Below are positions 1 through 64,000 of a stretch of DNA of 64,000 nucleotides, one piece after another; the stretch's first letter is position 1, and the number at the start of each line of letters is the position of its first letter. This DNA is from Ahaetulla prasina. Its lineage: Eukaryota; Chordata; Lepidosauria; Squamata; Colubridae. A program made the position numbers and the translations under genes. Under the pieces are notes generated by a model. The model was not told the origin of the DNA and did not search any database. It was given only the letters and a program-made list of their open reading frames with translations. Location of the stretch: assembly GCF_028640845.1 (NCBI RefSeq), contig NC_080541.1:4726435-4790434 (forward strand). Direction: 5' to 3'.

Positions 1-790
1 ATCAAGGACTCTACAGTCCTCCTCGTCCAACTCACCCCTGCAAACCCCTAGTACTGATGGTGTTACCTAGCTGGATAATGAGAACTCTGCAAGAAAACAA
101 TCAAGCTCAGAGAACACCAAGGACCCCCCAATTTATTTCCTCCTCCTCCTCCTCCTCCTCCTCCTCCTCCTCCTCCTCCTCCTCCTCCTCCTCCTCCTCC
201 TCCTCCTCCTCCTCCTCCCAAACCCCATTCCCTTCTAGCACTGATGATGTTACCTAGTTGGATAATGAGACATCTGCAAACAACCAAGCTCAGAGAACAC
301 CAAGGACCCCCCAATTTATTTCCTCCTCCTCCTCCTCCTCCTCCTCCTCCTCCTCCTCCTCCTCCTCCTCCTCCTTCCAAACCCCATTCCCTTCTAGCAC
401 TGATGGTGTTACCTAGCTGGATAATGAGAACTCTGCAAGAAAACAATCAAGCTCAGAGAACACCAAGGATCCCACAATTTATTTCCTCCTCCTCCTCCTC
501 CTCCTCCTCCTCCTCCTCCTCCTCCTCCTCCTCCTCCTCCTCCCAAACCCCATTCCCTTCTAGCACTGATGGTGTTACCTAGCTGGATAATGAGAACTCT
601 GCAAGAAAACAACCAACCTCAGAGAAAACCAAGGATCCCCCCACATTTTTCCTCCTCCTCCTCCTCCTCCCTGCAGACCTCTAGCACTAGTAGTATTACC
701 TAGCTGGATAATGAAACATCTGCAAGAAAACAACCAAATCAGAGGGCCATAAGGACCCCACAGTTCAACCCTGAACTACAAATATTCTCT
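1..790 (+). repeat. TCC-rich minisatellite array (hammerhead-like family), about 4-5 units
   Basis: Units of about 170 bp repeat head to tail. Each has a conserved block (TTCTAGCACTGATG, then GTTACCTAG, GGATAATGA, TCTGCAAGAAAACAA and CTCAGAGAACACCAAGGA) followed by a pure TCC run at 138-219, 321-375, 484-543 and about 648-672. The block has the layout of a hammerhead ribozyme core, but here it is eroded (CTGATGG or CTAGTAG instead of CTGATGA, GAGA instead of GAAA). Apparent poly-Ser or poly-Gly ORFs are only TCC translation. The same family recurs at 3.5, 4.4-5.7, 12.7-13.2, 40.6, 41.1, 42.5, 44.4 and 62.3 kb. Confidence 0.85.
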
Positions 791-1310
791 ACTCTTTTGC
801 AGGTGTCTTCCTCAGATGCTAGGACACCTCTTGCAAAGCTGCCAGAAGACTGTCTTGGGTTGATGAAGTTCTTACATACCCCCGGAGAAAGATTCTTCTA
901 AGTGATAACTCTTGGCCAGCTGGCTTGTTATTTTCTCCGGCATGACAGCACACCTCCAGAGAACAAGCAAAGAGAACAATGGTGTAACAGGCAGTTGAAA
1001 AAAAGCAGTGAGTTGTTGGGGCAAGGAGCAGCTTCCCACAGGTAGAAAACCAGAATTTCAAGATGCACGTGTGATACACACCTCTTAAATCTGAGAAAGA
1101 GAATGAAGCTTTAAATGGTAGCTGATAGACTACGCAAGCAAAATAGAATATAATTCTGGGGCCCAACACTGTCTGAATTGTGTGAAGCCAAAACTGACTA
1201 TTCATAATTTGCCCTGTTTATGTTTGCAAGAGGAAATAACCGGAGGAAAACAATTTCCCCCAAATTATAGGATGACTGGTCAGAAATTTGGGTGAAATTT
1301 GGGCCGGTTT
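791..1310. other. No recognised feature
   Basis: About 500 bp of ordinary composition. I see no repeat family, coding frame or RNA gene. Confidence 0.5.
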
Positions 1311-1311
1311 A

Positions 1312-1551
1312 GCTCTGCCTGGTAAGGCCTGTTATTAAGAACACAAAGCCTGCAATTACTGCAGGTTCGAGCCCGGCCCAAGGTTGACTCAGCCTTCCAT
1401 CCTTTATAAGGTAGGTAAAATGAGGACCCAGATTGTTGGGAGGGGCAATAAGTTGACTTTGTAAATATATACAAATAGAATGAGACTATTGCCCTATACA
1501 TTGTAAGCCGCCCTGAGTCTTCGGAGAAGGGCGGGGTATAAATGTAAACAA
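1312..1551 (+). mobile_element. MIR/CORE-like SINE
   Basis: A tRNA-like B box (GGTTCGAGCC near 1363) is followed by a CORE-like middle (TAAAATGAGGACCCAGATTG). The 3' end is L2-like (GTAAGCCGCCCTGAGTCTTC, then GGCGGGGTATAAATG) with an A-rich tail. The A box is eroded. The 13,822 copy is the better reference. Such SINEs are mobilised by L2-type LINEs, which carry a similar 3' end elsewhere in this window. Confidence 0.75.
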
Positions 1552-1989
1552 AAAAAAAAAAAATCTTCTGATAAAACGAGCAGAAAATCGTTGGTAGCGG
1601 ATGATAAATACTGATCATTTTCAAGTAGTCTAAGAATCCCATTTCTTTTTACTTTGGGATGAGACAACATTTAAAGTATTGAAAGTGTTTTATACTGAGT
1701 CTCAGAAAATGCTTACCATGTAGGTGTAGACCCTTGAATAGAAAACAAACATCCAGGCTAAAAGAAATTTAGGAAACTGTTTGAGGGAACTAAACCTGAA
1801 CAGAATAGAAATAGCATATGAATTTCAAATTTCAAATTCTTGTTTTCTCCACATTTTTCTGGTCCCAAAGGAATAAAACAAAGAGGTCTCTAATTTCAGC
1901 ATGTGGTACCATGGACAGATCCAGTACTGGCAATCCAAGCTAGTCCAAGGACAGCTTCATACCATAAGCCATGAAAGTTAGATACAGTA
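1552..1989. other. No recognised feature
   Basis: AT-rich sequence between a SINE and a MITE. No feature seen. Confidence 0.45.
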
Positions 1990-1997
1990 CTATAGAG

Positions 1998-2068
1998 CAG
2001 GGTTCTCCAACCTTGGCATCTTTAAGACTTGTAGAAGTCCACAAAGTTGCCAAGGTTGGAGAACCCTG
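1998..2068. mobile_element. Palindromic hAT-type MITE, 71 bp
   Basis: The ends are inverted copies: CAGGGTTCTCCAACCTTGGC at the left and its complement at the right. The flanking 8-bp target duplications are CTATAGAG (1990-1997) and CTATAGAA (2069-2076), one mismatch. An 8-bp duplication and CAGGG ends fit hAT transposons. It is the same family as the elements at 30,318 and 35,881, but shortened in the middle. Confidence 0.75.
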
Positions 2069-2076
2069 CTATAGAA

Positions 2077-2205
2077 TACAGAATAACAGAGTTGGAAGAG
2101 ACCCTACAGGTCTTCTAATCCAACCCTCTGTTCAAGCAGAAGAAGCTGTACCATTCCAGATGAATGGCTGTCCAGGCTCTTCTTGAAAACCTCCGGTGAA
2201 GGCAG
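2077..2205 (-). mobile_element. CR1 LINE 3' end fragment
   Basis: The motif GAGTTGGAAGAGACCC and the following 120 bp are the complement of the CR1 3' end. That end encodes the last residues of ORF2 and a short 3' UTR. The copy is heavily 5'-truncated, as is usual for CR1. Confidence 0.75.
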
Positions 2206-2473
2206 AGGAGAGGAGAGCAGTGGAAATCTATGGGCCGGTCCTTGGGACAGAAGAGCCACCGCTGCTAGTGAAGCCCCACCCTAGCTCTGGGGATAAAAAG
2301 CAGGGGGCGGAGATGAATAGGTGTGGCAGACAAATATTCATCTTCAAGCCAGCTGGATTTGTTAGCCTGAAGTGAGAGAGAAACTTTTTGCTGGGGCTGC
2401 TGATGCTCCTAATAAAGGAATCATTGATTTAACTGCAGAGGGTTTGTCATGTTTGCGGAACTGGGTCAGAACA
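2206..2473 (+). mobile_element. Probable LTR fragment
   Basis: It has a TATA-like GGGATAAAAAGC at about 2288, a polyadenylation signal AATAAA at about 2410 and a CA-type end (GGGTCAGAACA) at 2473. This resembles the promoter and 3' part of an LTR. The 5' edge and a target duplication could not be found, so it may be 5'-truncated. Confidence 0.4.
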
Positions 2474-2574
2474 GTTCTCTAATGGGTTGAATTGCTCACA
2501 GAATTCTACAGCTCTCTTTGAATAATAGCCAGGCAGCAAACTTTCCTTAAATCTATCATTTAAATAGGAGTCAG

Positions 2575-3186
2575 CCGTGTACAGCAGCTGCCAAAAAAGC
2601 CAACACAATTCTGGGCTCCATAAACAGAGGGATAGAATCAAGATCACGTGAAGTGTTAGTACCACTTTATAATGCCTTGGTAAGGCCACACTTGGAATAT
2701 TGCATCCAGTTTCGGTCGCCACGATGTAGAAAAGATGTGGAGACTCTAGAAAGAGTGCAGAGAAGAGCAACAAAGATGATTAGAGGACTGGAGGCTAAAA
2801 CACATGAAGAACGGTTGCAGGAACTGGGCATGTCTAGTTTAATGAAAAGAAGGACTAGGGGAGACATGATAGCAGTGTTACAATATCTCAGGGGCTGCCA
2901 CAAAGAAGAGGGAGTCAAGCTATTCTCCAAAGCACCTGAGGGCAGGACCAGAAGCAATGGGTGGAAACTGATCAAGGAGAGAAGCATCTTAAAACTAAGT
3001 AGAAATTTGCTGACAGTCAAAGCAATTAATCAGTGGAACAACTTGCTTGCAGAAGTTGTGAACGCTCTAACACTGGAGATGTTGGATAACAATTTGTCTG
3101 AAATGGTGTAGGGTTTCCTGCCTGAGCAGAGGGTTGGACTAAAAGACCTCTAAGGTCCCTTCCAGCTCGATTATTCTATTCTACAT
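2575..3186 (+). pseudogene. CR1 LINE ORF2 C-terminal remnant and 3' UTR
   Basis: A frame open at 2653-3111 gives a 152-residue remnant typical of the CR1 ORF2 C-terminus. Motifs in order are [82 protein letters not shown] and LEMLDNNLSEMV, followed by the stop. The catalytic reverse transcriptase core is missing, so it is a dead 5'-truncated copy. The usual 3' UTR (GGTTTCCTGCCTGAGCAG to TTCCAGCTC) follows. Confidence 0.9.
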
Positions 3187-3525
3187 TTTATTACAACTCA
3201 TTTATTCTCTTTAATCCAGCCATTTTGATCGTTTGTAATCCTGATCAGCGCTAGGTGTTCTCGCAAGTCTCTTTCATCTCCGACTTTCTAATAATTCTGC
3301 AGTGAAATCATACAGGCAGGCTGCTCTCTCATGCGGTGCTAAACTCTAAACTTGGATTTTTTTAAAAAAAATAAATCAGTTGTGATGTACCAGTTTTCCA
3401 TCACCTACTGATCCACAAATCACTTCCTGAGCTTAAAAAGCAGCTCAGTGAGATAACCTGCTGAAAGGCAGTTTATGCATTTAACTTCTGACAGAAGAGA
3501 ATAGATGTCCCTGGGGCTGAACTGC
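3187..3525. other. No recognised feature
   Basis: Nothing identifiable apart from a short A-rich stretch near 3365. Confidence 0.45.
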
Positions 3526-3660
3526 CAAGTCCTTGGTGTTCTCTGAGATTGGTTGTTTTCTTGCACACGTTTCTTTACACAACTAGGCAATGTCACCAGG
3601 GTGGCTGAGGGTGGGGGGTCGCTCTTCGTTTATACCCAGTGACTTGCCCTGCCAGTGTTG
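3526..3660 (-). repeat. Degraded unit of the hammerhead-like repeat family
   Basis: Read on the minus strand it has the family order: CACCAGGGTGGCTGAG-side flank, GTTGTGTAAAGAAACGTG and TGCAAGAAAACAACC. The catalytic-type core is badly eroded. Confidence 0.6.
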
Positions 3661-3698
3661 GTAGGGATTCTTTCTCAGAGGTTTCGAATTAGAGTATT

Positions 3699-4273
3699 TG
3701 TCGTGTCCCACTCCTCCGCTGACGGCTGGGTCAGGGAAATCTGAATCAGGTTTGCCTCTGCAGCTCTGCCCAAAGTCCTAGCAAAGTCCTCAGAGCAGGC
3801 AGGAGACCAGTAAGTGACTTCAGCAAGATAAGTTCGACTTTGCCTGACTCAGAGAATGCCAGAAAGCAGATCCTTTATATAGGCCATGGGGTGTGGCTCC
3901 ATGACTCAGCACTCATTAAGGCCTGCCCCTCCCTTCCTTCTGTTGCCTCCGCCTATCCAGTCTTCTGATGCGAGGGTCACTCCAATCAGCAGCTGTTGGA
4001 AATAAACTTTCCTCAGGCTCACATGCTGTGGAGGAGGGGGAGGGGTCTAGCTGCTCCGTTTGCCTGGGCATGGAGCCAGGGCTGGGGCCGGGGGGTGCTC
4101 CCTCCTCTGCAGCCTGCTTGGGCATGGAGCCAGGGCTGGGGCCGGGAGGTGCCCCCTCCTCTGCAGCTTGTCTGGGCATGGAGCCAGGACTGGGGCCAGG
4201 AGGCATACATTCCTCCGTGTTCGGGAGCAGATAAGAAGGCCCCGGCTGCGGTGAGAGCGGACAAGACACAACA
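3699..4273 (-). mobile_element. Solo LTR (copy A)
   Basis: A 575-bp element. On the minus strand it starts TGTTGTGTC and ends GACACGACA, with perfect 5-bp target duplications GTATT at 3694-3698 and 4274-4278. A TATA box (CCTATATAAAGG, about 3876) lies in mid-element. From the TGTTGTG edge a frame is open for about 118 codons (to 3916). It is Pro/Ser/Glu-rich, has three PPGPSPGSMP-like repeats and ends DRRRQQKEGRGRP. No internal retrotransposon region adjoins it. The superfamily (Ty3/Gypsy or endogenous retrovirus) is undecided. Confidence 0.9.
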
Positions 4274-4439
4274 GTATTGTTTTCTGCTTGGTGGTTTGTC
4301 TGGTGTTAACCCCGGCTTATCTGGGTGTAGGCTGCTGGAGACGATGATCTGGTTTTGTCGTCTTTTTTCTTAGCTTTTTACTGTCTGTTGTCTCGCGCTC
4401 CCATCAACGCTGAAAGGGCAAGCTACTACGTGTAAACAG

Positions 4440-5720
4440 GGAGAAAACTCCGCACTCCCTGATTATGTTACCTAGTTAGGTTGTAAAACGTCTGCAACCC
4501 ATATTATCAAGCTCAGAGAGCACCAAGAAGCCCTGTTTTCCCCCTCTTCCTCCTCTTCCCCTCTTCTTCTTCCTCCTCCTATTCTTCTCTGCAAACCCCA
4601 CTTCCTTCTAGCACAGATGTACCAAGAATCTTATAGTCATTCTCCTCCTCCTCCTCCTCTTCCTCCTCCTCCTCCTCCTCCTCTCCTCCTCTTCCCCTCT
4701 TCTTCCTCCTCCTCTTCTCTGCAAACCCCACTTCCTTCTAGCACTGATGCACCAAGAACTCCATAGTCATTCTCTTCCTCCTCCTCCTCTTCCACTTCCT
4801 CCTCCTCTCTTCCTCTTCCTCCCACTCTTCCTCCTCTTCCCCCTCCTCTCTGCAAAACCCACTTCCTTCTAGCACTGATGCACCAAGAACCTTGTAGTCA
4901 TTCTCCTCCTCCTCCTCCTCCTCCTTCTCCTCTTCCCCTCTTCTTCCTCCTCCTCTTCTCTGCAAACCCCACTTCCTTCTAGCACTGATGCACCAAGAAC
5001 CCCATAGTCATTTGCCTCTTCCACTTCCTCCTCCACTTCTTCCTCCTCTCTTCCTCTTCCTCCCCTCTTCCTCCTCTTCCCCCTCCTCTCTGCTACCCCC
5101 CCCTCCTTCTTGCACTGCTGCACCAAGAACTCCATAGTCATTCGCCTCTTCCACTTCCTCCTCCACTTCCTCCTCCTCTCCTCTTCCTCCCCCTCTTCCT
5201 CCTTTTCCCCCTCCTCTCTGCAAACCCCACTTCCTTCTAGCACTGATGCACCAAGAACCCCATAGTCATTTGCCTCTTCCACTTCCTCCTCCACTTCCTC
5301 CTCCTTTCTTCCTCTTCCTCCCCTCTTCCTCCTCTTCCCCCTCCTCTCTGCAAACCCCACTTCCTTCTAGCACTGATGCACCAAGAACTCCATAGTCATT
5401 CTCCTCCTCTTCCTCCTCCACTTCCTCCTCTCTTCCTCTTCCTCCCCTCTTCCTCCTCTTCCCCTCCTCTCTGCAAACCCCACTTCCTTCTAGCACTGAT
5501 GCACCAAGAACCCCATAGTCATTTGCCTCTTCCACTTCCTCCTCCACTTCCTCCTCTCTTCCTCTTCCTCCCCTCTTCCTCCTCTTCCCCCTCCTCTCTG
5601 CAAACCCCACTTCCTTCTAGCACTGATGCACCAAGAACCCCATAGTCATCCTCCTCCTCCTCCTCCTCCTCCTCCTTCTCCTCCTCCTCCTCCTCCTCCT
5701 CCACCACCACCACCATCATA
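4440..5720 (+). repeat. CT-rich minisatellite, about 9 units of about 125 bp
   Basis: The first unit (about 4458-4540) keeps the longer family form with GTTACCTAGTTAGG and AAAACGTCTGCAA. Later units are shortened: TTCTAGCACTGATG runs directly into CACCAAGAAC, so the ribozyme-like core is gone. Unit starts are near 4612, 4741, 4878, 4982, 5114, 5240, 5370, 5494 and 5620. Each unit then has a variable TCC/TTCC tract, and the array ends in TCC plus CAC runs at 5648-5715. The Glu/Arg/Lys ORFs on the minus strand are translations of the tract. Confidence 0.85.
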
Positions 5721-6211
5721 CATAAACGCATCATCAATCTATCCATATCTTGTCCTTTTGTTGCATCTCAAAGAGATCCATACAGTATATTTGTAATGTG
5801 TACCTACATAATCCTGACCTCACAGCTGGACTGGGTCAAAACCTGTCTTCAAAATAAACCAAAGACAAGGCTTGAATAAACAAATGAATTGATTCTTTTT
5901 ACGATCAGATGCTTATTACAAAACACATCTGTTTTATTTAAACTTCAGATGCCGTAAAGGCATTTCAAGCACTGGACAAAATACCGGTCAGCTTTCTATG
6001 GAATCTCTCATGTTCCCGTCACCCTTAAATTATTTTAATTTGCAGAAGAAGAAATTTGCAAAATGAATAAATAAATAAATGAAAGAACAGATTCCTCTTC
6101 CCTGCAGTACCAATTTTACAACACAATTTTAGTAAAGATTCTTCCAGGAGGCGACTCATGTTCTGGAATTATTTTAAAACTCTCAAATTAACCATTTCTA
6201 TTCTTTAAATA
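5721..6211. other. No recognised feature
   Basis: AT-rich unique-looking sequence with a short AATA run at about 6068-6080. No gene seen. Confidence 0.45.
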
Positions 6212-6213
6212 AA

Positions 6214-6572
6214 GGGACGTGGTGGCTCAGGGGCTAAGACATTGAGCTTGTCGATCAAAAGGTCGGCAGCTCAGCGGTTCGAATCCCTAGTGCTGCCGTG
6301 TAACGGGGTGAGCTCCTGTTACTTGTCCCAGCTTCTGCCAACCTAGCAGTTCGAAAGCAGGTAAAAAATGCAAGTAGAAAAATAGGGACTACTTTTGGTG
6401 GGAAGGTAACAGCGTTCCATGCGCCTTTGGCGTTGAGTCATGCCGGCCACATGACCACAGAGACATCTTCGGACAGCGCTGGCTCTTCAGCTTTGAAACG
6501 GAGATGAGCACCGCCCCCTAGAGTTGGCAACGACTAGCACGTATGTGCGAGGGGAACCTTTACCTTTACCTT
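6214..6572 (+). mobile_element. Sauria-type SINE
   Basis: A tRNA-derived head carries an A box (GTGGCTCAGGGG) and a B box (GCGGTTCGAATCCC). A conserved body follows (CCAGCTTCTGCCAACCTAGC). The tail GAGTTGGCAACGACTAGC resembles the Bov-B LINE 3' end and finishes in ACCTTTACC repeats. Length is about 359 bp and it looks full length. Mobilisation by Bov-B is inferred from the shared tail; a Bov-B end is present at 26.5 kb. Confidence 0.88.
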
Positions 6573-7016
6573 ATTGTTTAAATATTTAACAGCAAGCCTA
6601 GACCTTCCCCCCAAAAAAACCCACAAAACAAAACATTATTCTGGACTATTTCCAGACGGGCAACCACTTCCTTATTCCATCCAAAGGAGACTGGAGATAA
6701 TTAACTAGGGCAGAAAAGAAAATTGAAATAATACCCATCTTACACTGCATATCCTTTAAGGCGTGCCTTCCATGATAACAGAGTAACAGAGGCAGAAGGG
6801 GCCTTGGAGGTCTTCTAGTCCAACCCCCTGACCTATAGCAGGAAACCCTTTACCGTGCCAGGCAAGCGGTGGTCCCGTCTTTCCTTAAAAGCCTCCGGGG
6901 GTTGGAGCACCCACAACTGCAGGAGACAAACTATTTCATTGATTAATTACTCTCCTTGTCAGAAAAGTTATCCTTACTTCTAGGTTGGATCTCTCTTTCT
7001 TAAGCTTCCACCCATT

Positions 7017-7930
7017 TGTTGTGACCCAGGCCCCAGTAGGTAGTAGGAAACTCAGTCGGTGTAAAAACAAACAAACTTTATTCGAACATCTGAGAATTAC
7101 TTCATTCTCAGTGTAATTCACGTAAATTAAAGCAAATTCCTCCCAACACAAATTCCTCAGTCCTATCACCAACCTTGGTCCAATTAGGCGAACTACCAAA
7201 GGCCTTTCTTGGCAAAAGTTTAAAAGACACCGATACAAAACAAATCCATCAAGACAAAGCTATCAACGTTGTTTTCCGGCAAAGCCCAAATGCCGTTGCT
7301 GGTCTTTTAGAATAGAATAGAATAGAATAGAATAGAATAGAATAGAATAGAATAGAATAGAATAGAATAGAATAGAATAGAATAGAATTTTTATTGGCCA
7401 AGTGTGATTGGACACACAAGGAATTTGTCTTGGTGCATAGGCTCTCGGTGTACATAAAAGGAATAGAATAGAATAGAATAGAATAGAATAGAATAGAATA
7501 GAATAGAATAGAATAGAATAGAATAGAATAGAATAGAATAGAATAGAATTTTTATTGGCCAAGTGTGATTGGACACACAAGGAATTTGTCTTGGTGCATA
7601 TGCTCTCATATTTTAAGCCTTATGGGAGGGGCCAATTATCTCTTGGCCCTACTCCTGAGTCATCCTCTTTGCTTCAGCTGCTCTTGCCTTCTGGCAGCTC
7701 TTCTCATGCGTGCATTAGGAACAGGCTCCTCCTGTTCCTCTGCCTCACTACTATCAGTCTCTGGAGGCTCTGGAGTTCGCACCTCACTCCCCGATGGCCC
7801 CGGCCCCACCTCTGCCTCTGAACCAGAGCCCTCATCCAGGCCTTCCCCAGCCTCCAGGATTGGCCCACACTCTTCCTCAGCCTCATCACTCTCTGTTGCC
7901 AGATCTGCAGCCTGTTGGTGGACCACAACA
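7017..7930 (-). mobile_element. Solo LTR (copy H), itself carrying LINE tails
   Basis: On the minus strand it starts TGTTGTGGTC (7930) and ends TCACAACA (7017). Perfect 5-bp duplications CCATT lie at 7012-7016 and 7931-7935. From the first edge a frame is open for 90 codons to 7660. It is acidic (ATESDEAEEECGP, GSGSEAEVGPGPSG) with a basic end (RMRRAARRQEQLKQRG). The U3 region lies before a polyadenylation-like region near 7078. About 300 bp at 7308-7607 are a later insertion of pentamer-tailed LINE ends. Without that insert the LTR is about 610 bp, close to sister copy G. Confidence 0.88.
7308..7607 (-). repeat. Two LINE 3' tails with (TAGAA)n runs
   Basis: Two tandem copies of the same module: a pure TAGAA run (7308-7388 and 7462-7549), then the complement of a LINE 3' end (TTTTATTGGCCAAGTGTGAT to TGGTGCATATGCTCTC). 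It is the same 3' end as in the LINEs at 37.1, 46.8 and 53.5 kb, read in the opposite direction. It interrupts LTR H. Confidence 0.85.
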
Positions 7931-8046
7931 CCATTACTTCTTCTCCTGCTGTCTGGTGCCCTAGAGAATAAACCAATCCCCTTTTCTCTGTGACAACCCT
8001 GATCTCTCAAGTACTGGAAGACAGTTAGAATGTCCCACCTAATCCT

Positions 8047-8425
8047 TCCATTCCCCCACCATCCTGTCAGAGCTGAAGAAGTTTCTTGGATGAGAAGTGA
8101 AATGTCTTCAAAAGAAAAAAAACAAGGAAGTCCAGTTGCCTCTTGAAAAAAAGCACCTTTGGGACAACCATGACCTGGATGACTGAGAATCTCTACAGAC
8201 TTTTAGCTATGCAATTTGGGATGAACACCCTTCAAATGGTGTGGGAGTAGGAATGGATTTCCAGAGGGAAAAAAAAAGCAGACTACAGGAACCATTTTCA
8301 CCACTCAGGTGACCCTGAGGACACAGATAAGCCTCCAAGCAGCCTCAATGACCCTCTAAAAGGATGCAAATGACCATCTGTCTGCAAGGAATATAAATCC
8401 TTCCCTTCCCCACCATAGTTCTTGG
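8047..8425 (+). mobile_element. Penelope-like element terminal repeats (non-coding)
   Basis: Blocks CATCCTGTCAGAGCTGAAGA, GAAATGTCTTCAAAAG and GGAAGTCCAGTTGCCTCTTG match the non-coding end of the PLE at 14.5 kb. A second block (8281-8410) repeats the CACTCAGGTGACCCTGA to CAAGGAATATAAATCC part. The block order fits the tandem terminal-repeat structure of PLEs. A hammerhead-like core lies at 8073-8106. Confidence 0.7.
8073..8106 (+). ncRNA. Hammerhead ribozyme-like core in PLE repeat
   Basis: CTGAAGA (8073-8079; consensus CUGANGA) is followed by a hairpin in which GTTTCT (8081-8086) pairs with AGAAGT (8093-8098) around loop TGGATG. GAAATGTC (8099-8106) follows, fitting the GAAA plus UH cleavage segment (GUC). 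Stem III would be only AU/GU, as in minimal type-I hammerheads that work as dimers. Stem I is weak: three pairs, one of them a wobble. Hammerheads are reported in PLE terminal repeats. Activity is not shown. Confidence 0.5.
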
Positions 8426-8435
8426 TTGACTCTCC

Positions 8436-9090
8436 CTTTAATAATCAGAATAACAGTGTTGGAAGGGACCTTGTAGGTCATCTAGTCCAAACCCCCACAA
8501 GCAGAAGACTCTACACCATTTCTTACAAATGGCAATCCAATCTCCCCTTAAAAGCTTCCAGTGATGAAGCTCTCACAACTTCCGAAGGCAACTTCTGGTC
8601 CATGGGTTGATTGTTCTCACTGTCAGAAAATTTCCCCTTATTTCCAGGTTGAATGTCTCCTTGGTCAGTTTCCATCCATTATTCCTTGTCTGGCCTTCAG
8701 GTGCCTTGGAAAATAGCTTGAACCCCTTCCTCCTCTCTGGGGATGCCCCTCAAATATTGGAAGATGGCTATCATGTCTCCCCTGGTCCTTCTCTTCACTA
8801 GACTAGCCAGGTCCAGTTTCTGCAACGTTCAATGTATGTTTTATCCTCCACTCCCCTAGTGTCAACATCTTTTTTACATCGTGGCGACCAAAAATGGATG
8901 CAGTATTCTAGGTGTGGTCTTACTAAGGCTTTATAGAGAGGTATTAGTACCTCCCTTACTAAGGCTTTATAGAGAGGTATTAGTACCTCCCTTGATCTTG
9001 ATTGTATCCCTCTCTTAATGCAATTTAGGATTGGATTGGCTTTTTTGGCTGCCACTACACAAGGAACATTGTTTGTTGTTTTGTCTTCTA
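8436..9090 (-). mobile_element. CR1 LINE 3' part
   Basis: It begins at the 3' UTR (CAGTGTTGGAAGGGACCTTG) and extends back through the ORF2 C-terminus to the region encoding a YCIHFWSPRCKKDV-type motif. A 36-bp direct duplication (8920-8955 and 8956-8991) lies inside. Broken coding frames show it is dead. Confidence 0.85.
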
Positions 9091-9215
9091 ATGCTTTGGA
9101 AAACATGTTGACCCCCCTCTTCTCTGTGGCAGCCCCTCAAATATTGGAAGACGGCTATCCTGTCTCCCCTGGTCCTTCTCTTCACTAGACTAGCCAGGCC
9201 CAGTTCCTATATCCA
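9091..9215 (-). mobile_element. Second CR1 fragment
   Basis: Starting at GCTTTGGAAAACATGTTGAC the sequence repeats a CR1 portion already seen at about 8700-8820. A separate CR1 copy is therefore joined to the preceding one. Confidence 0.7.
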
Positions 9216-9884
9216 TTGTTCATGGATCCACTGCCAATGGTTTTGTTTATTTATTAAGTTATTGTGACTCGGTAATCTGCAAATGCCCCTTGTTTGGGTG
9301 ACTCCATCAATTGAGTGGAGCCAGAAAATGGGTTCGTTCGCAAACCAAGTGGTGTGTGTGTTGCCCCAAAGCTTTCACTGGGACCCACCATGGTTCAAAT
9401 AATACTTTAAAGCAGCCTGCCCATTTTTAATTTAAAGCACCTTTACTAGAAAGAAAACCAGTGGTATTCCATTCTGCCTTGGCGCATAGCGCCATTGGAT
9501 ATAGAATTCTGGGATGTTGCAAACATTAAATGCTAGGAGAAAAATCTTACAAAAATAAATGGCCCCATGCCAGCAGATTATGATGCTAGGCTGCACCATT
9601 TATTAAAAATAAAACAATCTTGGGAGCAAAGAATGATTTTTTAATAACATGTATTCTGCTAATTTGCCAACACGGGGCTGTTTCCCTAAGACTGTTTTTT
9701 TTCCATTTAACAATTTTTTTAAAAAAATGTTTGAACATAACGGATATGCTAAAAAGGAAGGAGTTACCTGCAGGGAAATTTCTTTTCCCAAATGGGTGTT
9801 TTAAATGAGAAAGATGGTACATGTCCTACAGGGACGCTTTAAGTTTATGCTATTATTATTGTTGTTGTTGTTATTGTTATTTAT
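9216..9884. other. No recognised gene; short TTG/TTA repeats at the end
   Basis: Unique-looking AT-rich DNA. At about 9850-9900 there are (TTG)n and (TTTA)n runs that form the microsatellite tail of the adjacent L2-like LINE. Confidence 0.45.
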
Positions 9885-9885
9885 T

Positions 9886-10530
9886 TATTTATTTATTATT
9901 TAAATTTATATACCGCCCTATCTCCCGAAGGACTCAGGGCGGTTTACAGGCATTTAAAAATAGATAAATACAGTCTAAAAACAATTAAAAAACTTATTCT
10001 AGAAGCCTAAATTAAAAATATGAAAATAAAACCCAATTTAAAACCCGTAAATTAAAATCTAGCTCAGTCCTGCGCAATTAAATAAGTATGTTTTAAGCTC
10101 GCGGCGGAAGGTCCGAAGGTCCGGAAGCTGACGAAGTCCTGGGGGTAGTTCGTTCCAGAGGGTGGGAGCCCCCACAGAGAAGGCCCTTCCCCTGGGCGCC
10201 GCCAGACGACATTGCCTCGCTGACGGCACCCTGAGGAGTCCCTCCCTGTGAGAGCGCACGGGCCGGTGGGAGGCATTCGGTAGCAGTAGGCGGTCCCGTA
10301 GATAACCCGGCCCTATGCCATGGAGCGCTTTAAAGGTAGTCACCAAAACCTTGAAGCGCACCCGGAAGGCCACAGGTAGCCAGTGCAGTCTGCGCAGGAT
10401 GGGTGTTATACGGGAGCCACGAGGGGCTCCCTCTATCACCCGCGCAGCCGCATTCTGGACTAACTGTAGCCTCCGGATGCCCCTCAAGGGGAGCCCCATG
10501 TAGAGAGCATTGCAGTAATCCAATTTATAA
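9886..10530 (-). pseudogene. L2-like LINE, C-terminal ORF remnant and 3' UTR
   Basis: A frame open at 10523-10059 (154 residues) has the L2-type C-terminus: LQLVQNAAARVIEGAP, ILRRLHWLPVAFRVRFKVLV, TTFKALHGIGPGYLRDRLL, SVGAPTLWNELPPGLRQLP and a final RRELKTYLF. The 3' UTR ends in the complement of CCGCCCTGAGTCCTTCGGGA and a TTTA repeat tail. The reverse transcriptase core is absent. This is one of the cleanest L2 remnants in the window. Confidence 0.88.
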
Positions 10531-10905
10531 TGATTATTATAAATATTAGCTTATTGGTATTTCTGCATTATTATTGTTGTATTTATGGTTTGCCAGATGT
10601 GGGAGTTTGATGGCCGTAAAAGTATTGTCGCAGGATGTAAGCTGTTCAGAGGGAAGCTGCCTTCTGCAATTGACTGGTGGTGATTTGGTCAATGCCAATC
10701 ATGTTTAATTGGTACTCCAGAGATTTCTGGAATAGCCTATGACTATTGGCACCACCTTTGCCTTCTTTTGCCAGAGTTGTTCTATTTCTAATTGCAGGTC
10801 TTTTGTATTTTGCTATCTTCTCCAGTTCTTTCTCTTTCTATTCTGCTGTTGTTTGTCGTACAGTCAGCCAAATGTTCAGACTGGGTTCGGCATTTTTATC
10901 CACCT
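10531..10905. other. No recognised feature
   Basis: Unique-looking sequence, T-rich in the second half. No gene seen. Confidence 0.4.
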
Positions 10906-10957
10906 AGCCCAGGGGTATCAAAATCAAGGCCCGCGGGCCAGATCCAGTCCACGGGGT

Positions 10958-12033
10958 TGTTGTGGTCTGCCAGCAACCTGCAGAGCTGGCAGCGGAGTCG
11001 GACAATGAGGAGACTGGGGAGGACAATGGGCCAGTCTTGGAGTCAGGGGAAGACCTGGATGAGGGCTCTGCATCGGAGGCAGAGATGGGGCCAGGGCCAT
11101 CGGGGAGTGATGTGCAGATTCTGGAGCCTCTAGAGCAGCGGTTCTCAACCTGTGGGTCGCGACCCCGTTGGGGGTCAAATGACGATTTGCCAGGGGTCAC
11201 CTAAGACCATCGGAAATATGGGAAGTATACTTGCGAGTCAAAGAATCGCGCTCCAATGGTTGACTCCACAAGCCAGCTGCAGGCTCTTCAAATCGCTAGC
11301 CGAATTCGGCTTCAGGCGCGATGAATTAAAAAAGAGAGAAATCTTTGCTCTGATGTCTCCCTCTCAAGCCAGCTGCAATCACTCCCAATCTCTAGCCTAA
11401 TCTGGCTTCAGGCGTGATAAAGTTAACAGGGGAGGAGTCTCCGCTTTAATGCCTCCGTCCTCAAGGCAATCGCAAGCAGTTCAGATCACTAGCCAATACG
11501 GCTTCAGGCGCGATAAATTCAAAACGAAAATAATTTTATGGTTGGGGTCGCCACATCATGGGGAATTGTATTAAAGGGGTCGCAGCACTATAAAGGTTGA
11601 GAACCACTGCTCTAGAGGCTAACAGCAGAGAGGCAGGGGAACAGGAGGAGCCTGTTCCTAGTGTATGCATGTGAAGAGCTGCCAGAAGGCAAGAGCAGCT
11701 AAAGCAAAAAGGACAACTTAGGGGTAAGGCCAGGAGATGATTGCCCTCTCCCATAAGGCTTAAAATAGCAGCAATGGCTCTTTGGCTCTTTGTAGGAAAG
11801 CAACGTTGCTACATCTGTTTTGACTCAGTGTCTCTTGTTTCTGAAAGGCCTTTGGCAGGGTGCCAAAGAAGATAAAGGTTTGTGCTAAACTCGAAGGACT
11901 TTTTCTGAAGGACTTGTTTTGGAATTAATTTGGACTAAGCTGAGAATGAAGTAATTCTCAGCTGTTCTAATAAAATATGTTTGTTTAGGACTGATTGTGT
12001 CTGGTAATAACTACTTGGGCCTTAGTCACAACA
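10958..12033 (+). mobile_element. Solo LTR (copy G), interrupted by a hAT element
   Basis: It starts TGTTGTGGTC and ends AGTCACAACA, with perfect 5-bp duplications GGGGT at 10953-10957 and 12034-12038. From the edge a frame is open from 10959 into the insertion. It is acidic (AAESDNEETGEDNGP, EGSASEAEMGPGPSGSD) and parallels copy H. After the insertion the remainder (EEPVPS-like) continues. A TATA-like GGCTTAAAATAG lies at about 11757 and AATAAA at about 11970. Without the insert it is about 594 bp. Confidence 0.9.
11136..11609. mobile_element. SPIN-like non-autonomous hAT transposon
   Basis: A 474-bp element with inverted ends CAGCGGTTCTCAACCTGTGG and GGTTGAGAACCACTG. Perfect 8-bp target duplications CTCTAGAG lie at 11128-11135 and 11610-11617. 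Subterminal blocks GTCGCGACCCC, CACCTAAGACCATCGGAAA and AATAATTTTATGGTTGGGG match what I know of SPIN/OposCharlie-type hAT elements. The middle holds about three diverged 85-100-bp tandem units around GGCTTCAGGCGCGAT (about 11312, 11409 and 11503). No transposase is present. Confidence 0.85.
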
Positions 12034-12197
12034 GGGGTGCTTAGATCTAACCCACGGGACTGCCCTGGAAACAGTGAAGGACCAGCCCATGGTGCCTCTG
12101 CCAGTGAAAATGAAGCTCAGGAGGGCCACTTGTGGCCCCCTGAGCTCCATTTTTGGCTGCAAAGGCATCCTGCAGCCCTCTACCAGTGAAAATGGAG

Positions 12198-12355
12198 TTC
12201 CTGAATATTCTAGATGTGGCCTTACTAAGTATGTGGTGTTATAGTGTGTGGTGTTAAAGGTATCGTTATCATTTTCAAGCAGGTTTGTAATTACTGTTGT
12301 AGAAGAAATATAAAGTTGTTGGTTTGGTTTCAGATGCTTCCTAAACAAGTTCAAC
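12198..12355 (-). mobile_element. Possible CR1 fragment
   Basis: GAATATTCTAGATGTGGCCT resembles the complement of CR1 sequence upstream of the ORF2 C-terminus. The rest is too diverged to place. Confidence 0.4.
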
Positions 12356-12712
12356 GATTAAGAATTCCAGCAAGATGAAAATCATGGAATCCAATGGAGG
12401 GAGTTTGCTGTCCCTTCAATTTAAAACATCCGCCATCATTTCTGACCAACAGAAAGACCTAAACCCCAAAACATGGTCATAAAAATGAAAACAGAGCAAT
12501 GACTCTACAAACAGTGAAGATTCATACATTATAGTCAGGATTTTAAAGAATTTAAAATTACCATTACCAATTACCATCAGCTATCTGAAAGTTCAGCATT
12601 ATGCTAAGCCAAGAATTGCTCCAACATATTTTCACTTTCCTTTGTATGAACTAAACTGAATGAGCAGAGACAGTAACACACCATTCAACAACGACCATCA
12701 AGAAGTCAATTT
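12356..12712. other. No recognised feature
   Basis: Nothing identified. Confidence 0.4.
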
Positions 12713-13175
12713 CCTTAGTAGCACTGATGGTATTACCTAATTGAGTAATGAAATGTCTACAAGAAAACAAGCTCAGAGACCACCAAGGACCCCACAGTTG
12801 TCATCGTCCTCCTCCTCCTCCTCCTCTTCCTCCTCCTCCTCCTCTCCACAAATCCCATTCTTTTCTAGTACTGATGACATTAACTAGTTGGGTCATAAAA
12901 TATGTTCAAGAAACAACCAAGTCAGAGACCACCAAGGAACCCACAGCCGCCATCCTCCTCCTCCTCCTCCTCCTCCTCCTCCTCCTCCTCCTCCTCCTCC
13001 TCCTCCTCCTCCTCCTCCTCCTCCTCCTCCTCCTCCTCCTCTCCACAAACTCCTCTCCTTTCTAGCACTGATGATGTTACCTAGTTCGGTCATGAAATGT
13101 CTGCAAGAAAACAACCAAGTTCAGAGAGCACCAAGGACCCCTCACTTCAACCCCAAGCTCCAAGTATCTCTTTGA
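12713..13175 (+). repeat. TCC minisatellite with hammerhead-like cores, three units
   Basis: Units have core blocks at about 12722, 12868 and 13068, separated by TCC tracts (12808-12842 and 12955-13041). The third unit has the best-kept core in the window. Flanks (GCAAGAAAACAACCAAG, CAGAGAGCACCAAGGACC) match the other arrays of this family. Confidence 0.85.
13068..13101 (+). ncRNA. Hammerhead ribozyme-like core in TCC minisatellite
   Basis: All conserved segments are present in order: CTGATGA (13068-13074), a stem II hairpin (GTTACC at 13076-13081 against GGTCAT at 13088-13093, one mismatch and one wobble) and GAAATGTC (13094-13101), giving GAAA and a GUC cleavage triplet. Stem I is strong: TTTCT-A-GCA (13059-13067) pairs with TGC-A-AGAAA (13102-13110), eight of nine positions. 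Stem III is only AU/GU, suggesting dimeric action. The family ancestor was probably GAAACGTC. The call is structural inference. Confidence 0.55.
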
Positions 13176-13555
13176 TCAGCGAGCGGAGAACAACCATGGG
13201 GCTTCATTTCAAATAACAATGGAGTGGTTCCCATATCTACAGAAATGTTGCATCTCCAGAAAAACGATTTTACTTTACGTGCAAGTTAAAAGCGTTCCTA
13301 AATTTATGAAGAACTGCACACGACGTGAGTTGTCTGCCTGATTCACTGTTGATGTGGGCGATCAGTTTTGGAATTCTAGAAGCGTCATCATAGAATCATT
13401 GCGTAGAGAAAAGTCACTGAGGTCACGAATCCACCTCCTGCTCATTTGGAGAAATGCAAATTAAAGGCTCTGCAACAGATGGCTGTCCCATGTCCACTTC
13501 GGGAAAAACCTTCATAAAATAATCCCCCCCATCCCCGCAAAATCAATTTCACACT
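13176..13555. other. No recognised feature
   Basis: Unique-looking; no gene or repeat family identified. Confidence 0.4.
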
Positions 13556-13560
13556 GCAGG

Positions 13561-13772
13561 TTCTTCTTCTTCTTCTTCTTCTTCTTCTTCTTCTTCTTCT
13601 TCTTCTTCTTCTTCTTCTTCTTCTTCTTCTTCTTCTTCTTCTTCTTCTCCTCCTCCTCCTCCTCCTCCTCCTCCTCCTTCTCCTTCTTCTTTTTCTCCCC
13701 CTCCTCCTCCTCCTCCTCCTCCTCCTCCTCCTCCTCCTCCTCCTCCTCCTCCTCCTCCTCCTCCTCCTCCTC
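13561..13772. repeat. (TTC)n-(TCC)n microsatellite
   Basis: About 212 bp of pure TTC (13561-13647) passing into TCC with a short mixed break near 13680. All three minus-strand frames stay open (poly-Arg/Glu/Lys/Gly), which is not coding. Confidence 0.97.
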
Positions 13773-13821
13773 CCACAAAACATCCAGACACATCGAGAAT
13801 CCAAATCCAAATCCAAAATCA

Positions 13822-14076
13822 AGGCCGTGGTGGCTCAGGCTGTAAGAAGCCTGTTATTAAAACACAGCAGCCTGCAATTACTGCAGGTTCAAGCCCCACC
13901 AGGCCCAAGGTTGACTCAGCCTTCCATCCTTTATAAGGTAAGTAAAATGAGGAGCCAGATTGTTGGGGGGGCAATGAGTTGACTTTGTAAATATACAAAT
14001 AGAATGAGACTATTGCCTTACACACTGTAAGCCGCCCTGAGTCTTCGGAGAAGGGCAGGATATAAATGTAAACCAA
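13822..14076 (+). mobile_element. MIR/CORE-like SINE, near full length
   Basis: A tRNA-like head with an A box (GTGGTGGCTCAGG) and a B box (GGTTCAAGCCCC at about 13887). Then the CORE-like AAAATGAGGAGCCAGATTG and the L2-like end GCCGCCCTGAGTCTTCGGAG, GGATATAAATG, with an A-rich tail. It is the best reference copy of this family here. Confidence 0.82.
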
Positions 14077-14495
14077 AAAAAAATTAAACAGTAATCAACA
14101 GATTACTGTCTCATGTTGAATGTGGGGGAGAGAACACAAATCTTGGACTTCTTTTGGTTGATGTCCTGTCAGACGTATCAAGACTTTCTCCTTCTCCCTT
14201 CTTCAGTTGTCTCTTTAGTTGTCTTCAGATTCCTATTTCCCTTCAGTCATTAGATTTAATTCTTCATTAAATCACTTTCCTAAAAAAATATCTTTAGCAA
14301 GACTCCCCATCTGCTCCTTCCTCCACTAGCACAGATCCTCAAGGGTTCTTCATTAACGATACAGATTTGCAAAAACTGTGGCTCTGGTTTATCAGAGGGT
14401 GAAGAATTGTTCCTTCCAGTTGAAGATACTAATTTCTCAATCTGGTTAGCCATTGGATCGAGATGTCCCAAAGATGTTTGTTTGTTTTTAAGAGG
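14077..14495. other. Unclassified, possibly PLE-flanking sequence
   Basis: Weak resemblance to PLE terminal sequence around 14150-14230. Otherwise nothing recognised. Confidence 0.35.
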
Positions 14496-15190
14496 CAACT
14501 GGACTTTCTGTTTTTTTCTTTGAAGATGTTTCCCTTCTCCTCCAAGGAGCTTCTTCAGCCCTGACTGGATGGTGGGGAATGGAAGGATTTATACTCCTTG
14601 CAGACAGCTGGTCATTTGCATCCTTTTAGCGGGATGTTAAGGTCGCCTGGAGGTTTACCTGTATCATCAGGCTCACCTGAGTGGTGCAAATGGGTGTGGA
14701 GCCTTCTTGGAACTGTTGAAAGGACTGTGCTGTAGATTGGAGATAGATGATGCCGTATCCCTCCTTCTCTGTGGAGAGAGGGCTGTTCAACTTTGACCTA
14801 GATGGCCTCTCTGACCCCGCTTTCAAACTAGTGGTCTTTGGCCAAAATGTAGACTTTGCTGTCTTCAAAAGAGTGGCCTTTGTCTTTTAAATGCAGATGG
14901 ACTGCTGAATCTAGTCCTGATGTCTTTGTTCTCCTATGTTGTGCCATGTGTTTGTGAAGTGGTTGTTTTGTTTCCCCAATGTACAGATCTGCACATGGCT
15001 CACTGCATTGTACTACATATACCACATTGCTCAGTTTCTATCTGGGTGTTTTCTCCTTGGGATGGATGAGCTTCTGCCTTATTGTATTCTTGGGTTTGAA
15101 GTGTGCACGTATGTTGTGTTGCCTGAAGACCCTCCTGAGCTTTTTCGATATGCCTGCAACGTACAGAATGACAACGTTGCTTCATATATT
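14496..15190 (-). pseudogene. Penelope-like element C-terminus with GIY-YIG endonuclease remnant
   Basis: Minus-strand frames encode the end of a PLE protein: a segment with SKKLRRVFRQHNI, then LSNVVYVVQCSEPCADLYIG (GIY-YIG nuclease start with the paired cysteines typical of PLE nucleases), LYIGETKQPLHKHMAQHRR and AVHLHLKDKGHSFEDSKV, whose His residues fit a CCHH zinc site. A stop or frameshift follows near 14828. A second frame (about 14868-14626) continues toward SLHREGGIRHHL-type residues. The non-coding end with a ribozyme-like core follows. The reverse transcriptase part is missing, so the copy is dead. Confidence 0.8.
14525..14558 (-). ncRNA. Hammerhead ribozyme-like core in PLE (minus strand)
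   Basis: On the minus strand: CTGAAGA (14558-14552), a hairpin around CTCCTTGGAGGAG, then GAAACATC (14532-14525). GAAACATC is the expected product of CpG decay of GAAACGTC. The GUC triplet is changed to AUC, so U before the cleavage base is kept but stem III is weaker. Confidence 0.42.
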
Positions 15191-15375
15191 GTTTTATTTG
15201 TTATCTGTTATGGATCAAGATGGAAACCAAGCCCTGATGGTTCTACCGTAGCGCCTTCATTCTGCCACGGGGGCCATATATTCTCCATTGCAGTTGAGGA
15301 TGGGAACGTTCCATCTTCAGATGGATTTTTGATAGGAGCAGATTGAAGAAATGAACATAAACTGGAGCCAAACAA
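15191..15375. other. Unclassified
   Basis: Sequence between the PLE and the L2 end; no family assigned. Confidence 0.35.
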
Positions 15376-15652
15376 TGTCGGCTGGCGGCCCCCGTCAACT
15401 TCCTGATCTCCGGACCTTCCGCCACGAGCTAAAGACGTATTTATTCTTCCACGCAGGACTGGCATAGAATTAGTATTATTATTCGTAATTTTAAATGGGG
15501 TTTTATGGTTTTATGTATTTTAAATTTAGGGGCCAAATTTAATAAGTTTTTTTATCAGTGTTTTTATTTGTATTGTATCTATTTATTGTTGGTTTTTATC
15601 TGGCTGTGAACCGCCCTGAGTCCTTCGGGAGAAGGGCGGTATAAAATAATAA
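15376..15652 (+). mobile_element. L2-like LINE 3' end
   Basis: Frameshifted end of the ORF (CTTCCTGATCTCCGGACCTT, CGCCACGAGCTAAAGAC) followed by the 3' UTR with GAACCGCCCTGAGTCCTTC and GGGCGGTATAAAA. It joins directly to the following microsatellite tail. Confidence 0.82.
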
Positions 15653-15678
15653 TAATACACACACACACACACACACAC

Positions 15679-15738
<60 letters not shown>

Positions 15739-15760
15739 TTTATTATTATTGTTGTTGTTG

Positions 15761-15802
<42 letters not shown>

Positions 15803-15840
15803 ATTATTATTATTAATTATTATTATTATTATTATTATAC
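15653..15840. repeat. Compound (AAT)n-(CA)n-(TTG)n-(ATT)n microsatellite
   Basis: CA run about 15657-15680, AAT run about 15680-15737, TTG run near 15750, then ATT/TTAATTA runs. It is the tail of the L2-like LINE, extended by slippage. Confidence 0.95.
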
Positions 15841-15904
15841 CAAATCTGGAGAAGCAAGTACATTAGCCTGGCAACCAAATCTAGGTTAGTTTGCTCAATC
15901 ATGT

Positions 15905-15990
15905 TCCCCAGAGCTACCTAGGGTTGTGAAAGTTGGAACTTAAAAAAAGCAAGATGGGAAGAAAACTGACTCATTTGAGGTGTTGGCGAT
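15905..15990 (+). repeat. Dispersed repeat block, inverted partner at 17.7 kb
   Basis: CTACCTAGGGTTGTGAAAG and GACTCATTTGAGGTGT recur in reverse orientation at about 17673-17745. Family unknown. Confidence 0.55.
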
Positions 15991-15999
15991 GCCTCCTGT

Positions 16000-16421
16000 A
16001 TATTCCTTGAAGAGCAAAGGTGTCCAACAAGCTATCAACTCTCAAAGCAACCCTGGCCAGCTCTCGAGTTGCCATAGACAAGGGGGATGGGAAACTGACA
16101 AAGCAGCACGGCAGCCAAATACAAAAGCACATTCCAGACATATCTCTCTCAAGGCTGTCTCCCAGGGTTACCCACAGGGCCAGAGGGGAGTGATCTCTAC
16201 AAACCACGAAATTTCTCCATTGGCAAATGTGACGCCCCCTGATGACACACCCTGGTGGGAGGTGGGGAAAGAGGGTCATGGTTGGGGCATAAATTACGTG
16301 GAGTCAGAATTGGCTTCACTTGGAACGTGCTGACATGAAACTCCAAATAAATAACTGGATTTCTTTTGAAACTTGGCTCGAGGCTCATGATTTAGTTAGG
16401 GCATCCGTCGGAACCCTGACA
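16000..16421 (+). mobile_element. LTR fragment of the 45.7-kb family
   Basis: Matches the LTR at 45671-46054 over most of its length: CTGGCCAGCTCTCGAGTTGC, TCTCAAGGCTGTCTCCCAG, TATA-like GGGCATAAATTACG, AATAAATAACTGGATTTC and the end GTCGGAACCCTGACA. The 5' edge is unclear and I found no target duplication. CR1 follows immediately. Confidence 0.65.
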
Positions 16422-16429
16422 GGAAGCCA

Positions 16430-16655
16430 ACTCTCTCAAATCAAGGAGAGAAGCAACCTAGAACTAAGGAGAAATTTCCTGACAGTTAGAACAATTAATC
16501 AGTGGAACAACTTGCCTGCAGAAGTTGTAAATGCTCCAACACTGGAAATTTTTAAGAAAATGTTGGATAGCCATTTGTCTGAAATGGCGTAGGGTTTCCT
16601 GCCTGGGCAGGGGGTTGGACTAAAAGACCTCCAAGGTCCCTTCCAACTCTGATAT
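16430..16655 (+). pseudogene. CR1 ORF2 C-terminal fragment
   Basis: Encodes IKERSNLELRRNFLTVRTI, QWNNLPAEVVNAPTLEIF and KKMLDSHLSEMA with the stop, then the CR1 3' UTR. Only the last about 55 codons remain. Confidence 0.85.
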
Positions 16656-17244
16656 TATTATTATTAAATATTGATATATTGGAGCACATAATACCAGACA
16701 TGTCACTAGAAGGAAGGAAAAAATCACAAAACTGTGTGTCAGGCTACCTCCGACTGTAATTAGGAAAGAATTCACCTTGACTTCATGTGGAATGAAGAAA
16801 AGTACTTTTACTATTTACAGTCTTGATAGCAGCTTAGCTAAGTTGGATCTGAGACAAAATATGGCTAACATATCATATCCCCCCAATTGTCCCTCCTCCT
16901 CCAGGAGGTCAAGCTGGTCTGGTCCAATGCCAGCTCCTTCTCGGCCCCTCGTGGTAATCTTCTTCCACAGGTCTCTAGATGTCAGTCATCTTAGGAATGC
17001 AGTGTCTGTTAGAAAAACCCGCGCTGATAACACTCAGTTGTTAATCACTCCTCCCCCACTGTTATGTCAGCCGACACTCTTAATAGGCTCCTTTCCCTTA
17101 CCCTGTACGGTGGTATGATACATCTCATTTCCTTAATAGTTTTATAATACAGAAATAAACATTTCACATTCTATCTACTGATATAATCATTCAAAAGTAT
17201 ACGAAGATTGGAGTGGAGGCTGACATTGTGTCTCACTTAATGTC
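16656..17244. other. Unclassified; possible LTR on the minus strand
   Basis: TGTCAGGCTACC at about 16737 could be the complement of an LTR end (...CCTGACA). No matching other edge was found. Nothing else recognised. Confidence 0.3.
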
Positions 17245-17395
17245 TATAGAGATTCTCAGTCATTCAGGTCCTAGTTGTCCCAAAGGTGCTTTTTCAAGAG
17301 GCAACTGGTGAAGAAACTTCTTGGATGAAGAGCAAAACATCTTCAAAGAAAAACGAGGAAGTCCAGTTGTCTCTTGAGAACGTATCTCACTTCCT
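17245..17395 (+). mobile_element. PLE non-coding fragment
   Basis: Contains GAGATTCTCAGTCATTCAGG, CTTCTTGGATGAAGAGCAAA and CATCTTCAAAGAAAAACGAGG. The ribozyme-like core is degraded (CTGGTGAAGA, CAAAACATC). Confidence 0.65.
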
Positions 17396-17822
17396 TTGGC
17401 CATGTCATATGGGGGAATTTACTGGAGAAAGTAATTACATTGGGAAGTGTTAGTGGTCAAAGGAAACCAGGCCACCAAGGAACATGGTCATGCAAGTTCA
17501 GAAGAGGTGGAGAGATCTGGTCCGTGGAATCGCCAAGAGTTAAATGAATAGATCACTTAATCAGATTGAAGGAAGTGGAAGAAACGAGGCAAGGGACATC
17601 TGTTATATCATATGGTTGGAACCACAATCTTGTCTCTTCTGAAGCCTTGAACAGATGTCCCTTGCCTCGTTTCTTCCCACCACACCTCAAATGAGTCAAT
17701 TTTCTTCCCGTCTTGCTTCCACTTTTCACAACCCTAGGTAGCTATGGGGGGAAATGATAAGTCCCTTGACCAATATTTAAAAAAAGGCAGTCCTGGTTGC
17801 CATCTTGACTTTTTTGCCCCCA

Positions 17823-17823
<1 letters not shown>
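17396..17823. repeat. Unclassified repeat with a perfect 24-bp inverted repeat
   Basis: GAAACGAGGCAAGGGACATC (from about 17580) is exactly complementary to the segment at about 17650-17673, spacer about 46 nt. The segment after it (17673-17745) is the inverted partner of 15905-15990. Origin unknown. Confidence 0.5.

Positions 17824-17886
<63 letters not shown>
17824..17886. repeat. (CA)n microsatellite
   Basis: Sixty-three bases of uninterrupted CA. Confidence 0.98.
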
Positions 17887-17889
<3 letters not shown>

Positions 17890-18200
17890 AGATGTGGGAC
17901 AATTTCTCCTTGCCAACATATCTTCTCAGGTATTACAATGACAGTGACACAACCTATCACCTGGACACGGCTATAAATATTCATCCGTCATTCCACTTAC
18001 GGCATGTCCAGTAAATCCATCAAGATAACCTTCCCAACCATATTATGTGTTCTTTACTTGATGATGTTTAAGGTCTGTGGCCCATTCTACTCTCCTTGAG
18101 TGTTGCATTTTGAACTCTAGACCATGGTTTGCATCTTGTTTGTTAAAGGTGCTTTTGAGGAGCACGATTTAATCAAACTGACCTTTTTGTTAAAGCAATA
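17887..18200. other. No recognised feature
   Basis: Nothing identified. Confidence 0.4.
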
Positions 18201-18204
18201 TGAA

Positions 18205-18605
18205 GCTCTAAAGCTAAGACATATGAAGAACGGTTGCAGGAACTGGGTTGGTCTAGTTTAATGAAAAGAAGGGGAGACATGATAGCAGTCTTCCAATATC
18301 TCAGGGGCTGCCACAGAGAAGAGGGAGTCAAGCTATCCTCCAAAGCACCTGAAGGCAGGACAAGAAACAATGGATGGAAACTAATCAAGGAGAGAAGCAA
18401 CCTGGAACTAAGGAGAAATTTCCTGACAGTTAGAACAATTAACTAGTGGGACAACTTGCCTCCAGAAGTTGTGAATGCTCCAACACTGGAAATTTTTAAG
18501 AAAATGTTGGATAGCCATCTGTCTGAGATGATGTAGGGTTTCCTGCCTGGGCAGGGGGTTGAACTAGAAGGCCTCCAAGGTCCCTTCCAACTCTGTTGTT
18601 GTTAT
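18205..18605 (+). pseudogene. CR1 ORF2 C-terminal fragment
   Basis: Frame 18234-18446 encodes LMKRRGDMIAVFQYLRGCH, LSSKAPEGRTRNNGWKL and LELRRNFLTVRTIN. A stop then interrupts what should be QWNNLP. The 3' UTR follows and ends in TTCCAACTCTGTTGTTG plus a short TTA run. Confidence 0.88.
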
Positions 18606-18611
18606 TATTAT

Positions 18612-18868
18612 TATCCTATCTTTCAATGACTACTTCAGCTTCAACCACAACAATGCACAAGCAAATAATAGATACAAACTCATGGTCAACCGCTCCAAAC
18701 TTGATTGCAGAAAATATGACTTCAGCAACAGAGTGGTCAATGCCTGGAATGCACTACCTGACTCTGTGGTCTCTTCCCAAAATCCCCAAAGCTTTAACCA
18801 AAAACTGTCTACTGTTGACTTCAACCTATTCCTAAGAGATCTGTAAGAGGCATGCATAAGTGCATTTT
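18612..18868 (+). mobile_element. CR1-group LINE (family C) C-terminal fragment
   Basis: Related to the RT-bearing LINE at 27.4-28.9 kb: GACTACTTCAGCTTCAACCA, GATTGCAGAAAATATGACTT, CTGACTCTGTGGTCTCTTCC, then GAGGCATGCATAAGTGC. Coding frame is short and dead. Confidence 0.75.
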
Positions 18869-18925
18869 AAAAAGATGTTAGATAACCATTTGTCTGAAGT
18901 GGTGTAGGGTTTCCTGCCTAAGCAA
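18869..18925 (+). mobile_element. Short CR1 3' end
   Basis: AAAGATGTTAGATAACCATT to GGTTTCCTGCCTAAGCA, a 57-bp CR1 piece between two family C pieces. Confidence 0.6.
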
Positions 18926-19110
18926 GACTGGGTTCCAGACAGAATGAGCTGTATTCAAGGATTGGTCTAGCAAATGTTTTGTATGCTCTAGTTAGTAGTA
19001 CAATATTACCAGAGAAGAAGCTACGCAAGATTAGGTTAACAACTCTTGGTGTCTTTTTGGCAACCTTTTTGGCAACACAATGTGGACACATGCACCAAAT
19101 GGATAGATAG
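18926..19110 (-). mobile_element. Family C LINE fragment, inverted
   Basis: Complement of the segment encoding the motif NTTLLTRAYKTFARPILEYS seen at 28.3 kb. It is inverted relative to the 18612 piece. Confidence 0.7.
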
Positions 19111-19206
19111 CCTTGAATGTCAACCTCATGACTTGGTTGAGTTGGGCAACTATAGAAGAGCAATAATTGTTTATTCAATGGTAGACCAGTGGGTAGAATT
19201 ACAATA

Positions 19207-19520
19207 CAGCTAGTCCTCCACTTACGACCACAACTGAGCCCGAAATATCTGTGCTAAGTTGTCGATGCTTGGCAACTGACTCATGTTTATGACAGCTGAA
19301 GTGTCATGCAATCCCCTTTTGCGACCTTCCAACAAGCAAAGTCAACGGAGAAGCCAGATTCACTTAACAAGCCTGTTACTGACTTTAATAAGTGCAGTGA
19401 TTCGCTTAACGACCGTGGGGAAGAAAGGCTGAAAAAAGGGACAAAACTCATTGAACAAACTGTCTTGCTTCACGAGAGAAATTTGGTGCTCAATTTTGGC
19501 TGTAAATTGAGGACTACCAG
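19207..19520. mobile_element. MITE with TA target duplication (Tc1/mariner-like)
   Basis: The left end CAGCTAGTCCTCCACTTACG and the right end, complement CTGGTAGTCCTCAATTTACA, are inverted copies flanked by TA. Body has CTTAACGACCGTGGGGAAG. Parts recur at 30056-30200 and 37992-38045. A TA duplication suggests Tc1/mariner, but no transposase is present. Confidence 0.65.
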
Positions 19521-19662
19521 TAAACAGATATTAGGAAAAAGATATAAGAGAAAGGTCCCCATGTTAGCAACATACAACATTAATCAAGGCCACTTATTAA
19601 AAAATGAAGCATTTGAAGATAGCTTATACATCTAGATGAGGTGAGGTTCACTTAGCTATAGT

Positions 19663-19769
19663 CAGTAGTGGGTTGCTACCTGTTGGCCGGGATTGGAATG
19701 CGCAGAAGCATCGCACATCCACGCACCCAAGAGTGAACCGGTAGCGGCCAAAATTGAAACCCACTACTG
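19663..19769. mobile_element. hAT-type MITE, 107 bp
   Basis: Ends CAGTAGTGGGTTGCTACC and GAAACCCACTACTG are inverted; perfect 8-bp duplications GCTATAGT lie at 19655-19662 and 19770-19777. Confidence 0.85.
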
Positions 19770-19915
19770 GCTATAGTTCATTGGTTGTAAGAACCTGACT
19801 AATCATGGTGTGTGAATTGGGTCCAAGGACAGATTTTTCTAATTAATTCACGGGAGAGGGCTGAATCCTACTCTTATCCAAACGGAATGAGTCAGTTTTC
19901 AGAGCTGTGAAATGG

Positions 19916-21496
19916 ATTGGAATAGAATGGAATGGAATGGAATGGAATGGAATGGAATGGAATGGGAATGGGAATGGGAATGGGAATGGGAATGGGAATG
20001 GGAATGGGAATGGGAATATGAATACGAATACGAATACGAATACGAATACGAATACGAATACGAACAGAACAGAACAGAACAGAACAGAACAGAACAGAAC
20101 AGAACATAGGATATAGGATATAGGATATAGGATATAGAATAGAATAGAATAGAATAGAATAGAATAGAATAGAATAGAATAGAATACAACAACAGAACAG
20201 AACAGAACAGGATATAGGATATAGGATATAGGATATAGGATATAGGATATAGGATATAGGATAGAATAGAATAGAATAGAACAGAGGATATAGGATATAG
20301 GATATAGGATATAGGATATAGGATATAGGATATAGGATATAGGATATAGAATAGAATAGAATAGAATAGAATAGAATAGAATAGAATAGAATAGAATAGA
20401 ATAGAATAGAATAGAATAGAATAGAATAGAATACAACAACAGAACAGAACAGAACAGGATATAGGATATAGGATATAGGATATAGGATATAGGATATAGG
20501 ATATAGGATATACGATATACGATATACGATATAGGATAGAATAGAATAGAATAGAATAGAATAGAATAGAATAGAATAGAATAGAATAGAATAGAATAGA
20601 ATAGAACAACAGAACAGAACAGAACATAGGATATAGGATATATAGGATATAGGATATAGGATATAGGATATAGGATATATATAGGATAGAATAGAATAGA
20701 ATACAACAACAGAACAGAACAGGATATAGGATATAGGATATAGGATATAGGATATAGGATATAGGATATAGGATATAGGATATAGGATATAGGATATAGG
20801 ATAGGATAGGACAGGACAGGACAGGACAGGACAGAATAGAACAGAACAGAGGATATAGGACAGGATATAGGACAGGATATAGGATATAGGACAGGATACA
20901 GGATACAGGATATAGGATATAGGATATAGGATATAGAACAGAATAGAATAGAACAGAATAGAATAGAATAGAATAGAATAGAATAGAATAGAATAGAATA
21001 GAATACAACAACAGAACAGAACAGAACAGGATATAGGATATAGGATATAGGATATAGGATATAGGATATAGGATATAGAATATAGAATAGAATAGAATAG
21101 AATAGAATAGAATAGAATAGAATAGAATAGAATAGAATAGAATAGAATAGAATACAACAACAGAACAGAACAGAACAGGATATAGGATATAGGATATAGG
21201 ATATAGGATATAGGATATAGGATATAGGATATAGGATATAGGATATAGGATATAGGATAGAATAGAATAGAATAGAATAGAATAGAGGATATAGGATATA
21301 GGATATAGGATATAGGATAGGATAGGATAGGATAGGATAGGATAGAATAGAATAGAATAGAATACAACAACAGAACAGAACAGAACAGGATATAGGATAT
21401 AGGATATAGGATATAGGATATAGGATATAGGATATAGGATATAGGATATAGGATATAGGATAGGATAGAATAGAATAGAATAGAATAGAATAGAAT
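19916..21496. repeat. Compound pentamer/heptamer satellite, about 1.58 kb
   Basis: Blocks of GGAAT, GGGAAT, ACGAAT, AGAAC, AGAAT and the heptamer AGGATAT. From about 20.1 kb the order (AGGATAT)n, (AGAAT)n, ACAACAACAG, (AGAAC)n recurs several times; the ACAACAACAG marker is near 20188, 20435, 20608, 20705, 21006, 21156 and 21366. At the right it runs directly into the 3' end of a minus-strand CR1, so it probably grew from that tail. ORFs up to 544 codons here are repeat translations. Confidence 0.97.
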
Positions 21497-22020
21497 AACA
21501 GAGTTGGAAGGGACCTTGTAGGTCATCTAGTCCAACCCCCCTCCTCCATTCAAGCAGGAGATTCTACACCATTTCTGACAGATGGCAGTCCAGTCTCTTC
21601 TTGAAAGCTTCCAGTGATGAAACTCCCACAACTCCTGAAGGCAGCTTCTGTTCCATTGGTTGATTGTTCTCACTGTCAGGAAATTTCTCCTTATTTTCAG
21701 GTTGAATCTCTCCTTGATCAGTTTCCATCCATTATTCCTTGTCTGGCCTTCGGGTGCCTTGGAAAATAGCTTGACCCCTCTTCTCTGTGTCAGCACCTCA
21801 AATATTGCAAAATTGCTATCCTGTCTCCCCTGGTCCTTCTCTTCACTAGACTAGCCAGGCCCAGTTCTTGCAACCATTCTTCATATGTTTTAGTCTCCGG
21901 TCCCCTCATCATCTTGGTTGCGCTTCTCTGCACTCTTTCTAGAGTCTCAACATCTTTTTTATTGTCTGGGGACCAAAACTAGATGGAGTATTCCAGATGT
22001 GACTTTATAGAGTAGTGTAA
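21490..22020 (-). mobile_element. CR1 LINE 3' part
   Basis: Begins CAGAGTTGGAAGGGACCTTG and runs through the ORF2 C-terminus (minus frame 21796-21527 with KLFSKAPEGQTRNNGWKL) to GTCTCAACATCTTTTTTATT. Frame is broken near the end. Confidence 0.88.
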
Positions 22021-22797
22021 CCCTGGTTCACCCAACTGTCCATACATACTCTTTTCACTTTCGGTCATGGCCATCCTACCTCCGATGAACGGGAAGCAAT
22101 TTAAACATTGGATAGCAGAGAAAGGGGAGGGGGAAATTCGATAAATGAAATGCGTTGTTTAATCTCCTTCGGATGTTCTGCGTTGACGGATGCCTGGACC
22201 GAAACCCATGGATAATCCTTCCTTTTTTCATCTGTCTTCCAGATAAGAAATAGACATTCCTCCCAAACAGAGAGCTGAACCAGAGGATGGGAATTTGTCT
22301 TAAAAGAATGGAAGGAACAAAAGCGCTCCCATCGCTGCCCTTTGTAGGAAGATCAACATGTAGCGAGCTCCCCTTGCTTAAACAAACAAACAAACAAACA
22401 AACCCTGAATATATAAATTTAAAAAAAAAAGTTAAGAACAAGCTCCAAGGGAGATTATGCTCCTTGCTTTCTAATCAACAATAGATTCAAAAGGGCTTAG
22501 AGGGGAAATACAATCGGTGGGATACCTTCACAAAAGACAGCTTTTAAGCAGCACCCCAGCTAGGGTGTATTTCGGCTGTCGTGCTACGAGGTAGATTGGA
22601 TGCTTAATTGCTGCTGCTTTTGTGCTGTGGAGTGAGAGGTCTCAAGAGCCTCAGAAAGGAGGCATTTGCATCGCTGTGTAGCAAATCAAAGAGGATCAGT
22701 TCTGACAACAAACCTGGAACTCCTGTCGCTCACCCGTTCGGCGCCATCTTTAAAGGTGGAACAAGCAGCTCTCAAGGAAGGAAAGAAACGCCAATTC
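22021..22797. other. No recognised feature
   Basis: Unique-looking DNA, about 780 bp. There is a CAAA tetramer run at 22381-22402. No coding evidence. Confidence 0.45.
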
Positions 22798-23225
22798 GGA
22801 ATAACCGAATAACGGAGTTGGAAGGGATCTTGGGTGGGGTCTTCTAGTCCAACCCCCTACTCAAGCAAGAGATCTTATACCATTCCAGAGAAGTGGCTAT
22901 CTAGTTTTTTCTTAAAAGCCTCCATCGATGGAGCACTCGCAACTTTTGAAGGCAAGTTGTTCCACTCGTCAATTGTCCTAACTTCTAAATTTCTCCTTAG
23001 TTCCAGGTTGCTTCTCTCCTTGATTCGTTTCCACCCGTTGCTTCTTGTCCTGCCCTGTGGTGCTTTGTAGAATAGGCTGATCCCCTCTTTTTTGTGGCAG
23101 CCCCTGAAATATTGAAACACTGTTATCATGTCACCCCCTAATCCTTCTCTTCGTTAGACTAAATATACTGGGTTCCTGCAACTGTTCTTGATATGTTTTA
23201 GCCTCCAGTTCCCTAATTGTCTTTC
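22798..23225 (-). mobile_element. CR1 LINE 3' part
   Basis: GGAGTTGGAAGGGATCTTGG to CTAATTGTCTTTCC. Minus frame 23129-22875 encodes ITVFQYFRGCHKKEGISLFY, APQGRTRSNGWKRIKERSN and LEVRTIDEWNNLPSKV. Dead fragment. Confidence 0.88.
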
Positions 23226-23530
23226 CTGGCAGAACAGAAGGATGGGGAGACCCCAACAGACTACATAAAAGCAGTGGAGAGCGAATAAATGTCCATGAAT
23301 TTAGGAATTTTATCGCCTGACAGATGGCACTCCGTTGGGACTGCAGGGCGGCTGGGTGTGATAGACACTTTTTGCAAAAAGGGTCAACTCCCTACAGCTG
23401 CACAAAATCCTAGCAAAAGTTTAATAAACAAAATTGATTGCATCACTTGCTCTCAAAATTCCCTCTGCTCCCCCAACCCCCCAAAATATCCTCCTCAGTG
23501 CTTTCTGATTTCAGTTATGAAGAAATGAGT
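23226..23530. other. No recognised feature
   Basis: Nothing identified. Confidence 0.4.
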
Positions 23531-23536
23531 AGACTA

Positions 23537-23690
23537 GTGTTTCTCAACCTTGGTAACTTTGAGAAGCATGGACTTCAACTCCCAGAAGTCCCCAGCCAGC
23601 ATGCTTTAAGCTGTGTGGACTTCAGCTCCCAGAATTCTTGAGCTTGTATGTTTTAAGGCATGTGGACTCTGACTCCCAGAATTCCTACCC
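23537..23690. mobile_element. Degraded MITE (CTCAACCTTGG type)
   Basis: AGTGTTTCTCAACCTTGG with three diverged GACTTCAACTCCCAGAA-like blocks. Related in sequence to the 30,318 and 35,881 MITEs, with no clear ends. Confidence 0.5.
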
Positions 23691-24255
23691 TAGTCCATCT
23701 CACCCCTAGTTCTTCTTTTCATTAAACTAGACATATCCAGTTCCTGCAACCGTTCTTCATATGTTTTAGCCTCCAGTCCCCTAATCCTCTTGGTTGCTCT
23801 TCTCTGCACTCTTTCTAGAGTCTCAACATCTTTTTTACATCGGGCGACCAAAACTGAATGCAATATTCCAAGTGTGGCCTTACCAAGGCATTATAAACAA
23901 CAATTCACGTGATCTTGATTCTATCCCTCTGTTTATGCAGCCCAGAACTGTGTTGGCTTTTTTAGCAGCTGCTGCACATGGCTGGCTCATATTTAAATGG
24001 TTGTCCACTAGGACTCCAAGATCCCTCTCCCAGTTATTACTATTGAGCGAGGTACCAGCTATACTGTACCTGTGCATTTTGTTTTTCTTGCCTAAATGTA
24101 GAACTATCATTTTTGCATCATTGAATTTCATTTTGTTAGATAGAGCCCAATGTTCAAGTCTGTCAAGATCCTTCTGTATCTTGAGCCTGTCTTCTGGAGT
24201 GTTGGCTAATCCTGCTAGCTTGGTTGATTGGACAATGTGGCTGATTGTTTTGAGA
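23691..24255 (-). mobile_element. CR1 LINE, longer internal part
   Basis: Extends further 5' than most copies. It covers TTCTTCATATGTTTTAGCCT, CATTGAATTTCATTTTGTTA and TGTTGGCTAATCCTGCTAGC. The minus frame 24131-23880 shows MKFNDAKMIVLHLGKKNK, a CR1 segment downstream of the RT core. The 3' end is missing. Confidence 0.82.
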
Positions 24256-24389
24256 AAGTAGAAATATTTTTACTTTTAAATAGGTGAAAACCACGGGAGA
24301 CTTCAGTTTTCACCAGATATCACTGTGAGTTGAAAAGATTAGCCAATGAAAGCATTATTGTCCAGGGACACTCCTAGGGGCTCGTTTCA

Positions 24390-24717
24390 TGTTGTGATGA
24401 CTCCCCCAGATGCTTCCTCAGATACCTCTCCAGATGTCAGTTGGGAAGTGGATGAACCATTCTCAAGCATATCTAGAGGGGACTTGATCAATGGCTCCAA
24501 GCAGTCGTCTGAGAGGCATTAGACTGAAGGACAGCTACAGCAGGACAGCCCTGAGGCCTAAGGTGAGGAGAGCACACAGCTGCAGCCAGTTAGCGATGAG
24601 GAAAAGGAACTGCCTTCTGCAGATGATCCATGAACAGGTAGGGTGGAGAAAAGGCAGGAGGAGAGAAGATCAACCAGATTGCTCATGAGGAGGCAGCCTC
24701 GCCCCTCGCCCCACTAT
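24390..24717 (+). mobile_element. Degraded LTR, 5' half
   Basis: Starts TGTTGTGATGACTC like the solo LTRs. The same frame from the edge gives a VVMTPP start and an acidic stretch (SWEVDEPFSS), then stops at 24520. The 3' half is missing and a LINE follows. Confidence 0.6.
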
Positions 24718-25145
24718 ATCGCAAGATCTAAAATGGACACTTAACATCAAAAACATCATCAAAAAAGCACAACAAAGAATGTTCTTTCTGCGCCAATTCA
24801 GAAAGCTCAAACTGCCCAAGGAACTGCTGATTCAGTTCTACAGAGGAATGATTGAGTCTGTCGTCTGCACCTCTATAACTGTCTGGTTTGGTTCTGCAAC
24901 CCAACAATAAAAACACAGACTTCAGAAGATAATTAGAACTGCAGAAAAAATAATTGCTACCAACTTGCCTTCCATTGAGGACCTGTATACTGCGCGAATC
25001 AAGAAGAGGGCCGGTAAAATATTTACAGACCCCTCACATCCTGGACATGAACTGTTTCAACTCCTACCCTCAAAACGACGCTACAGAGCACTGCACACCA
25101 GAACAACTAGACACAAGGACATTTTGGTAGCAACTAGACAGATCG
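24718..25145 (+). pseudogene. LINE (family D) C-terminal remnant
   Basis: Encodes KAQQRMFFLRQFRKLKLP, IQFYRGMIESVVC, ITVWFGSAT, then after a stop KIIRTAEKIIATNLPSIEDL, FTDPSHPGHELFQLLPSKRR and YRALHTRTTRHKD. This is a widespread vertebrate LINE C-terminus of the Rex1/L2/CR1 super-group; clade not settled. Copies at 37.1, 46.8 and 53.5 kb continue into a 3' UTR with a TTCTA tail. Confidence 0.8.
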
Positions 25146-25500
25146 GGCATTTTGGTAGCAATGGTGGCAGGTGATTCGGAGAACCAGTAGCAAAAATCCT
25201 TGGCCACCCAGTTGCCGCTTCTTTTAAAAAATGCTTTTAAAAGGTAAAAAAGAGGCTCTGGAGATCACATCTGAGCTGCCTGATCGTCAGAGCCTTCTTT
25301 TTTTTAACTTTTAAAAGCATTTTTTTGTACAACCTGTTCGGCCGAATATACAACCTATTTGGCCCACATGCGCAGCCAAAAAACCGGTAGTAAATCGGTT
25401 CAGATTTTACCACTACCTGCAACCCTCTGCCAGAGCTCTGTTTTTGCTGGCAGAGGCACCCTATGGGCCTTGAGTTTTACACCTCTGGTCTAGGACAATT
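25146..25500. mobile_element. hAT-like MITE remnants with a fold-back centre
   Basis: AACCAGTAGCAAAAATCC at the left and complementary-type ACCGGTAGTAAATCGG at the right enclose an inverted AAAATGCTTTTAAAAG / CTTTTAAAAGCATTTT pair. At 25430-25487 the end of another hAT MITE (GAGTTTTACACCTCTG) follows. Ends too eroded for a target duplication. Confidence 0.5.
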
Positions 25501-25617
25501 CACCACAGCCAAATCACGTCAGCCAACTCACTGCAGGACAACTTCACATGAGTTAACCATACTTTAGACCCATTCCTTTCTTAATATTATTATTAAGTAT
25601 GAAGTATTATTAATTAA

Positions 25618-25969
25618 GGGACGCGGTGGCTCAGTGGCCAATACACTCAGCTTGTCAATTCAAAGGTCAGCAGTTCAGCGGTTCGAATCCCTAGTGCCGC
25701 GTAACGGGGTGAGCTCCCGTGACTTGTCCCAGCTTCTGCCAACCTAGCAGTTTCGAAAGCAGGTTAAAAATGCAAGTAGAAAAATAGGGACCACCGTTGT
25801 TGGGAAGGTAACAGCGTTTCGTGAGCCTTTGGCGTTGAGTCATGCTGACCACATGACCACGGAGACATCTTCGGACAGCGCTGGCTCTTCGGCTTTGAAA
25901 CGGAGATGAGCACTGCCCCTTAGAGTCGGCAACGACTAGCACGTATGTGCGAGGGGAACCTTTACCTTA
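25618..25969 (+). mobile_element. Sauria-type SINE
   Basis: Full-length copy, same parts as at 6214: ACGCGGTGGCTCAGTGG head, CAGCGGTTCGAATCCC B box, TTCTGCCAACCTAGCAG, tail GAGTCGGCAACGACTAGC and ACCTTTACC. It sits in AT-rich sequence. Confidence 0.9.
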
Positions 25970-26500
25970 TTATTAATTATTAATATTAATTATTAATAAT
26001 ATTAATTATTAATATTATTACTAATATTACTAATACTACGAATAATATAGTATAGCAATATATAATGCTATAGTCAACCTATTCATAGTATTTAATTTAA
26101 TATTGGATAAGTACATTTTGCGGATTGCTTTGGTTGATGCCTCTTGAATGCAAACTCATTTTGCTGTCTCATAATCCTTGGTGGCTCTCCTTGATGAGGT
26201 ACCCCTGAGATGTTTGTCCAGCACAGCAGAAATAGAAAGCCCAAACTTAGCAACTGCAGATCCTTTTCTTCCTGGATCCCATCACCCAGAGAGCGTTGAA
26301 CATAATATTATTTCTCAAGAGTTAGTTGCGCACATGGGAGATTAATTTCCAATTCGCCTGGAGCCTACAGAAACCAAGAAATGATTACGCTGAGTATTTT
26401 GGAAGTTTCTTAGACAAAGCTGAAAGTGCTTGCCAGCACTCATTCTTTTGTCTTCACTTCTATCAGGATCATCATTAGATCTCATAAAAGAGCGGAATCC
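25970..26500. other. AT-rich microsatellite then unclassified sequence
   Basis: 25970-26060 is an ATT/AATATT-rich simple repeat. The rest (26060-26500) shows nothing recognised. Confidence 0.5.
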
Positions 26501-26504
26501 TAAA

Positions 26505-26800
26505 TCAACCCTGACTGTACCTTGGAAGGACAGACCCTGAAATTGAAGCTCAAATACTTTGACCACCAAATGAGAAAAATGGACTCACTGAAGAAGACCA
26601 TGATGCTGGGTGGTAAGATGGAAGGTGAAAGGAGAAGGAGACAGGAAAGGATGAGATGCTTTGATACTGTTATCAATGCAAAGAACATGAAATTTGGACA
26701 AACTCTGAGGGTTGGTGGAGGACAGGGGAACCTGGTTTGCTCTGGTCCAAGGAGCCATGAAGAGTCGGACACAATTTGGTGACTGAACAACAACAACAAA
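26505..26800 (+). mobile_element. Bov-B LINE 3' end
   Basis: GACCACCAAATGAGAAAAAT, then GAGTCGGACACAATTTGG, GACTGAACAACAACAACAA. This is the Bov-B (RTE clade) ORF end and 3' tail; the usual sequence reads GAGTCGGACACGACT. Only about 300 bp remain. Bov-B is known for horizontal transfer between squamates and ruminants. Confidence 0.85.
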
Positions 26801-26809
26801 CGTCAACGA

Positions 26810-27300
26810 ACTCAACAAACTGGTTGGCAAATCCAAATCTCAACCAGCAAATGGTCTGTCTTACACATTGGAAAAAAGAATCTAAACACTAAAGACAAAC
26901 TCGATGGACATTACCTTACAGATGATCCCCACCCTGTCAAAGACCTTGGAGTTTTCATATCCAATGATCTAAGTGCCAAAGCCCACTGCAACTACATCGC
27001 AAAAAAAGCTTTAAGAGTTGTAAACCTAATCTTACGTAGCTTCTTCTCCAGAAACACTACACTACTTACCAGAACTTATAAAACATTTGCTAGACCAGTT
27101 CTTGAATACAGCTTGCCTGTCTGGAACCCATACCACATTTCTGACATCAATACAATTGAACGTGTCCAGAAATATTTCACTAGAAGAGTCCTCCACTCAT
27201 CTGAATACAACGAAATACCTTATGCCACCAGACTTGAAATCTTGGGTTTAGAAAACTTAGAACTCCTCCGCCTTCGACAGGACCTGTGTTTAACTATAAT
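26810..27300 (+). pseudogene. Family C LINE fragment (first of three in a row)
   Basis: Encodes LTDDPHPVKDLGVFIS, ALRVVNLILRSFFS, TFARPVLEYSLPVWNP and DINTIERVQKYFTRRVLHSS, ending at LRLRQDLCLT, where an AT repeat cuts it. It duplicates the part of the next copy at about 28.1-28.55 kb. Confidence 0.85.
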
Positions 27301-27356
27301 ATAATATAATATATAATATAATATATTATATTATAATATAATATATAATATAATAG
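27296..27356. repeat. (TATAA)n AT-palindromic repeat
   Basis: About 60 bp of ATATAATATA, self-complementary, exactly at the joint between two LINE copies. Confidence 0.9.
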
Positions 27357-28947
27357 AAACTGTGTTTCTATTGGACCCGATGGACTATGTGCATATTTCT
27401 TAAAAAAACTTTCCATTAATATAGCTGAACCCCTAAGTATTATCTTTGATAAAGCTTTCACTACCAGTTCTCTTCCCAAACTTTGGTCACTAGCCACAGT
27501 CATCCCCATCTTCAAAAAAGGAGACCCCAGCTTAGTCGAAAACTACAGACCGATCTCCCTTTGCTGCGTCACCTGCAAAGTCATGGAATCTATCATCAAC
27601 CAATCCATTACCTCACACTTAGAAACTAACAACCTACTCTCCAACAAACAATTTGGTTTCAGGAAAAAGTTATCATGTAACTTACAACTTCTCCACTGCA
27701 AAAACATATGGACTTCAAATCTAGATCAAGGCAAATCAATAGATGCAATCTACATAGACTTCTGCAAAGCTTTTGACTCAGTAGTACACGATAAACTTCT
27801 CCTTAAACTAACATCCTATGGCATCTCAGGACCCCTCCACAAATGGATATCTGCTTTTCTGTCTAACAGACAACAAGTGGTCAAAATTGGCAATGCTTTA
27901 TCAAATCCTGTTCCTGTCAAGAGTGGCGTTCCTCAAGGCAGCGTCCTTGGACCAACACTCTTTATTCTATACATTAATGATCTTTGTGACCATATCTCAA
28001 GTAATTGTGTTCTCTTTGCTGACGATGTCAAACTATTTAACACCACAGACAACACTTCTATCATTCAAAACGACCTTGACCATCTAACCGCTTGGTCTAA
28101 AATTGGCAGCTCAAATTTCAACCAGCAAATGCTCAGTCTTACATATAGGAAAAAAGAACTCTAAAACTAAGTACATACTAGATGGACATTACCTTACAGA
28201 CGACCCCCATCCCGTTAAAGACCTTGGAGTTTTCATGTCAAATGATCTAAGTGCCAAAGCCCACTGCAACTACATAGCAAAAAAAGCTCTAAGAGTTGTA
28301 AACCTAATTTTGTGTAGCTTCTTTTCCAAAAACACCACACTACTAACCAGAGCATATAAAACATTTGCTAGACCAATTCTAGAATACAGCTCACCTGTTT
28401 GGAACCCTCACCACATCTCTGACATCAATACAATTGAACGTGTCCAGAAATATTTTACAAGAAGAGTTCTCCATTCCTCTGAAAACAACAAAATACCTTA
28501 TCTTAGAAAACTTGGAACTCTGTCGCCTTCGACAAGACCTAAGTTTAACTCACAGAATCATCTATTGTAATGTCCTTCCTGTCAAAGACTACTTCAGCTT
28601 TAATTGCAATAATACAAGGGCAACCAATAGATTTAAACTTAATGTAAACCGCTTTAATCTAGATTGCAGAAAATATGACTTCTGCAACAGAATCATCAGT
28701 GCTTGGAATACTTTACCTGACTCTGTGGTCTCTTCCCATAATCCTAAAAGCTTTAACCAAAAACTTTCTACTATTGACCTCACCCCATTCCTAAGAGGAC
28801 CATAAGGGGCGTGCATAAGCGCACAAACGTGCCTACCGTTCCTGTCCTATTGTTTTTCTTTTCTTCTTCCTATATATGTTTATATGTGTATATACTATAT
28901 AATCTTTTTGTATGATGTTGTGACAAAATAAATAAATAAATAAATAA
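27357..28947 (+). pseudogene. Family C LINE (CR1 group) with reverse transcriptase domain
   Basis: The most complete retrotransposon coding sequence here. The first frame (about 27370-28164) has VIPIFKKGDPSLVENYRPIS, AIYIDFCKAFDSVVHDKLLL (catalytic Asp), VKSGVPQGSVLGPTLFILYI and the catalytic FADD in VLFADDVKLF. The second frame (28103-28570) has HPVKDLGVFMSND and FARPILEYSSPVWNP. The third (28434-28805) has WNTLPDSVVSSHNPKSF and a final LTPFLRGP. Two frameshifts and a missing 5' half make it a pseudogene. The 3' UTR (CATAAGCGCACAAACGTGCC) ends in an AAAT run. Confidence 0.9.
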
Positions 28948-29398
28948 ACTCATAGAATCATCTATTGCAATGTCCTTCCTGTTGTAGACTACTTCAGCTT
29001 CAAGCACAACAATACAAGAGCAAACAATAGATTTAAACTTAATGTTAACCGCTTCAATCTTGATTGCAGAAAATATGACTTCTGTAACAGAGTTATTAAT
29101 ACTTGGAACATACTACCTGCTCTGTGGTCTCTTCTCAAAATCCCCAAAGCTTCAACCAAAAACTGTCTACTATTGACCTCACCCCATTCCTAAGAGCTCC
29201 GTAAGGGGCATGCATAAGAGCACAAACGTGCCTACCGTTCCTGTCCTATTGTTTCCTTTCATTATATCCAATTAATATAGGTAATGCATCCTTATGCTTA
29301 TATATATATATGCTTATATATTATATAGTTATTTTCATGCTTATGCTTATATATACTGTTGTGACAAAATAAATAAATAAAATAAATAAAATAAATAA
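28948..29398 (+). pseudogene. Third family C LINE fragment
   Basis: Starts inside the C-terminal coding part (GAATCATCTATTGCAATGTC), repeats FN/CRKYDF-like residues, ends with GGGCATGCATAAGAGCAC and an AAAT tail. It is joined head to tail to the previous copy's tail. Confidence 0.82.
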
Positions 29399-29559
29399 TA
29401 AAACCTGTCTTCTCCACGACTTGAAGGAACCAAAAGAAACAACAGACTGAACTCCAGTAGAAGAAGAATTTACCAAAACTCTGCTAAATGGGACTGTATG
29501 AATCAAACAAGGTTTGATTTGAACACTTAATTCAATTTTTAACTTAGACTTGATTCCAC
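29399..29559. other. Unclassified
   Basis: Short region with no feature. Confidence 0.35.
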
Positions 29560-30046
29560 TTTGGATTGTCCAGCAATTTGGTTGAAATCAATCTGGCTTG
29601 TTAAGAAATGTGTGCACATGCTCAACAAACAGACCACAGATATTCAGCTCCCTGCCCTCTGTCCATTAAGAAGGACTGGGCCAGCCTATCTACAAGACAA
29701 AAGACTTCAGCTCCAGGATGATGGGATTATCCTTCAGGGCAAAGCCATTCATCCACAATAGGAATTGGCCTTCATTATATCACCCAGCAAGCTTCGACCA
29801 AGCCTGGGACTCAGCCTACAAAGTTAGCTATGACGCCCTACAGCAACCAATAGAATACGTGCTCTTGCCACAGGAACAGGAAGCTCAAGAGTAAGGCCCA
29901 AGAGAGGGTATCAATAACTCTCACTCTCCATCCCATGTGGTCCTGTCCATCAATAAACCATCTTTCCAATCAGCTTCCATGTTTCCAGTGTCTTTCTCCC
30001 TACTTGGAACTGAACCAGATGGATATTTCCTCCAACAATACCTAAC
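29560..30046 (+). mobile_element. Probable LTR (different family)
   Basis: It has CCAATAGAATACG, a polyadenylation signal (CAATAAACC at about 29953) and an ACA-type end (ACAATACCTAACA). The layout is LTR-like. Start and target duplication not found. Alternative: another unclassified repeat. Confidence 0.4.
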
Positions 30047-30055
30047 AGTCACCAA

Positions 30056-30200
30056 GCACTCACATTTTGATCACGAGACCATGGGGATGCTGCAATGGAT
30101 GTACGTGTGAAAAATGGTCATAAGTTGCTTTTTTCAGTGCCCTTCTTTCTTCAAACGGTCACTAAACGAATGGTTGTAAGTCAAGAATGACCTGTAAATC
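30056..30200. mobile_element. Fragment of the TA-flanked MITE family
   Basis: CATGGGGATGCTGCAATGG, AAAATGGTCATAAGTTGC, ACGGTCACTAAACGAATGG match the 19,207 family in its other half. Confidence 0.55.
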
Positions 30201-30317
30201 CATAATGTTCCCTTAGGCTTAAAGAAAATGCAGGGACAAGGCTCTTCTGTTCATCATAAATGATCCTTCAATTAAGATAGTTGAGGTGCTTCAAGTACTT
30301 TAAAGAATGGGTTAGAA

Positions 30318-30452
30318 CAGGGGTCTCCAACCTTAGCAACTTTAAGACTTGTGGACTTCAACCCCAAGAATTCCTCAGCCAGCTTTGCTGGCTGAAGGAT
30401 TCTGGGAGTTGAAGTCCACAAGTCTTAAAGTTGCTAAGGTTGGAGACCCCTG
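30318..30452. mobile_element. Palindromic hAT-type MITE, 135 bp
   Basis: Near-perfect fold-back: CAGGGGTCTCCAACCTTAGC against its complement at the right, centre CCAGCTTTGCTGG. Target duplications GGTTAGAA and GGCTAGAA (one mismatch). It lies at the start of a CR1 piece. Confidence 0.85.
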
Positions 30453-30580
30453 GGCTAGAATATCTCAGGGGCTGCCACAGAGAAGAGGGGGTGAACTGAA
30501 GGCAGGAGAAGAAGCAACGGCTGGAAACTCATCAAGGAGAGAAGCAACTTGGAAATAAGGAGGAATTTCCTTGACAGTAA

Positions 30581-30752
30581 GGAATGGAATGGAATGGAAT
30601 AGAATAGAATAGAATAGAAGAGAAGAGAAGAGAAGAGAAGAGAAGAGAAGAGAAGAGAAGAGAAGAGAATAGAATAATACAGAGAAGAGAAGAATGGAAT
30701 AGAATAGAATAGAATAGAATAGAATAGAATAGAATAGAATAGAATAGAATAA
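30581..30752. repeat. (GGAAT)-(AGAAT)-(AGAAG)n pentamer array
   Basis: AATGG, then AATAG, then a long AGAAG block (30617-30668), then AATAG again. It adjoins the inverted L2 tail, from which it probably grew. Confidence 0.95.
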
Positions 30753-30860
30753 TTTCTATACCGCCCTTCTCCCGAAGGACTCAGGGCAGTTTCCAGCCAG
30801 GTAAAAACACAATAAAACATACAATATACAGTTAATATACAGTTAAAAAACCTATTCAGT
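30753..30860 (-). mobile_element. L2-like LINE 3' UTR, inverted
   Basis: ATACCGCCCTTCTCCCGAAG is the complement of the L2-like terminal block; only about 100 bp. Confidence 0.75.
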
Positions 30861-31035
30861 TAACCAGTGGAACAACTTGCCTCCAGAAGTTATGGATGCT
30901 CCATCACTGGAAATTTTTAAAAAGAGATTGGACAACTATTTATTTGAACTGGAAGAGGATTTCCTGCCTAAGCAGGGGGTTGGACTAGAAGACCTCCTTT
31001 CCAACTCTGTTATTCTCTTATTATATTATTATACA

Positions 31036-31616
31036 CGAAGAACGGTTGTAGGAATTGGGTATGTCTACTCTAACAAAAAGACGAACTAGGGGAGACATGA
31101 CAGCAGTATTCCAATATCTCAGGGGTTGCCACAAAGAAGAGGGAGTCAACTTATTCTGCAAAGAACCTGAAGGCAGGACAAAGAAGGATGTTCAGACTCT
31201 GGAAAGAATGCAGAGAAAAGCAACAAGGACGATTAGGAGAATGGAGGTTAAAAACGTATGAAAAACATTTGCAGGAATTGGGTTTGTCCAGTCTAGTGAA
31301 AAGAAGGACATAATAGCAGTATTCCAATATTTGAGGGGCTGCCACAAAGATGGGTCAACCTATTCTCCAAAGCACGAGAAAGCAAGACAAGAAGCGATGG
31401 GTGGAAACTCATCAAGGAGAGAAGCAACCTAGAACTAAGGAGAAATTTCCTGATAATGAGGACAATTAACCAGTGGAATGGCTTGCCTTCAGAAGTTGTG
31501 GGTGCTTCATCACTGGAGGTTTTAAAGAAGAGACTGGACAGCCATTTGTCTGGAATGGTATAGGGTTTCCTGCCTGAGCAGAGGGCTGGACTAGAAGACC
31601 TCCAAGGTCCCTTTAT
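31036..31616 (+). mobile_element. Two overlapping CR1 fragments
   Basis: The first (about 31036-31180) encodes LTKRRTRGDMTAVFQYLRGC; the second restarts upstream (VQTLERMQRKATRTIRR-like, about 31181) and runs through WKLIKERSNLELRRNFL to the 3' UTR at 31612. Several stops. Confidence 0.82.
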
Positions 31617-32262
31617 TTTTTTATTTATTTTTTTATTTTGTCACAACATCATACAAAAAGATTATATAGTATATACACATATAAACATATATAGGAAGAA
31701 GAAAAGAAAAACAATAGGACAGGAACGGTAGGCACGTTTGTGCGCTTATGCACGCCCCTTATGGTCCTCTTAGGAATGGGGTGAGGTCAATAGTAGAAAG
31801 TTTTTGGTTAAAGCTATTAGGATTATGGGAAGAGACCACAGAGTCAGGTAAAGTATTCCAAGCACTGATGATTCTGTTGCAGAAGTCATATTTTCTGCAA
31901 TCTAGATTAAAGCGGTTTACATTAAGTTTAAATCTATTGGTTGCCCTTGTATTATTGCAATTAAAGCTGAAGTAGTCTTTGACAGGAAGGACATTACAAT
32001 AGATGATTCTGTGAGTTAAACTTAGGTCTTGTCGAAGGCGACGGAGTTCCAAGTTTTCTAAGCCTAGGATTTCAAGTCTGGTGGGATAAGGTATTTTGTT
32101 GTTTTCAGAGGAATGGAGAACTCTTCTTGTAAAATATTTCTGGACACGTTCAATTGTATTGATGTCAGAGATGTGGTGAGGGTTCCAAACAGGTGAGCTG
32201 TATTCTAGAATTGGTCTAGCAAATGTTTTATATGCTCTGGTTAGTAGTGTGGTGTTTTTGGA
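31617..32262 (-). pseudogene. Family C LINE inserted in CR1
   Basis: Complement of the last about 640 bp of the 28-kb LINE, nearly identical to it over the C-terminal frame (LRRLRQDLSLTHRIIYCNVL, then CRKYDFCNRIISAWNTLP). The CR1 3' end breaks at AAGGTCCCT and resumes after it as CCCTTCCAACCCTG, so this is a later insertion. Confidence 0.88.
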
Positions 32263-32299
32263 ACCCTATTATTTGGAACCCTTCCAACCCTGTTATTTG

Positions 32300-32860
32300 T
32301 TATTCTGTTAAGATAGACAACTTCCTCCCTTAGATCCCCCTTTCTTCTGCTGTAGCTATCTTTGAATTTTCAGACCTCCAGACAAATGCTGCACCTCAAA
32401 ATACAAATATTATTCTTTTTCTTTAAGAGTTCTGCGTAGAACTCTTAGGAGCAGAAGGACATTTATGAAGGAAGGGAGAAACGGAAAACCACTGAAAGAA
32501 GAACGAAGAAAGAAAAGCAAAGATCAGAGGCAGAGATTGAAAAGAAAATTGGAGCAAAAACGAGGTTCCCGAAAGACCCGTTGTTTGCTCAGCCGGCGAA
32601 GAAGTCCAAAATGGGAGTTGAAATTAGTATAATGGTTGATGAGAACCCAAAGACAAGAGTGCTATAGTCCTTTAATCAAGGGTTTGGCTGCACATAACAG
32701 TGACATCCTGTAATTGGCTTCTCATTTTTGATGTTTCAGTTATAGCTTCCTTTGTTTATCACGGCCCGGAGAGACAAAACCAGCGAAAGGGATGAGATGC
32801 TCAGATACAGATGTTAGTTCAGCTTGGAAGATAAATGTTGAAAACACCCAGCCATCCCAG
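32300..32860. other. No recognised feature
   Basis: Purine-rich part at 32450-32560 and otherwise plain sequence. No gene identified. Confidence 0.45.
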
Positions 32861-32861
32861 T

Positions 32862-33446
32862 TTCAGAGGAAGTTGGTTCAGAATGCAGCCGCGCGGGTGA
32901 TAGAGGGAGCCACTCGTGGCTCCCATATAACACCGATCCTGCGCAGGCTGCACTGGCTACCTGTGGTTTTCCGAGTGCACTTCAAGGTGCTGGTTACCAC
33001 CTTTAAAGCGCTCCATGGCATAGGACCGGGATATCTTCGGGACCGCCTTCTGCTACCACATGCCTCCCACCGGCCGGTATGCTCCCATAGAGAGGATCTT
33101 CTCAGGGTGCCGTCAGCCAAACAGTGTAGGCTGGCAACCCCAGGGGAGAGTTCTCGGTGGGGCACCTCCTCTGGAATGAGCTTCCCCAGGACTTGACAAC
33201 TTCCTGACCTCCGGACCTTTACTTGTGAGCTTAAGACATATCTATTCTTCCGAGCAGGACTGGCTTAAATAGGGTTTTTAAACATGGATTTTATTGGGGT
33301 TTATTTTATATTTTGTATTGTATTTTAAATTTAGGCTATATTGAATAAGTTTTTTAAATAGTGTTTTTATTGTAATGTATTGTATTATTTTATCTGCCTG
33401 TTTACCGCCTTGAGTCCTTCGGGAGAAGGGCGGTATAAAAATTAAA
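32862..33446 (+). pseudogene. L2-like LINE, C-terminal ORF remnant and 3' UTR
   Basis: Encodes KLVQNAAARVIEGATRGSHI, LRRLHWLPVVFRVHFKVLVT and TFKALHGIGPGYLRDRLLLP, then a frameshift near 33145 before GTSSGMSFP. 3' UTR ends TTACCGCCTTGAGTCCTTC, GGGCGGTATAAAA. Confidence 0.88.
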
Positions 33447-33494
33447 TAATAATAATAATAATAATAATAATAATTATTATTATTATTATTATTA
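33447..33494. repeat. (AAT)n-(ATT)n tail
   Basis: AAT run that switches to ATT, a small perfect palindrome; L2 tail. Confidence 0.93.
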
Positions 33495-33706
33495 TAGGTA
33501 GCTTCTTCTTTCTTTCTTTTCTTTTTTACAATTCGCAGGGGGAAAAAATTGCAATGCCGTCGGAGCATCTGTCTACTCAAAGGCTGAATTTAGTCAGCCT
33601 TTCTCCAAAGAAACACGTGTGGGATTTCAGATATATGAAATGTGGATTATATATGTTCCTGTTATGGTTATGGAGCCTGCTTGGTCCGGTGAATAAGGCT
33701 CTAAAC

Positions 33707-33908
33707 CAGTGGTAAAATCCAACTTTTTTTACTACCGGTTCTGTGGGCGTGGCTTGGTGGGCGTGGCAGGGGAAGGATACTGCAAAATCTCCATTCCCAC
33801 CCCACTCTGGGGCCAGCCAGAGGTGGTATTTGCCGGTTCTCTGAACTACTCGAAATTTCCGCTACCGGTTCTCCAGAACCTGTCAGAACCTGCTGGATTT
33901 CACCCCTG
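33707..33908. mobile_element. hAT-type MITE, 202 bp
   Basis: Ends CAGTGGTAAAATCCAAC and GCTGGATTTCACCCCTG are inverted; perfect 8-bp duplications CTCTAAAC at 33699-33706 and 33909-33916. Confidence 0.88.
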
Positions 33909-33914
33909 CTCTAA

Positions 33915-34200
33915 ACTGGAAACTGGGAGACGGTGAGTTCTAATCCTGCCTTAGACATGAAAGCCATCTGGGTGACCTTGGATCAATCACTAGGAGTCTG
34001 TGAGTTCTAGTCCTGAAAATTAGACACAAAAACCTACTGGGTGACTTTGGGCCGATCACCAGGAGATTGTGAGCTCTAGTCCTGCCTTAGGCATGGAAGT
34101 CAGCTTTAGGGACAATCACTTTCACTCAGCTTAACCAACCTCACAAGGTTGTTGTGGGGAAAATAGGAGGAAGAAGTACTGGGTATGAGAGACTTTCTTA
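33915..34200 (+). mobile_element. MIR/CORE-type SINE with an internally repeated part
   Basis: GTGAGTTCTAATCCTGCCTT (B-box-like), TGGGTGACCTTGGATCAATC, then two further diverged copies of the same 60-70-bp block, then CCAACCTCACAAGGTTGTTG. The CORE motif is clear; the triplication is unusual. Confidence 0.65.
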
Positions 34201-34500
34201 CTTTATAAGAAAAACGGGATAAGCACCAAACTAAAAGCAAATAAATACATTTCAGCCTTGATTGTTAGATGTAAGAAGACCCCAAATAGACAGAACGATA
34301 GAAACAGATGATGATTATAATTAATAAAAATACTGATTTCAAAATAATCTTTCTGCTTGTTTATTGAAAAAAAAATGCACATTTTGAGGTGTTGAACAAA
34401 AAATAAACCTAACAAAATCCAGCTTCCTAATGAAAAGAGGTTGTCAAATTGTTATTATATTGGGACTAAAATAAAATTGCAATAATGTTGGTGTATTAAT
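34201..34500. other. Unclassified AT-rich sequence
   Basis: Nothing recognised. Confidence 0.4.
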
Positions 34501-34504
34501 CTTT

Positions 34505-34562
34505 GTGTTACTCTCCACCTATCTGGACTAGAAGGCCTCCAAGGTCCCTTCCAGCTCTATTC

Positions 34563-34603
<41 letters not shown>

Positions 34604-34604
34604 A
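34505..34604 (+). repeat. CR1 3' tip and (GATT)n tail
   Basis: CTGGACTAGAAGGCCTCC and CCCTTCCAGCTC followed by about 10 GATT units. Confidence 0.8.
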
Positions 34605-35317
34605 TCTCGTTGTTGATGGCTGTTAGGGAGATGTTTTGTTCCTTTTTGGGGTTTTGATTGTCTCTTTTGAATGGCAGGTAAATGTTGTTTATCTCTATGT
34701 GTCTGTTGATGGTGGCTTTGCCTGAATGCCAGGATTCCAGGAATTCTCCAGAAATTGCAGTTCAATCCTGAGCTATAAATATCCTCTTCCATTTTTTTTT
34801 CCTTTTTATGGCTGGAGTAAAGATAATGTCCAAAAATGGCCTTGGTAAAAAAATAAAAATGGAGCCTGTCTAAAGGTTTCACAACGTGTCACATGAATTC
34901 CATCAGTAAGAGGTATAAATCACAGTTTATGATTTAGCCTGCTGTATGAAACTAGCTCACTGTACTTTATTTATTAAGCAAACCATGACCTAGCTTGTGG
35001 CATGAACAACGAGGCAGTTGGGGTAATAAATTTCTTCAGGATACTGAGTTAGTTCTCAAAAGGGGATGAAGTTCAACCAAATACAATATCATGAATTTTG
35101 GTTTTATTTTATTTTTAAAAATGTAATTTTTTTGGTGTTGTTCAATTTCCCATATATGCATGAAACACACTCATGTGGAAATTGTTGCTTCTGTTTCATC
35201 ATAACTTTGTTAAGTGTCATCTGAAAAGCTTTGGAAACCCAAATTTTGGATGTGGAATTAAATTTATGAATGTCCACCTGATCCTTATCCAAAAACTTTC
35301 TGTATTTCAAGCTTGGA
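34605..35317. other. Mostly unclassified; piece of the hammerhead-family flank
   Basis: GTTCAATCCTGAGCTATAAA near 34760 belongs to the 3' flank of the hammerhead-like repeat family. Otherwise nothing recognised. Confidence 0.4.
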
Positions 35318-35410
35318 GCACAGCAGAATAGAACAGAATAGAATTGTTATTGGCCAAGTGTGATTGGACACACAAGGAATGTGTCTTGGTGCATATGCTC
35401 TAATGTAAAT
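35318..35410 (-). mobile_element. Family D LINE 3' tip, inverted
   Basis: Short TAGAA/CAGAA run then TTATTGGCCAAGTGTGATTG to GGTGCATATGCTC. Confidence 0.8.
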
Positions 35411-35517
35411 GTAGGAGATAACCAGGCTGAGCCTGAGGGAGCGGTCAAACATGTCATTAGTCTCAAATCCCTTCACAACCGCAAGATATCTCAGCTCAGT
35501 CCACCTTCAATTCCATT

Positions 35518-35655
35518 TTTTTTTTTTGTTGTTTACATTTATACCCCGCCCTTCTCCGAAGACTCAGGGCGGCTTACAATGTATAGGGCAATAGTCTCAT
35601 TCTATTTGTATATATTTACAAAGTCAACTTATTGCCCCCCCAACAATCTGGGTCC
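35518..35655 (-). mobile_element. MIR/CORE-like SINE, 3' half, inverted
   Basis: Complement of the 13,822 family: TATACCCCGCCCTTCTCCGA, GTCTCATTCTATTTG, CAATCTGGGTCC. The tRNA head is missing. Confidence 0.78.
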
Positions 35656-35659
35656 ATTG

Positions 35660-35830
35660 ACTCTTAGGTAAAGATAAAGGTAAAGGTTCCCCTCGCACAT
35701 ATGTGATAGTTGTTCCCGACCCTAGAGGGCATTGTTCATCTCCGTTTCAAAGCCGAAGGGCCAGCACTGTCTGAAGATGTCTCCATGGTCATATGGGCGG
35801 CATGACTAAACACCAAAGGCGCATGGAGAC
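35660..35830 (-). mobile_element. Sauria-type SINE, 3' half, inverted
   Basis: AAAGGTAAAGGTTCCCCTCG to CATGGTCATATGGGCGGC, complement of the SINE tail; head missing. Confidence 0.8.
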
Positions 35831-35880
35831 ATGGGACAGAGAATATTAGAGTTGGAAGAAACCTTGGAGGTCTTCTAGTA

Positions 35881-35998
35881 CAGGGGTCTCCAACCTTGGC
35901 AACTTTAAGCCTGGTGGACTTCAACTCCCAGAATCCCCCAGCCAGCAAAGCCAGGCGAAGTCTACCAGGCTTAAAGTTGCCAAGGTTGGAGACCCCTG
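35881..35998. mobile_element. Palindromic hAT-type MITE, 118 bp
   Basis: Fold-back with ends CAGGGGTCTCCAACCTTGGC and its exact complement; perfect TTCTAGTA duplications at 35873-35880 and 35999-36006. Confidence 0.92.
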
Positions 35999-36037
35999 TT
36001 CTAGTACAACCCGCTGCTCAAGTAGGAGACCTTATAC

Positions 36038-36331
36038 CAATGTTGTTGAACCTTTTTGGCACCAAGTGCCGAAACAGGGGAGGTGGATGCCCAAAAGTGG
36101 AAGAGCAGCTGCCCAGTGCAAATGCGCGTGCTAAGAAGATGATCTCCTGGTTTCCGGCACACACATGTGCACCAGCCTCCTGGTCTTCCGATTTCTGGCG
36201 TTCGTGCACACACGAAGACCAGCTGGTCCTTGCGTTGGAACACAGAAGAGCAACAGGCAACAGCTCGCATTCCCGGAGAGATGACTCTGCGTGTCCCTTC
36301 CGGTACGCGTGCCATAAGTTCGCCATCATGG
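36038..36331 (-). mobile_element. hAT element, non-autonomous, 294 bp
   Basis: Perfect 8-bp duplications CCTTATAC at 36030-36037 and 36332-36339. Minus-strand start CCATGATGGCGAACTTATGG, a known type of hAT MITE end in reptiles; other end CAATGTTGTTGAACC is partly complementary. No transposase. Confidence 0.8.
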
Positions 36332-36420
36332 CCTTATACCATTCCAAATAAGTGTCTTTCCAGTCTCTACTTGAAAACTTCTTAAGATGGGAGATTGTGA
36401 TCCTGAATCCTGATCCTGAC

Positions 36421-36450
36421 AACATAACATAACATAACATAACATAACAT
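36421..36450. repeat. (AACAT)n
   Basis: Six AACAT units, the tail of the CR1 that follows on the minus strand. Confidence 0.92.
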
Positions 36451-36945
36451 CAGAGTTGGAAGGGACCTTGGAGGCCTTCTAGTCCAACCCCCTGCCCAGG
36501 CAGGAAACCCTACACCATCTCAGTCAGATGGTTATCCAACATTTTCTTAAAAATTTCCAGTGTTGGAGCATTCACAACTTCTGAAGGCAAGTTGTTCCAC
36601 TTATTAATTGTTCTAACTGTCAGGAAATTTCTCCTTAGTTCTAAGTTGCTTCTTTCCTTGATCAGTTTCCACCCATTGCTTCTTGTTCTACCCTCAGGTG
36701 CTCTGGAGAACAGCCCGACTCCCACTTCTCTGTGGCAGCCCCTGAGATATTGGAACACTGCTATCATGTCTCCCCTGGTCCTTCTTTTTGTTAAACTAGA
36801 CATACCCAGTTCCTGCAACCGTTCTTCATATGTTTTATCCTCCAGTCCCCTAATCATCTTTGTTGCTCTTCTCTGCACTCTTTCTAGAGTCTCAACATCT
36901 TTTTTACATCGTGGCGACCAAAACTGGATGCAATATTCCAAGAGA
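36451..36945 (-). pseudogene. CR1 ORF2 C-terminus, intact 143-codon frame
   Basis: Minus frame 36941-36510: [94 protein letters not shown], ending DNHLTEMV. The best CR1 C-terminus in the window, without the RT core. Confidence 0.9.
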
Positions 36946-37062
36946 TTGTGCTCTCGAATCCTGATCCTAAACCTGATGGTTATTCTTTAGTTCAACAACG
37001 TCTTCTCTCTTAACTAAATGAAGTTCTTCTTGTGTTAATTGTGATGTCCTTGTTAATTGTTG

Positions 37063-37590
37063 GTAACAATGATTACCAACCTGCCTTCCATTGTGGACCT
37101 GTGTACTGCACAAGTCAAAAAGAGGGCTGTGAAAATATTTACAGACCTCTCATATCTTGGATATAAACTGTTTCAACTCCTACCCTCAAAATGACACTAT
37201 AGAGCATTGCACATCCAAACAACTAGACACAAGGACAGTTTTTCCCTGAAGGCCATCACTCTGCTAAACAAATAACTCCCTCAACACTGTCAAACTAGTT
37301 ACTAAGTCTGCATTACTATTAATCTTCTCATCGTTCCCATCACCCATCTCCTTCCACTTATGACTGTACGACTGTAACTTTGCTGCTTGTATCCTTACGA
37401 TTTATATTGATATTGATTGTTCCTGATTGCTTATTTGTTCCCTATGACTATCATTAAGTGTCATACCTTAGAATTCTTGATGAACGTATCTTTTCTTTTA
37501 TGTACCCTGAAAGCATGTGCATCAAGACAAATTCCGTGTGTCCAATCACACTTGGCCAATAAAAAATTCTATTCTATTCTATTCTTGTTG
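37063..37590 (+). pseudogene. Family D LINE 3' part with (TTCTA)n tail
   Basis: Degenerate LPSIVDLCTAQVKKRAVKIF, then a long 3' UTR (CATTAAGTGTCATACC, GCATCAAGACAAATTCCGTG, CACACTTGGCCAATAAAAA) and a short TTCTA run at about 37566-37585. Confidence 0.85.
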
Positions 37591-37991
37591 GCCATAATAT
37601 CAAAGCAGATGACCTTGGCTACCTCTTGAAATTATTTTCAACTTGCTCCTCTGATCTTCAGCCCTGAGTTATCCTGCTGGTTTTAACCAGGTCAAATCCT
37701 GCTTAGCCTTTGCAAAAAAAAGAAAAAAAAAATCACTCGAGAGTTGCTAGCTGTATTCAAATTCCATATCTGAGTACCTTTGAAGGACAGTTTGAGCCAA
37801 CATCTATTAACTTGTTTTTCTTTTTCCAATTTACAAAATGTATAAGGAAGAAAAATATAAGGAAAAATGTATAAGAAACGCCCAACTCCCCCAAAAATGC
37901 AACTTTTGGTAGTGTATGACAAAAACACAAGCAAGAATATAATAGACCTCATGAAAACAATCAACAATTGCAACGAAATCCAGCAGTACAT
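37591..37991. other. No recognised feature
   Basis: AT-rich, nothing identified. Confidence 0.4.
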
Positions 37992-38045
37992 ATTGCAGAT
38001 AGTCCTCAACTTACGACCATAATTGAGCCTAAAATTTCTGTTGCT
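37992..38045. mobile_element. End of the TA-flanked MITE
   Basis: AGATAGTCCTCAACTTACGA and AATTGAGCCTAAAATTTCTG, one end only. Confidence 0.55.
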
Positions 38046-38049
38046 AATA

Positions 38050-38162
38050 TCCTTCCCCCCAGGAGTGGGGTGGGAATGGGGATTTTGCAGCATCCTTCTC
38101 CTGCCATGCCCACCAAGCCACACCCACAGTGGTAAAAAAAAAATTGGATTTCACCACTGCCT
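38050..38162 (-). mobile_element. hAT-type MITE fragment of the 33.7-kb family
   Basis: Complement of AAATCCCCATTCCCACCCCA-like text, GTGGTAAAAAAAAAATTGGA and TTTCACCACTGCC; one end only. Confidence 0.55.
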
Positions 38163-38607
38163 GTAACTGTTATTTTCCATCATTTGATCATTTCCCGATC
38201 GAAGGCAAAGGGCAGGGGAGAAGTACTTTCAAAGGAGTTAAGAAAATAGCCACCCTCTGATACAATTTGGATAACTCAGAGGGGAGGTGGAAGAAAAGAA
38301 AGCATACACACGAAAGAAATAATAATGGAAGGGCTTTCATTCGCTTCAACCGAGGTAGCCAATTTAAATTTCCATAAAGGAAGCGCTGATGTGTGTCCCA
38401 GCGAGATGAAGTGTCAAATCAAGCTACTCTTCGGTGTTAAACTATCATCCTTTTCGCCCCCACGAAATCAAGTTTCCTTAACAATCAGGAACAATGATCG
38501 CGGTATAATCAAAATAATACTGAATCCTCACTTTGGGGCCAACGGTAAGCCATTTTCAGCTCTCGTAGGCTCAAAGGAAACAAATGTGAAGAGAAATTCA
38601 ATTTGTC
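38163..38607. other. No recognised feature
   Basis: Nothing identified. Confidence 0.4.
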
Positions 38608-38615
38608 ATTTGCTC

Positions 38616-38901
38616 CAGGGGTGGGAGTCACATACGGTAGCAACCGGTTCGCCCAGCGCTGGAAATGTGAGTGCGCGTGCCATCTGCACATATGTGTGGC
38701 ATGACACAACACGGCAATTCGCTCGCCCACACCATCCTCATGCGTGAGACGTTAAACAACATGCCAATTCACTCATGCGCACCATCCCCACAAGCGTGCA
38801 GTGTCCAAAGCACAGCGATATAGGAAGGGATTGCGCCCGGGCGGCAGGTCACCACTACCGGTTCGTCCGAACTGGTCTGAACCGACTGAATCGCACCTCT
38901 G
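38616..38901. mobile_element. hAT-type MITE, 286 bp
   Basis: Ends CAGGGGTGGGAGTCAC and TGAATCGCACCTCTG. Target duplications ATTTGCTC and ATTTGTTC (one mismatch). Interior GC- and CpG-rich with TGCGCACCATCCC-like repeats. Confidence 0.75.
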
Positions 38902-38926
38902 ATTTGTTCGCCTCCTGGAAGATTCC

Positions 38927-39483
38927 TGTTGTGCCTCACCTGCCCCCCCCACCTCTCCGCAGCAGGGCCCCTCTCATCTCCTGCTATCTCAGCCAGAGAC
39001 TGATAATGAAGACGGCTGGCCTGGCATGCCTCCAGACCCCAGTCCTAGCACCATGCCCGGACAGACTGAGCAAGACAAATGGCCTGGCATGCCTCCAGCC
39101 CCCAGCCCTGGCACCATGCCCGGACAGACCGAGCAAATAAACCTCCCCCCCCCCATAGTGTGTGAGCATGAGGAGCATGAAGCTGGAGGGTGGACAGATC
39201 CACGCTTCCGGAGAATGGAGAGCCGACGTCAGCAAAAGGAAGGGAGGGGCAGGCCTGGATAAGTGCTGAGTCATGGAGCCACACCCCATAGCCTATATAA
39301 AGGATCTGCTTTCTGGCATTCTCTGAGTCAGGCAAAGTCTCATCTGGTTGCTGAAGTCACAACTTGGATTCCTGCCTGCCCTGAGAACTCTGACAGGAAT
39401 TTGGGAAAACTGCAGAGGCTTCGTGGCCACGCTTGATACAGACTTTCCAGACCCAGCCATCAGAGGAGAAGTGGGACACGACA
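38927..39483 (+). mobile_element. Solo LTR (copy D)
   Basis: Starts TGTTGTGCCTC and ends GGGACACGACA; flanks ATTCC and AGTCC (one mismatch). TATA box CCTATATAAAGGATC at about 39291. The family frame from the edge is broken once in a C8 run at about 38943; afterwards DNEDGWPGMPPDPSPS and the basic end RRQQKEGRGRPG are read. Confidence 0.88.
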
Positions 39484-39847
39484 AGTCCATTGGCTTCTTG
39501 GAAGGGGCATTTTGTGAGGCTTTTCGCGGCGTCTGAGGAAAGCAACTTGCTTTGTGAACAACGCTCTGTGGGTGTCTTGCAGGCTGAAGAACCGGGAACA
39601 ACTTTGTGTGTCTTCACATCGACTTGTGTTCCAGCAGTATCCTTGTTTGTTTGTTTTATTATTATTATGAGGAAAGTCTAAAGGATTTCAAGAACAATCT
39701 TATTTAGGAGCTGGGCTGCAAACACATAGATCAGGTGCCTCTAAACTTGTCAATTTGTGGCCGTCAGTTCCCAGTATTCCCCAGCCAGTGTGATCCGAAT
39801 GGAAATTAGGTGGAAGCGAAGACCTACAGCAAATGTTCCTCTTTGTT
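39484..39847. other. Unclassified
   Basis: 39740-39800 resembles a degraded MITE (TCCCAGTATTCCCCAGCCAG). Otherwise nothing. Confidence 0.4.
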
Positions 39848-40495
39848 GCCGTTTAAAGTCTGGACTATTGCAATGCTGTCTACATGGAGCTTCCCTTGAA
39901 GAGCACCCAAAGACTCCAATTAGTTCAGAATGCGGCCGCGCGGGTGATAGAGGGAGTGACTCGTTGCTCCCATATAACACCTCTCCTGCGCAGGCTGCAC
40001 TGGCTTCCGGTGGTCTTTCGGGTGCAATTCAAGGTGTTAGTTACCACCTTTAAAGCGCTCCATGGCATAGGACCGGGTTACTTATGGGACCGCCTGCTGC
40101 TACCGGCGATCTCCCATCGACCAGTGTGCTCCCATAGGGAGGTTCTCCTCAGGGTGCCGTCGGCCAGTCAATGTCAGCTGGCGGCGCCCAGGGGGAGGGC
40201 CTTCTCTGTGGGGGCACCAACCCTCTGTAACCAAGTTACCATCAGGTATCCGTCAACTCCCTGATCTTCGGACCTTTCGACGCAAGCTGAAAACATTTTT
40301 GTTTCACCGTGCAGGACTGGCCTAGTGGGGTTTTAATAAGGGGGTTTTATTGGTTTTAAGTTCTTCAACCAACTCTAAATTTTCCTTTTAAACTGGTTTT
40401 AAAAATTGTACTAATTGTTTTTAACTTTGGCTGTAAACCGCCCTGAGTCCTTTGGGAGAAGGGCGGTATAGAAATTGAAACAATAAATAAATAAC
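39848..40495 (+). pseudogene. L2-like LINE (copy L2a)
   Basis: Frame 39884-40264: TQRLQLVQNAAARVIEG, LLRRLHWLPVVFRVQFKVLV, APRGRAFSVGAPTLCNQV. It diverges from the family after CCAACCCTCTGTAACC. 3' UTR CTGTAAACCGCCCTGAGTCC, tail ATAAATAAATAA. Its 3' half is the same sequence as 42098-42370. Confidence 0.87.
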
Positions 40496-40589
40496 TAAAT
40501 AAATAATGATCTTCTGCTCCTGTGTTGTAATGTGGACTGGGTTCTTGGGAAGTACGGGTGCATTCCAGAGGAGCAAGAGACAACTCAGT

Positions 40590-40755
40590 TCAAGTACTTT
40601 GGGGTCTTTGATGCTCTCTGAGCTTGGTTGTTTTCTTGCAGACATTTCATTACCCAACTAGGGAATATCTTCAGTGCTAGAAGGGAATGGGGTTTGCTCT
40701 CTTTTTATATACTATTGGCTTACCCTGCCAGAGTTGATGGGAGTATCTTACATCT
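40590..40755 (-). repeat. Hammerhead-like repeat unit, inverted
   Basis: Minus-strand order: CATTCCCTTCTAGCA, CTGAAGA (40674-40668), hairpin CCCTAGTTGGG, GAAATGTC (40648-40641), TGCAAGAAAACAACCAAGCT. Stem I pairs as at 13068. Identical copy at 42465. Confidence 0.75.
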
Positions 40756-40854
40756 ACATCTATATCTATATCATCTATATCTATATCTATCTATATCTGT
40801 ATCTGTATCTATATCTCTAATCTATCTATCTATCTATCATCTATCGATCTATCG

Positions 40855-40948
<94 letters not shown>

Positions 40949-41060
40949 ATCTATCTATATGTCATATCTATCAATGTCATATATCTACCTATCTCTATTT
41001 TCTGTCTATCGTACGTACGTATGTATGTATGAATGTATTTTTCTCTCTCTCTCTCTCAAA
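40756..41060. repeat. (TATC)n microsatellite
   Basis: About 290 bp of CTAT/TATC with TATATC, TCGATC and TACG variants. Confidence 0.96.
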
Positions 41061-41089
41061 CCAACCTTGACAGGACAAGCCAGTAGTAT

Positions 41090-41167
41090 ATCAAAAACAG
41101 AAAACCCCACTCTCTTCTAGAACTGGAGATGTTACCCAGATGAATGATGAAACATCTGGAAGAATCC
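41090..41167 (+). repeat. Degraded hammerhead-family unit
   Basis: CTCTTCTAGAACTGGAGATG, GTTACCCAGATGAATGATGA, AACATCTGGAAGAATCC. Core eroded. LTR B is inserted at its end. Confidence 0.6.
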
Positions 41168-41685
41168 TGTCGTGTCCCACTCCTCCGCTGACGGCCAGGT
41201 CAGGGAAATCCGAATCAGGCGTGCCTCTGCAGCTCTGCCCAAAGTCCTAGCAAAGTCCTCAGAGCAGGCAGGAGACCAGTAAGTGACTTCAGCAAGATAA
41301 GTTCGACTTTGCCTGACTCAGAGACTGCCAGAAAGCAGATCCTTTATATAGGCCATGGGGTGTGGCTCCATGACTCAGCACTCATTAAGGCCTGCCCCTC
41401 CCTTCCTTCTGTTGCCTCCGCCTATCCAATCTTCTGATGCGAGGGTCACTCCAATCAGCTGTTGGAAGTAAACTTTCCTCAGGCTCACATGCTGTGGAGG
41501 AGGGGGAGGGGTCTAGCTGCTCGGTTTGCCTGGGCATGGAGCCAGGGCTGGGACCGGGGGATGCTCCCTCCTCTGCAGCCTGCTTGGGCATGGAGCCAGG
41601 GCTGGGACCGGGAGGCATACATTCCTCCGTGTTCGGGAGCAGATAAGCAAACACCGGCTGCGGTGAGAGCGGACAAGACACAACA
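41168..41685 (-). mobile_element. Solo LTR (copy B)
   Basis: 518 bp; minus-strand start TGTTGTGTCTTG, end GACACGACA; perfect AATCC duplications at 41163-41167 and 41686-41690. TATA box and the edge frame (100 codons to 41385, ending RRRQQKEGRGRP) as in copy A, with one fewer PGPSPGSMP repeat. Confidence 0.92.
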
Positions 41686-41690
41686 AATCC

Positions 41691-42370
41691 AGTTGCATCC
41701 CTTCCTGGACCGGGATGCCCTATGCACGGTCACTCAGGCTCTCGTTACCTCTCGTCTGGACTACTGCAATGCTCGCTACATGGGGCTCCCTTGAAGAGCA
41801 CCGGAGACTTCAGCTAGTCCAGAATGCGGCTGTGGGTTATTGAGGGCGGTTGGAGCTCCCGTAACACCTATCCTGCGCAGACTGCACTGGCCACCTGTCG
41901 TTTTCCGGGTGCGCTTCAAGGTATTGGTTACCACCTTTAAAGCGCTCCATGGCTTAGGACCGGGCTACTTATGGGACCGCCTACTGCCGGCCTCTATCTC
42001 CCAGCGTCCGGTGCGTTCCCACAGAGAGGGACTCCTCAGGGTGCCGTCAGCCAAACAATGTCGACTGGCGGCCCCAGGGGAGGGCCTTCTGTGGGGCACC
42101 AACCCTCTGTAACCAAGTTACCATCAGGTATCCGTCAACTCCCTGATCTTCGGACCTTTCGACGCAAGCGGAAAACATTTCTATTTCACCGTGCAGGACT
42201 GGTCTAGTGGGGTTTTAATAAGGGGTTTTATTGGTTTTAAGTTCTTCAACCAACTCTAAATTTTCCTTTTAAACTGGTTTTAAAATTGTACTAATTGTTT
42301 TTACTTTGGCTGTAAACTGCCCTGAGTCCTTTGGGAGAAGGGCGGTATAGAAATTGAAACAATAAATAAA
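41691..42370 (+). pseudogene. Chimeric L2-like LINE at a duplication junction
   Basis: 41691-42075 matches L2b (43533-43925) apart from many single-base losses in homopolymers; 42098-42370 matches L2a (40225-40495). The switch lies in the shared GGGAGGGCCTTCTNTGTGGG block. The frame is broken several times. Confidence 0.85.
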
Positions 42371-42382
42371 TAAAATAAATAA

Positions 42383-42722
42383 TGATCTTCTGCTCCTGTG
42401 TTGTAATGTGGACTGGGTTCTTGGGAAGTACGGGTGCATTCCAGAGGAGCAAGAGACAACTCAGTTCAAGTACTTTGGGGTCTTTGATGCTCTCTGAGCT
42501 TGGTTGTTTTCTTGCAGACATTTCATTACCCAACTAGGGAATATCTTCAGTGCTAGAAGGGAATGGGGTTTGCTCTCTTTTTATATACTATTGGCTTACC
42601 CTGCCAGAGTTGATGGGAGTATCTTACATCTACATCTATATCTATATCATCTATATCTATATCTATCTATATCTGTATCTGTATCTATATCTCTAATCTA
42701 TCTATCTATCTATCATCTATCG

Positions 42723-42790
<68 letters not shown>

Positions 42791-43009
42791 ATCTATCTAT
42801 ATGTCATATCTATCAATGTCATATATCTACCTATCTCTATTTTCTGTCTATCGTACGTACGTATGTATGTATGAATGTATTTTTCTCTCTCTCTCTCTCA
42901 AACCAACCTTGACAGGACAAGCCAGTAGTATATCAAAAACAGAAAACCCCACTCTCTTCTAGAACTGGAGATGTTACCCAGATGAATGATGAAACATCTG
43001 GAAGAATCC
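42383..43009. repeat. Second copy of hammerhead unit, (TATC)n and flank
   Basis: Copy of 40507-41167, essentially identical outside the TATC run, which is about 34 bp shorter. Ribozyme-like core on the minus strand at 42550-42517. Confidence 0.93.
42517..42550 (-). ncRNA. Hammerhead ribozyme-like core (minus strand)
   Basis: CTGAAGA (42550-42544), stem II region ending GTTGGGTAAT, GAAATGTC (42524-42517). Stem I: TTCT-A-GCA against TGC-A-AGAA, as at 13068. Stem II has mismatches (TATTCCC against GGGTAAT). Confidence 0.42.
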
Positions 43010-43527
43010 TGTCGTGTCCCACTCCTCCGCTGACGGCCAGGTCAGGGAAATCCGAATCAGGCGTGCCTCTGCAGCTCTGCCCAAAGTCCTAGCAAAGTCC
43101 TCAGAGCAGGCAGGAGACCAGTAAGTGACTTCAGCAAGATAAGTTCGACTTTGCCTGACTCAGAGACTGCCAGAAAGCAGATCCTTTATATAGGCCATGG
43201 GGTGTGGCTCCATGACTCAGCACTCATTAAGGCCTGCCCCTCCCTTCCTTCTGTTGCCTCCGCCTATCCAATCTTCTGATGCGAGGGTCACTCCAATCAG
43301 CTGTTGGAAGTAAACTTTCCTCAGGCTCACATGCTGTGGAGGAGGGGGAGGGGTCTAGCTGCTCGGTTTGCCTGGGCATGGAGCCAGGGCTGGGGCCGGG
43401 GGATGCTCCCTCCTCTGCAGCCTGCTTGGGCATGGAGCCAGGGCTGGGACCGGGAGGCATACATTCCTCCGTGTTCGGGAGCAGATAAGCAAACACCGGC
43501 TGCGGTGAGAGCGGACAAGACACAACA
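43010..43527 (-). mobile_element. Solo LTR (copy C, duplicate of B)
   Basis: Same length, same AATCC target duplications (43005-43009, 43528-43532) and almost the same sequence as copy B, so it was copied with its flanks and is not an independent insertion. Confidence 0.93.
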
Positions 43528-43532
43528 AATCC

Positions 43533-44260
43533 AGTTGCATCCCTTCCTGGACCGGGATGCCCTATGCACGGTCACTCAGGCTCTCGTTACCTCTCGTCTG
43601 GACTACTGCAATGCTCGCTACATGGGGCTCCCCTTGAAGAGCACCCGGAGACTTCAGCTAGTCCAGAATGCGGCTGCGCGGGTTATTGAGGGAGCGGTTC
43701 GGAGCTCCCACGTAACACCTATCCTGCGCAGACTGCACTGGCCACCTGTCGTTTTCCGGGTGCGCTTCAAGGTATTGGTTACCACCTTTAAAGCGCTCCA
43801 TGGCTTAGGACCGGGCTACTTATGGGACCGCCTACTGCCGGCCTCTATCTCCCAGCGTCCGGTGCGTTCCCACAGAGAGGGACTCCTCAGGGTGCCGTCA
43901 GCCAAACAATGTCGACTGGCGGCCCCCAGGGGGAGGGCCTTCTCTGTGGGGGCTCCCACCCTGTGGAACGAGCTTACCCCGGGCTTCGACAACTACCTGA
44001 CCTTAGGACCTTTCGCCGCGAACTTAAAACTTATTTATTTCATATGGCTGGACTGGCCTGATTTTAAATTTTAAATATTTTAATTGTGGGTTTTAAATTC
44101 CTGTCATTTTTATGGGGTGTAATGGTATTTTAAATTCTCTGGCATATCGAATCAGTTTTTTAAGGGTTGTTTTAATTATGGTGTATGTTTCTGTTTGTAT
44201 TTTATTGGCCTGTTCACCACCCTGAGTCCTTCGGGAGAAGGGCGTATACAAATTAAAACA
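43533..44260 (+). pseudogene. L2-like LINE (copy L2b), longest open C-terminus
   Basis: In frame 43304-44074 the L2 part begins after the LTR: LDRDALCTVTQALVTSRLDY, NARYMGLPLKSTRRLQLVQ, LRRLHWPPVVFRVRFKVLVT, TFKALHGLGPGYLWDRLLP, APRGRAFSVGAPTLWNEL. The first about 75 codons are antisense LTR and not natural. 3' UTR ends CCACCCTGAGTCCTTCGGG. Confidence 0.88.
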
Positions 44261-44262
44261 TG

Positions 44263-44336
<74 letters not shown>

Positions 44337-44353
44337 CATCATCATTATCATCA

Positions 44354-44419
<66 letters not shown>
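44263..44419. repeat. (ATT)n-(ATC)n microsatellite
   Basis: 157 bp, ATT with an ATC/ATT mixed centre at 44335-44360; tail of L2b. Confidence 0.97.
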
Positions 44420-44420
<1 letters not shown>

Positions 44421-44587
44421 GAAAACCACCAAGCTCAGAAGGTATCAAGGATCTCACAGTTCAATCCTGAGCTACCAATATCCTCTTCTATTGGTTAGTT
44501 TGCGTGACAGAAATATGAAGATGGTTCCTTCCTAATAGTTCCCAGGGTATATGCTTTGGTTGGAGGGGCGGGATGTATTTGCAATAG
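44420..44587 (+). repeat. 3' flank of a hammerhead-family unit
   Basis: AAGAAAACCACCAAGCTCAG, TTCAATCCTGAGCTACC; ribozyme core not included. Rest unclassified. Confidence 0.55.
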
Positions 44588-44965
44588 AACATAGAATCCT
44601 AGAGCAGGAAAGGACCGTGGAGGACTTCTAGACAGTCCTCCAAACAGAAGACTATATGATTCCAGACAAATGGCTGTCCAATCTTAAAAACGTCCAGTCT
44701 ATGGAGCACCCAATTTCCAGAGGTAAGCAGTTCCACTGATTGAATTGTTCTCACAGTCAGGAAGATTCTCCTTAATTCTAGGTTAGCTCTCTCTTTGTTA
44801 AGTTTCCATTCATTGCTTCTTGTCCTGGCCTCAGGTGCTTTGGCGAATAGGTCGATCCCCTCTTCTCTGTGACCATCTCTCAAGTATTGGAAGTCAGCTA
44901 TCAAGTCATCCCCAGTCCATCTCTTCATTAGACTGGATATACCACCTAGTTTCTTCAATTACTGA
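44588..44965 (-). mobile_element. CR1 LINE 3' part
   Basis: AGAATCCTAGAGCAGGAAAG to ACCTAGTTTCTTCAATTA. Minus frame 44958-44599: SLMKRWTGDDLIADFQYLRD, PEARTRSNEWKLNKERANLE. Diverged. Confidence 0.82.
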
Positions 44966-44976
44966 GGGAAACAAAG

Positions 44977-45610
44977 TGTTGTGACTCGTCCTCCCTCCTC
45001 TCCTCAGCCGGGCCTCTCCCATCTCCAACCGGGCCTTTTATCAGACTCCGAGTCTGATAATGAAGATGAATGGCCTGTCATGACTCCAGCCCCCAGCCCT
45101 GGCCCCATGCCCGGACAGGATTCAAGGAGTGAAAGGAGAAGCCCAATAAACCTCACTCATACAGCGTGTGTTCCTTTGGCTCAGCCTTCAGAGCAGGAAG
45201 CCAGCAGGTGGTGGAATTACCCGGGCCTACTCCCTCTGACCCCTCCCTTTCCCAGACGCTGACAGCAGATCCAGCTGAAGACAATTCGGAGATCTGAGAG
45301 GCGACGCCTCTTCCGGAGTTCTGAGAGGTGATGCCAGCAGAAGGAAGGGTGGGGCTGGCCTGGATAAATGCTGAGTCATGGAGCCACACTCCACAGCCTA
45401 TATAAAGGACCTGCTTTTGGCATTCCAACCTTGAGTCAAGCAAAGTCTCATCTAGTTTGCTGATATCGGACCCTACTGCTGAAGTCACAACTTGGACTCC
45501 TGCCTGCCCCGATAAACCTCGAAGGTACTTGGCAAGCTGCAGAGGCTTTGTTGCCAAGTTTCTTACGGACTTCCTTGACTCGTTCGTCGGAGTGGGAGTG
45601 GGGCACAACA
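44977..45610 (+). mobile_element. Solo LTR (copy E)
   Basis: 634 bp; starts TGTTGTGACTCG and ends GGGGCACAACA; perfect CAAAG duplications at 44972-44976 and 45611-45615. Edge frame open to 45262 with SDSESDNEDEWPVM and PSPGPMPGQ. TATA box CCTATATAAAGGACC at about 45399. Confidence 0.93.
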
Positions 45611-45670
45611 CAAAGCCTATGAGGTCAGTTCAGCTGTAAGAGAGTGATTGGTCCCAAGTCATCCAGTTTA

Positions 45671-46054
45671 TGTCAACTCGCCAGGCATCCCTGGCCTGCT
45701 CTCGATTTGCCATAGGCCAGGGGGGATGGAAAACCGGCGAAATGGCACAGCAGCCAAAGACAGATGCACATTCCATGCTTATCCCTCTCAAGGCTGTATC
45801 CCAAGGTTACCTACAGCAGCCAAGGGGATTGACCTCTACAACCTGGGAAATTGCTCCATTGGAGAATGTGATTGATTGACACACCCTGGGGTTAGGAGGG
45901 AAACAGGGTCATAACTGGAGCATAAATTACATAGGGTCAGAGCTGGCTTCACTTGGGAATGTGCAGACATGAAACTCCTAATAAATAACTGGATTTCTTT
46001 TGAAGCTTGGCTCAGACTCATGATTTAGTTAGGACATCAGTCGGAACCCTGACA
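45671..46054 (+). mobile_element. Solo LTR, separate family
   Basis: 384 bp; starts TGTCAACTCGCC and ends GGAACCCTGACA; perfect GTTTA duplications at 45666-45670 and 46055-46059. TATA-like GAGCATAAATTACA, polyA signal AATAAATAACTGG. A second member lies at 16.0-16.4 kb. Confidence 0.85.
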
Positions 46055-46059
46055 GTTTA

Positions 46060-46339
46060 TTTCCATAGCAGAAGGTGGACTGGGTCTTCCTGTCTGAGTT
46101 CAACATCTTTATCACTCCAACAATCTCCAGCTAAGGAAAACCCACTCTAGCCTTTTAGCCACCACAATGTCTCCATGGCAACTTCATCCACACAATGTCT
46201 TCATGAGTAGACGTCAGCTAGCATAGCTCCTCTCATAATGGGAGAGCTCAGCAACTTTCCTTTTGCTACTTCCTACCCTTCAAACTACCATTAAAGGAAA
46301 AACCCCTCAGATCCTGGATATAAACTGGTCATAAACTAC
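46060..46339. other. Unclassified; LINE-like at the end
   Basis: The last 50 bp (CCCCTCAGATCCTGGATATA) resemble family D LINE. Rest not recognised. Confidence 0.4.
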
Positions 46340-46816
46340 TGTTGTGACTCCAGCCCCTGAACCTGGCCCCATACCCGAAAGTGACTCCGAGAGTGAGGGG
46401 GAAGGGCCAGTAAGGCTTACCTCGGGAGCACCAATTCCTTTGGCCCGGCTCCAGGAGCCAGAACCAGACCAGTCGGAGGACATAATGAGGCCGTCATCCC
46501 CTGATTCCTCCCTTCCCCAGGCTATGCCTTCAGATCCAGCTGATAATGATAATCAAGCTTGGATCAACCCGCACTTCAGAAGATCAGGCGGCGACATCAA
46601 AGGGAAGGATATATAAGGAGCTTTGGGACTGCTCTCACTCCACGGGAAGCAAAAGCTAGCTGAACTGTTTCAAAAAGAGCTGAAAGTCTTGCTCCGTGAG
46701 TCACTTGTTTGAACTTTGGCAGGCAGCTGCGATTTCTCTGCCAGGACTGATAAGAGCTGTGAATCCACTGACTGAAGGCCAACTCATTGATCCGAAGTGG
46801 GGAAGGAGACAGAACA
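46340..46816 (+). mobile_element. Solo LTR (copy F)
   Basis: 477 bp; starts TGTTGTGACTCC, ends GACAGAACA; perfect ACTAC duplications at 46335-46339 and 46817-46821. Edge frame open for 92 codons to 46616: ESDSESEGEGPVRL, AWINPHFRRSGGD. TATA-like GGATATATAAGG at about 46607. Confidence 0.9.
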
Positions 46817-47261
46817 ACTACAGACTCCTCACATCCTGGGAATAAATTTTTTCAACTTCTTCCCTCAAGACGACACTATGAGGCATTGCACACCAAAACA
46901 GCTAGACACAAGGACAGTTTTTCCCCCTCATGCCATCACTCTGCTAAACAACTAATTCCCACAACACTTTTTCTATGCCCTGGGATGTCAAACTAACTAT
47001 TAGGGCTGTATTACTATTATCCTTCTCATCTTTCCTATAAGCTATAAGATCCTTTAGCATCTTATGACTATAACTTCATGGTTTGTACCTTATGATGTAT
47101 GTTGATTGCTTTATTTAGGATCCTATGACTGTAACTGAGTGTTGCATCTTATGATTTATGATGGTATTTTATGATTATGATAATAATTTATCACATGCTG
47201 CTTGTATGTACACTGAGAGCTTATGTAGCAGAGACAAATTCCTTGTGTGTCCAATCACTCC
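46817..47261 (+). pseudogene. Family D LINE 3' part
   Basis: CAGACTCCTCACATCCTGGG (QTPHILG-like), FQLLPSRRHYEALHTKTARH, then the 3' UTR (GAGACAAATTCCTTGTGTGT). Ends in the pentamer array. Confidence 0.83.
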
Positions 47262-47585
47262 TATTCTATTCTATTCTGTTCTGTTCTGTTCTGTTCCGTT
47301 CCGTTCCGTTCCGTTCCGTTCCGTTCCGTTCCATTCCATTCTACTCTACTCTACCCTACCCTACTCCACTCCACTTCACTCCATATTTTCCTTCTCTTCT
47401 CTTCTCTTCTCTTCTCTTCTCTTCTCTTCTCTTCTCTTCTCTTCTCTTCTCCTCTCCTTTCCTCCCTTCCCTTCCCTTTCCTTCCCTTCCTTTCCCTTCC
47501 CTTCCCTTCTGCATTTTGTTCTATTCTGCATTCTGTTCTATTTTGCGTTCTATTCTATTCCATTCTGTTCCATTCTGTTCTATAG
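47262..47585. repeat. Drifting pentamer array TTCTA>TTCTG>TTCCG>TTCCA>TCTAC>TCTTC>TTCCC
   Basis: Blocks of successive one-base variants in order, then the TTCTG/TTCTA forms return at the end. It is the grown tail of the LINE before it. Confidence 0.96.
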
Positions 47586-48100
47586 AAGCCTGGCTCAATA
47601 TGTTGGCAACCCTTCTTAGATTCCACCAGTTCTCCACCCTTTGTCAGAAGAAAACCCTAATCAACACTGTAGTTTCCTGCTCGGTAAATGCCTCACAGGG
47701 GATCAGCAAGCATTGATTTTCTTAAATATATGTTTAAAAATAATCTAAACACTCCACCATCTGTTTGTGGATCGAGCGGTGTTGACTTGCAAAGGATTCA
47801 GCCCTGTAAGTCAAGAGCTTTTGTGTTTAATGAGGGCAGAGGCCTCTGGATGCTGAGGCTTCTATGAGAAACCTCTCTTTAAATTTTCAGACGCTGGCAG
47901 GGAAACAGCTTTGTTCCCGGGGAGGGGAGATGCAGAGCAAAAGAGGCAGGCAGGCAGATCATCCTCTAGATATTCCTTCCACCTTTCCAGAAACAAAGCA
48001 GAGAGGAGGAGAACCTCTCACAATTCTGTAAATGGCAACTTTGTGGTGCCTTGTGCATCAGGTCTAATTTTTTTTATTGTGGAGATGTTCTGCATAGTAA
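47586..48100. other. No recognised feature
   Basis: Unique-looking, no gene seen. Confidence 0.45.
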
Positions 48101-48104
48101 CTTC

Positions 48105-48705
48105 CTCTCTCTCTCTCTCTCTCTGTATTTCTTTCTATGTGTGTGTTTCTCTCTCTCTGCCTCTGTCTCTCTCTCTCTCTCACTGTGTGTGGGTGTCTGT
48201 CTCTCTGTGTGTATCTGTCTGTCTCTTTCTCTGTCTGTCTGTGTGTGTGTCTCTCTCTCTCTTTGTGTGCATCTCTGTCTATTTGTCTCTGTGTGTGTGT
48301 CTCTGTCTTTCTATGTCTCTCCCTCTGTCTCCCTCTGTGTGTGTGTGTCTCTCTCTCTCTGTGTGTGTGTGTATCTGTCTCTATATGTGTCCCTCTTTGT
48401 GCATCTCTCTCTCTCTCTCTCTCTCTGTGTCTCTCTCTCTCTCTTTGTGTGTGTGTCTTTCTCTGTGTGTCTCTCTGTCTTTCTATGTCTCTCTCTATGT
48501 TTCTCTCTCTCTGTGTGTGTGTGTGTATGTGTGTCTCTGTCTTTCTATGTCTCTCTCTCTGTGTCTCTCTCTCTCTCTGTGTGTATCTCTCTCTGTCTCT
48601 CTGTCTCACTCTCTCTCTCTGTGTCTCTGTCTCTTTCTCCCTGTGTGTGTGTGTCTCTCTCTGTCTTTCTATGTCTCTCTCTATGTCTGTCTGTCTGTCT
48701 TTCTG

Positions 48706-48736
<31 letters not shown>

Positions 48737-48743
48737 GTTTCTG

Positions 48744-48788
<45 letters not shown>

Positions 48789-48807
48789 TTGTCGCTCTCT
48801 CTGTCTC

Positions 48808-48877
<70 letters not shown>

Positions 48878-48886
48878 GGAGGGAGA
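48105..48886. repeat. Compound (CT)n/(GT)n array, about 780 bp
   Basis: CT runs broken by TG, TGT and TTTCTATGTC blocks; a (GT)n at about 48810-48841 switches to (GA)n. Frames of 181-344 codons on both strands are artefacts. Confidence 0.97.
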
Positions 48887-49550
48887 TGTATTTACTAATT
48901 TATCCAATTTATGCCCACTGCAACCACAAGAGGCTCATAGTGTAGTGAGGAACAACAAGCACATTTAAATAATGCATCGATGGGCCTAAACTATAAAACC
49001 ATAAATATCATAAAAGCAATCAAAAGGAGCACCCTAGTGATCACCCTGCTGCAGCTAACCAAGACTGAGTTTGGACCGGCTAATCAAGGCTTGCATAATT
49101 AACAATGACTGATAAACGGAGGTTATCAGACTTTAGATTACAGTGCTCCAACCTGGAGACCTCAGACAGCTGCGAAAGAGGTTGGCTGGCCCACTCAACC
49201 ACGAAGACAGAACCACGGTTACTGTCCACCAAAGCCCACGTTTCCTGGTTAATGTCGCTTTCTTAAGCTCTCTTCTTCCACAGATCATTCCTTAAGTCAC
49301 GGTTGGCCATTCGAAGGACCTTTAAACCTGGTTTTGTCAAGTGGCTTTTAGGGGATCTGATAATGGAGTGGAGCCAGTTGATGGCGGCACGATTGTACGT
49401 CCAATAGGGTCTCTCCTATGCTTTTTCACTTCTTTCCATTTTTTAAAAAAATTGAAATTAGTTGCTTTTTTAAAATGGCTTTTAGATACTTGGATTGTAT
49501 TCTTACGTACACCAGCCAGAGTCACTATTTAAGATGGGAAGCTATGGATG
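48887..49550. other. No recognised feature
   Basis: Nothing assigned; an A/T run at 49442-49475. Confidence 0.45.
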
Positions 49551-49554
49551 GATA

Positions 49555-49905
49555 GATGAATGGATAGATTAAAAAGGAAAGGGAGGGAGGGAGGGAGGAA
49601 GGAGATAAATGGAGAGGGAGGAAGGAGAGAGGAAGGGAGGAAGGAGATAAATGGAGAGGAAAGAAGGGAGGAAGGAAGGAAGGAGATAAATGGAGAGGAA
49701 GGAAAGAAGGGAGGAAGGAGATAAATGCAAGGGAGGGAGGAAGGAGGGAGGGAGGAAGGAGATAAATGGAGAGGAAGAAAGGGAGGAAGGAAGGAGATAA
49801 ATGGAGAGGAAAGAAAGAAGGAAGAAGGAGATAAATGGAGAGGTAGGAAGGAAAGAGGGAGGGAGGGAGGGAGGGAGGGAGGGAGGGAGGGAGGAAGGAA
49901 GCTCA
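49555..49905. repeat. GGAA-rich minisatellite
   Basis: About 28-35-bp units each with GGAGATAAATGGAGAGG, ending in a (GGGA)n run (49857-49893). Confidence 0.95.
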
Positions 49906-49972
49906 TGGATTCTCCAAAATATAATCCATATAATTTATTCCCTCTGGTCTCAGCATTAGGGCTCATCACCTG

Positions 49973-50093
<121 letters not shown>

Positions 50094-50349
50094 ACTTGTT
50101 TCCTTTATGGTGGTCTGCCCTTATTATATTTCCACAGCAACCCTGTGAGGTAGGCCAGCCTGAGCCAGCGACTGGCCTCAAAACCTCCAGTAAATCCAGA
50201 TCTCCTGGCTCTTCCTCTTCCTTCCCTTTGGCCGTGGGTTCTGGAGACGCTGACAATGGAGCTCTCCTGTTTGCCACCAATGCAAACAATAATATATGGC
50301 TGGATCCTGGGAAACTTCATTACTGTTTTAGTCTCTCCTCCTATAATGA
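50094..50349. other. Unclassified
   Basis: 50120-50300 has a CCAGCCTGAGCCAGCGACTG-type block; family unknown. Confidence 0.35.
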
Positions 50350-50800
50350 CTTAATGAAAGAGTGCAGAGAAGAGCAACCAAGAGGATTAGGGGGACTGGA
50401 GGCTAAAACATATGAAGAATGATTGCAGGAACTGGGTAGGTCTAGTTTAATGAAAAGAAGGACTAGGGGAGACTTGAAAGCAGTCTTCCAATATCTGAGG
50501 GGTTGCCACAAAGAAGAGGGAGTCAAACTATTCTCCAAAGCACCTGAGGGTAGAACAAGAAGCAATGGGTGGAAACTGATCAAGGAGAGAAGCAACTTAG
50601 AACTAAGGAGAAATTTCCTGACAGTTAGAACAATTAATAAGTGGAACGACTTGCCTGCAGAAGTTGTGAATGCTCCAACACTGGAAGTTTTTAAGAAAAT
50701 GTTGGATAACCATTTGTCTGAAATGGTGTAGGGTTTCCTGCCTGGGCAGGGGGTTGGACTAGAAGGCCTCCAAGGTCCCTTCCAACTCTGTTGTTATATT
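50350..50800 (+). pseudogene. CR1 ORF2 C-terminus and 3' UTR
   Basis: Frame 50423-50731: [70 protein letters not shown], stop, then the full 3' UTR to TTCCAACTCTGTTG. Confidence 0.92.
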
Positions 50801-51793
50801 ATATTACGATTAGGGGACTGGAGGCTAAAACATATGAAGAACGGTTGCAGGAATTGGGTATGTCTCATTTAATCAAGATAAGGATCAGGGATGAAATGAC
50901 AGTAGTATCAGAAGATATGTAAATTTGTATATAGACTGAGGAATATATGATATAGTAACTTGAACTAGACCTAAATGTTAGAAACCAGAGACGTAGAGCA
51001 ATGTCCATTGTTTTTGTTTGCTTTTAAAACCAGTATTTTTTTTCTAAATTAAAAAAAAAAGATAGCAGTGTTTCAATATCTCAGGGGTTGCCACAAAGAA
51101 GAGGGAGTCAAACTATTCTCCAAAGCACCTGAGGGTAGAACAAGAAGCAATGGGTGGAAACTGATCAAGGAAAGAAGCAACTTAGAACTAAGGAGAAATT
51201 TCCTGACAGTTAGAACAATTAATAAGTGCAACGACTTGCCTGCAGAAGTTGTGAATGCTCCAACACTGGAAGTTTTAAGAAAATGTTGGATAACCATTTG
51301 TCTGAAATGGTGTAGGGTTTCCTGCCTGGGCAGGGGGTTGGACTAGAAGGCCTCCAAGGTCCCTTCCAACTCTGTTGTTATATTATATTACGATTAGGGG
51401 ACTGGAGGCTAAAACATATGAAGAACGGTTGCAGGAATTGGGTATGTCTCATTTAATCAAGATAAGGATCAGGGATGAAATGACAGTAGTATCAGAAGAT
51501 ATGTAAATTTGTATATAGACTGAGGAATATATGATATAGTAACTTGAACTAGACCTAAATGTTAGAAACCAGAGACGTAGAGCAATGTCCATTGTTTTTG
51601 TTTGCTTTTAAAACCAGTATTTTTTTTCTAAATTAAAAAAAAAAGATAGCAGTGTTTCAATATCTCAGGGGTTGCCACAAAGAAGAGGGAGTCAAACTAT
51701 TCTCCAAAGCACCTGAGAGTAGAACAAGAAGCAATGGGTGGAAACTGATCAAGGAAAGAAGCAACTTAGAACTAAGGAGAAATTTCCTGACAG
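50484..51793 (+). repeat. 585-bp tandem duplication of CR1 plus flank (2.2 copies)
   Basis: The anchor GGTTGCCACAAAGAAGAGGG lies at 50501, 51086 and 51670. Copies differ by very few bases (one T lost near 51274). Each unit has the CR1 end, a second CR1 start (GATTAGGGGACTGGAGG) and about 180 bp of unique DNA ending in AATTAAAAAAAAAAGATAGC. The third copy stops where a PLE piece begins. Confidence 0.93.
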
Positions 51794-52080
51794 GTGGAAG
51801 TCCCAAAGATGCTCTTTCAGGAGGCAACTGAACTTTCTTGTTGTTGTTTTTTCTTTGAAGACGTTTCGCTTCTTCAATCATTACCAGCTGTTTGCAAGGA
51901 ATATAAATCCTTCCATTCCCCACTATCATGTCACAGCTGGAGAAGCTTCTTGGATGAAAAGCGACACATCTTCAAAGAAAAAAACAACAACAAGGAAGTC
52001 CAGTTGCCACCTTAAAAAGCACCTTTGGCACAACCATGTCCTGGATAACTGAGAAGCTCTACAGATTTTTGGCCATTGAA
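51794..52080. mobile_element. Two PLE ends in inverted orientation
   Basis: Left half (51797-51880) is the minus-strand form: complement of GAAACGTCTTCAAAGAAAAA, with GAAACGTC intact at 51867-51860. Right half (51895-52075) is plus: CTTCTTGGATGAAAAGCGAC, AGGAAGTCCAGTTGCCACC, TCCTGGATAACTGAGAAGC. Together they form a fold-back. Confidence 0.72.
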
Positions 52081-52157
52081 ACAATTAACCAGAAGTTGTG
52101 GGTGCTCCATCACTGAAGCCTTTTAAGAAGAGACTGGACAGACACTTATAATAATAA

Positions 52158-52679
52158 CAACAGAGTTGGAAGGGACCTTGGAGGCCTTCTAGTCCAACCC
52201 CCTGCCCAGGCAGGAAACTCTACACCATCTCAGACAGATGGTTATCCAACATCTTCTTAAAAGTTTCCAGTGTTGGAGCATTCACAACTTCTGCAGGCAA
52301 GTTGTTCCACTTATTGATTGTTCTAAATTTCTCCTTAGTTCTAGGTTGCTTCTCTCCAAGTTTCCACCCATTGCTTCTTGTTCTGCCCTCAGGTGCTTTG
52401 GAGAATAGTTTGACTCCCTCTTCTTTGTTGCAGCCCCTGAGATATTGGAACACTGCTATCATGTCTCCCCTAGTCCTTCTTTTCATTAAACTAGACATAC
52501 CCAGTTCCTGCAACCGTTCTTCATATGTTCTAGCCAGTGGTGGGATTCAGCCAGTTCGCACCACTTCGGGAGAACCGGTTGTTAACTTTCTGAGCAGTTT
52601 GGCAAACTGGTTGTTGGAAGAAATCATTAGGGCAGAGAACTGGTTGTTAAATTACTTGAATCCCACCACTGGTTCTAGC
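52158..52679 (-). pseudogene. CR1 ORF2 C-terminus, inserted copy
   Basis: Minus frame 52513-52220: [55 protein letters not shown]; a short deletion removes part of LELRRNFL. A MITE sits in its upstream part. Confidence 0.87.
52535..52671. mobile_element. hAT-type MITE, 137 bp
   Basis: Ends CAGTGGTGGGATTCAG and TGAATCCCACCACTG; perfect 8-bp duplications GTTCTAGC at 52527-52534 and 52672-52679. Confidence 0.92.
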
Positions 52680-52775
52680 CAATGGTATGATAAGGTCTCT
52701 TGCTTGAGCAGGGGGCTGGACTAGAAGACCTCCAAGGTCCCTCCCAACTCTGTTAGACTGCTATTCTCTTATTAT

Positions 52776-53525
52776 AATAATTCTCCCAAAAGAAAAGAGA
52801 CCATTGCTAACATCCAAAACTCTGGAAGGAGATGTAGCTAAGTCATAACTGGAGAAAGGGCGCCATCTATCCGTAGCATGGAAGAAACCATAGACTGGCT
52901 TTTCACTTTAGAATGTCACATTTTCACTCCCCCCCTTTCCTTTCTCACCCAGCATTGCAGGTCAAGACATTTTCCAGAAGAAAATAAAAATAGCCTGGCT
53001 TGACATCCCCTTTCAGATGAACCTTCTGTTTCTCTGTGCAGTTGTATCCCCTGAGAAAAAAACTGAGATTTACTGGCATGATGGATCACCGTCATTCTTT
53101 CAAACCGAAAGACAACCTCCTCTCAACCAGGATGCGTCGAACAGCTCTTGGCAAGTGGCGGATTCAAGAAGAACACGGAAATTCTCCATGCGTGCTTGAG
53201 AAAGAGCTGGCCCTTGGTGCAAAGTGATAAAAGGGAGATGCATGAAGGAATTTCTGCGATCCCGAACGCACTTCAGAGACGAAGCTGGAGGAGACACTGA
53301 ATTAAAGCAGAGAGTTTTCAGAGCAGATAGATTTCCAGGAAAGCTGTAAGTCAGGGAACTGGGGAAGAAACTTGGGAGAAAGATTGATGGAGAGACGCAA
53401 CACGCCAGAAGGAATAATTGAAGAGTACATCCCATCGGGAGGATAAATAGAGGCCAGCGAACTGTTGCTACGTGATATCTTCATAAAGATAACACAATTT
53501 GTCATAAAGTTTTTTCTTCATAAAG
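52776..53525. other. No recognised feature
   Basis: About 750 bp of unique-looking DNA. Short frames (53017-53227) have no recognisable domain. Confidence 0.5.
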
Positions 53526-53529
53526 AAAA

Positions 53530-54017
53530 AACAATGGCTACCAACCTGCCTTCCATTGAGGACCTGTGCATTGCATGAGTTAAAAAGAGGGCTGTGAAAA
53601 TATTTACAGACCCCTCACATCCTGGACATAAATTGTTTCAACTCCTGCCCTCAAAACGACGCTATAGAGCATTGCACACCAGAACAACTAGACACAAGAA
53701 CAGTTTTTTCCCCAAACGCCGTCACTCTGCTAAACAAATAATTTCCTCAACACTGTCAAACTATTCACTAAGTCGGTACTACTATTAATCTTCTCGTCGT
53801 TCCTATCACCCATTTCCTCACACTTATGACTGTATGTAACTTTGCTGCTTGTATCCTTATGATTTATATTGATATTGTTTCCTGATTGCTTATTTGTAGC
53901 CTATGACTATCATTAAGTGTTGTACCTTATGATTCTTGATGAACGTATCTTTTCTTTTATGTACACTGAGAGCATATGCAACAAGACAAATTCCTTGTGT
54001 CCAATCACACTTGGCCA
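53530..54017 (+). pseudogene. Family D LINE 3' part
   Basis: ATNLPSIEDLCIA, FTDPSHPGHKLFQLLPSKRR, YRALHTRTTRHKNSFFPKRR, then the 3' UTR with CTTGGCCAATAAAAAATTCC. Confidence 0.88.
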
Positions 54018-54142
54018 ATAAAAAATTCCATTCCATTCCATTCCATTCCATTCCATTCCATTCCATTCCATTCCATTCCATTCTATTCTATTCTATTCTA
54101 TTCTATTCTATTCTATTCTATTCTATTCTATTCTATTCTAAA
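54018..54142. repeat. (TTCCA)n-(TTCTA)n tail
   Basis: TTCCA from 54026 to about 54080, then TTCTA to 54140; tail of the LINE before it. Confidence 0.97.
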
Positions 54143-54420
54143 CACTCCCAAATTAAACTCTGGCAAATATATTTACGGACAGAACACTCGTCCGATCCTT
54201 CTCCGTGGCCTCCGTAGTTGTTTCATGGGCCAAACTGCTGATCTATAACTAAATAGAACTAGTTTGGATCATAGGAAAAGGATGTTTGAGGGTTGCCATG
54301 TTCTGGAGAACATTGAATAACTCAACAATGAATCACTCCCCAAATTGTTAGCAAGGGGGTCGAGTTTTGGTTACCATAAAAAAGATAGAGACTCTATCTC
54401 TATCATATCATATCTATAAA
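54143..54420. other. Unclassified
   Basis: Nothing identified. Confidence 0.4.
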
Positions 54421-54885
54421 AGATATGAGACTCTGGAAGAGTGCAGAGAAGAGCAACAAAGATGATTAGGGGACTGGAGGCTAAAACATATGAAGAACCG
54501 TTGCAGGAATTGGGTACGTCTAGTCTAATGAAAAGCAGGACTAGGGGTGACTTCATAGCGCTGTTCCAATATTTGAAGGGCTCCTACAGAGATGAGGGGG
54601 ACACACTATTTTCCAAAAGACAAGACAAGGAACAATGGTTGGAAACTAACCAAGGAGAATAGCATCCTAGAAGGAGAAATTTCTTAATGGCGAGAGCCAC
54701 CAACCATTGGAAGAGCTGGCCTTCAGAAGTTGTGGGAGCTCCATCAAGGGAGGCTTTCCAAAAAGAGACTGGACAACCATTTTGTCTGAAATGGTACGGG
54801 GGGGGGGTCTCCTGCTTGAGCAGTGGGATTGGACTAGAAGACCTCTGAGGTCCCTTCCAACTCCATTATTCCACGTTCTATGTTT
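54421..54885 (+). mobile_element. CR1 LINE 3' part
   Basis: Frame 54441-54662: [39 protein letters not shown]; later part frameshifted. 3' UTR includes a G9 run at about 54799. Confidence 0.87.
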
Positions 54886-55594
54886 TAATTCCACCCCAAA
54901 GATGTCCTGCTTAAAGAACACCTCTGACACCGTGCAAAGAACTTCTGGATTGCCTGAACTGAAAATAAAAAGAGAGATATTTCTTTTTTTCACTCAGTGC
55001 AGATTGATTTTCTTCGGAATAGGCAGAAATTAAAGGGCTGCCCTCAGCTGCAAACTACAGCTTGGTTGGTGTTTACTCCAAAGGCTTCTGCAAAGACATT
55101 TAAATCAGCAGTGATTTATATAAATTGGTCTCTAATTTAGCGGTAGAAAAAAAACAGTCTTTCTCCAACACTGCAATCCAGAAATGTTTATACAAGAGGC
55201 TCAGTGACTGACTTCACACAATTAACTCATTTTCTGAACTGCCACGAAAACACCGAACAATCAACTTACTAACCAAACAAGCCGGGGTCTTTGCCGCTCA
55301 ATGAAACACACAAACACACACACAAACACATAGGGCCACACACCAACTAACCAAGATTAACATTAGCAGAGCCATGGGATTCAGCTGGCCGTACAGCTGT
55401 GGGCTTAAACAAGTTTTTTGTTTTTCATTTAGGAAAATGAAATCCGCTTTTTTGGGAAATCTGATCCATCCCACCCTGCGAGGTTATCATTCTGGCTTAT
55501 TTTCACCCTGCTGGATTGTATGCAACTGATCCAAGATTTATAGCTCTCTAGAATTGAGAAGGACACCTTTGGGCATCTTCGAATAGGGTATAAC
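54886..55594. other. No recognised feature
   Basis: Unique-looking; a CACAAACA-rich patch at about 55308-55332. Confidence 0.45.
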
Positions 55595-55700
55595 CTACTT
55601 CATTCAAAGGTCGGCAGTTCGGTGGTTCGAATCCCAGGTCTCCTGCGTGAGCAGGGCGGTTGGACTAGATGACCTCCAAGATCCCTTCCAACTCTGTTAC
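55595..55700 (+). mobile_element. tRNA-headed SINE joined to a CR1 3' tail
   Basis: CGGTGGTTCGAATCCC (B box) passes directly into the CR1 end (GAGCAGGGCGGTTGGACTAG, ATCCCTTCCAACTCTGTTA). Either a SINE using the CR1 tail or a chance junction. Confidence 0.5.
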
Positions 55701-57165
55701 TATTACATTTGCTAAGGAAGGAAAGGCTCAGCTCCCACCAGGAGAGGAAAACCCATCAGCAGAGGGGGGAAAAAACCCTCCTTTTTTCCCATCCTAGCTT
55801 CCCAACCAGCAAAACTGCATCAAGGTTTTGCATTTGAATGTAGCAATTTCTGAATGTTTGAACCTGTTCAATCTGTTCTTATGTCTGAGCCTGTTCAAAC
55901 CGAGGTCCCTTCCAGCTCTACTCAGATTGATGGATCTAGATAGTATCTCAGGTTGCAAAACCAGGGTTAAGGGGGGAAAAAAAACACCAATCCTTGGAGG
56001 GTTTGAGAGATGCAAATATTAAATTCTTTCCTTATACGATGAGATGAGTGGCAAGATTGTCTTTTTTTAAAAAAAAAATCTGCATTTCGAAGAGCGGCAG
56101 TTGAATGCTCTCGCTCATTCATGAATGAACAGAACATTTCATCCATTTCATTCCCAGTTGCCATCCTGCTCTTATTTTATTTCTTTTTTTTATTTCTTTT
56201 TCCCCTGCAAAATAAATTGTCTATATGCTATATAGCAGGGTGTTAAAGTGAAGGCTGCAGGGTTTTGTTTTTTTAAAAAAAAAGAAAAAGGTGCATTGCA
56301 GCCTGGTGATATATATATATATACCCTCGCTCTTTTCCAAATGCAATTTTATTCTCTCTCTTTTTCCCCTTCCCCCTCTCGTTACCCCGGAAAAAGGCAC
56401 ATTCCCCCATGCCTGCTGGCCAGACTTTTTCCCCTGCTGTGCAAACCCACAAAAACCATCCCAGTTATCAATGCATCCATCCGTTGCATTTGGATCAGAA
56501 CTCTGTGGAAAGCAAGAAGGTGAAGTCCAGCCTGAGGGGTATCCAAAATTTTGCAGAATGCTAAAAAAAATAAAATAAAATTCTAGATTTCCCCTAGCTT
56601 GCTTAAGGGCACCCACGCAACCTCTCTACCGTTCAACACACCCGACGACGCAAACCCACTCAAGCCACACACTGGTACAGAGGAAGCTTTGGCAGCGGGA
56701 TGGTGGGTTGTTGGAGACCCACTCTCATTGGGGCGGTGTGCATATGGTCTCTCTCTCTCTAAGATCTCCTTCCCAGCAGGACTGGTTGAGGGGTGTGTGT
56801 GTGTGTGTGTTCCTCTGGGGTGTGCATATATGTGAGTGTGAACCCTTTTCAAGGCATCCCTCATTTCCCAGCTAAAAGGTCATTTCTTTCCCCTCCTTCT
56901 CCACATATAGTCCATGCAGCAGATGGAACCACTGCAGAGATGGTGGAGAAGTTGAGGATGGAAGATGACTGTGGGGAGGCCTGGATCTTGGGGGGGGGAG
57001 GGAGGAGGGAGGGGGGCAAACTCGCAGTTTGGCTCCTCCAACCGTGGAGCTTTTCCCCAAAAAACCTGGTCCTGTGGATATTAAGAAGGGTGGGGGGGGA
57101 TAAAAGGGAAAGGAGAAGCTTATAGACCTCTCCATTCCAAGTTAGCTCTCATCTGGACTTTTTTT
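55701..57165. other. Low-repeat region, no gene recognised
   Basis: Only a short CR1 tip (GAGGTCCCTTCCAGCTCTAC, 55901), TATATA at 56310, CT at 56750 and GT at 56795. Poly-A and poly-G runs. No frame with a recognisable domain. Confidence 0.5.
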
Positions 57166-57280
57166 TTTTAAGAAGATGTTGGATCACCATTTGTCTGAAC
57201 TGGTGGAGGGTTTCCTGCCTAAGCAGGGGGTTGGACTAGAAGACCTCCAAGGTCCCTTCCAACTCGGTTATTCTATTCTC
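57166..57280 (+). mobile_element. CR1 3' tip
   Basis: AAGATGTTGGATCACCATTT to TTCCAACTCGGTTATTC. Confidence 0.8.
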
Positions 57281-58470
57281 GCTACTTTCTGTAATGGAAG
57301 GAAAGGATAACCTAAAGACCTCCACTTAAGCCAGGGACCAGTCTTTCTTCAACTCAAGGCAGGAACCATTTGAAGTTCTCCCTCTCCCTCTCCTTCTCTC
57401 TCTCTCTCTCCTTTTCTCTCTCTCTCTCTCTTCTTTTCTTTTTTCTCTCTCTCTCACCCACCCACCTCTCCTTGCATCATCATTTTCCTCCTAAAAACTA
57501 GAACCTTCAAATTTGGCTTGAAGAACATCTCCCAACCTTCTTCTCTCCCTGGCTCCGCTTCGGCTTTCCAAGCTGAAAAGACAGCTGGTCAACAGGTCAA
57601 CTTTCCTTCCTCAATTTAAGATGGACTGCTCAGGGATGACCTTTCCTCCACCATCACCACCATCCTATTCTCTTTGGCCCACAAAACACACGGGCCCTCA
57701 CAGGTATGGGATGGAGACGTGGGAAGACGGCGGCCCCCAACTGTCTCCTGGAATCAATCTTGATGTTCTCCTTCTTTCGCTGAGCGCCAAGGATCAGCCG
57801 GTAGTATCTAGTGAGTTGTAGAACCTCTTTCCAACCCAAGCTATTAAAAAAAAAAGAGAAAGGGAGAGAGATCAACCTTCTTGGTTGATCTGGTTCTCCT
57901 CCTCCTCCTCCCCATCTTGCTTTGATGCTCAGCCTTGACCACTCAAAGCCAACCCATTCCTCGGATTTCTTTAGTCCCGACTTCATCTTGGTCTACAGTA
58001 TCCAAAAAGAGAGAGAGAGAGAGAGAGAGTGAGAGTGAGAGAGAGAGAGAGAGAGAGTATCTAGCATCTTTTTCCAACTAACTCATTTTATTAAGAGGCT
58101 GGAGTCTTTTGTTTTGTTTTGTGTTTTTTTTTGGGGGGGGGAGAGAGCTGCAGCTCCATTCATTGGCTAGAAGATGGAAAGCTCCTGGCTGTTTTCATCC
58201 AAACGGGAAGAAATGCCCCCCCCCAGACTCCGTCGGATTTTTGGGGGGCTAGAAACCTACAGCTATGAGTCCCGGCCTTTCCCTCTTCCCCTGCTGCAAC
58301 CCCTCCCCAAAAGACCCCCTTAATCACTGCAACAAATAAATCAGCAAGCCAACTTTCCCCCCCCCCCCCTTTTTTTTTGGCTAAAAAAAGCATCTGGCTC
58401 GGGATGCAATTCGAAGCTTTTCCGGTTATCGCCTTCGGATCTGGGGCAACCTTCCCCGCCTTACCATATT
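57281..58470. other. Low-repeat region with CT and GA tracts
   Basis: CT tract 57384-57456, GA tract 58009-58058, several homopolymer runs. No gene recognised. Confidence 0.5.
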
Positions 58471-58473
58471 CGG

Positions 58474-58475
<2 letters not shown>

Positions 58476-58556
<81 letters not shown>
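58476..58556. repeat. (AAT)n microsatellite
   Basis: About 80 bp, pure. Confidence 0.98.
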
Positions 58557-60659
58557 CCTCGAGAGGGAAGGGGGGAGTGGGTAGGATCTTGCCCCCCTCT
58601 CCGCGAAATTAGCGGAAGACCACCAACCCACCCACCCCGACAAAGTGCCCGGAGAGAAGCGTTCAACATCCCCACACCACCCGCTCGCCCCTTCTTGTTC
58701 GCCTTCTTGCAAGGCAAGAGAAGGTCCGTTTTCTTGGGATGGGGGGGAGAGAGGTGGTGGGAAGAGGGGAGGGCGGCGCGATTCTTTCGGCAGCCCGGCG
58801 AAAGTTTGCCCCCCTCTCCTCTCCTCAATTAATGTGGCTCCCCGCATCTCCTCTCAGCTCGGGCGGTGCGGTGGTGGTGGTGGCGGGGGGGGGGGGGCGC
58901 CGCAAAACGCCTCGCTTGCCAAATGCGTAATCCACTTTGGGGAGGAGGGGGAGGGAGGGATGAAGGCGACGGGATTACTTGCGAGTAAGCATCTTAGGGG
59001 GCTCTTCCTTCCCTCCTCCCACCTCCAGGAGAAAGGGTCCTTCTGCTGGCCTCCCCCGCCTCCGCCCTTCAATAGTGGGTTGTTCCTTCCTGAAAGTTCG
59101 CTTTCTGCGTTTTCTCACCTTCCCGATCCTAAAGGGTCCTTAAAGGCGCAAGGGAGAAGGACTGGGGGCGGGGAGGCGGCGAGGGAGCCGGATCGCTTAT
59201 TAGCGGGTGAAGGGCTGAAGCCGGAACTTACTCCCGAGTAAAGCCTGCGGGGCGCAATTCCAAACTCGGTATCCTGCGGGCGGAGGGAGGCGATCCAAAG
59301 GCATCCCGACCCCAGCTGGATCGGCGCTTTGGAGAGCAGATTCCGGAGAGGGAAATGAAATTCGGAGCGGATGAGGCTTGATTCCCGCCCCCTCCATCCA
59401 GTCTCCGAGACCCCCGTCCGATTGTCGCCCCTTCCCCAGCTCCAGACCGCCCGCCCCACCCGGAGCAAGCTGCTTTGAGGGGGGGGGGCGTCCGGACTTT
59501 GTGGATCCGGGCAACAACATCCCTTTTGGGTTGTTGTTGTTGCTGTTGTTGTTTTTTTTGCCCCCAGACCTTTGAGTCGACCCGCGCGGGTTTGATTTCT
59601 TCCATTTGATTTCTGCATTTCAGCGCTTCGCTTTGCAGCTTGGAATAAAGTTGTCCCTCAAAGCTGTGGGGGTGTCGAGGATTTCTATCAGGGGTCAAAG
59701 AGACCTCCCCGCTCACCCCCCAAATATATATAGGTGGGATGCAGGGTTAGATATTAGCCGTGGGATGGCATTCTCTCACACACAACTCACCCAAAATACA
59801 TGGATTTTTTTTCTCAGCCCGCCAGGCTACCGCCAATCGCCCAACACACCACTGAATTAAATCGGTCTGTTATTAAGGGATTTAAAAATCATCATTCTCA
59901 TGGAATCTTACCTTTTAGCGAATCCGGGCAATTATATCCTTGTTCTCAGCCGGAGCAAATCCCAAATGGAAAACATCCACAAATCCAGAGGGGAAAAATG
60001 AGCCATGGGCTCCCTCAATACAAATGCCAGCGAACCAAATCAAGATATTTTTTTTTGAATTTTTTTTTTTTTGGACAGTGAGTTTGGGGTTTCTTTTCCT
60101 CCTTCTTTTTTTCCCCCTTTTCTCCTTTCTTTGCTTCCAGCCCACTCTTTGAAAAAAAAAAAAAAAGCAACAACCACACGAGCTAAAAAAAAACCACACA
60201 CCCACACCCCAAACGAAACTTGGAAAAGTCTTACACACGCTTTCACACTCGCAAAAACATACACACACACACACACGCAAAACGCCGGGGCTCCTGGGTT
60301 GTTGTGGTTGTGGTTGTTGTTTTAGTTCAAAAAGGAAAAAGACAGAAACGCAAAGTCCGATTTTTTTTAAAAAAAATCAAAATATGGTGTAATTGGGTGG
60401 GCGCGAGCTTCCTTAAGCCAAGAAGGTGGGGGAGGTGGAGAATAGCCCAAGCTGGACGGAGGATGTGGCTGAACAGAAGTCCGGAGATCCGACGGACGAA
60501 GCGGTTCCTCGCACCGGCACAGCTCCGCGGCTTCGGCTGGGCTTTAGAAGCTTTCCTTCCTCGGCGTTGGGGAGGGAGCAGATGGAGCCCCCCCCAAAAG
60601 GCTCCCTCCGCTGCCTGAAAGCCCCTTTCCTTCTTCCCGAAATAGCCTTTTCTTCTTCC

Positions 60660-60691
<32 letters not shown>

Positions 60692-61870
60692 GCCCGGTTC
60701 CTTTAGCTACCTGGGGTTGCTCGGTGGCTTGCGCTCTCGGTTCTCCCCCGGCGGCTTGGACGCGGCGCTTCGCGATACCCAGAGGCTGCGGCGCGGATTA
60801 CATCAGGCTTTTTATAAGCTTCCTTCCAGCTCTCTCGCCCGGGAGTGAGAGAGAGAGAGAAAAAGAGAGGGATGGAGAGGAGGAAGAGGAGGAGGAGGAG
60901 GAGGAGGAGGGCGGGCAAGAGAGGAGGGGTGGGAAAAGAGCCAGTGACGGATCGCTGCGCGCTCTCGGGCGCACGGCTCGCTTTGCCAAACCGGCAGAAG
61001 CCTCTCCGACAGGAGGCAAACCGGGCTTAAGCGCGCTGTCATCCTTCCTTCTCCTTCTCTCTCCCCCCCCCCACACCGTCCTTTTCCTCCCTCCCCCGCA
61101 AAAGGCCAAGCCGCGGGAGTGGAAAGAAGAGGGCTCCGCCGCTAAGCGAGGCAACAGCCGACGGTCCCCGGGGCGACCCACCCCGGGAAAACTTTCTTGG
61201 AGAGGTCGCTGCAAGAGCCCCCGCGCTGGTTGGCTGGCTGGCTGGCAGGGCGCTATGTCCGGATGAGGAACGGAGGGCGGGGGGTTTGGAGAGGTGGGGG
61301 GCCCGACAGAGACCCCAGGGGATCTCGGGGAGGGCTTTGCAAGGTGTCGGAGCAGGTGCGAAGCGGGGGAGCGGGGGTGGGGAGGAACAGCTGGACAGGG
61401 GCGTCGGTTGGAAGGGACGGGCTGTGGCAAGGTTTGCTCTTGGCCCGGATTTTAGAGTATTGGGGGGGGGGTTTGGCATGGGGGAAATGGGTCTGGTGAT
61501 TAGGGAGGGGGGGGTCAACAGGGGTCCCTTGTTTGGAAAGGAAGAGGCGAGCTTGCCGGAGGGTCTTTGATTTCCCCCACTCCCACCCCTTCCGCCCACC
61601 CACCCACCCACCCGCGGGGAAACGTGAGAAGAAAGGGAGAGAAAGAACGAACGAAAGAAAGAAGCGTAATGAAACGTGGGAACGGGGAGCTGAGCGCCTT
61701 TCGGATCGCTTAGCCCAGGCGGAGGGTCGATCCTCGGCGCAGGCGCGCCAGGGCATCTCTCTTCGCTGCTGCCTTCCCTCGGAGAAGAACTGGAAAGCGC
61801 CCGGAGGGGAGAGACCATTCATTTCAACCTCTCTCGGGGGTGGGAGGTAGAGGGGAGGGGGCGCCTAGTT
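58557..61870. promoter_or_regulatory. Candidate CpG island / promoter region
   Basis: GC- and CpG-rich parts (58560-58920, 59100-59620, 60390-61850) with almost no transposons, unlike the rest of the window. CG dinucleotides are frequent here and rare elsewhere. This is typical of a vertebrate promoter and first exon. Open frames of 100-260 codons exist on both strands but none has a domain I recognise, and GC-rich DNA gives such frames by chance. Gene identity and direction unknown. Confidence 0.55.
60806..60819 (-). promoter_or_regulatory. Possible TATA box (minus strand)
   Basis: GCTTATAAAAAGCC on the minus strand contains TATAAAA in the middle of the CpG island; transcription would go toward lower coordinates. 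The plus strand (TTTTTATAAGC) is also TATA-like, so direction is uncertain. Confidence 0.25.
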
Positions 61871-62225
61871 GGAGCATGGGGCTCAAAGCCGCCCCCTGTG
61901 CTCAAATATCCAGAAAGGGGAGGCTATTGCCCAATGTTTGAGAGTTGAGGGTCCTGCAGAGTCCATCATTCCTGGCTGACCACCAGATCTCAGGTGCCAA
62001 ACCCAGAGCCGCCCTCCACCAGTTCACGCGACTTGTGAAGACTGTGGCTGGGTTCCTACCATATGCTAAACGTCTAGGGCCTTCTGTGCTGGGCCAACGG
62101 GTAGGGGGAATGCGAGGGGGGGAAGGAGAAGGAGAGGAGGGGGTGGGGTCTGCTTTTCTGGGCGGCTCAGTAGCTATGGGTCCTGCTATGCCGCTTTCCA
62201 ATCCTTACCAAGAGAAAAAGAAGAT
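61871..62225. other. No recognised feature
   Basis: Edge of the CpG-rich region; nothing identified. Confidence 0.4.
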
Positions 62226-62480
62226 TTGTAGCTCAGGGTTGACCAGTGGAGTTCTTGAAGCTCTTCAGAGCTTGGTGGTTTCCGTGCAGATGTTTCATCA
62301 CTAAATGAAGTAACGCCAGTGCTTGAAGGGAATGTGGGGGGTTTTTTTGTGGGGGAGGAGGAGGAGGAGGACTTTGGGGTCCTTGGTGGCCTCTGGCCTT
62401 GGTAGTTTTCTTGCAGACATTTCACAACCCAGCTAGGCAGTATCATCTGTGCTAGAAGGGAGTGGGGTTTGCAGAGAGGA
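62226..62480 (-). repeat. Two degraded hammerhead-family units, inverted
   Basis: Minus strand: CAGATGATACTGCCTAGCTG, GGTTGTGAAATGTCTGCAAG in one unit; AGCACTGGCGTTACTTC, GATGAAACATCTGC in the other. GGA tract between them at 62350-62371. Confidence 0.72.
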
Positions 62481-63007
62481 GGAGGAAGGGAGGAAGGGAG
62501 GGAATATATGGTTGAGGAGAAAGGGAGGAAGGAAAAGAGAAAGGGAGAAGGAAGGAGGGAGGGAGGGAGGGAGGAAAAGAGAAGGGAGGGAGGGAGGAAG
62601 GTAGGAGGGAGGGAGGGATGAAGGAAGGAAGGAAGGAGAAAGGAGAAGGAAGGAGGAGGAAGGAAGGAGGAGGAGGGAGGAAAGAGAAGGAGGGAGGAGG
62701 GAGGGAGGGAGGATGGAGGAGGAGGAAGGATGAAAGAAGGAAGGAGGAAGGAAGAGAAAGGAGAAGGAAGGAGGGAGGGAAGAAGGGAGGAAGGAAGGAT
62801 GGAGGAAGAAAGGAAGAAAGGAAGATGAAGGAAGGAAGGAGGGATGAAGGAAGGAAGGAAGAAAAAGAGAGGAGAAAGAAGGATGGAAGGAAGGAGGGAG
62901 GGAGGGAGGAAAGAAGGATGGAGGAAGGAAGAAAAGAAGGAGGGAAGAAGGAAGGAGGGATGAAGGAAGAAGGGAGGGGGGAGGGATGAAGGAAGGAAGG
63001 AAGGAAG
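62481..63007. repeat. GGAA/GGGA-rich array
   Basis: About 530 bp of pure purine with AGGA, GGGA and GGAT variants. Confidence 0.96.
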
Positions 63008-63226
63008 GAATTAATTCCCAGCATTTGTTGTTTACTTAAGGAAATGAGAACTCAGAAATCTATCTCGGTTATACTCCTAGAATTTTCAAGCAACCTCATT
63101 TGAAAAATGTATTTAGCAACACTTTATTTTTAATGTCACTGCAGAGTCACCTGCTGAGACGGGCGGCTGTATCAATTGAATCAATAAATCAATACCTAAA
63201 GCCCAGACAGTTGCTGTCGTTTTCAT
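63008..63226. repeat. Duplicated segment, copy 1
   Basis: 219 bp (GAATTAATTCCCAGC to GTCGTTTTCAT) repeated at +774 with no difference I can see. It includes an L2-like tail GAGACGGGCGGCTGTATC. Confidence 0.95.
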
Positions 63227-63423
63227 TTTATTGATAAAACTGATTAGAATCTTCAGACCGGTATGAAAAAAACCCGGATTAATCCCTGAAAATAAACAGA
63301 AGAGATGTCAAAAATGTCTCTTTGCTCTTCTCTATGCATTTTGCATGCATTGAAACGGTAAGGAAGGGGGGGGATTTCCCCCGGGAGGGGACCCCGAGGA
63401 CAACCCCCCCCCCCCCCACTTCA
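63227..63423. other. Spacer with G and C homopolymers
   Basis: Unique sequence ending in G8 and C12 runs (63366-63418). Confidence 0.6.
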
Positions 63424-63781
63424 AAGTAAGGAAGGAGGGAGGTAACTAAATAGGGAGGTAGGAGGGAAGGGAGGGAGGGAGGAGGAGAGGAAGGAGGAGG
63501 AAGGAGGAAGGAGGAGGGAGGAAGAGGAAGGAAGGATGGAGGAGGAGGAAGGATGAAAGAAGGAAAGAGAAAGGAGAAGGAGAGGAGGAAGGAAGGAAGG
63601 AGGGAGGAAGGAAGGAGGAGGAGGAAGAAGGAAGGAAGGAAGATGAAGGAAGGAAGGAAGGAAAAGAGAGGAAGGAAGGAGGAGGAGGAAGAAGGAGGAA
63701 GAAGGATGGAAGGAAGGAAAGGAGAAGGAAGGAAGGATGAAGGATGAAGGAAGGAAGGAAGGAAGGAAGGAAGGAAGGAAA
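63424..63781. repeat. GGAA-rich array, second
   Basis: Purine-only array before copy 2 of the duplicated segment; shorter and differently ordered than 62481-63007. Confidence 0.96.
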
Positions 63782-64000
63782 GAATTAATTCCCAGCATTT
63801 GTTGTTTACTTAAGGAAATGAGAACTCAGAAATCTATCTCGGTTATACTCCTAGAATTTTCAAGCAACCTCATTTGAAAAATGTATTTAGCAACACTTTA
63901 TTTTTAATGTCACTGCAGAGTCACCTGCTGAGACGGGCGGCTGTATCAATTGAATCAATAAATCAATACCTAAAGCCCAGACAGTTGCTGTCGTTTTCAT
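63782..64000. repeat. Duplicated segment, copy 2 (cut by window end)
   Basis: Same as 63008-63226, offset 774 bp. Confidence 0.95.

Follow-up and report, generated by a model that had tools for sequence, protein, structure and literature searches.

The hammerhead layout and its array

The window analysed here is a stretch of 64,000 nucleotides from the snake Ahaetulla prasina (C3:4726435–4790434 of a 1.77 Gb genome). It contains a three-unit array linked by TCC repeats at 12712–13113, and the last unit carries a hammerhead ribozyme layout at 13059–13110 (Table 1). Direct reading confirms that this layout is real. CTGATGA, the stem II hairpin, GAAA, and GUC follow one another in exactly the order and spacing given in the initial annotation. 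The 8-of-9 stem I that it saw in the flanks is also present, with 8 of 9 nucleotides paired and one A/A mismatch, and stem II has 5 of 6 pairs, with a T/C mismatch at pair 3. The layout is that of a type I hammerhead with a minimal stem III, as annotated. Two details go beyond the annotation: a single unpaired base stands between A9 and stem II, and stem III is without any loop (GAAA-U-GUC). The tandem repetition of the unit is likewise found, with copies at 12712, 12859, and 13056 and TCC arrays between them. The stem III pair is T-G here, while C-G is retained in 40 of 102 copies of the same type, called type A below. The pattern CTGATGA-N8..30-GAAANGTC matches once in the 64 kb window, against 0.01 matches expected from shuffles.

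Table 1. Positions of the hammerhead, its parts, and related features in the window.
Feature	Position	Strand	Remarks
Four units joined by TCC, hammerheads decayed (42, 229, 388, 554)	42–611	+	
Fifth, divergent copy beside these units	675–732		profile match
Tandem array of nine units of this repeat, hammerhead deleted	4606–5648	+	spacing 110–131 bp; 8 kb from the copy at 13059
Type C hammerhead copies	8061–8118, 17296–17353, 51925–51982	+	
Decayed hammerhead, first unit of array	12712–12769	+	
Decayed hammerhead, second unit of array	12859–12916	+	
TCC array joining second and third unit	12953–13041	+	
Stem I 5' strand TTTCTAGCA	13059–13067	+	read directly; 8/9 pairs with 13102–13110
Catalytic core CTGATGA (C3–A9)	13068–13074	+	read directly; pattern search
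Remnant reading-frame start, ATG at A9, 22 codons	13074–13139	+	MLPSWVMK... in related copies
Extra T between A9 and stem II	13075	+	read directly
Stem II hairpin GTTACC-TAGTTC-GGTCAT	13076–13093	+	5/6 pairs; two-sided changes across three types
Stem II strand GTTACC	13076–13081	+	
Loop TAGTTC	13082–13087	+	
Stem II strand GGTCAT	13088–13093	+	
GAAA, loop-less stem III, and TC cleavage site	13094–13101	+	cut predicted after 13101
GAAA	13094–13097	+	
TGTC	13098–13101	+	
Stem I 3' strand TGCAAGAAA	13102–13110	+	read directly
Tail-like sequence, as at ends of ordinary copies	13140–13177	+	by eye
Type C hammerhead copy	14513–14570	−	downstream of endonuclease-like C-terminus
Endonuclease-like C-terminus, one stop inside	14615–14815	−	by eye; precedes type C motif

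Covariance models gave a different outcome. The Rfam hammerhead models, including Hammerhead_1 (RF00163), returned nothing from the window in gathering and permissive scans, and none scored above the gathering threshold on the loci L003, L057, L070, and L023. The miss is attributed to the motif being without stem III. Reading of the raw sequence can catch a true ribozyme layout missed by Rfam models. When 73 of 205,745 candidates in the genome were scored with RF00163, only the loci L001 and L002 were reported (near base 1500; 34.7 and 34.6 bits, cut-off 34). They were rejected as the same element; the repeat common to both loci is a different one.

The tail-like sequence after the third unit indicates that this unit is the last of its array. 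Translation reveals a stop within the region of the 22-codon frame remnant in 16 of 102 copies. In a model search, the unit recurs on both strands of the window, with 22 matches at E values up to 0.1; the model was built partly from window copies, which match by construction, and the last match (33572, E 0.036) is marginal. The third-ranked match and some lower ones belong to a second hammerhead type. Other repeats are found in the window as well. The segments 40200–41200 and 42100–43000 are a direct duplication with TATC arrays, each half having two hammerhead-like copies on opposite strands. A 200-base TTC/CTC microsatellite (13561–13773) lies near the hammerhead array, outside it. AATAG-type repeats are plentiful, and the expansion of such repeats in colubroid snakes has been described (PMC6050309).

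The array at 4606–5648 consists of units without the approximately 55 bases between CTGATG and CACCAAGG, which correspond to most of the hammerhead. In a genome search within three mismatches, all 8 matches to the deleted form are inside the window, at this array only. Nine units have been produced without a ribozyme, and the repeat can thus be amplified in tandem without it. This ribozyme-free sister array argues for recombination, not RNA, as the driver of amplification.

Three hammerhead types and the state of their copies

A 72-base version of the unit is seen at 293 genome places within three mismatches, and its reversed control at none. Two sister types, C and D, are present in the same genome with the same spacing and with letters different from those of type A. 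Type C is CTGAAGA-A-GCTTCT-TGGATG-AGAAGC-GAAACGTC (11,606 places within three mismatches). Type D is CTGAAGA-T-GACGAA-TGAGAC-TTCGTC-GAAACGTC, with four copies among the loci fetched. The grouping of the three types is based on architecture, not on a tree. Copies chosen under mismatch limits were aligned: 31 of type A (from the window and from the loci of a separate pLTR search), 34 of type C, and 4 of type D. All 69 align gap-free over 58 columns. CTGA, GA, AAA, and U16.1 (the U preceding the cut site) show little or no variation, and the G12 and C17 columns are under 90%.

Stem II is well conserved as a pairing across the 69 copies. Its cells are paired at 89.6%, against 69.8% in shuffles; cells with two-sided changes number 104, against 38.2; the covariation score is 0.660, against 0.281. 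None of 500 shuffles is as high in any of these measures. All six stem II pairs show two-sided change across the types, a count that 25 of 500 shuffles also reach. If the stem II partners are slid, only 35–59% are paired. Stems I and II together are paired at 75.0% versus 61.4% in shuffles. Stem I alone is paired at 62.5%; its two innermost pairs co-change across types, and its outer pairs are kept mostly by the type A copies. In this one snake genome, three related hammerhead types differ from each other by compensatory changes, which support stem II. The signal lies between types and therefore represents few evolutionary events counted many times.

Within type A, the result is null. Among the 31 copies, no compensatory change above shuffles is found: 77.7% of cells are paired in both, and the covariation score is 0.130 in both. 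Slid partners pair far less (27–47%). Stem I is paired at 71.9% in type A, with covariation not above shuffles. The covariation expected of a hammerhead thus holds between types A, C, and D in stem II and is absent among the type A copies, and type A alone does not prove the structure. We read this absence as the decay of fossil copies, for which neutral change after insertion would be expected to leave such a null. Looked at alone, type A thus gives two of the outcomes that the initial annotation named as refuting, the lack of a covariance-model match and the lack of compensatory changes; the first is read as due to the missing stem III and the second as decay.

The present copy is probably not functional as a ribozyme, judging from its letters. 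Pair 3 of stem II is T/C here, and the pair-breaking C is present in 36 of the 93 distinct copies of type A. This frequent A-to-C change leaves valine unchanged in the frame, yet it breaks the pair. An intact core is kept by 54 of 102 type A copies, many of them from a search biased to well-kept ones. Adding at least five stem II pairs leaves 48, adding the inner stem I leaves 30, and adding C-G leaves 21. The minimum-energy fold of the monomer is not the hammerhead: it has −8.9 here, against −6.8 for the hammerhead, and −14.2 against −5.8 in L003. Mutations in the core were also compared with those downstream. With search centres left out, 46 TCC-linked copies have mutations at 54 of 552 core positions and at 231 of 1748 downstream positions (p 0.03). 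In the 29 copies without TCC, the counts are 49 of 348 and 161 of 1102 (p 0.86), and all 75 copies pooled give p 0.08. The lower core mutation in TCC-linked copies is not predicted by pure decay; it is weak and no proof of selection.

Relation to Penelope-like elements and to chromosome ends

Type D connects these repeats with Penelope-like elements (PLEs). In the type D family, the best piece of a reverse transcriptase scores 31.3 bits with RVT_1 (cut-off 29.6), and its best homolog is from Crotalus tigris (95% identity). PF26215, a domain that we take to be typical of PLEs, is present in many of the 120 listed among 695 homologs. A PLE reverse transcriptase is present in the type D family. 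In L070, an endonuclease-like frame (1970–2340) lies about 380 bases ahead of the type D motif (2718–2760). The same frame, in another copy (L087 with L106), runs on from the reverse transcriptase, in which stops are present. By eye, the type D endonuclease piece looks like GIY-YIG (YIGQTN), and a frame in L020 has a YIGQTN-type motif; Pfam GIY-YIG matched neither. One Pfam GIY-YIG match elsewhere in the genome (150 of 3,022 candidates scored) was set aside as an SLX1-like host exon on reading. Type D copies are found on both strands (L070, L023). In L062, L071, and the window, the type C motif comes after a C-terminus that looks endonuclease-like by eye.

Type A adjoins only the pLTR and the start of the frame, and no PLE reverse transcriptase was found alongside it. 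No coding region is seen upstream of three type A copies, where only 180–320 pLTR bases are shared; the frames concerned are those upstream in L034 and L036 and those around another copy in L035. In type A, the ATG lies at A9, where stem II starts, with C3 and G8 before it. Of 30 loci, 11 have the tail of ordinary copies, and the probe ends there 91–99 bases into the frame; among these 11, L021 (at 119) is probably spurious, and L019 and L020 overlap. By eye, the shared sequence of ordinary copies ends roughly 100–107 bases into the frame, and inverted partners are visible in several loci. In the Poseidon PLE of Anolis carolinensis (PAc), reverse transcription starts 111–118 bases into the frame (PMC11167929), and this resemblance fits the PLE reading of type A. 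From these features, a PLE origin of type A is most likely.

The TCC-linked form and the ordinary form of the repeat differ in their positions. The junction CACCAAGGACCCCACAGT-CCTCCTCCTCC is seen at 772 genome places within one mismatch, and the ordinary tail CACCAAGGACCCCACAGT-TCAACCCTGAGCTAC at 292. Positions were counted as exact matches on C1–C7, merged within 5 kb, among the first 100 matches listed for each form. Clusters of the TCC form are within 15 Mb of a chromosome end in 76 of 78 cases, those of the tail form in 9 of 35 (Fisher p 8e-16, among the matches listed). Within 5 Mb, 59 of 78 and 5 of 35 are found, again among those listed. The cut-offs were picked after the data were seen, and the contrast stands at all four tried. 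By position, 14.7% would be expected within 15 Mb of the ends, so that the ordinary form (9 of 35) is also somewhat enriched. Type A hammerhead clusters within two mismatches agree: on macrochromosomes, 33 of 34 lie no more than 15 Mb from an end. Of 60 such clusters, 26 are on the ten small chromosomes, which make up 13.9% of the 18-chromosome total. Exact tail-form places are also on small chromosomes in 16 of 53 cases (our own count, among the matches listed), and small chromosomes are therefore not special to the TCC form. Two rough counts, also our own, serve for comparison. On C1, 23 of the 82 exact places of type C lie no more than 15 Mb from its ends (7.9% expected); the same holds for 5 of 38 macrochromosome matches in a search with the type A pLTR (40 of 2,075 candidates scored). 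The TCC itself, rather than the PLE unit, may cause the enrichment at ends.

Among 30 loci, most flanks are unrelated to each other: any match is seen in only 7 left-flank and 8 right-flank pairs. Segmental duplication of subtelomeres was considered as the spreader and rejected, since mostly unrelated flanks argue against simple duplication of this kind. The match of L006 with L028 on both sides is identical DNA counted twice, and the right flanks of L019 and L020 (98%) are overlapping stretches of a locally repeated array. L003 and L027 have one flank in common (269 bases, 96%, opposite strands), as do L004 and L009 (about 320 bases, 80%). The other matches are shorter and resemble interspersed repeats.

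Origin of the array and known systems

These observations are likely to be best explained by a decayed hammerhead at the junction of a PLE pLTR with the start of its reading frame, linked to TCC and dispersed near chromosome ends. The unit would be the junction of the 5' repeat (pLTR) with the PLE frame start, carrying a minimal type I hammerhead. In the live element, two motifs with a common four-base self-complementary stem III (ACGU) could have cut the RNA after GUC. Minimal PLE hammerheads have reportedly been proposed to work as dimers. Alternatively, the element's own protein might have helped the cleavage. The copy at 13059–13110 would be a fossil that has lost a stem II pair; CpG decay is the simplest way for its ACGU to have become AUGU. 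A TCC-linked tandem junction could have arisen and been dispersed to independent sites mostly near chromosome ends, and the arrays might afterwards have grown or shrunk in place as ordinary minisatellites. We infer both the dimer or protein-assisted mechanism and the mode of array spread.

A less probable history is that TCC-linked arrays grew in place by slippage and unequal crossing over in subtelomeres, with little dispersal of ready-made arrays. It would account for the TCC form lying close to ends and for the scattered distribution of the single form, and the restriction of the hammerhead-less array to one locus fits it. The same logic has been published for a SINE tail in the subtelomeres of Xenopus (PMC10794172). 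Against it stand the 772 places of the junction CACCAAGGACCCCACAGT-CCTCCTCCTCC, as independent origins are unlikely to give so many.

It is unlikely that the array is a live retrozyme-like self-cleaving minisatellite, whose unit-length RNAs circularise and are copied back into DNA. In its favour, the spacing of the tandem hammerheads has a median of 145 bases (39 spacings below 600), and the sites of the arrays mostly have flanks unrelated to each other; against it, the spacings vary from 105 to 544 and the monomer folds away from the hammerhead. The slightly less mutated core of TCC-linked copies (p 0.03) also favours it; against it, no compensatory change within type A exceeds that in shuffles, and only 21 of 102 copies, not including the present one, retain the core, stem II (5/6 or better), inner stem I, and C-G. 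The array with the deleted ribozyme reached nine units in any case. Published precedents are metazoan retrozymes and the axolotl PLEs, the latter carrying minimal hammerheads in tandem (PMC7229834). The self-cleaving-minisatellite reading is not needed to explain the data. Equally doubtful is a self-cleaving subtelomeric satellite, in which a non-autonomous PLE derivative made of TCC-linked hammerhead units would be mobilised as arrays by PLE machinery and directed to snake chromosome ends or retained there; it would be comparable to the rotifer Terminons, in which the hammerhead exposes repeats that pair with telomeres. That the hammerhead words are a chance by-product of coding sequence (ATG...) is hardly credible: the overlap of motif and frame, the pair-breaking A-to-C change that is synonymous for valine, and the lack of type A covariation are outweighed by an expectation of 0.01 layouts per window and by compensatory stem II changes between types with different letters and a constant core.

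The initial annotation regarded a self-cleaving minisatellite RNA as an unusual element; the unit is most likely a PLE junction, and minimal hammerheads of that sort have already been published (PMC6155905, PMC11167929). Minimal PLE hammerheads are of a known kind. A squamate, snake, or subtelomeric TCC-linked tandem form was not found described in the literature searched, the scope of which excluded most subscription papers. A PLE junction tied to a minisatellite near chromosome ends is a test case for RNA-driven versus recombination-driven spread.

Minimal PLE hammerheads, as characterized by Cervera and de la Pena (2014, cited in PMC6155905, PMC7229834, PMC6431247, and PMC11167929), are type I, are without helix III, and are located in the terminal repeats of PLEs. 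The motif here shares the first two features and probably the third; the accessible parts of these reports describe no TCC-linked subtelomeric tandem form. PAc is a close comparison (PMC11167929). In PAc, the hammerhead cleaved in vitro only with protein added and was not needed for insertion in vitro. In both PAc and type A, the reading frame begins at stem II, with C3 and G8 upstream of the ATG, and tandem or partial-tandem copies are seen. The cut is 26 bases past the start codon in PAc; here, with the A of the ATG as base 1, it is predicted after base 28. PAc is expressed, and the present copy is a decayed fragment that belongs to a TCC-linked array.

Other systems share single traits with this one. 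Metazoan retrozymes and the satellites of newt and axolotl have type I hammerheads in 150–450 bp repeats, with a weak helix III in amphibians and dimer action (PMC7229834, PMC6155905). They have canonical motifs with loop contacts, whereas here the motif is minimal and the linkers are variable microsatellites. The canonical retrozyme unit is not matched here, with stem III absent and a spacing of 105–544. Terminons of bdelloid rotifers are PLE relatives with hammerheads at chromosome ends (PMC6431247). They have telomeric repeats at the 3' end and are attached to the termini, while the arrays here are up to megabases inside. The subtelomeric SINE/tRNA-V tail minisatellite of Xenopus is a dispersed retroelement piece expanded only in subtelomeres (PMC10794172). 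That case concerns a SINE tail in a frog, with a ribozyme not mentioned in the available part of the account, and the present one a PLE-like unit with a hammerhead. LINE-seeded microsatellites of snakes are a further instance of retroelement ends with multiplying microsatellites (PMC6050309); there AATAG is at the ends of LINEs, and here TCC is between the junction units.
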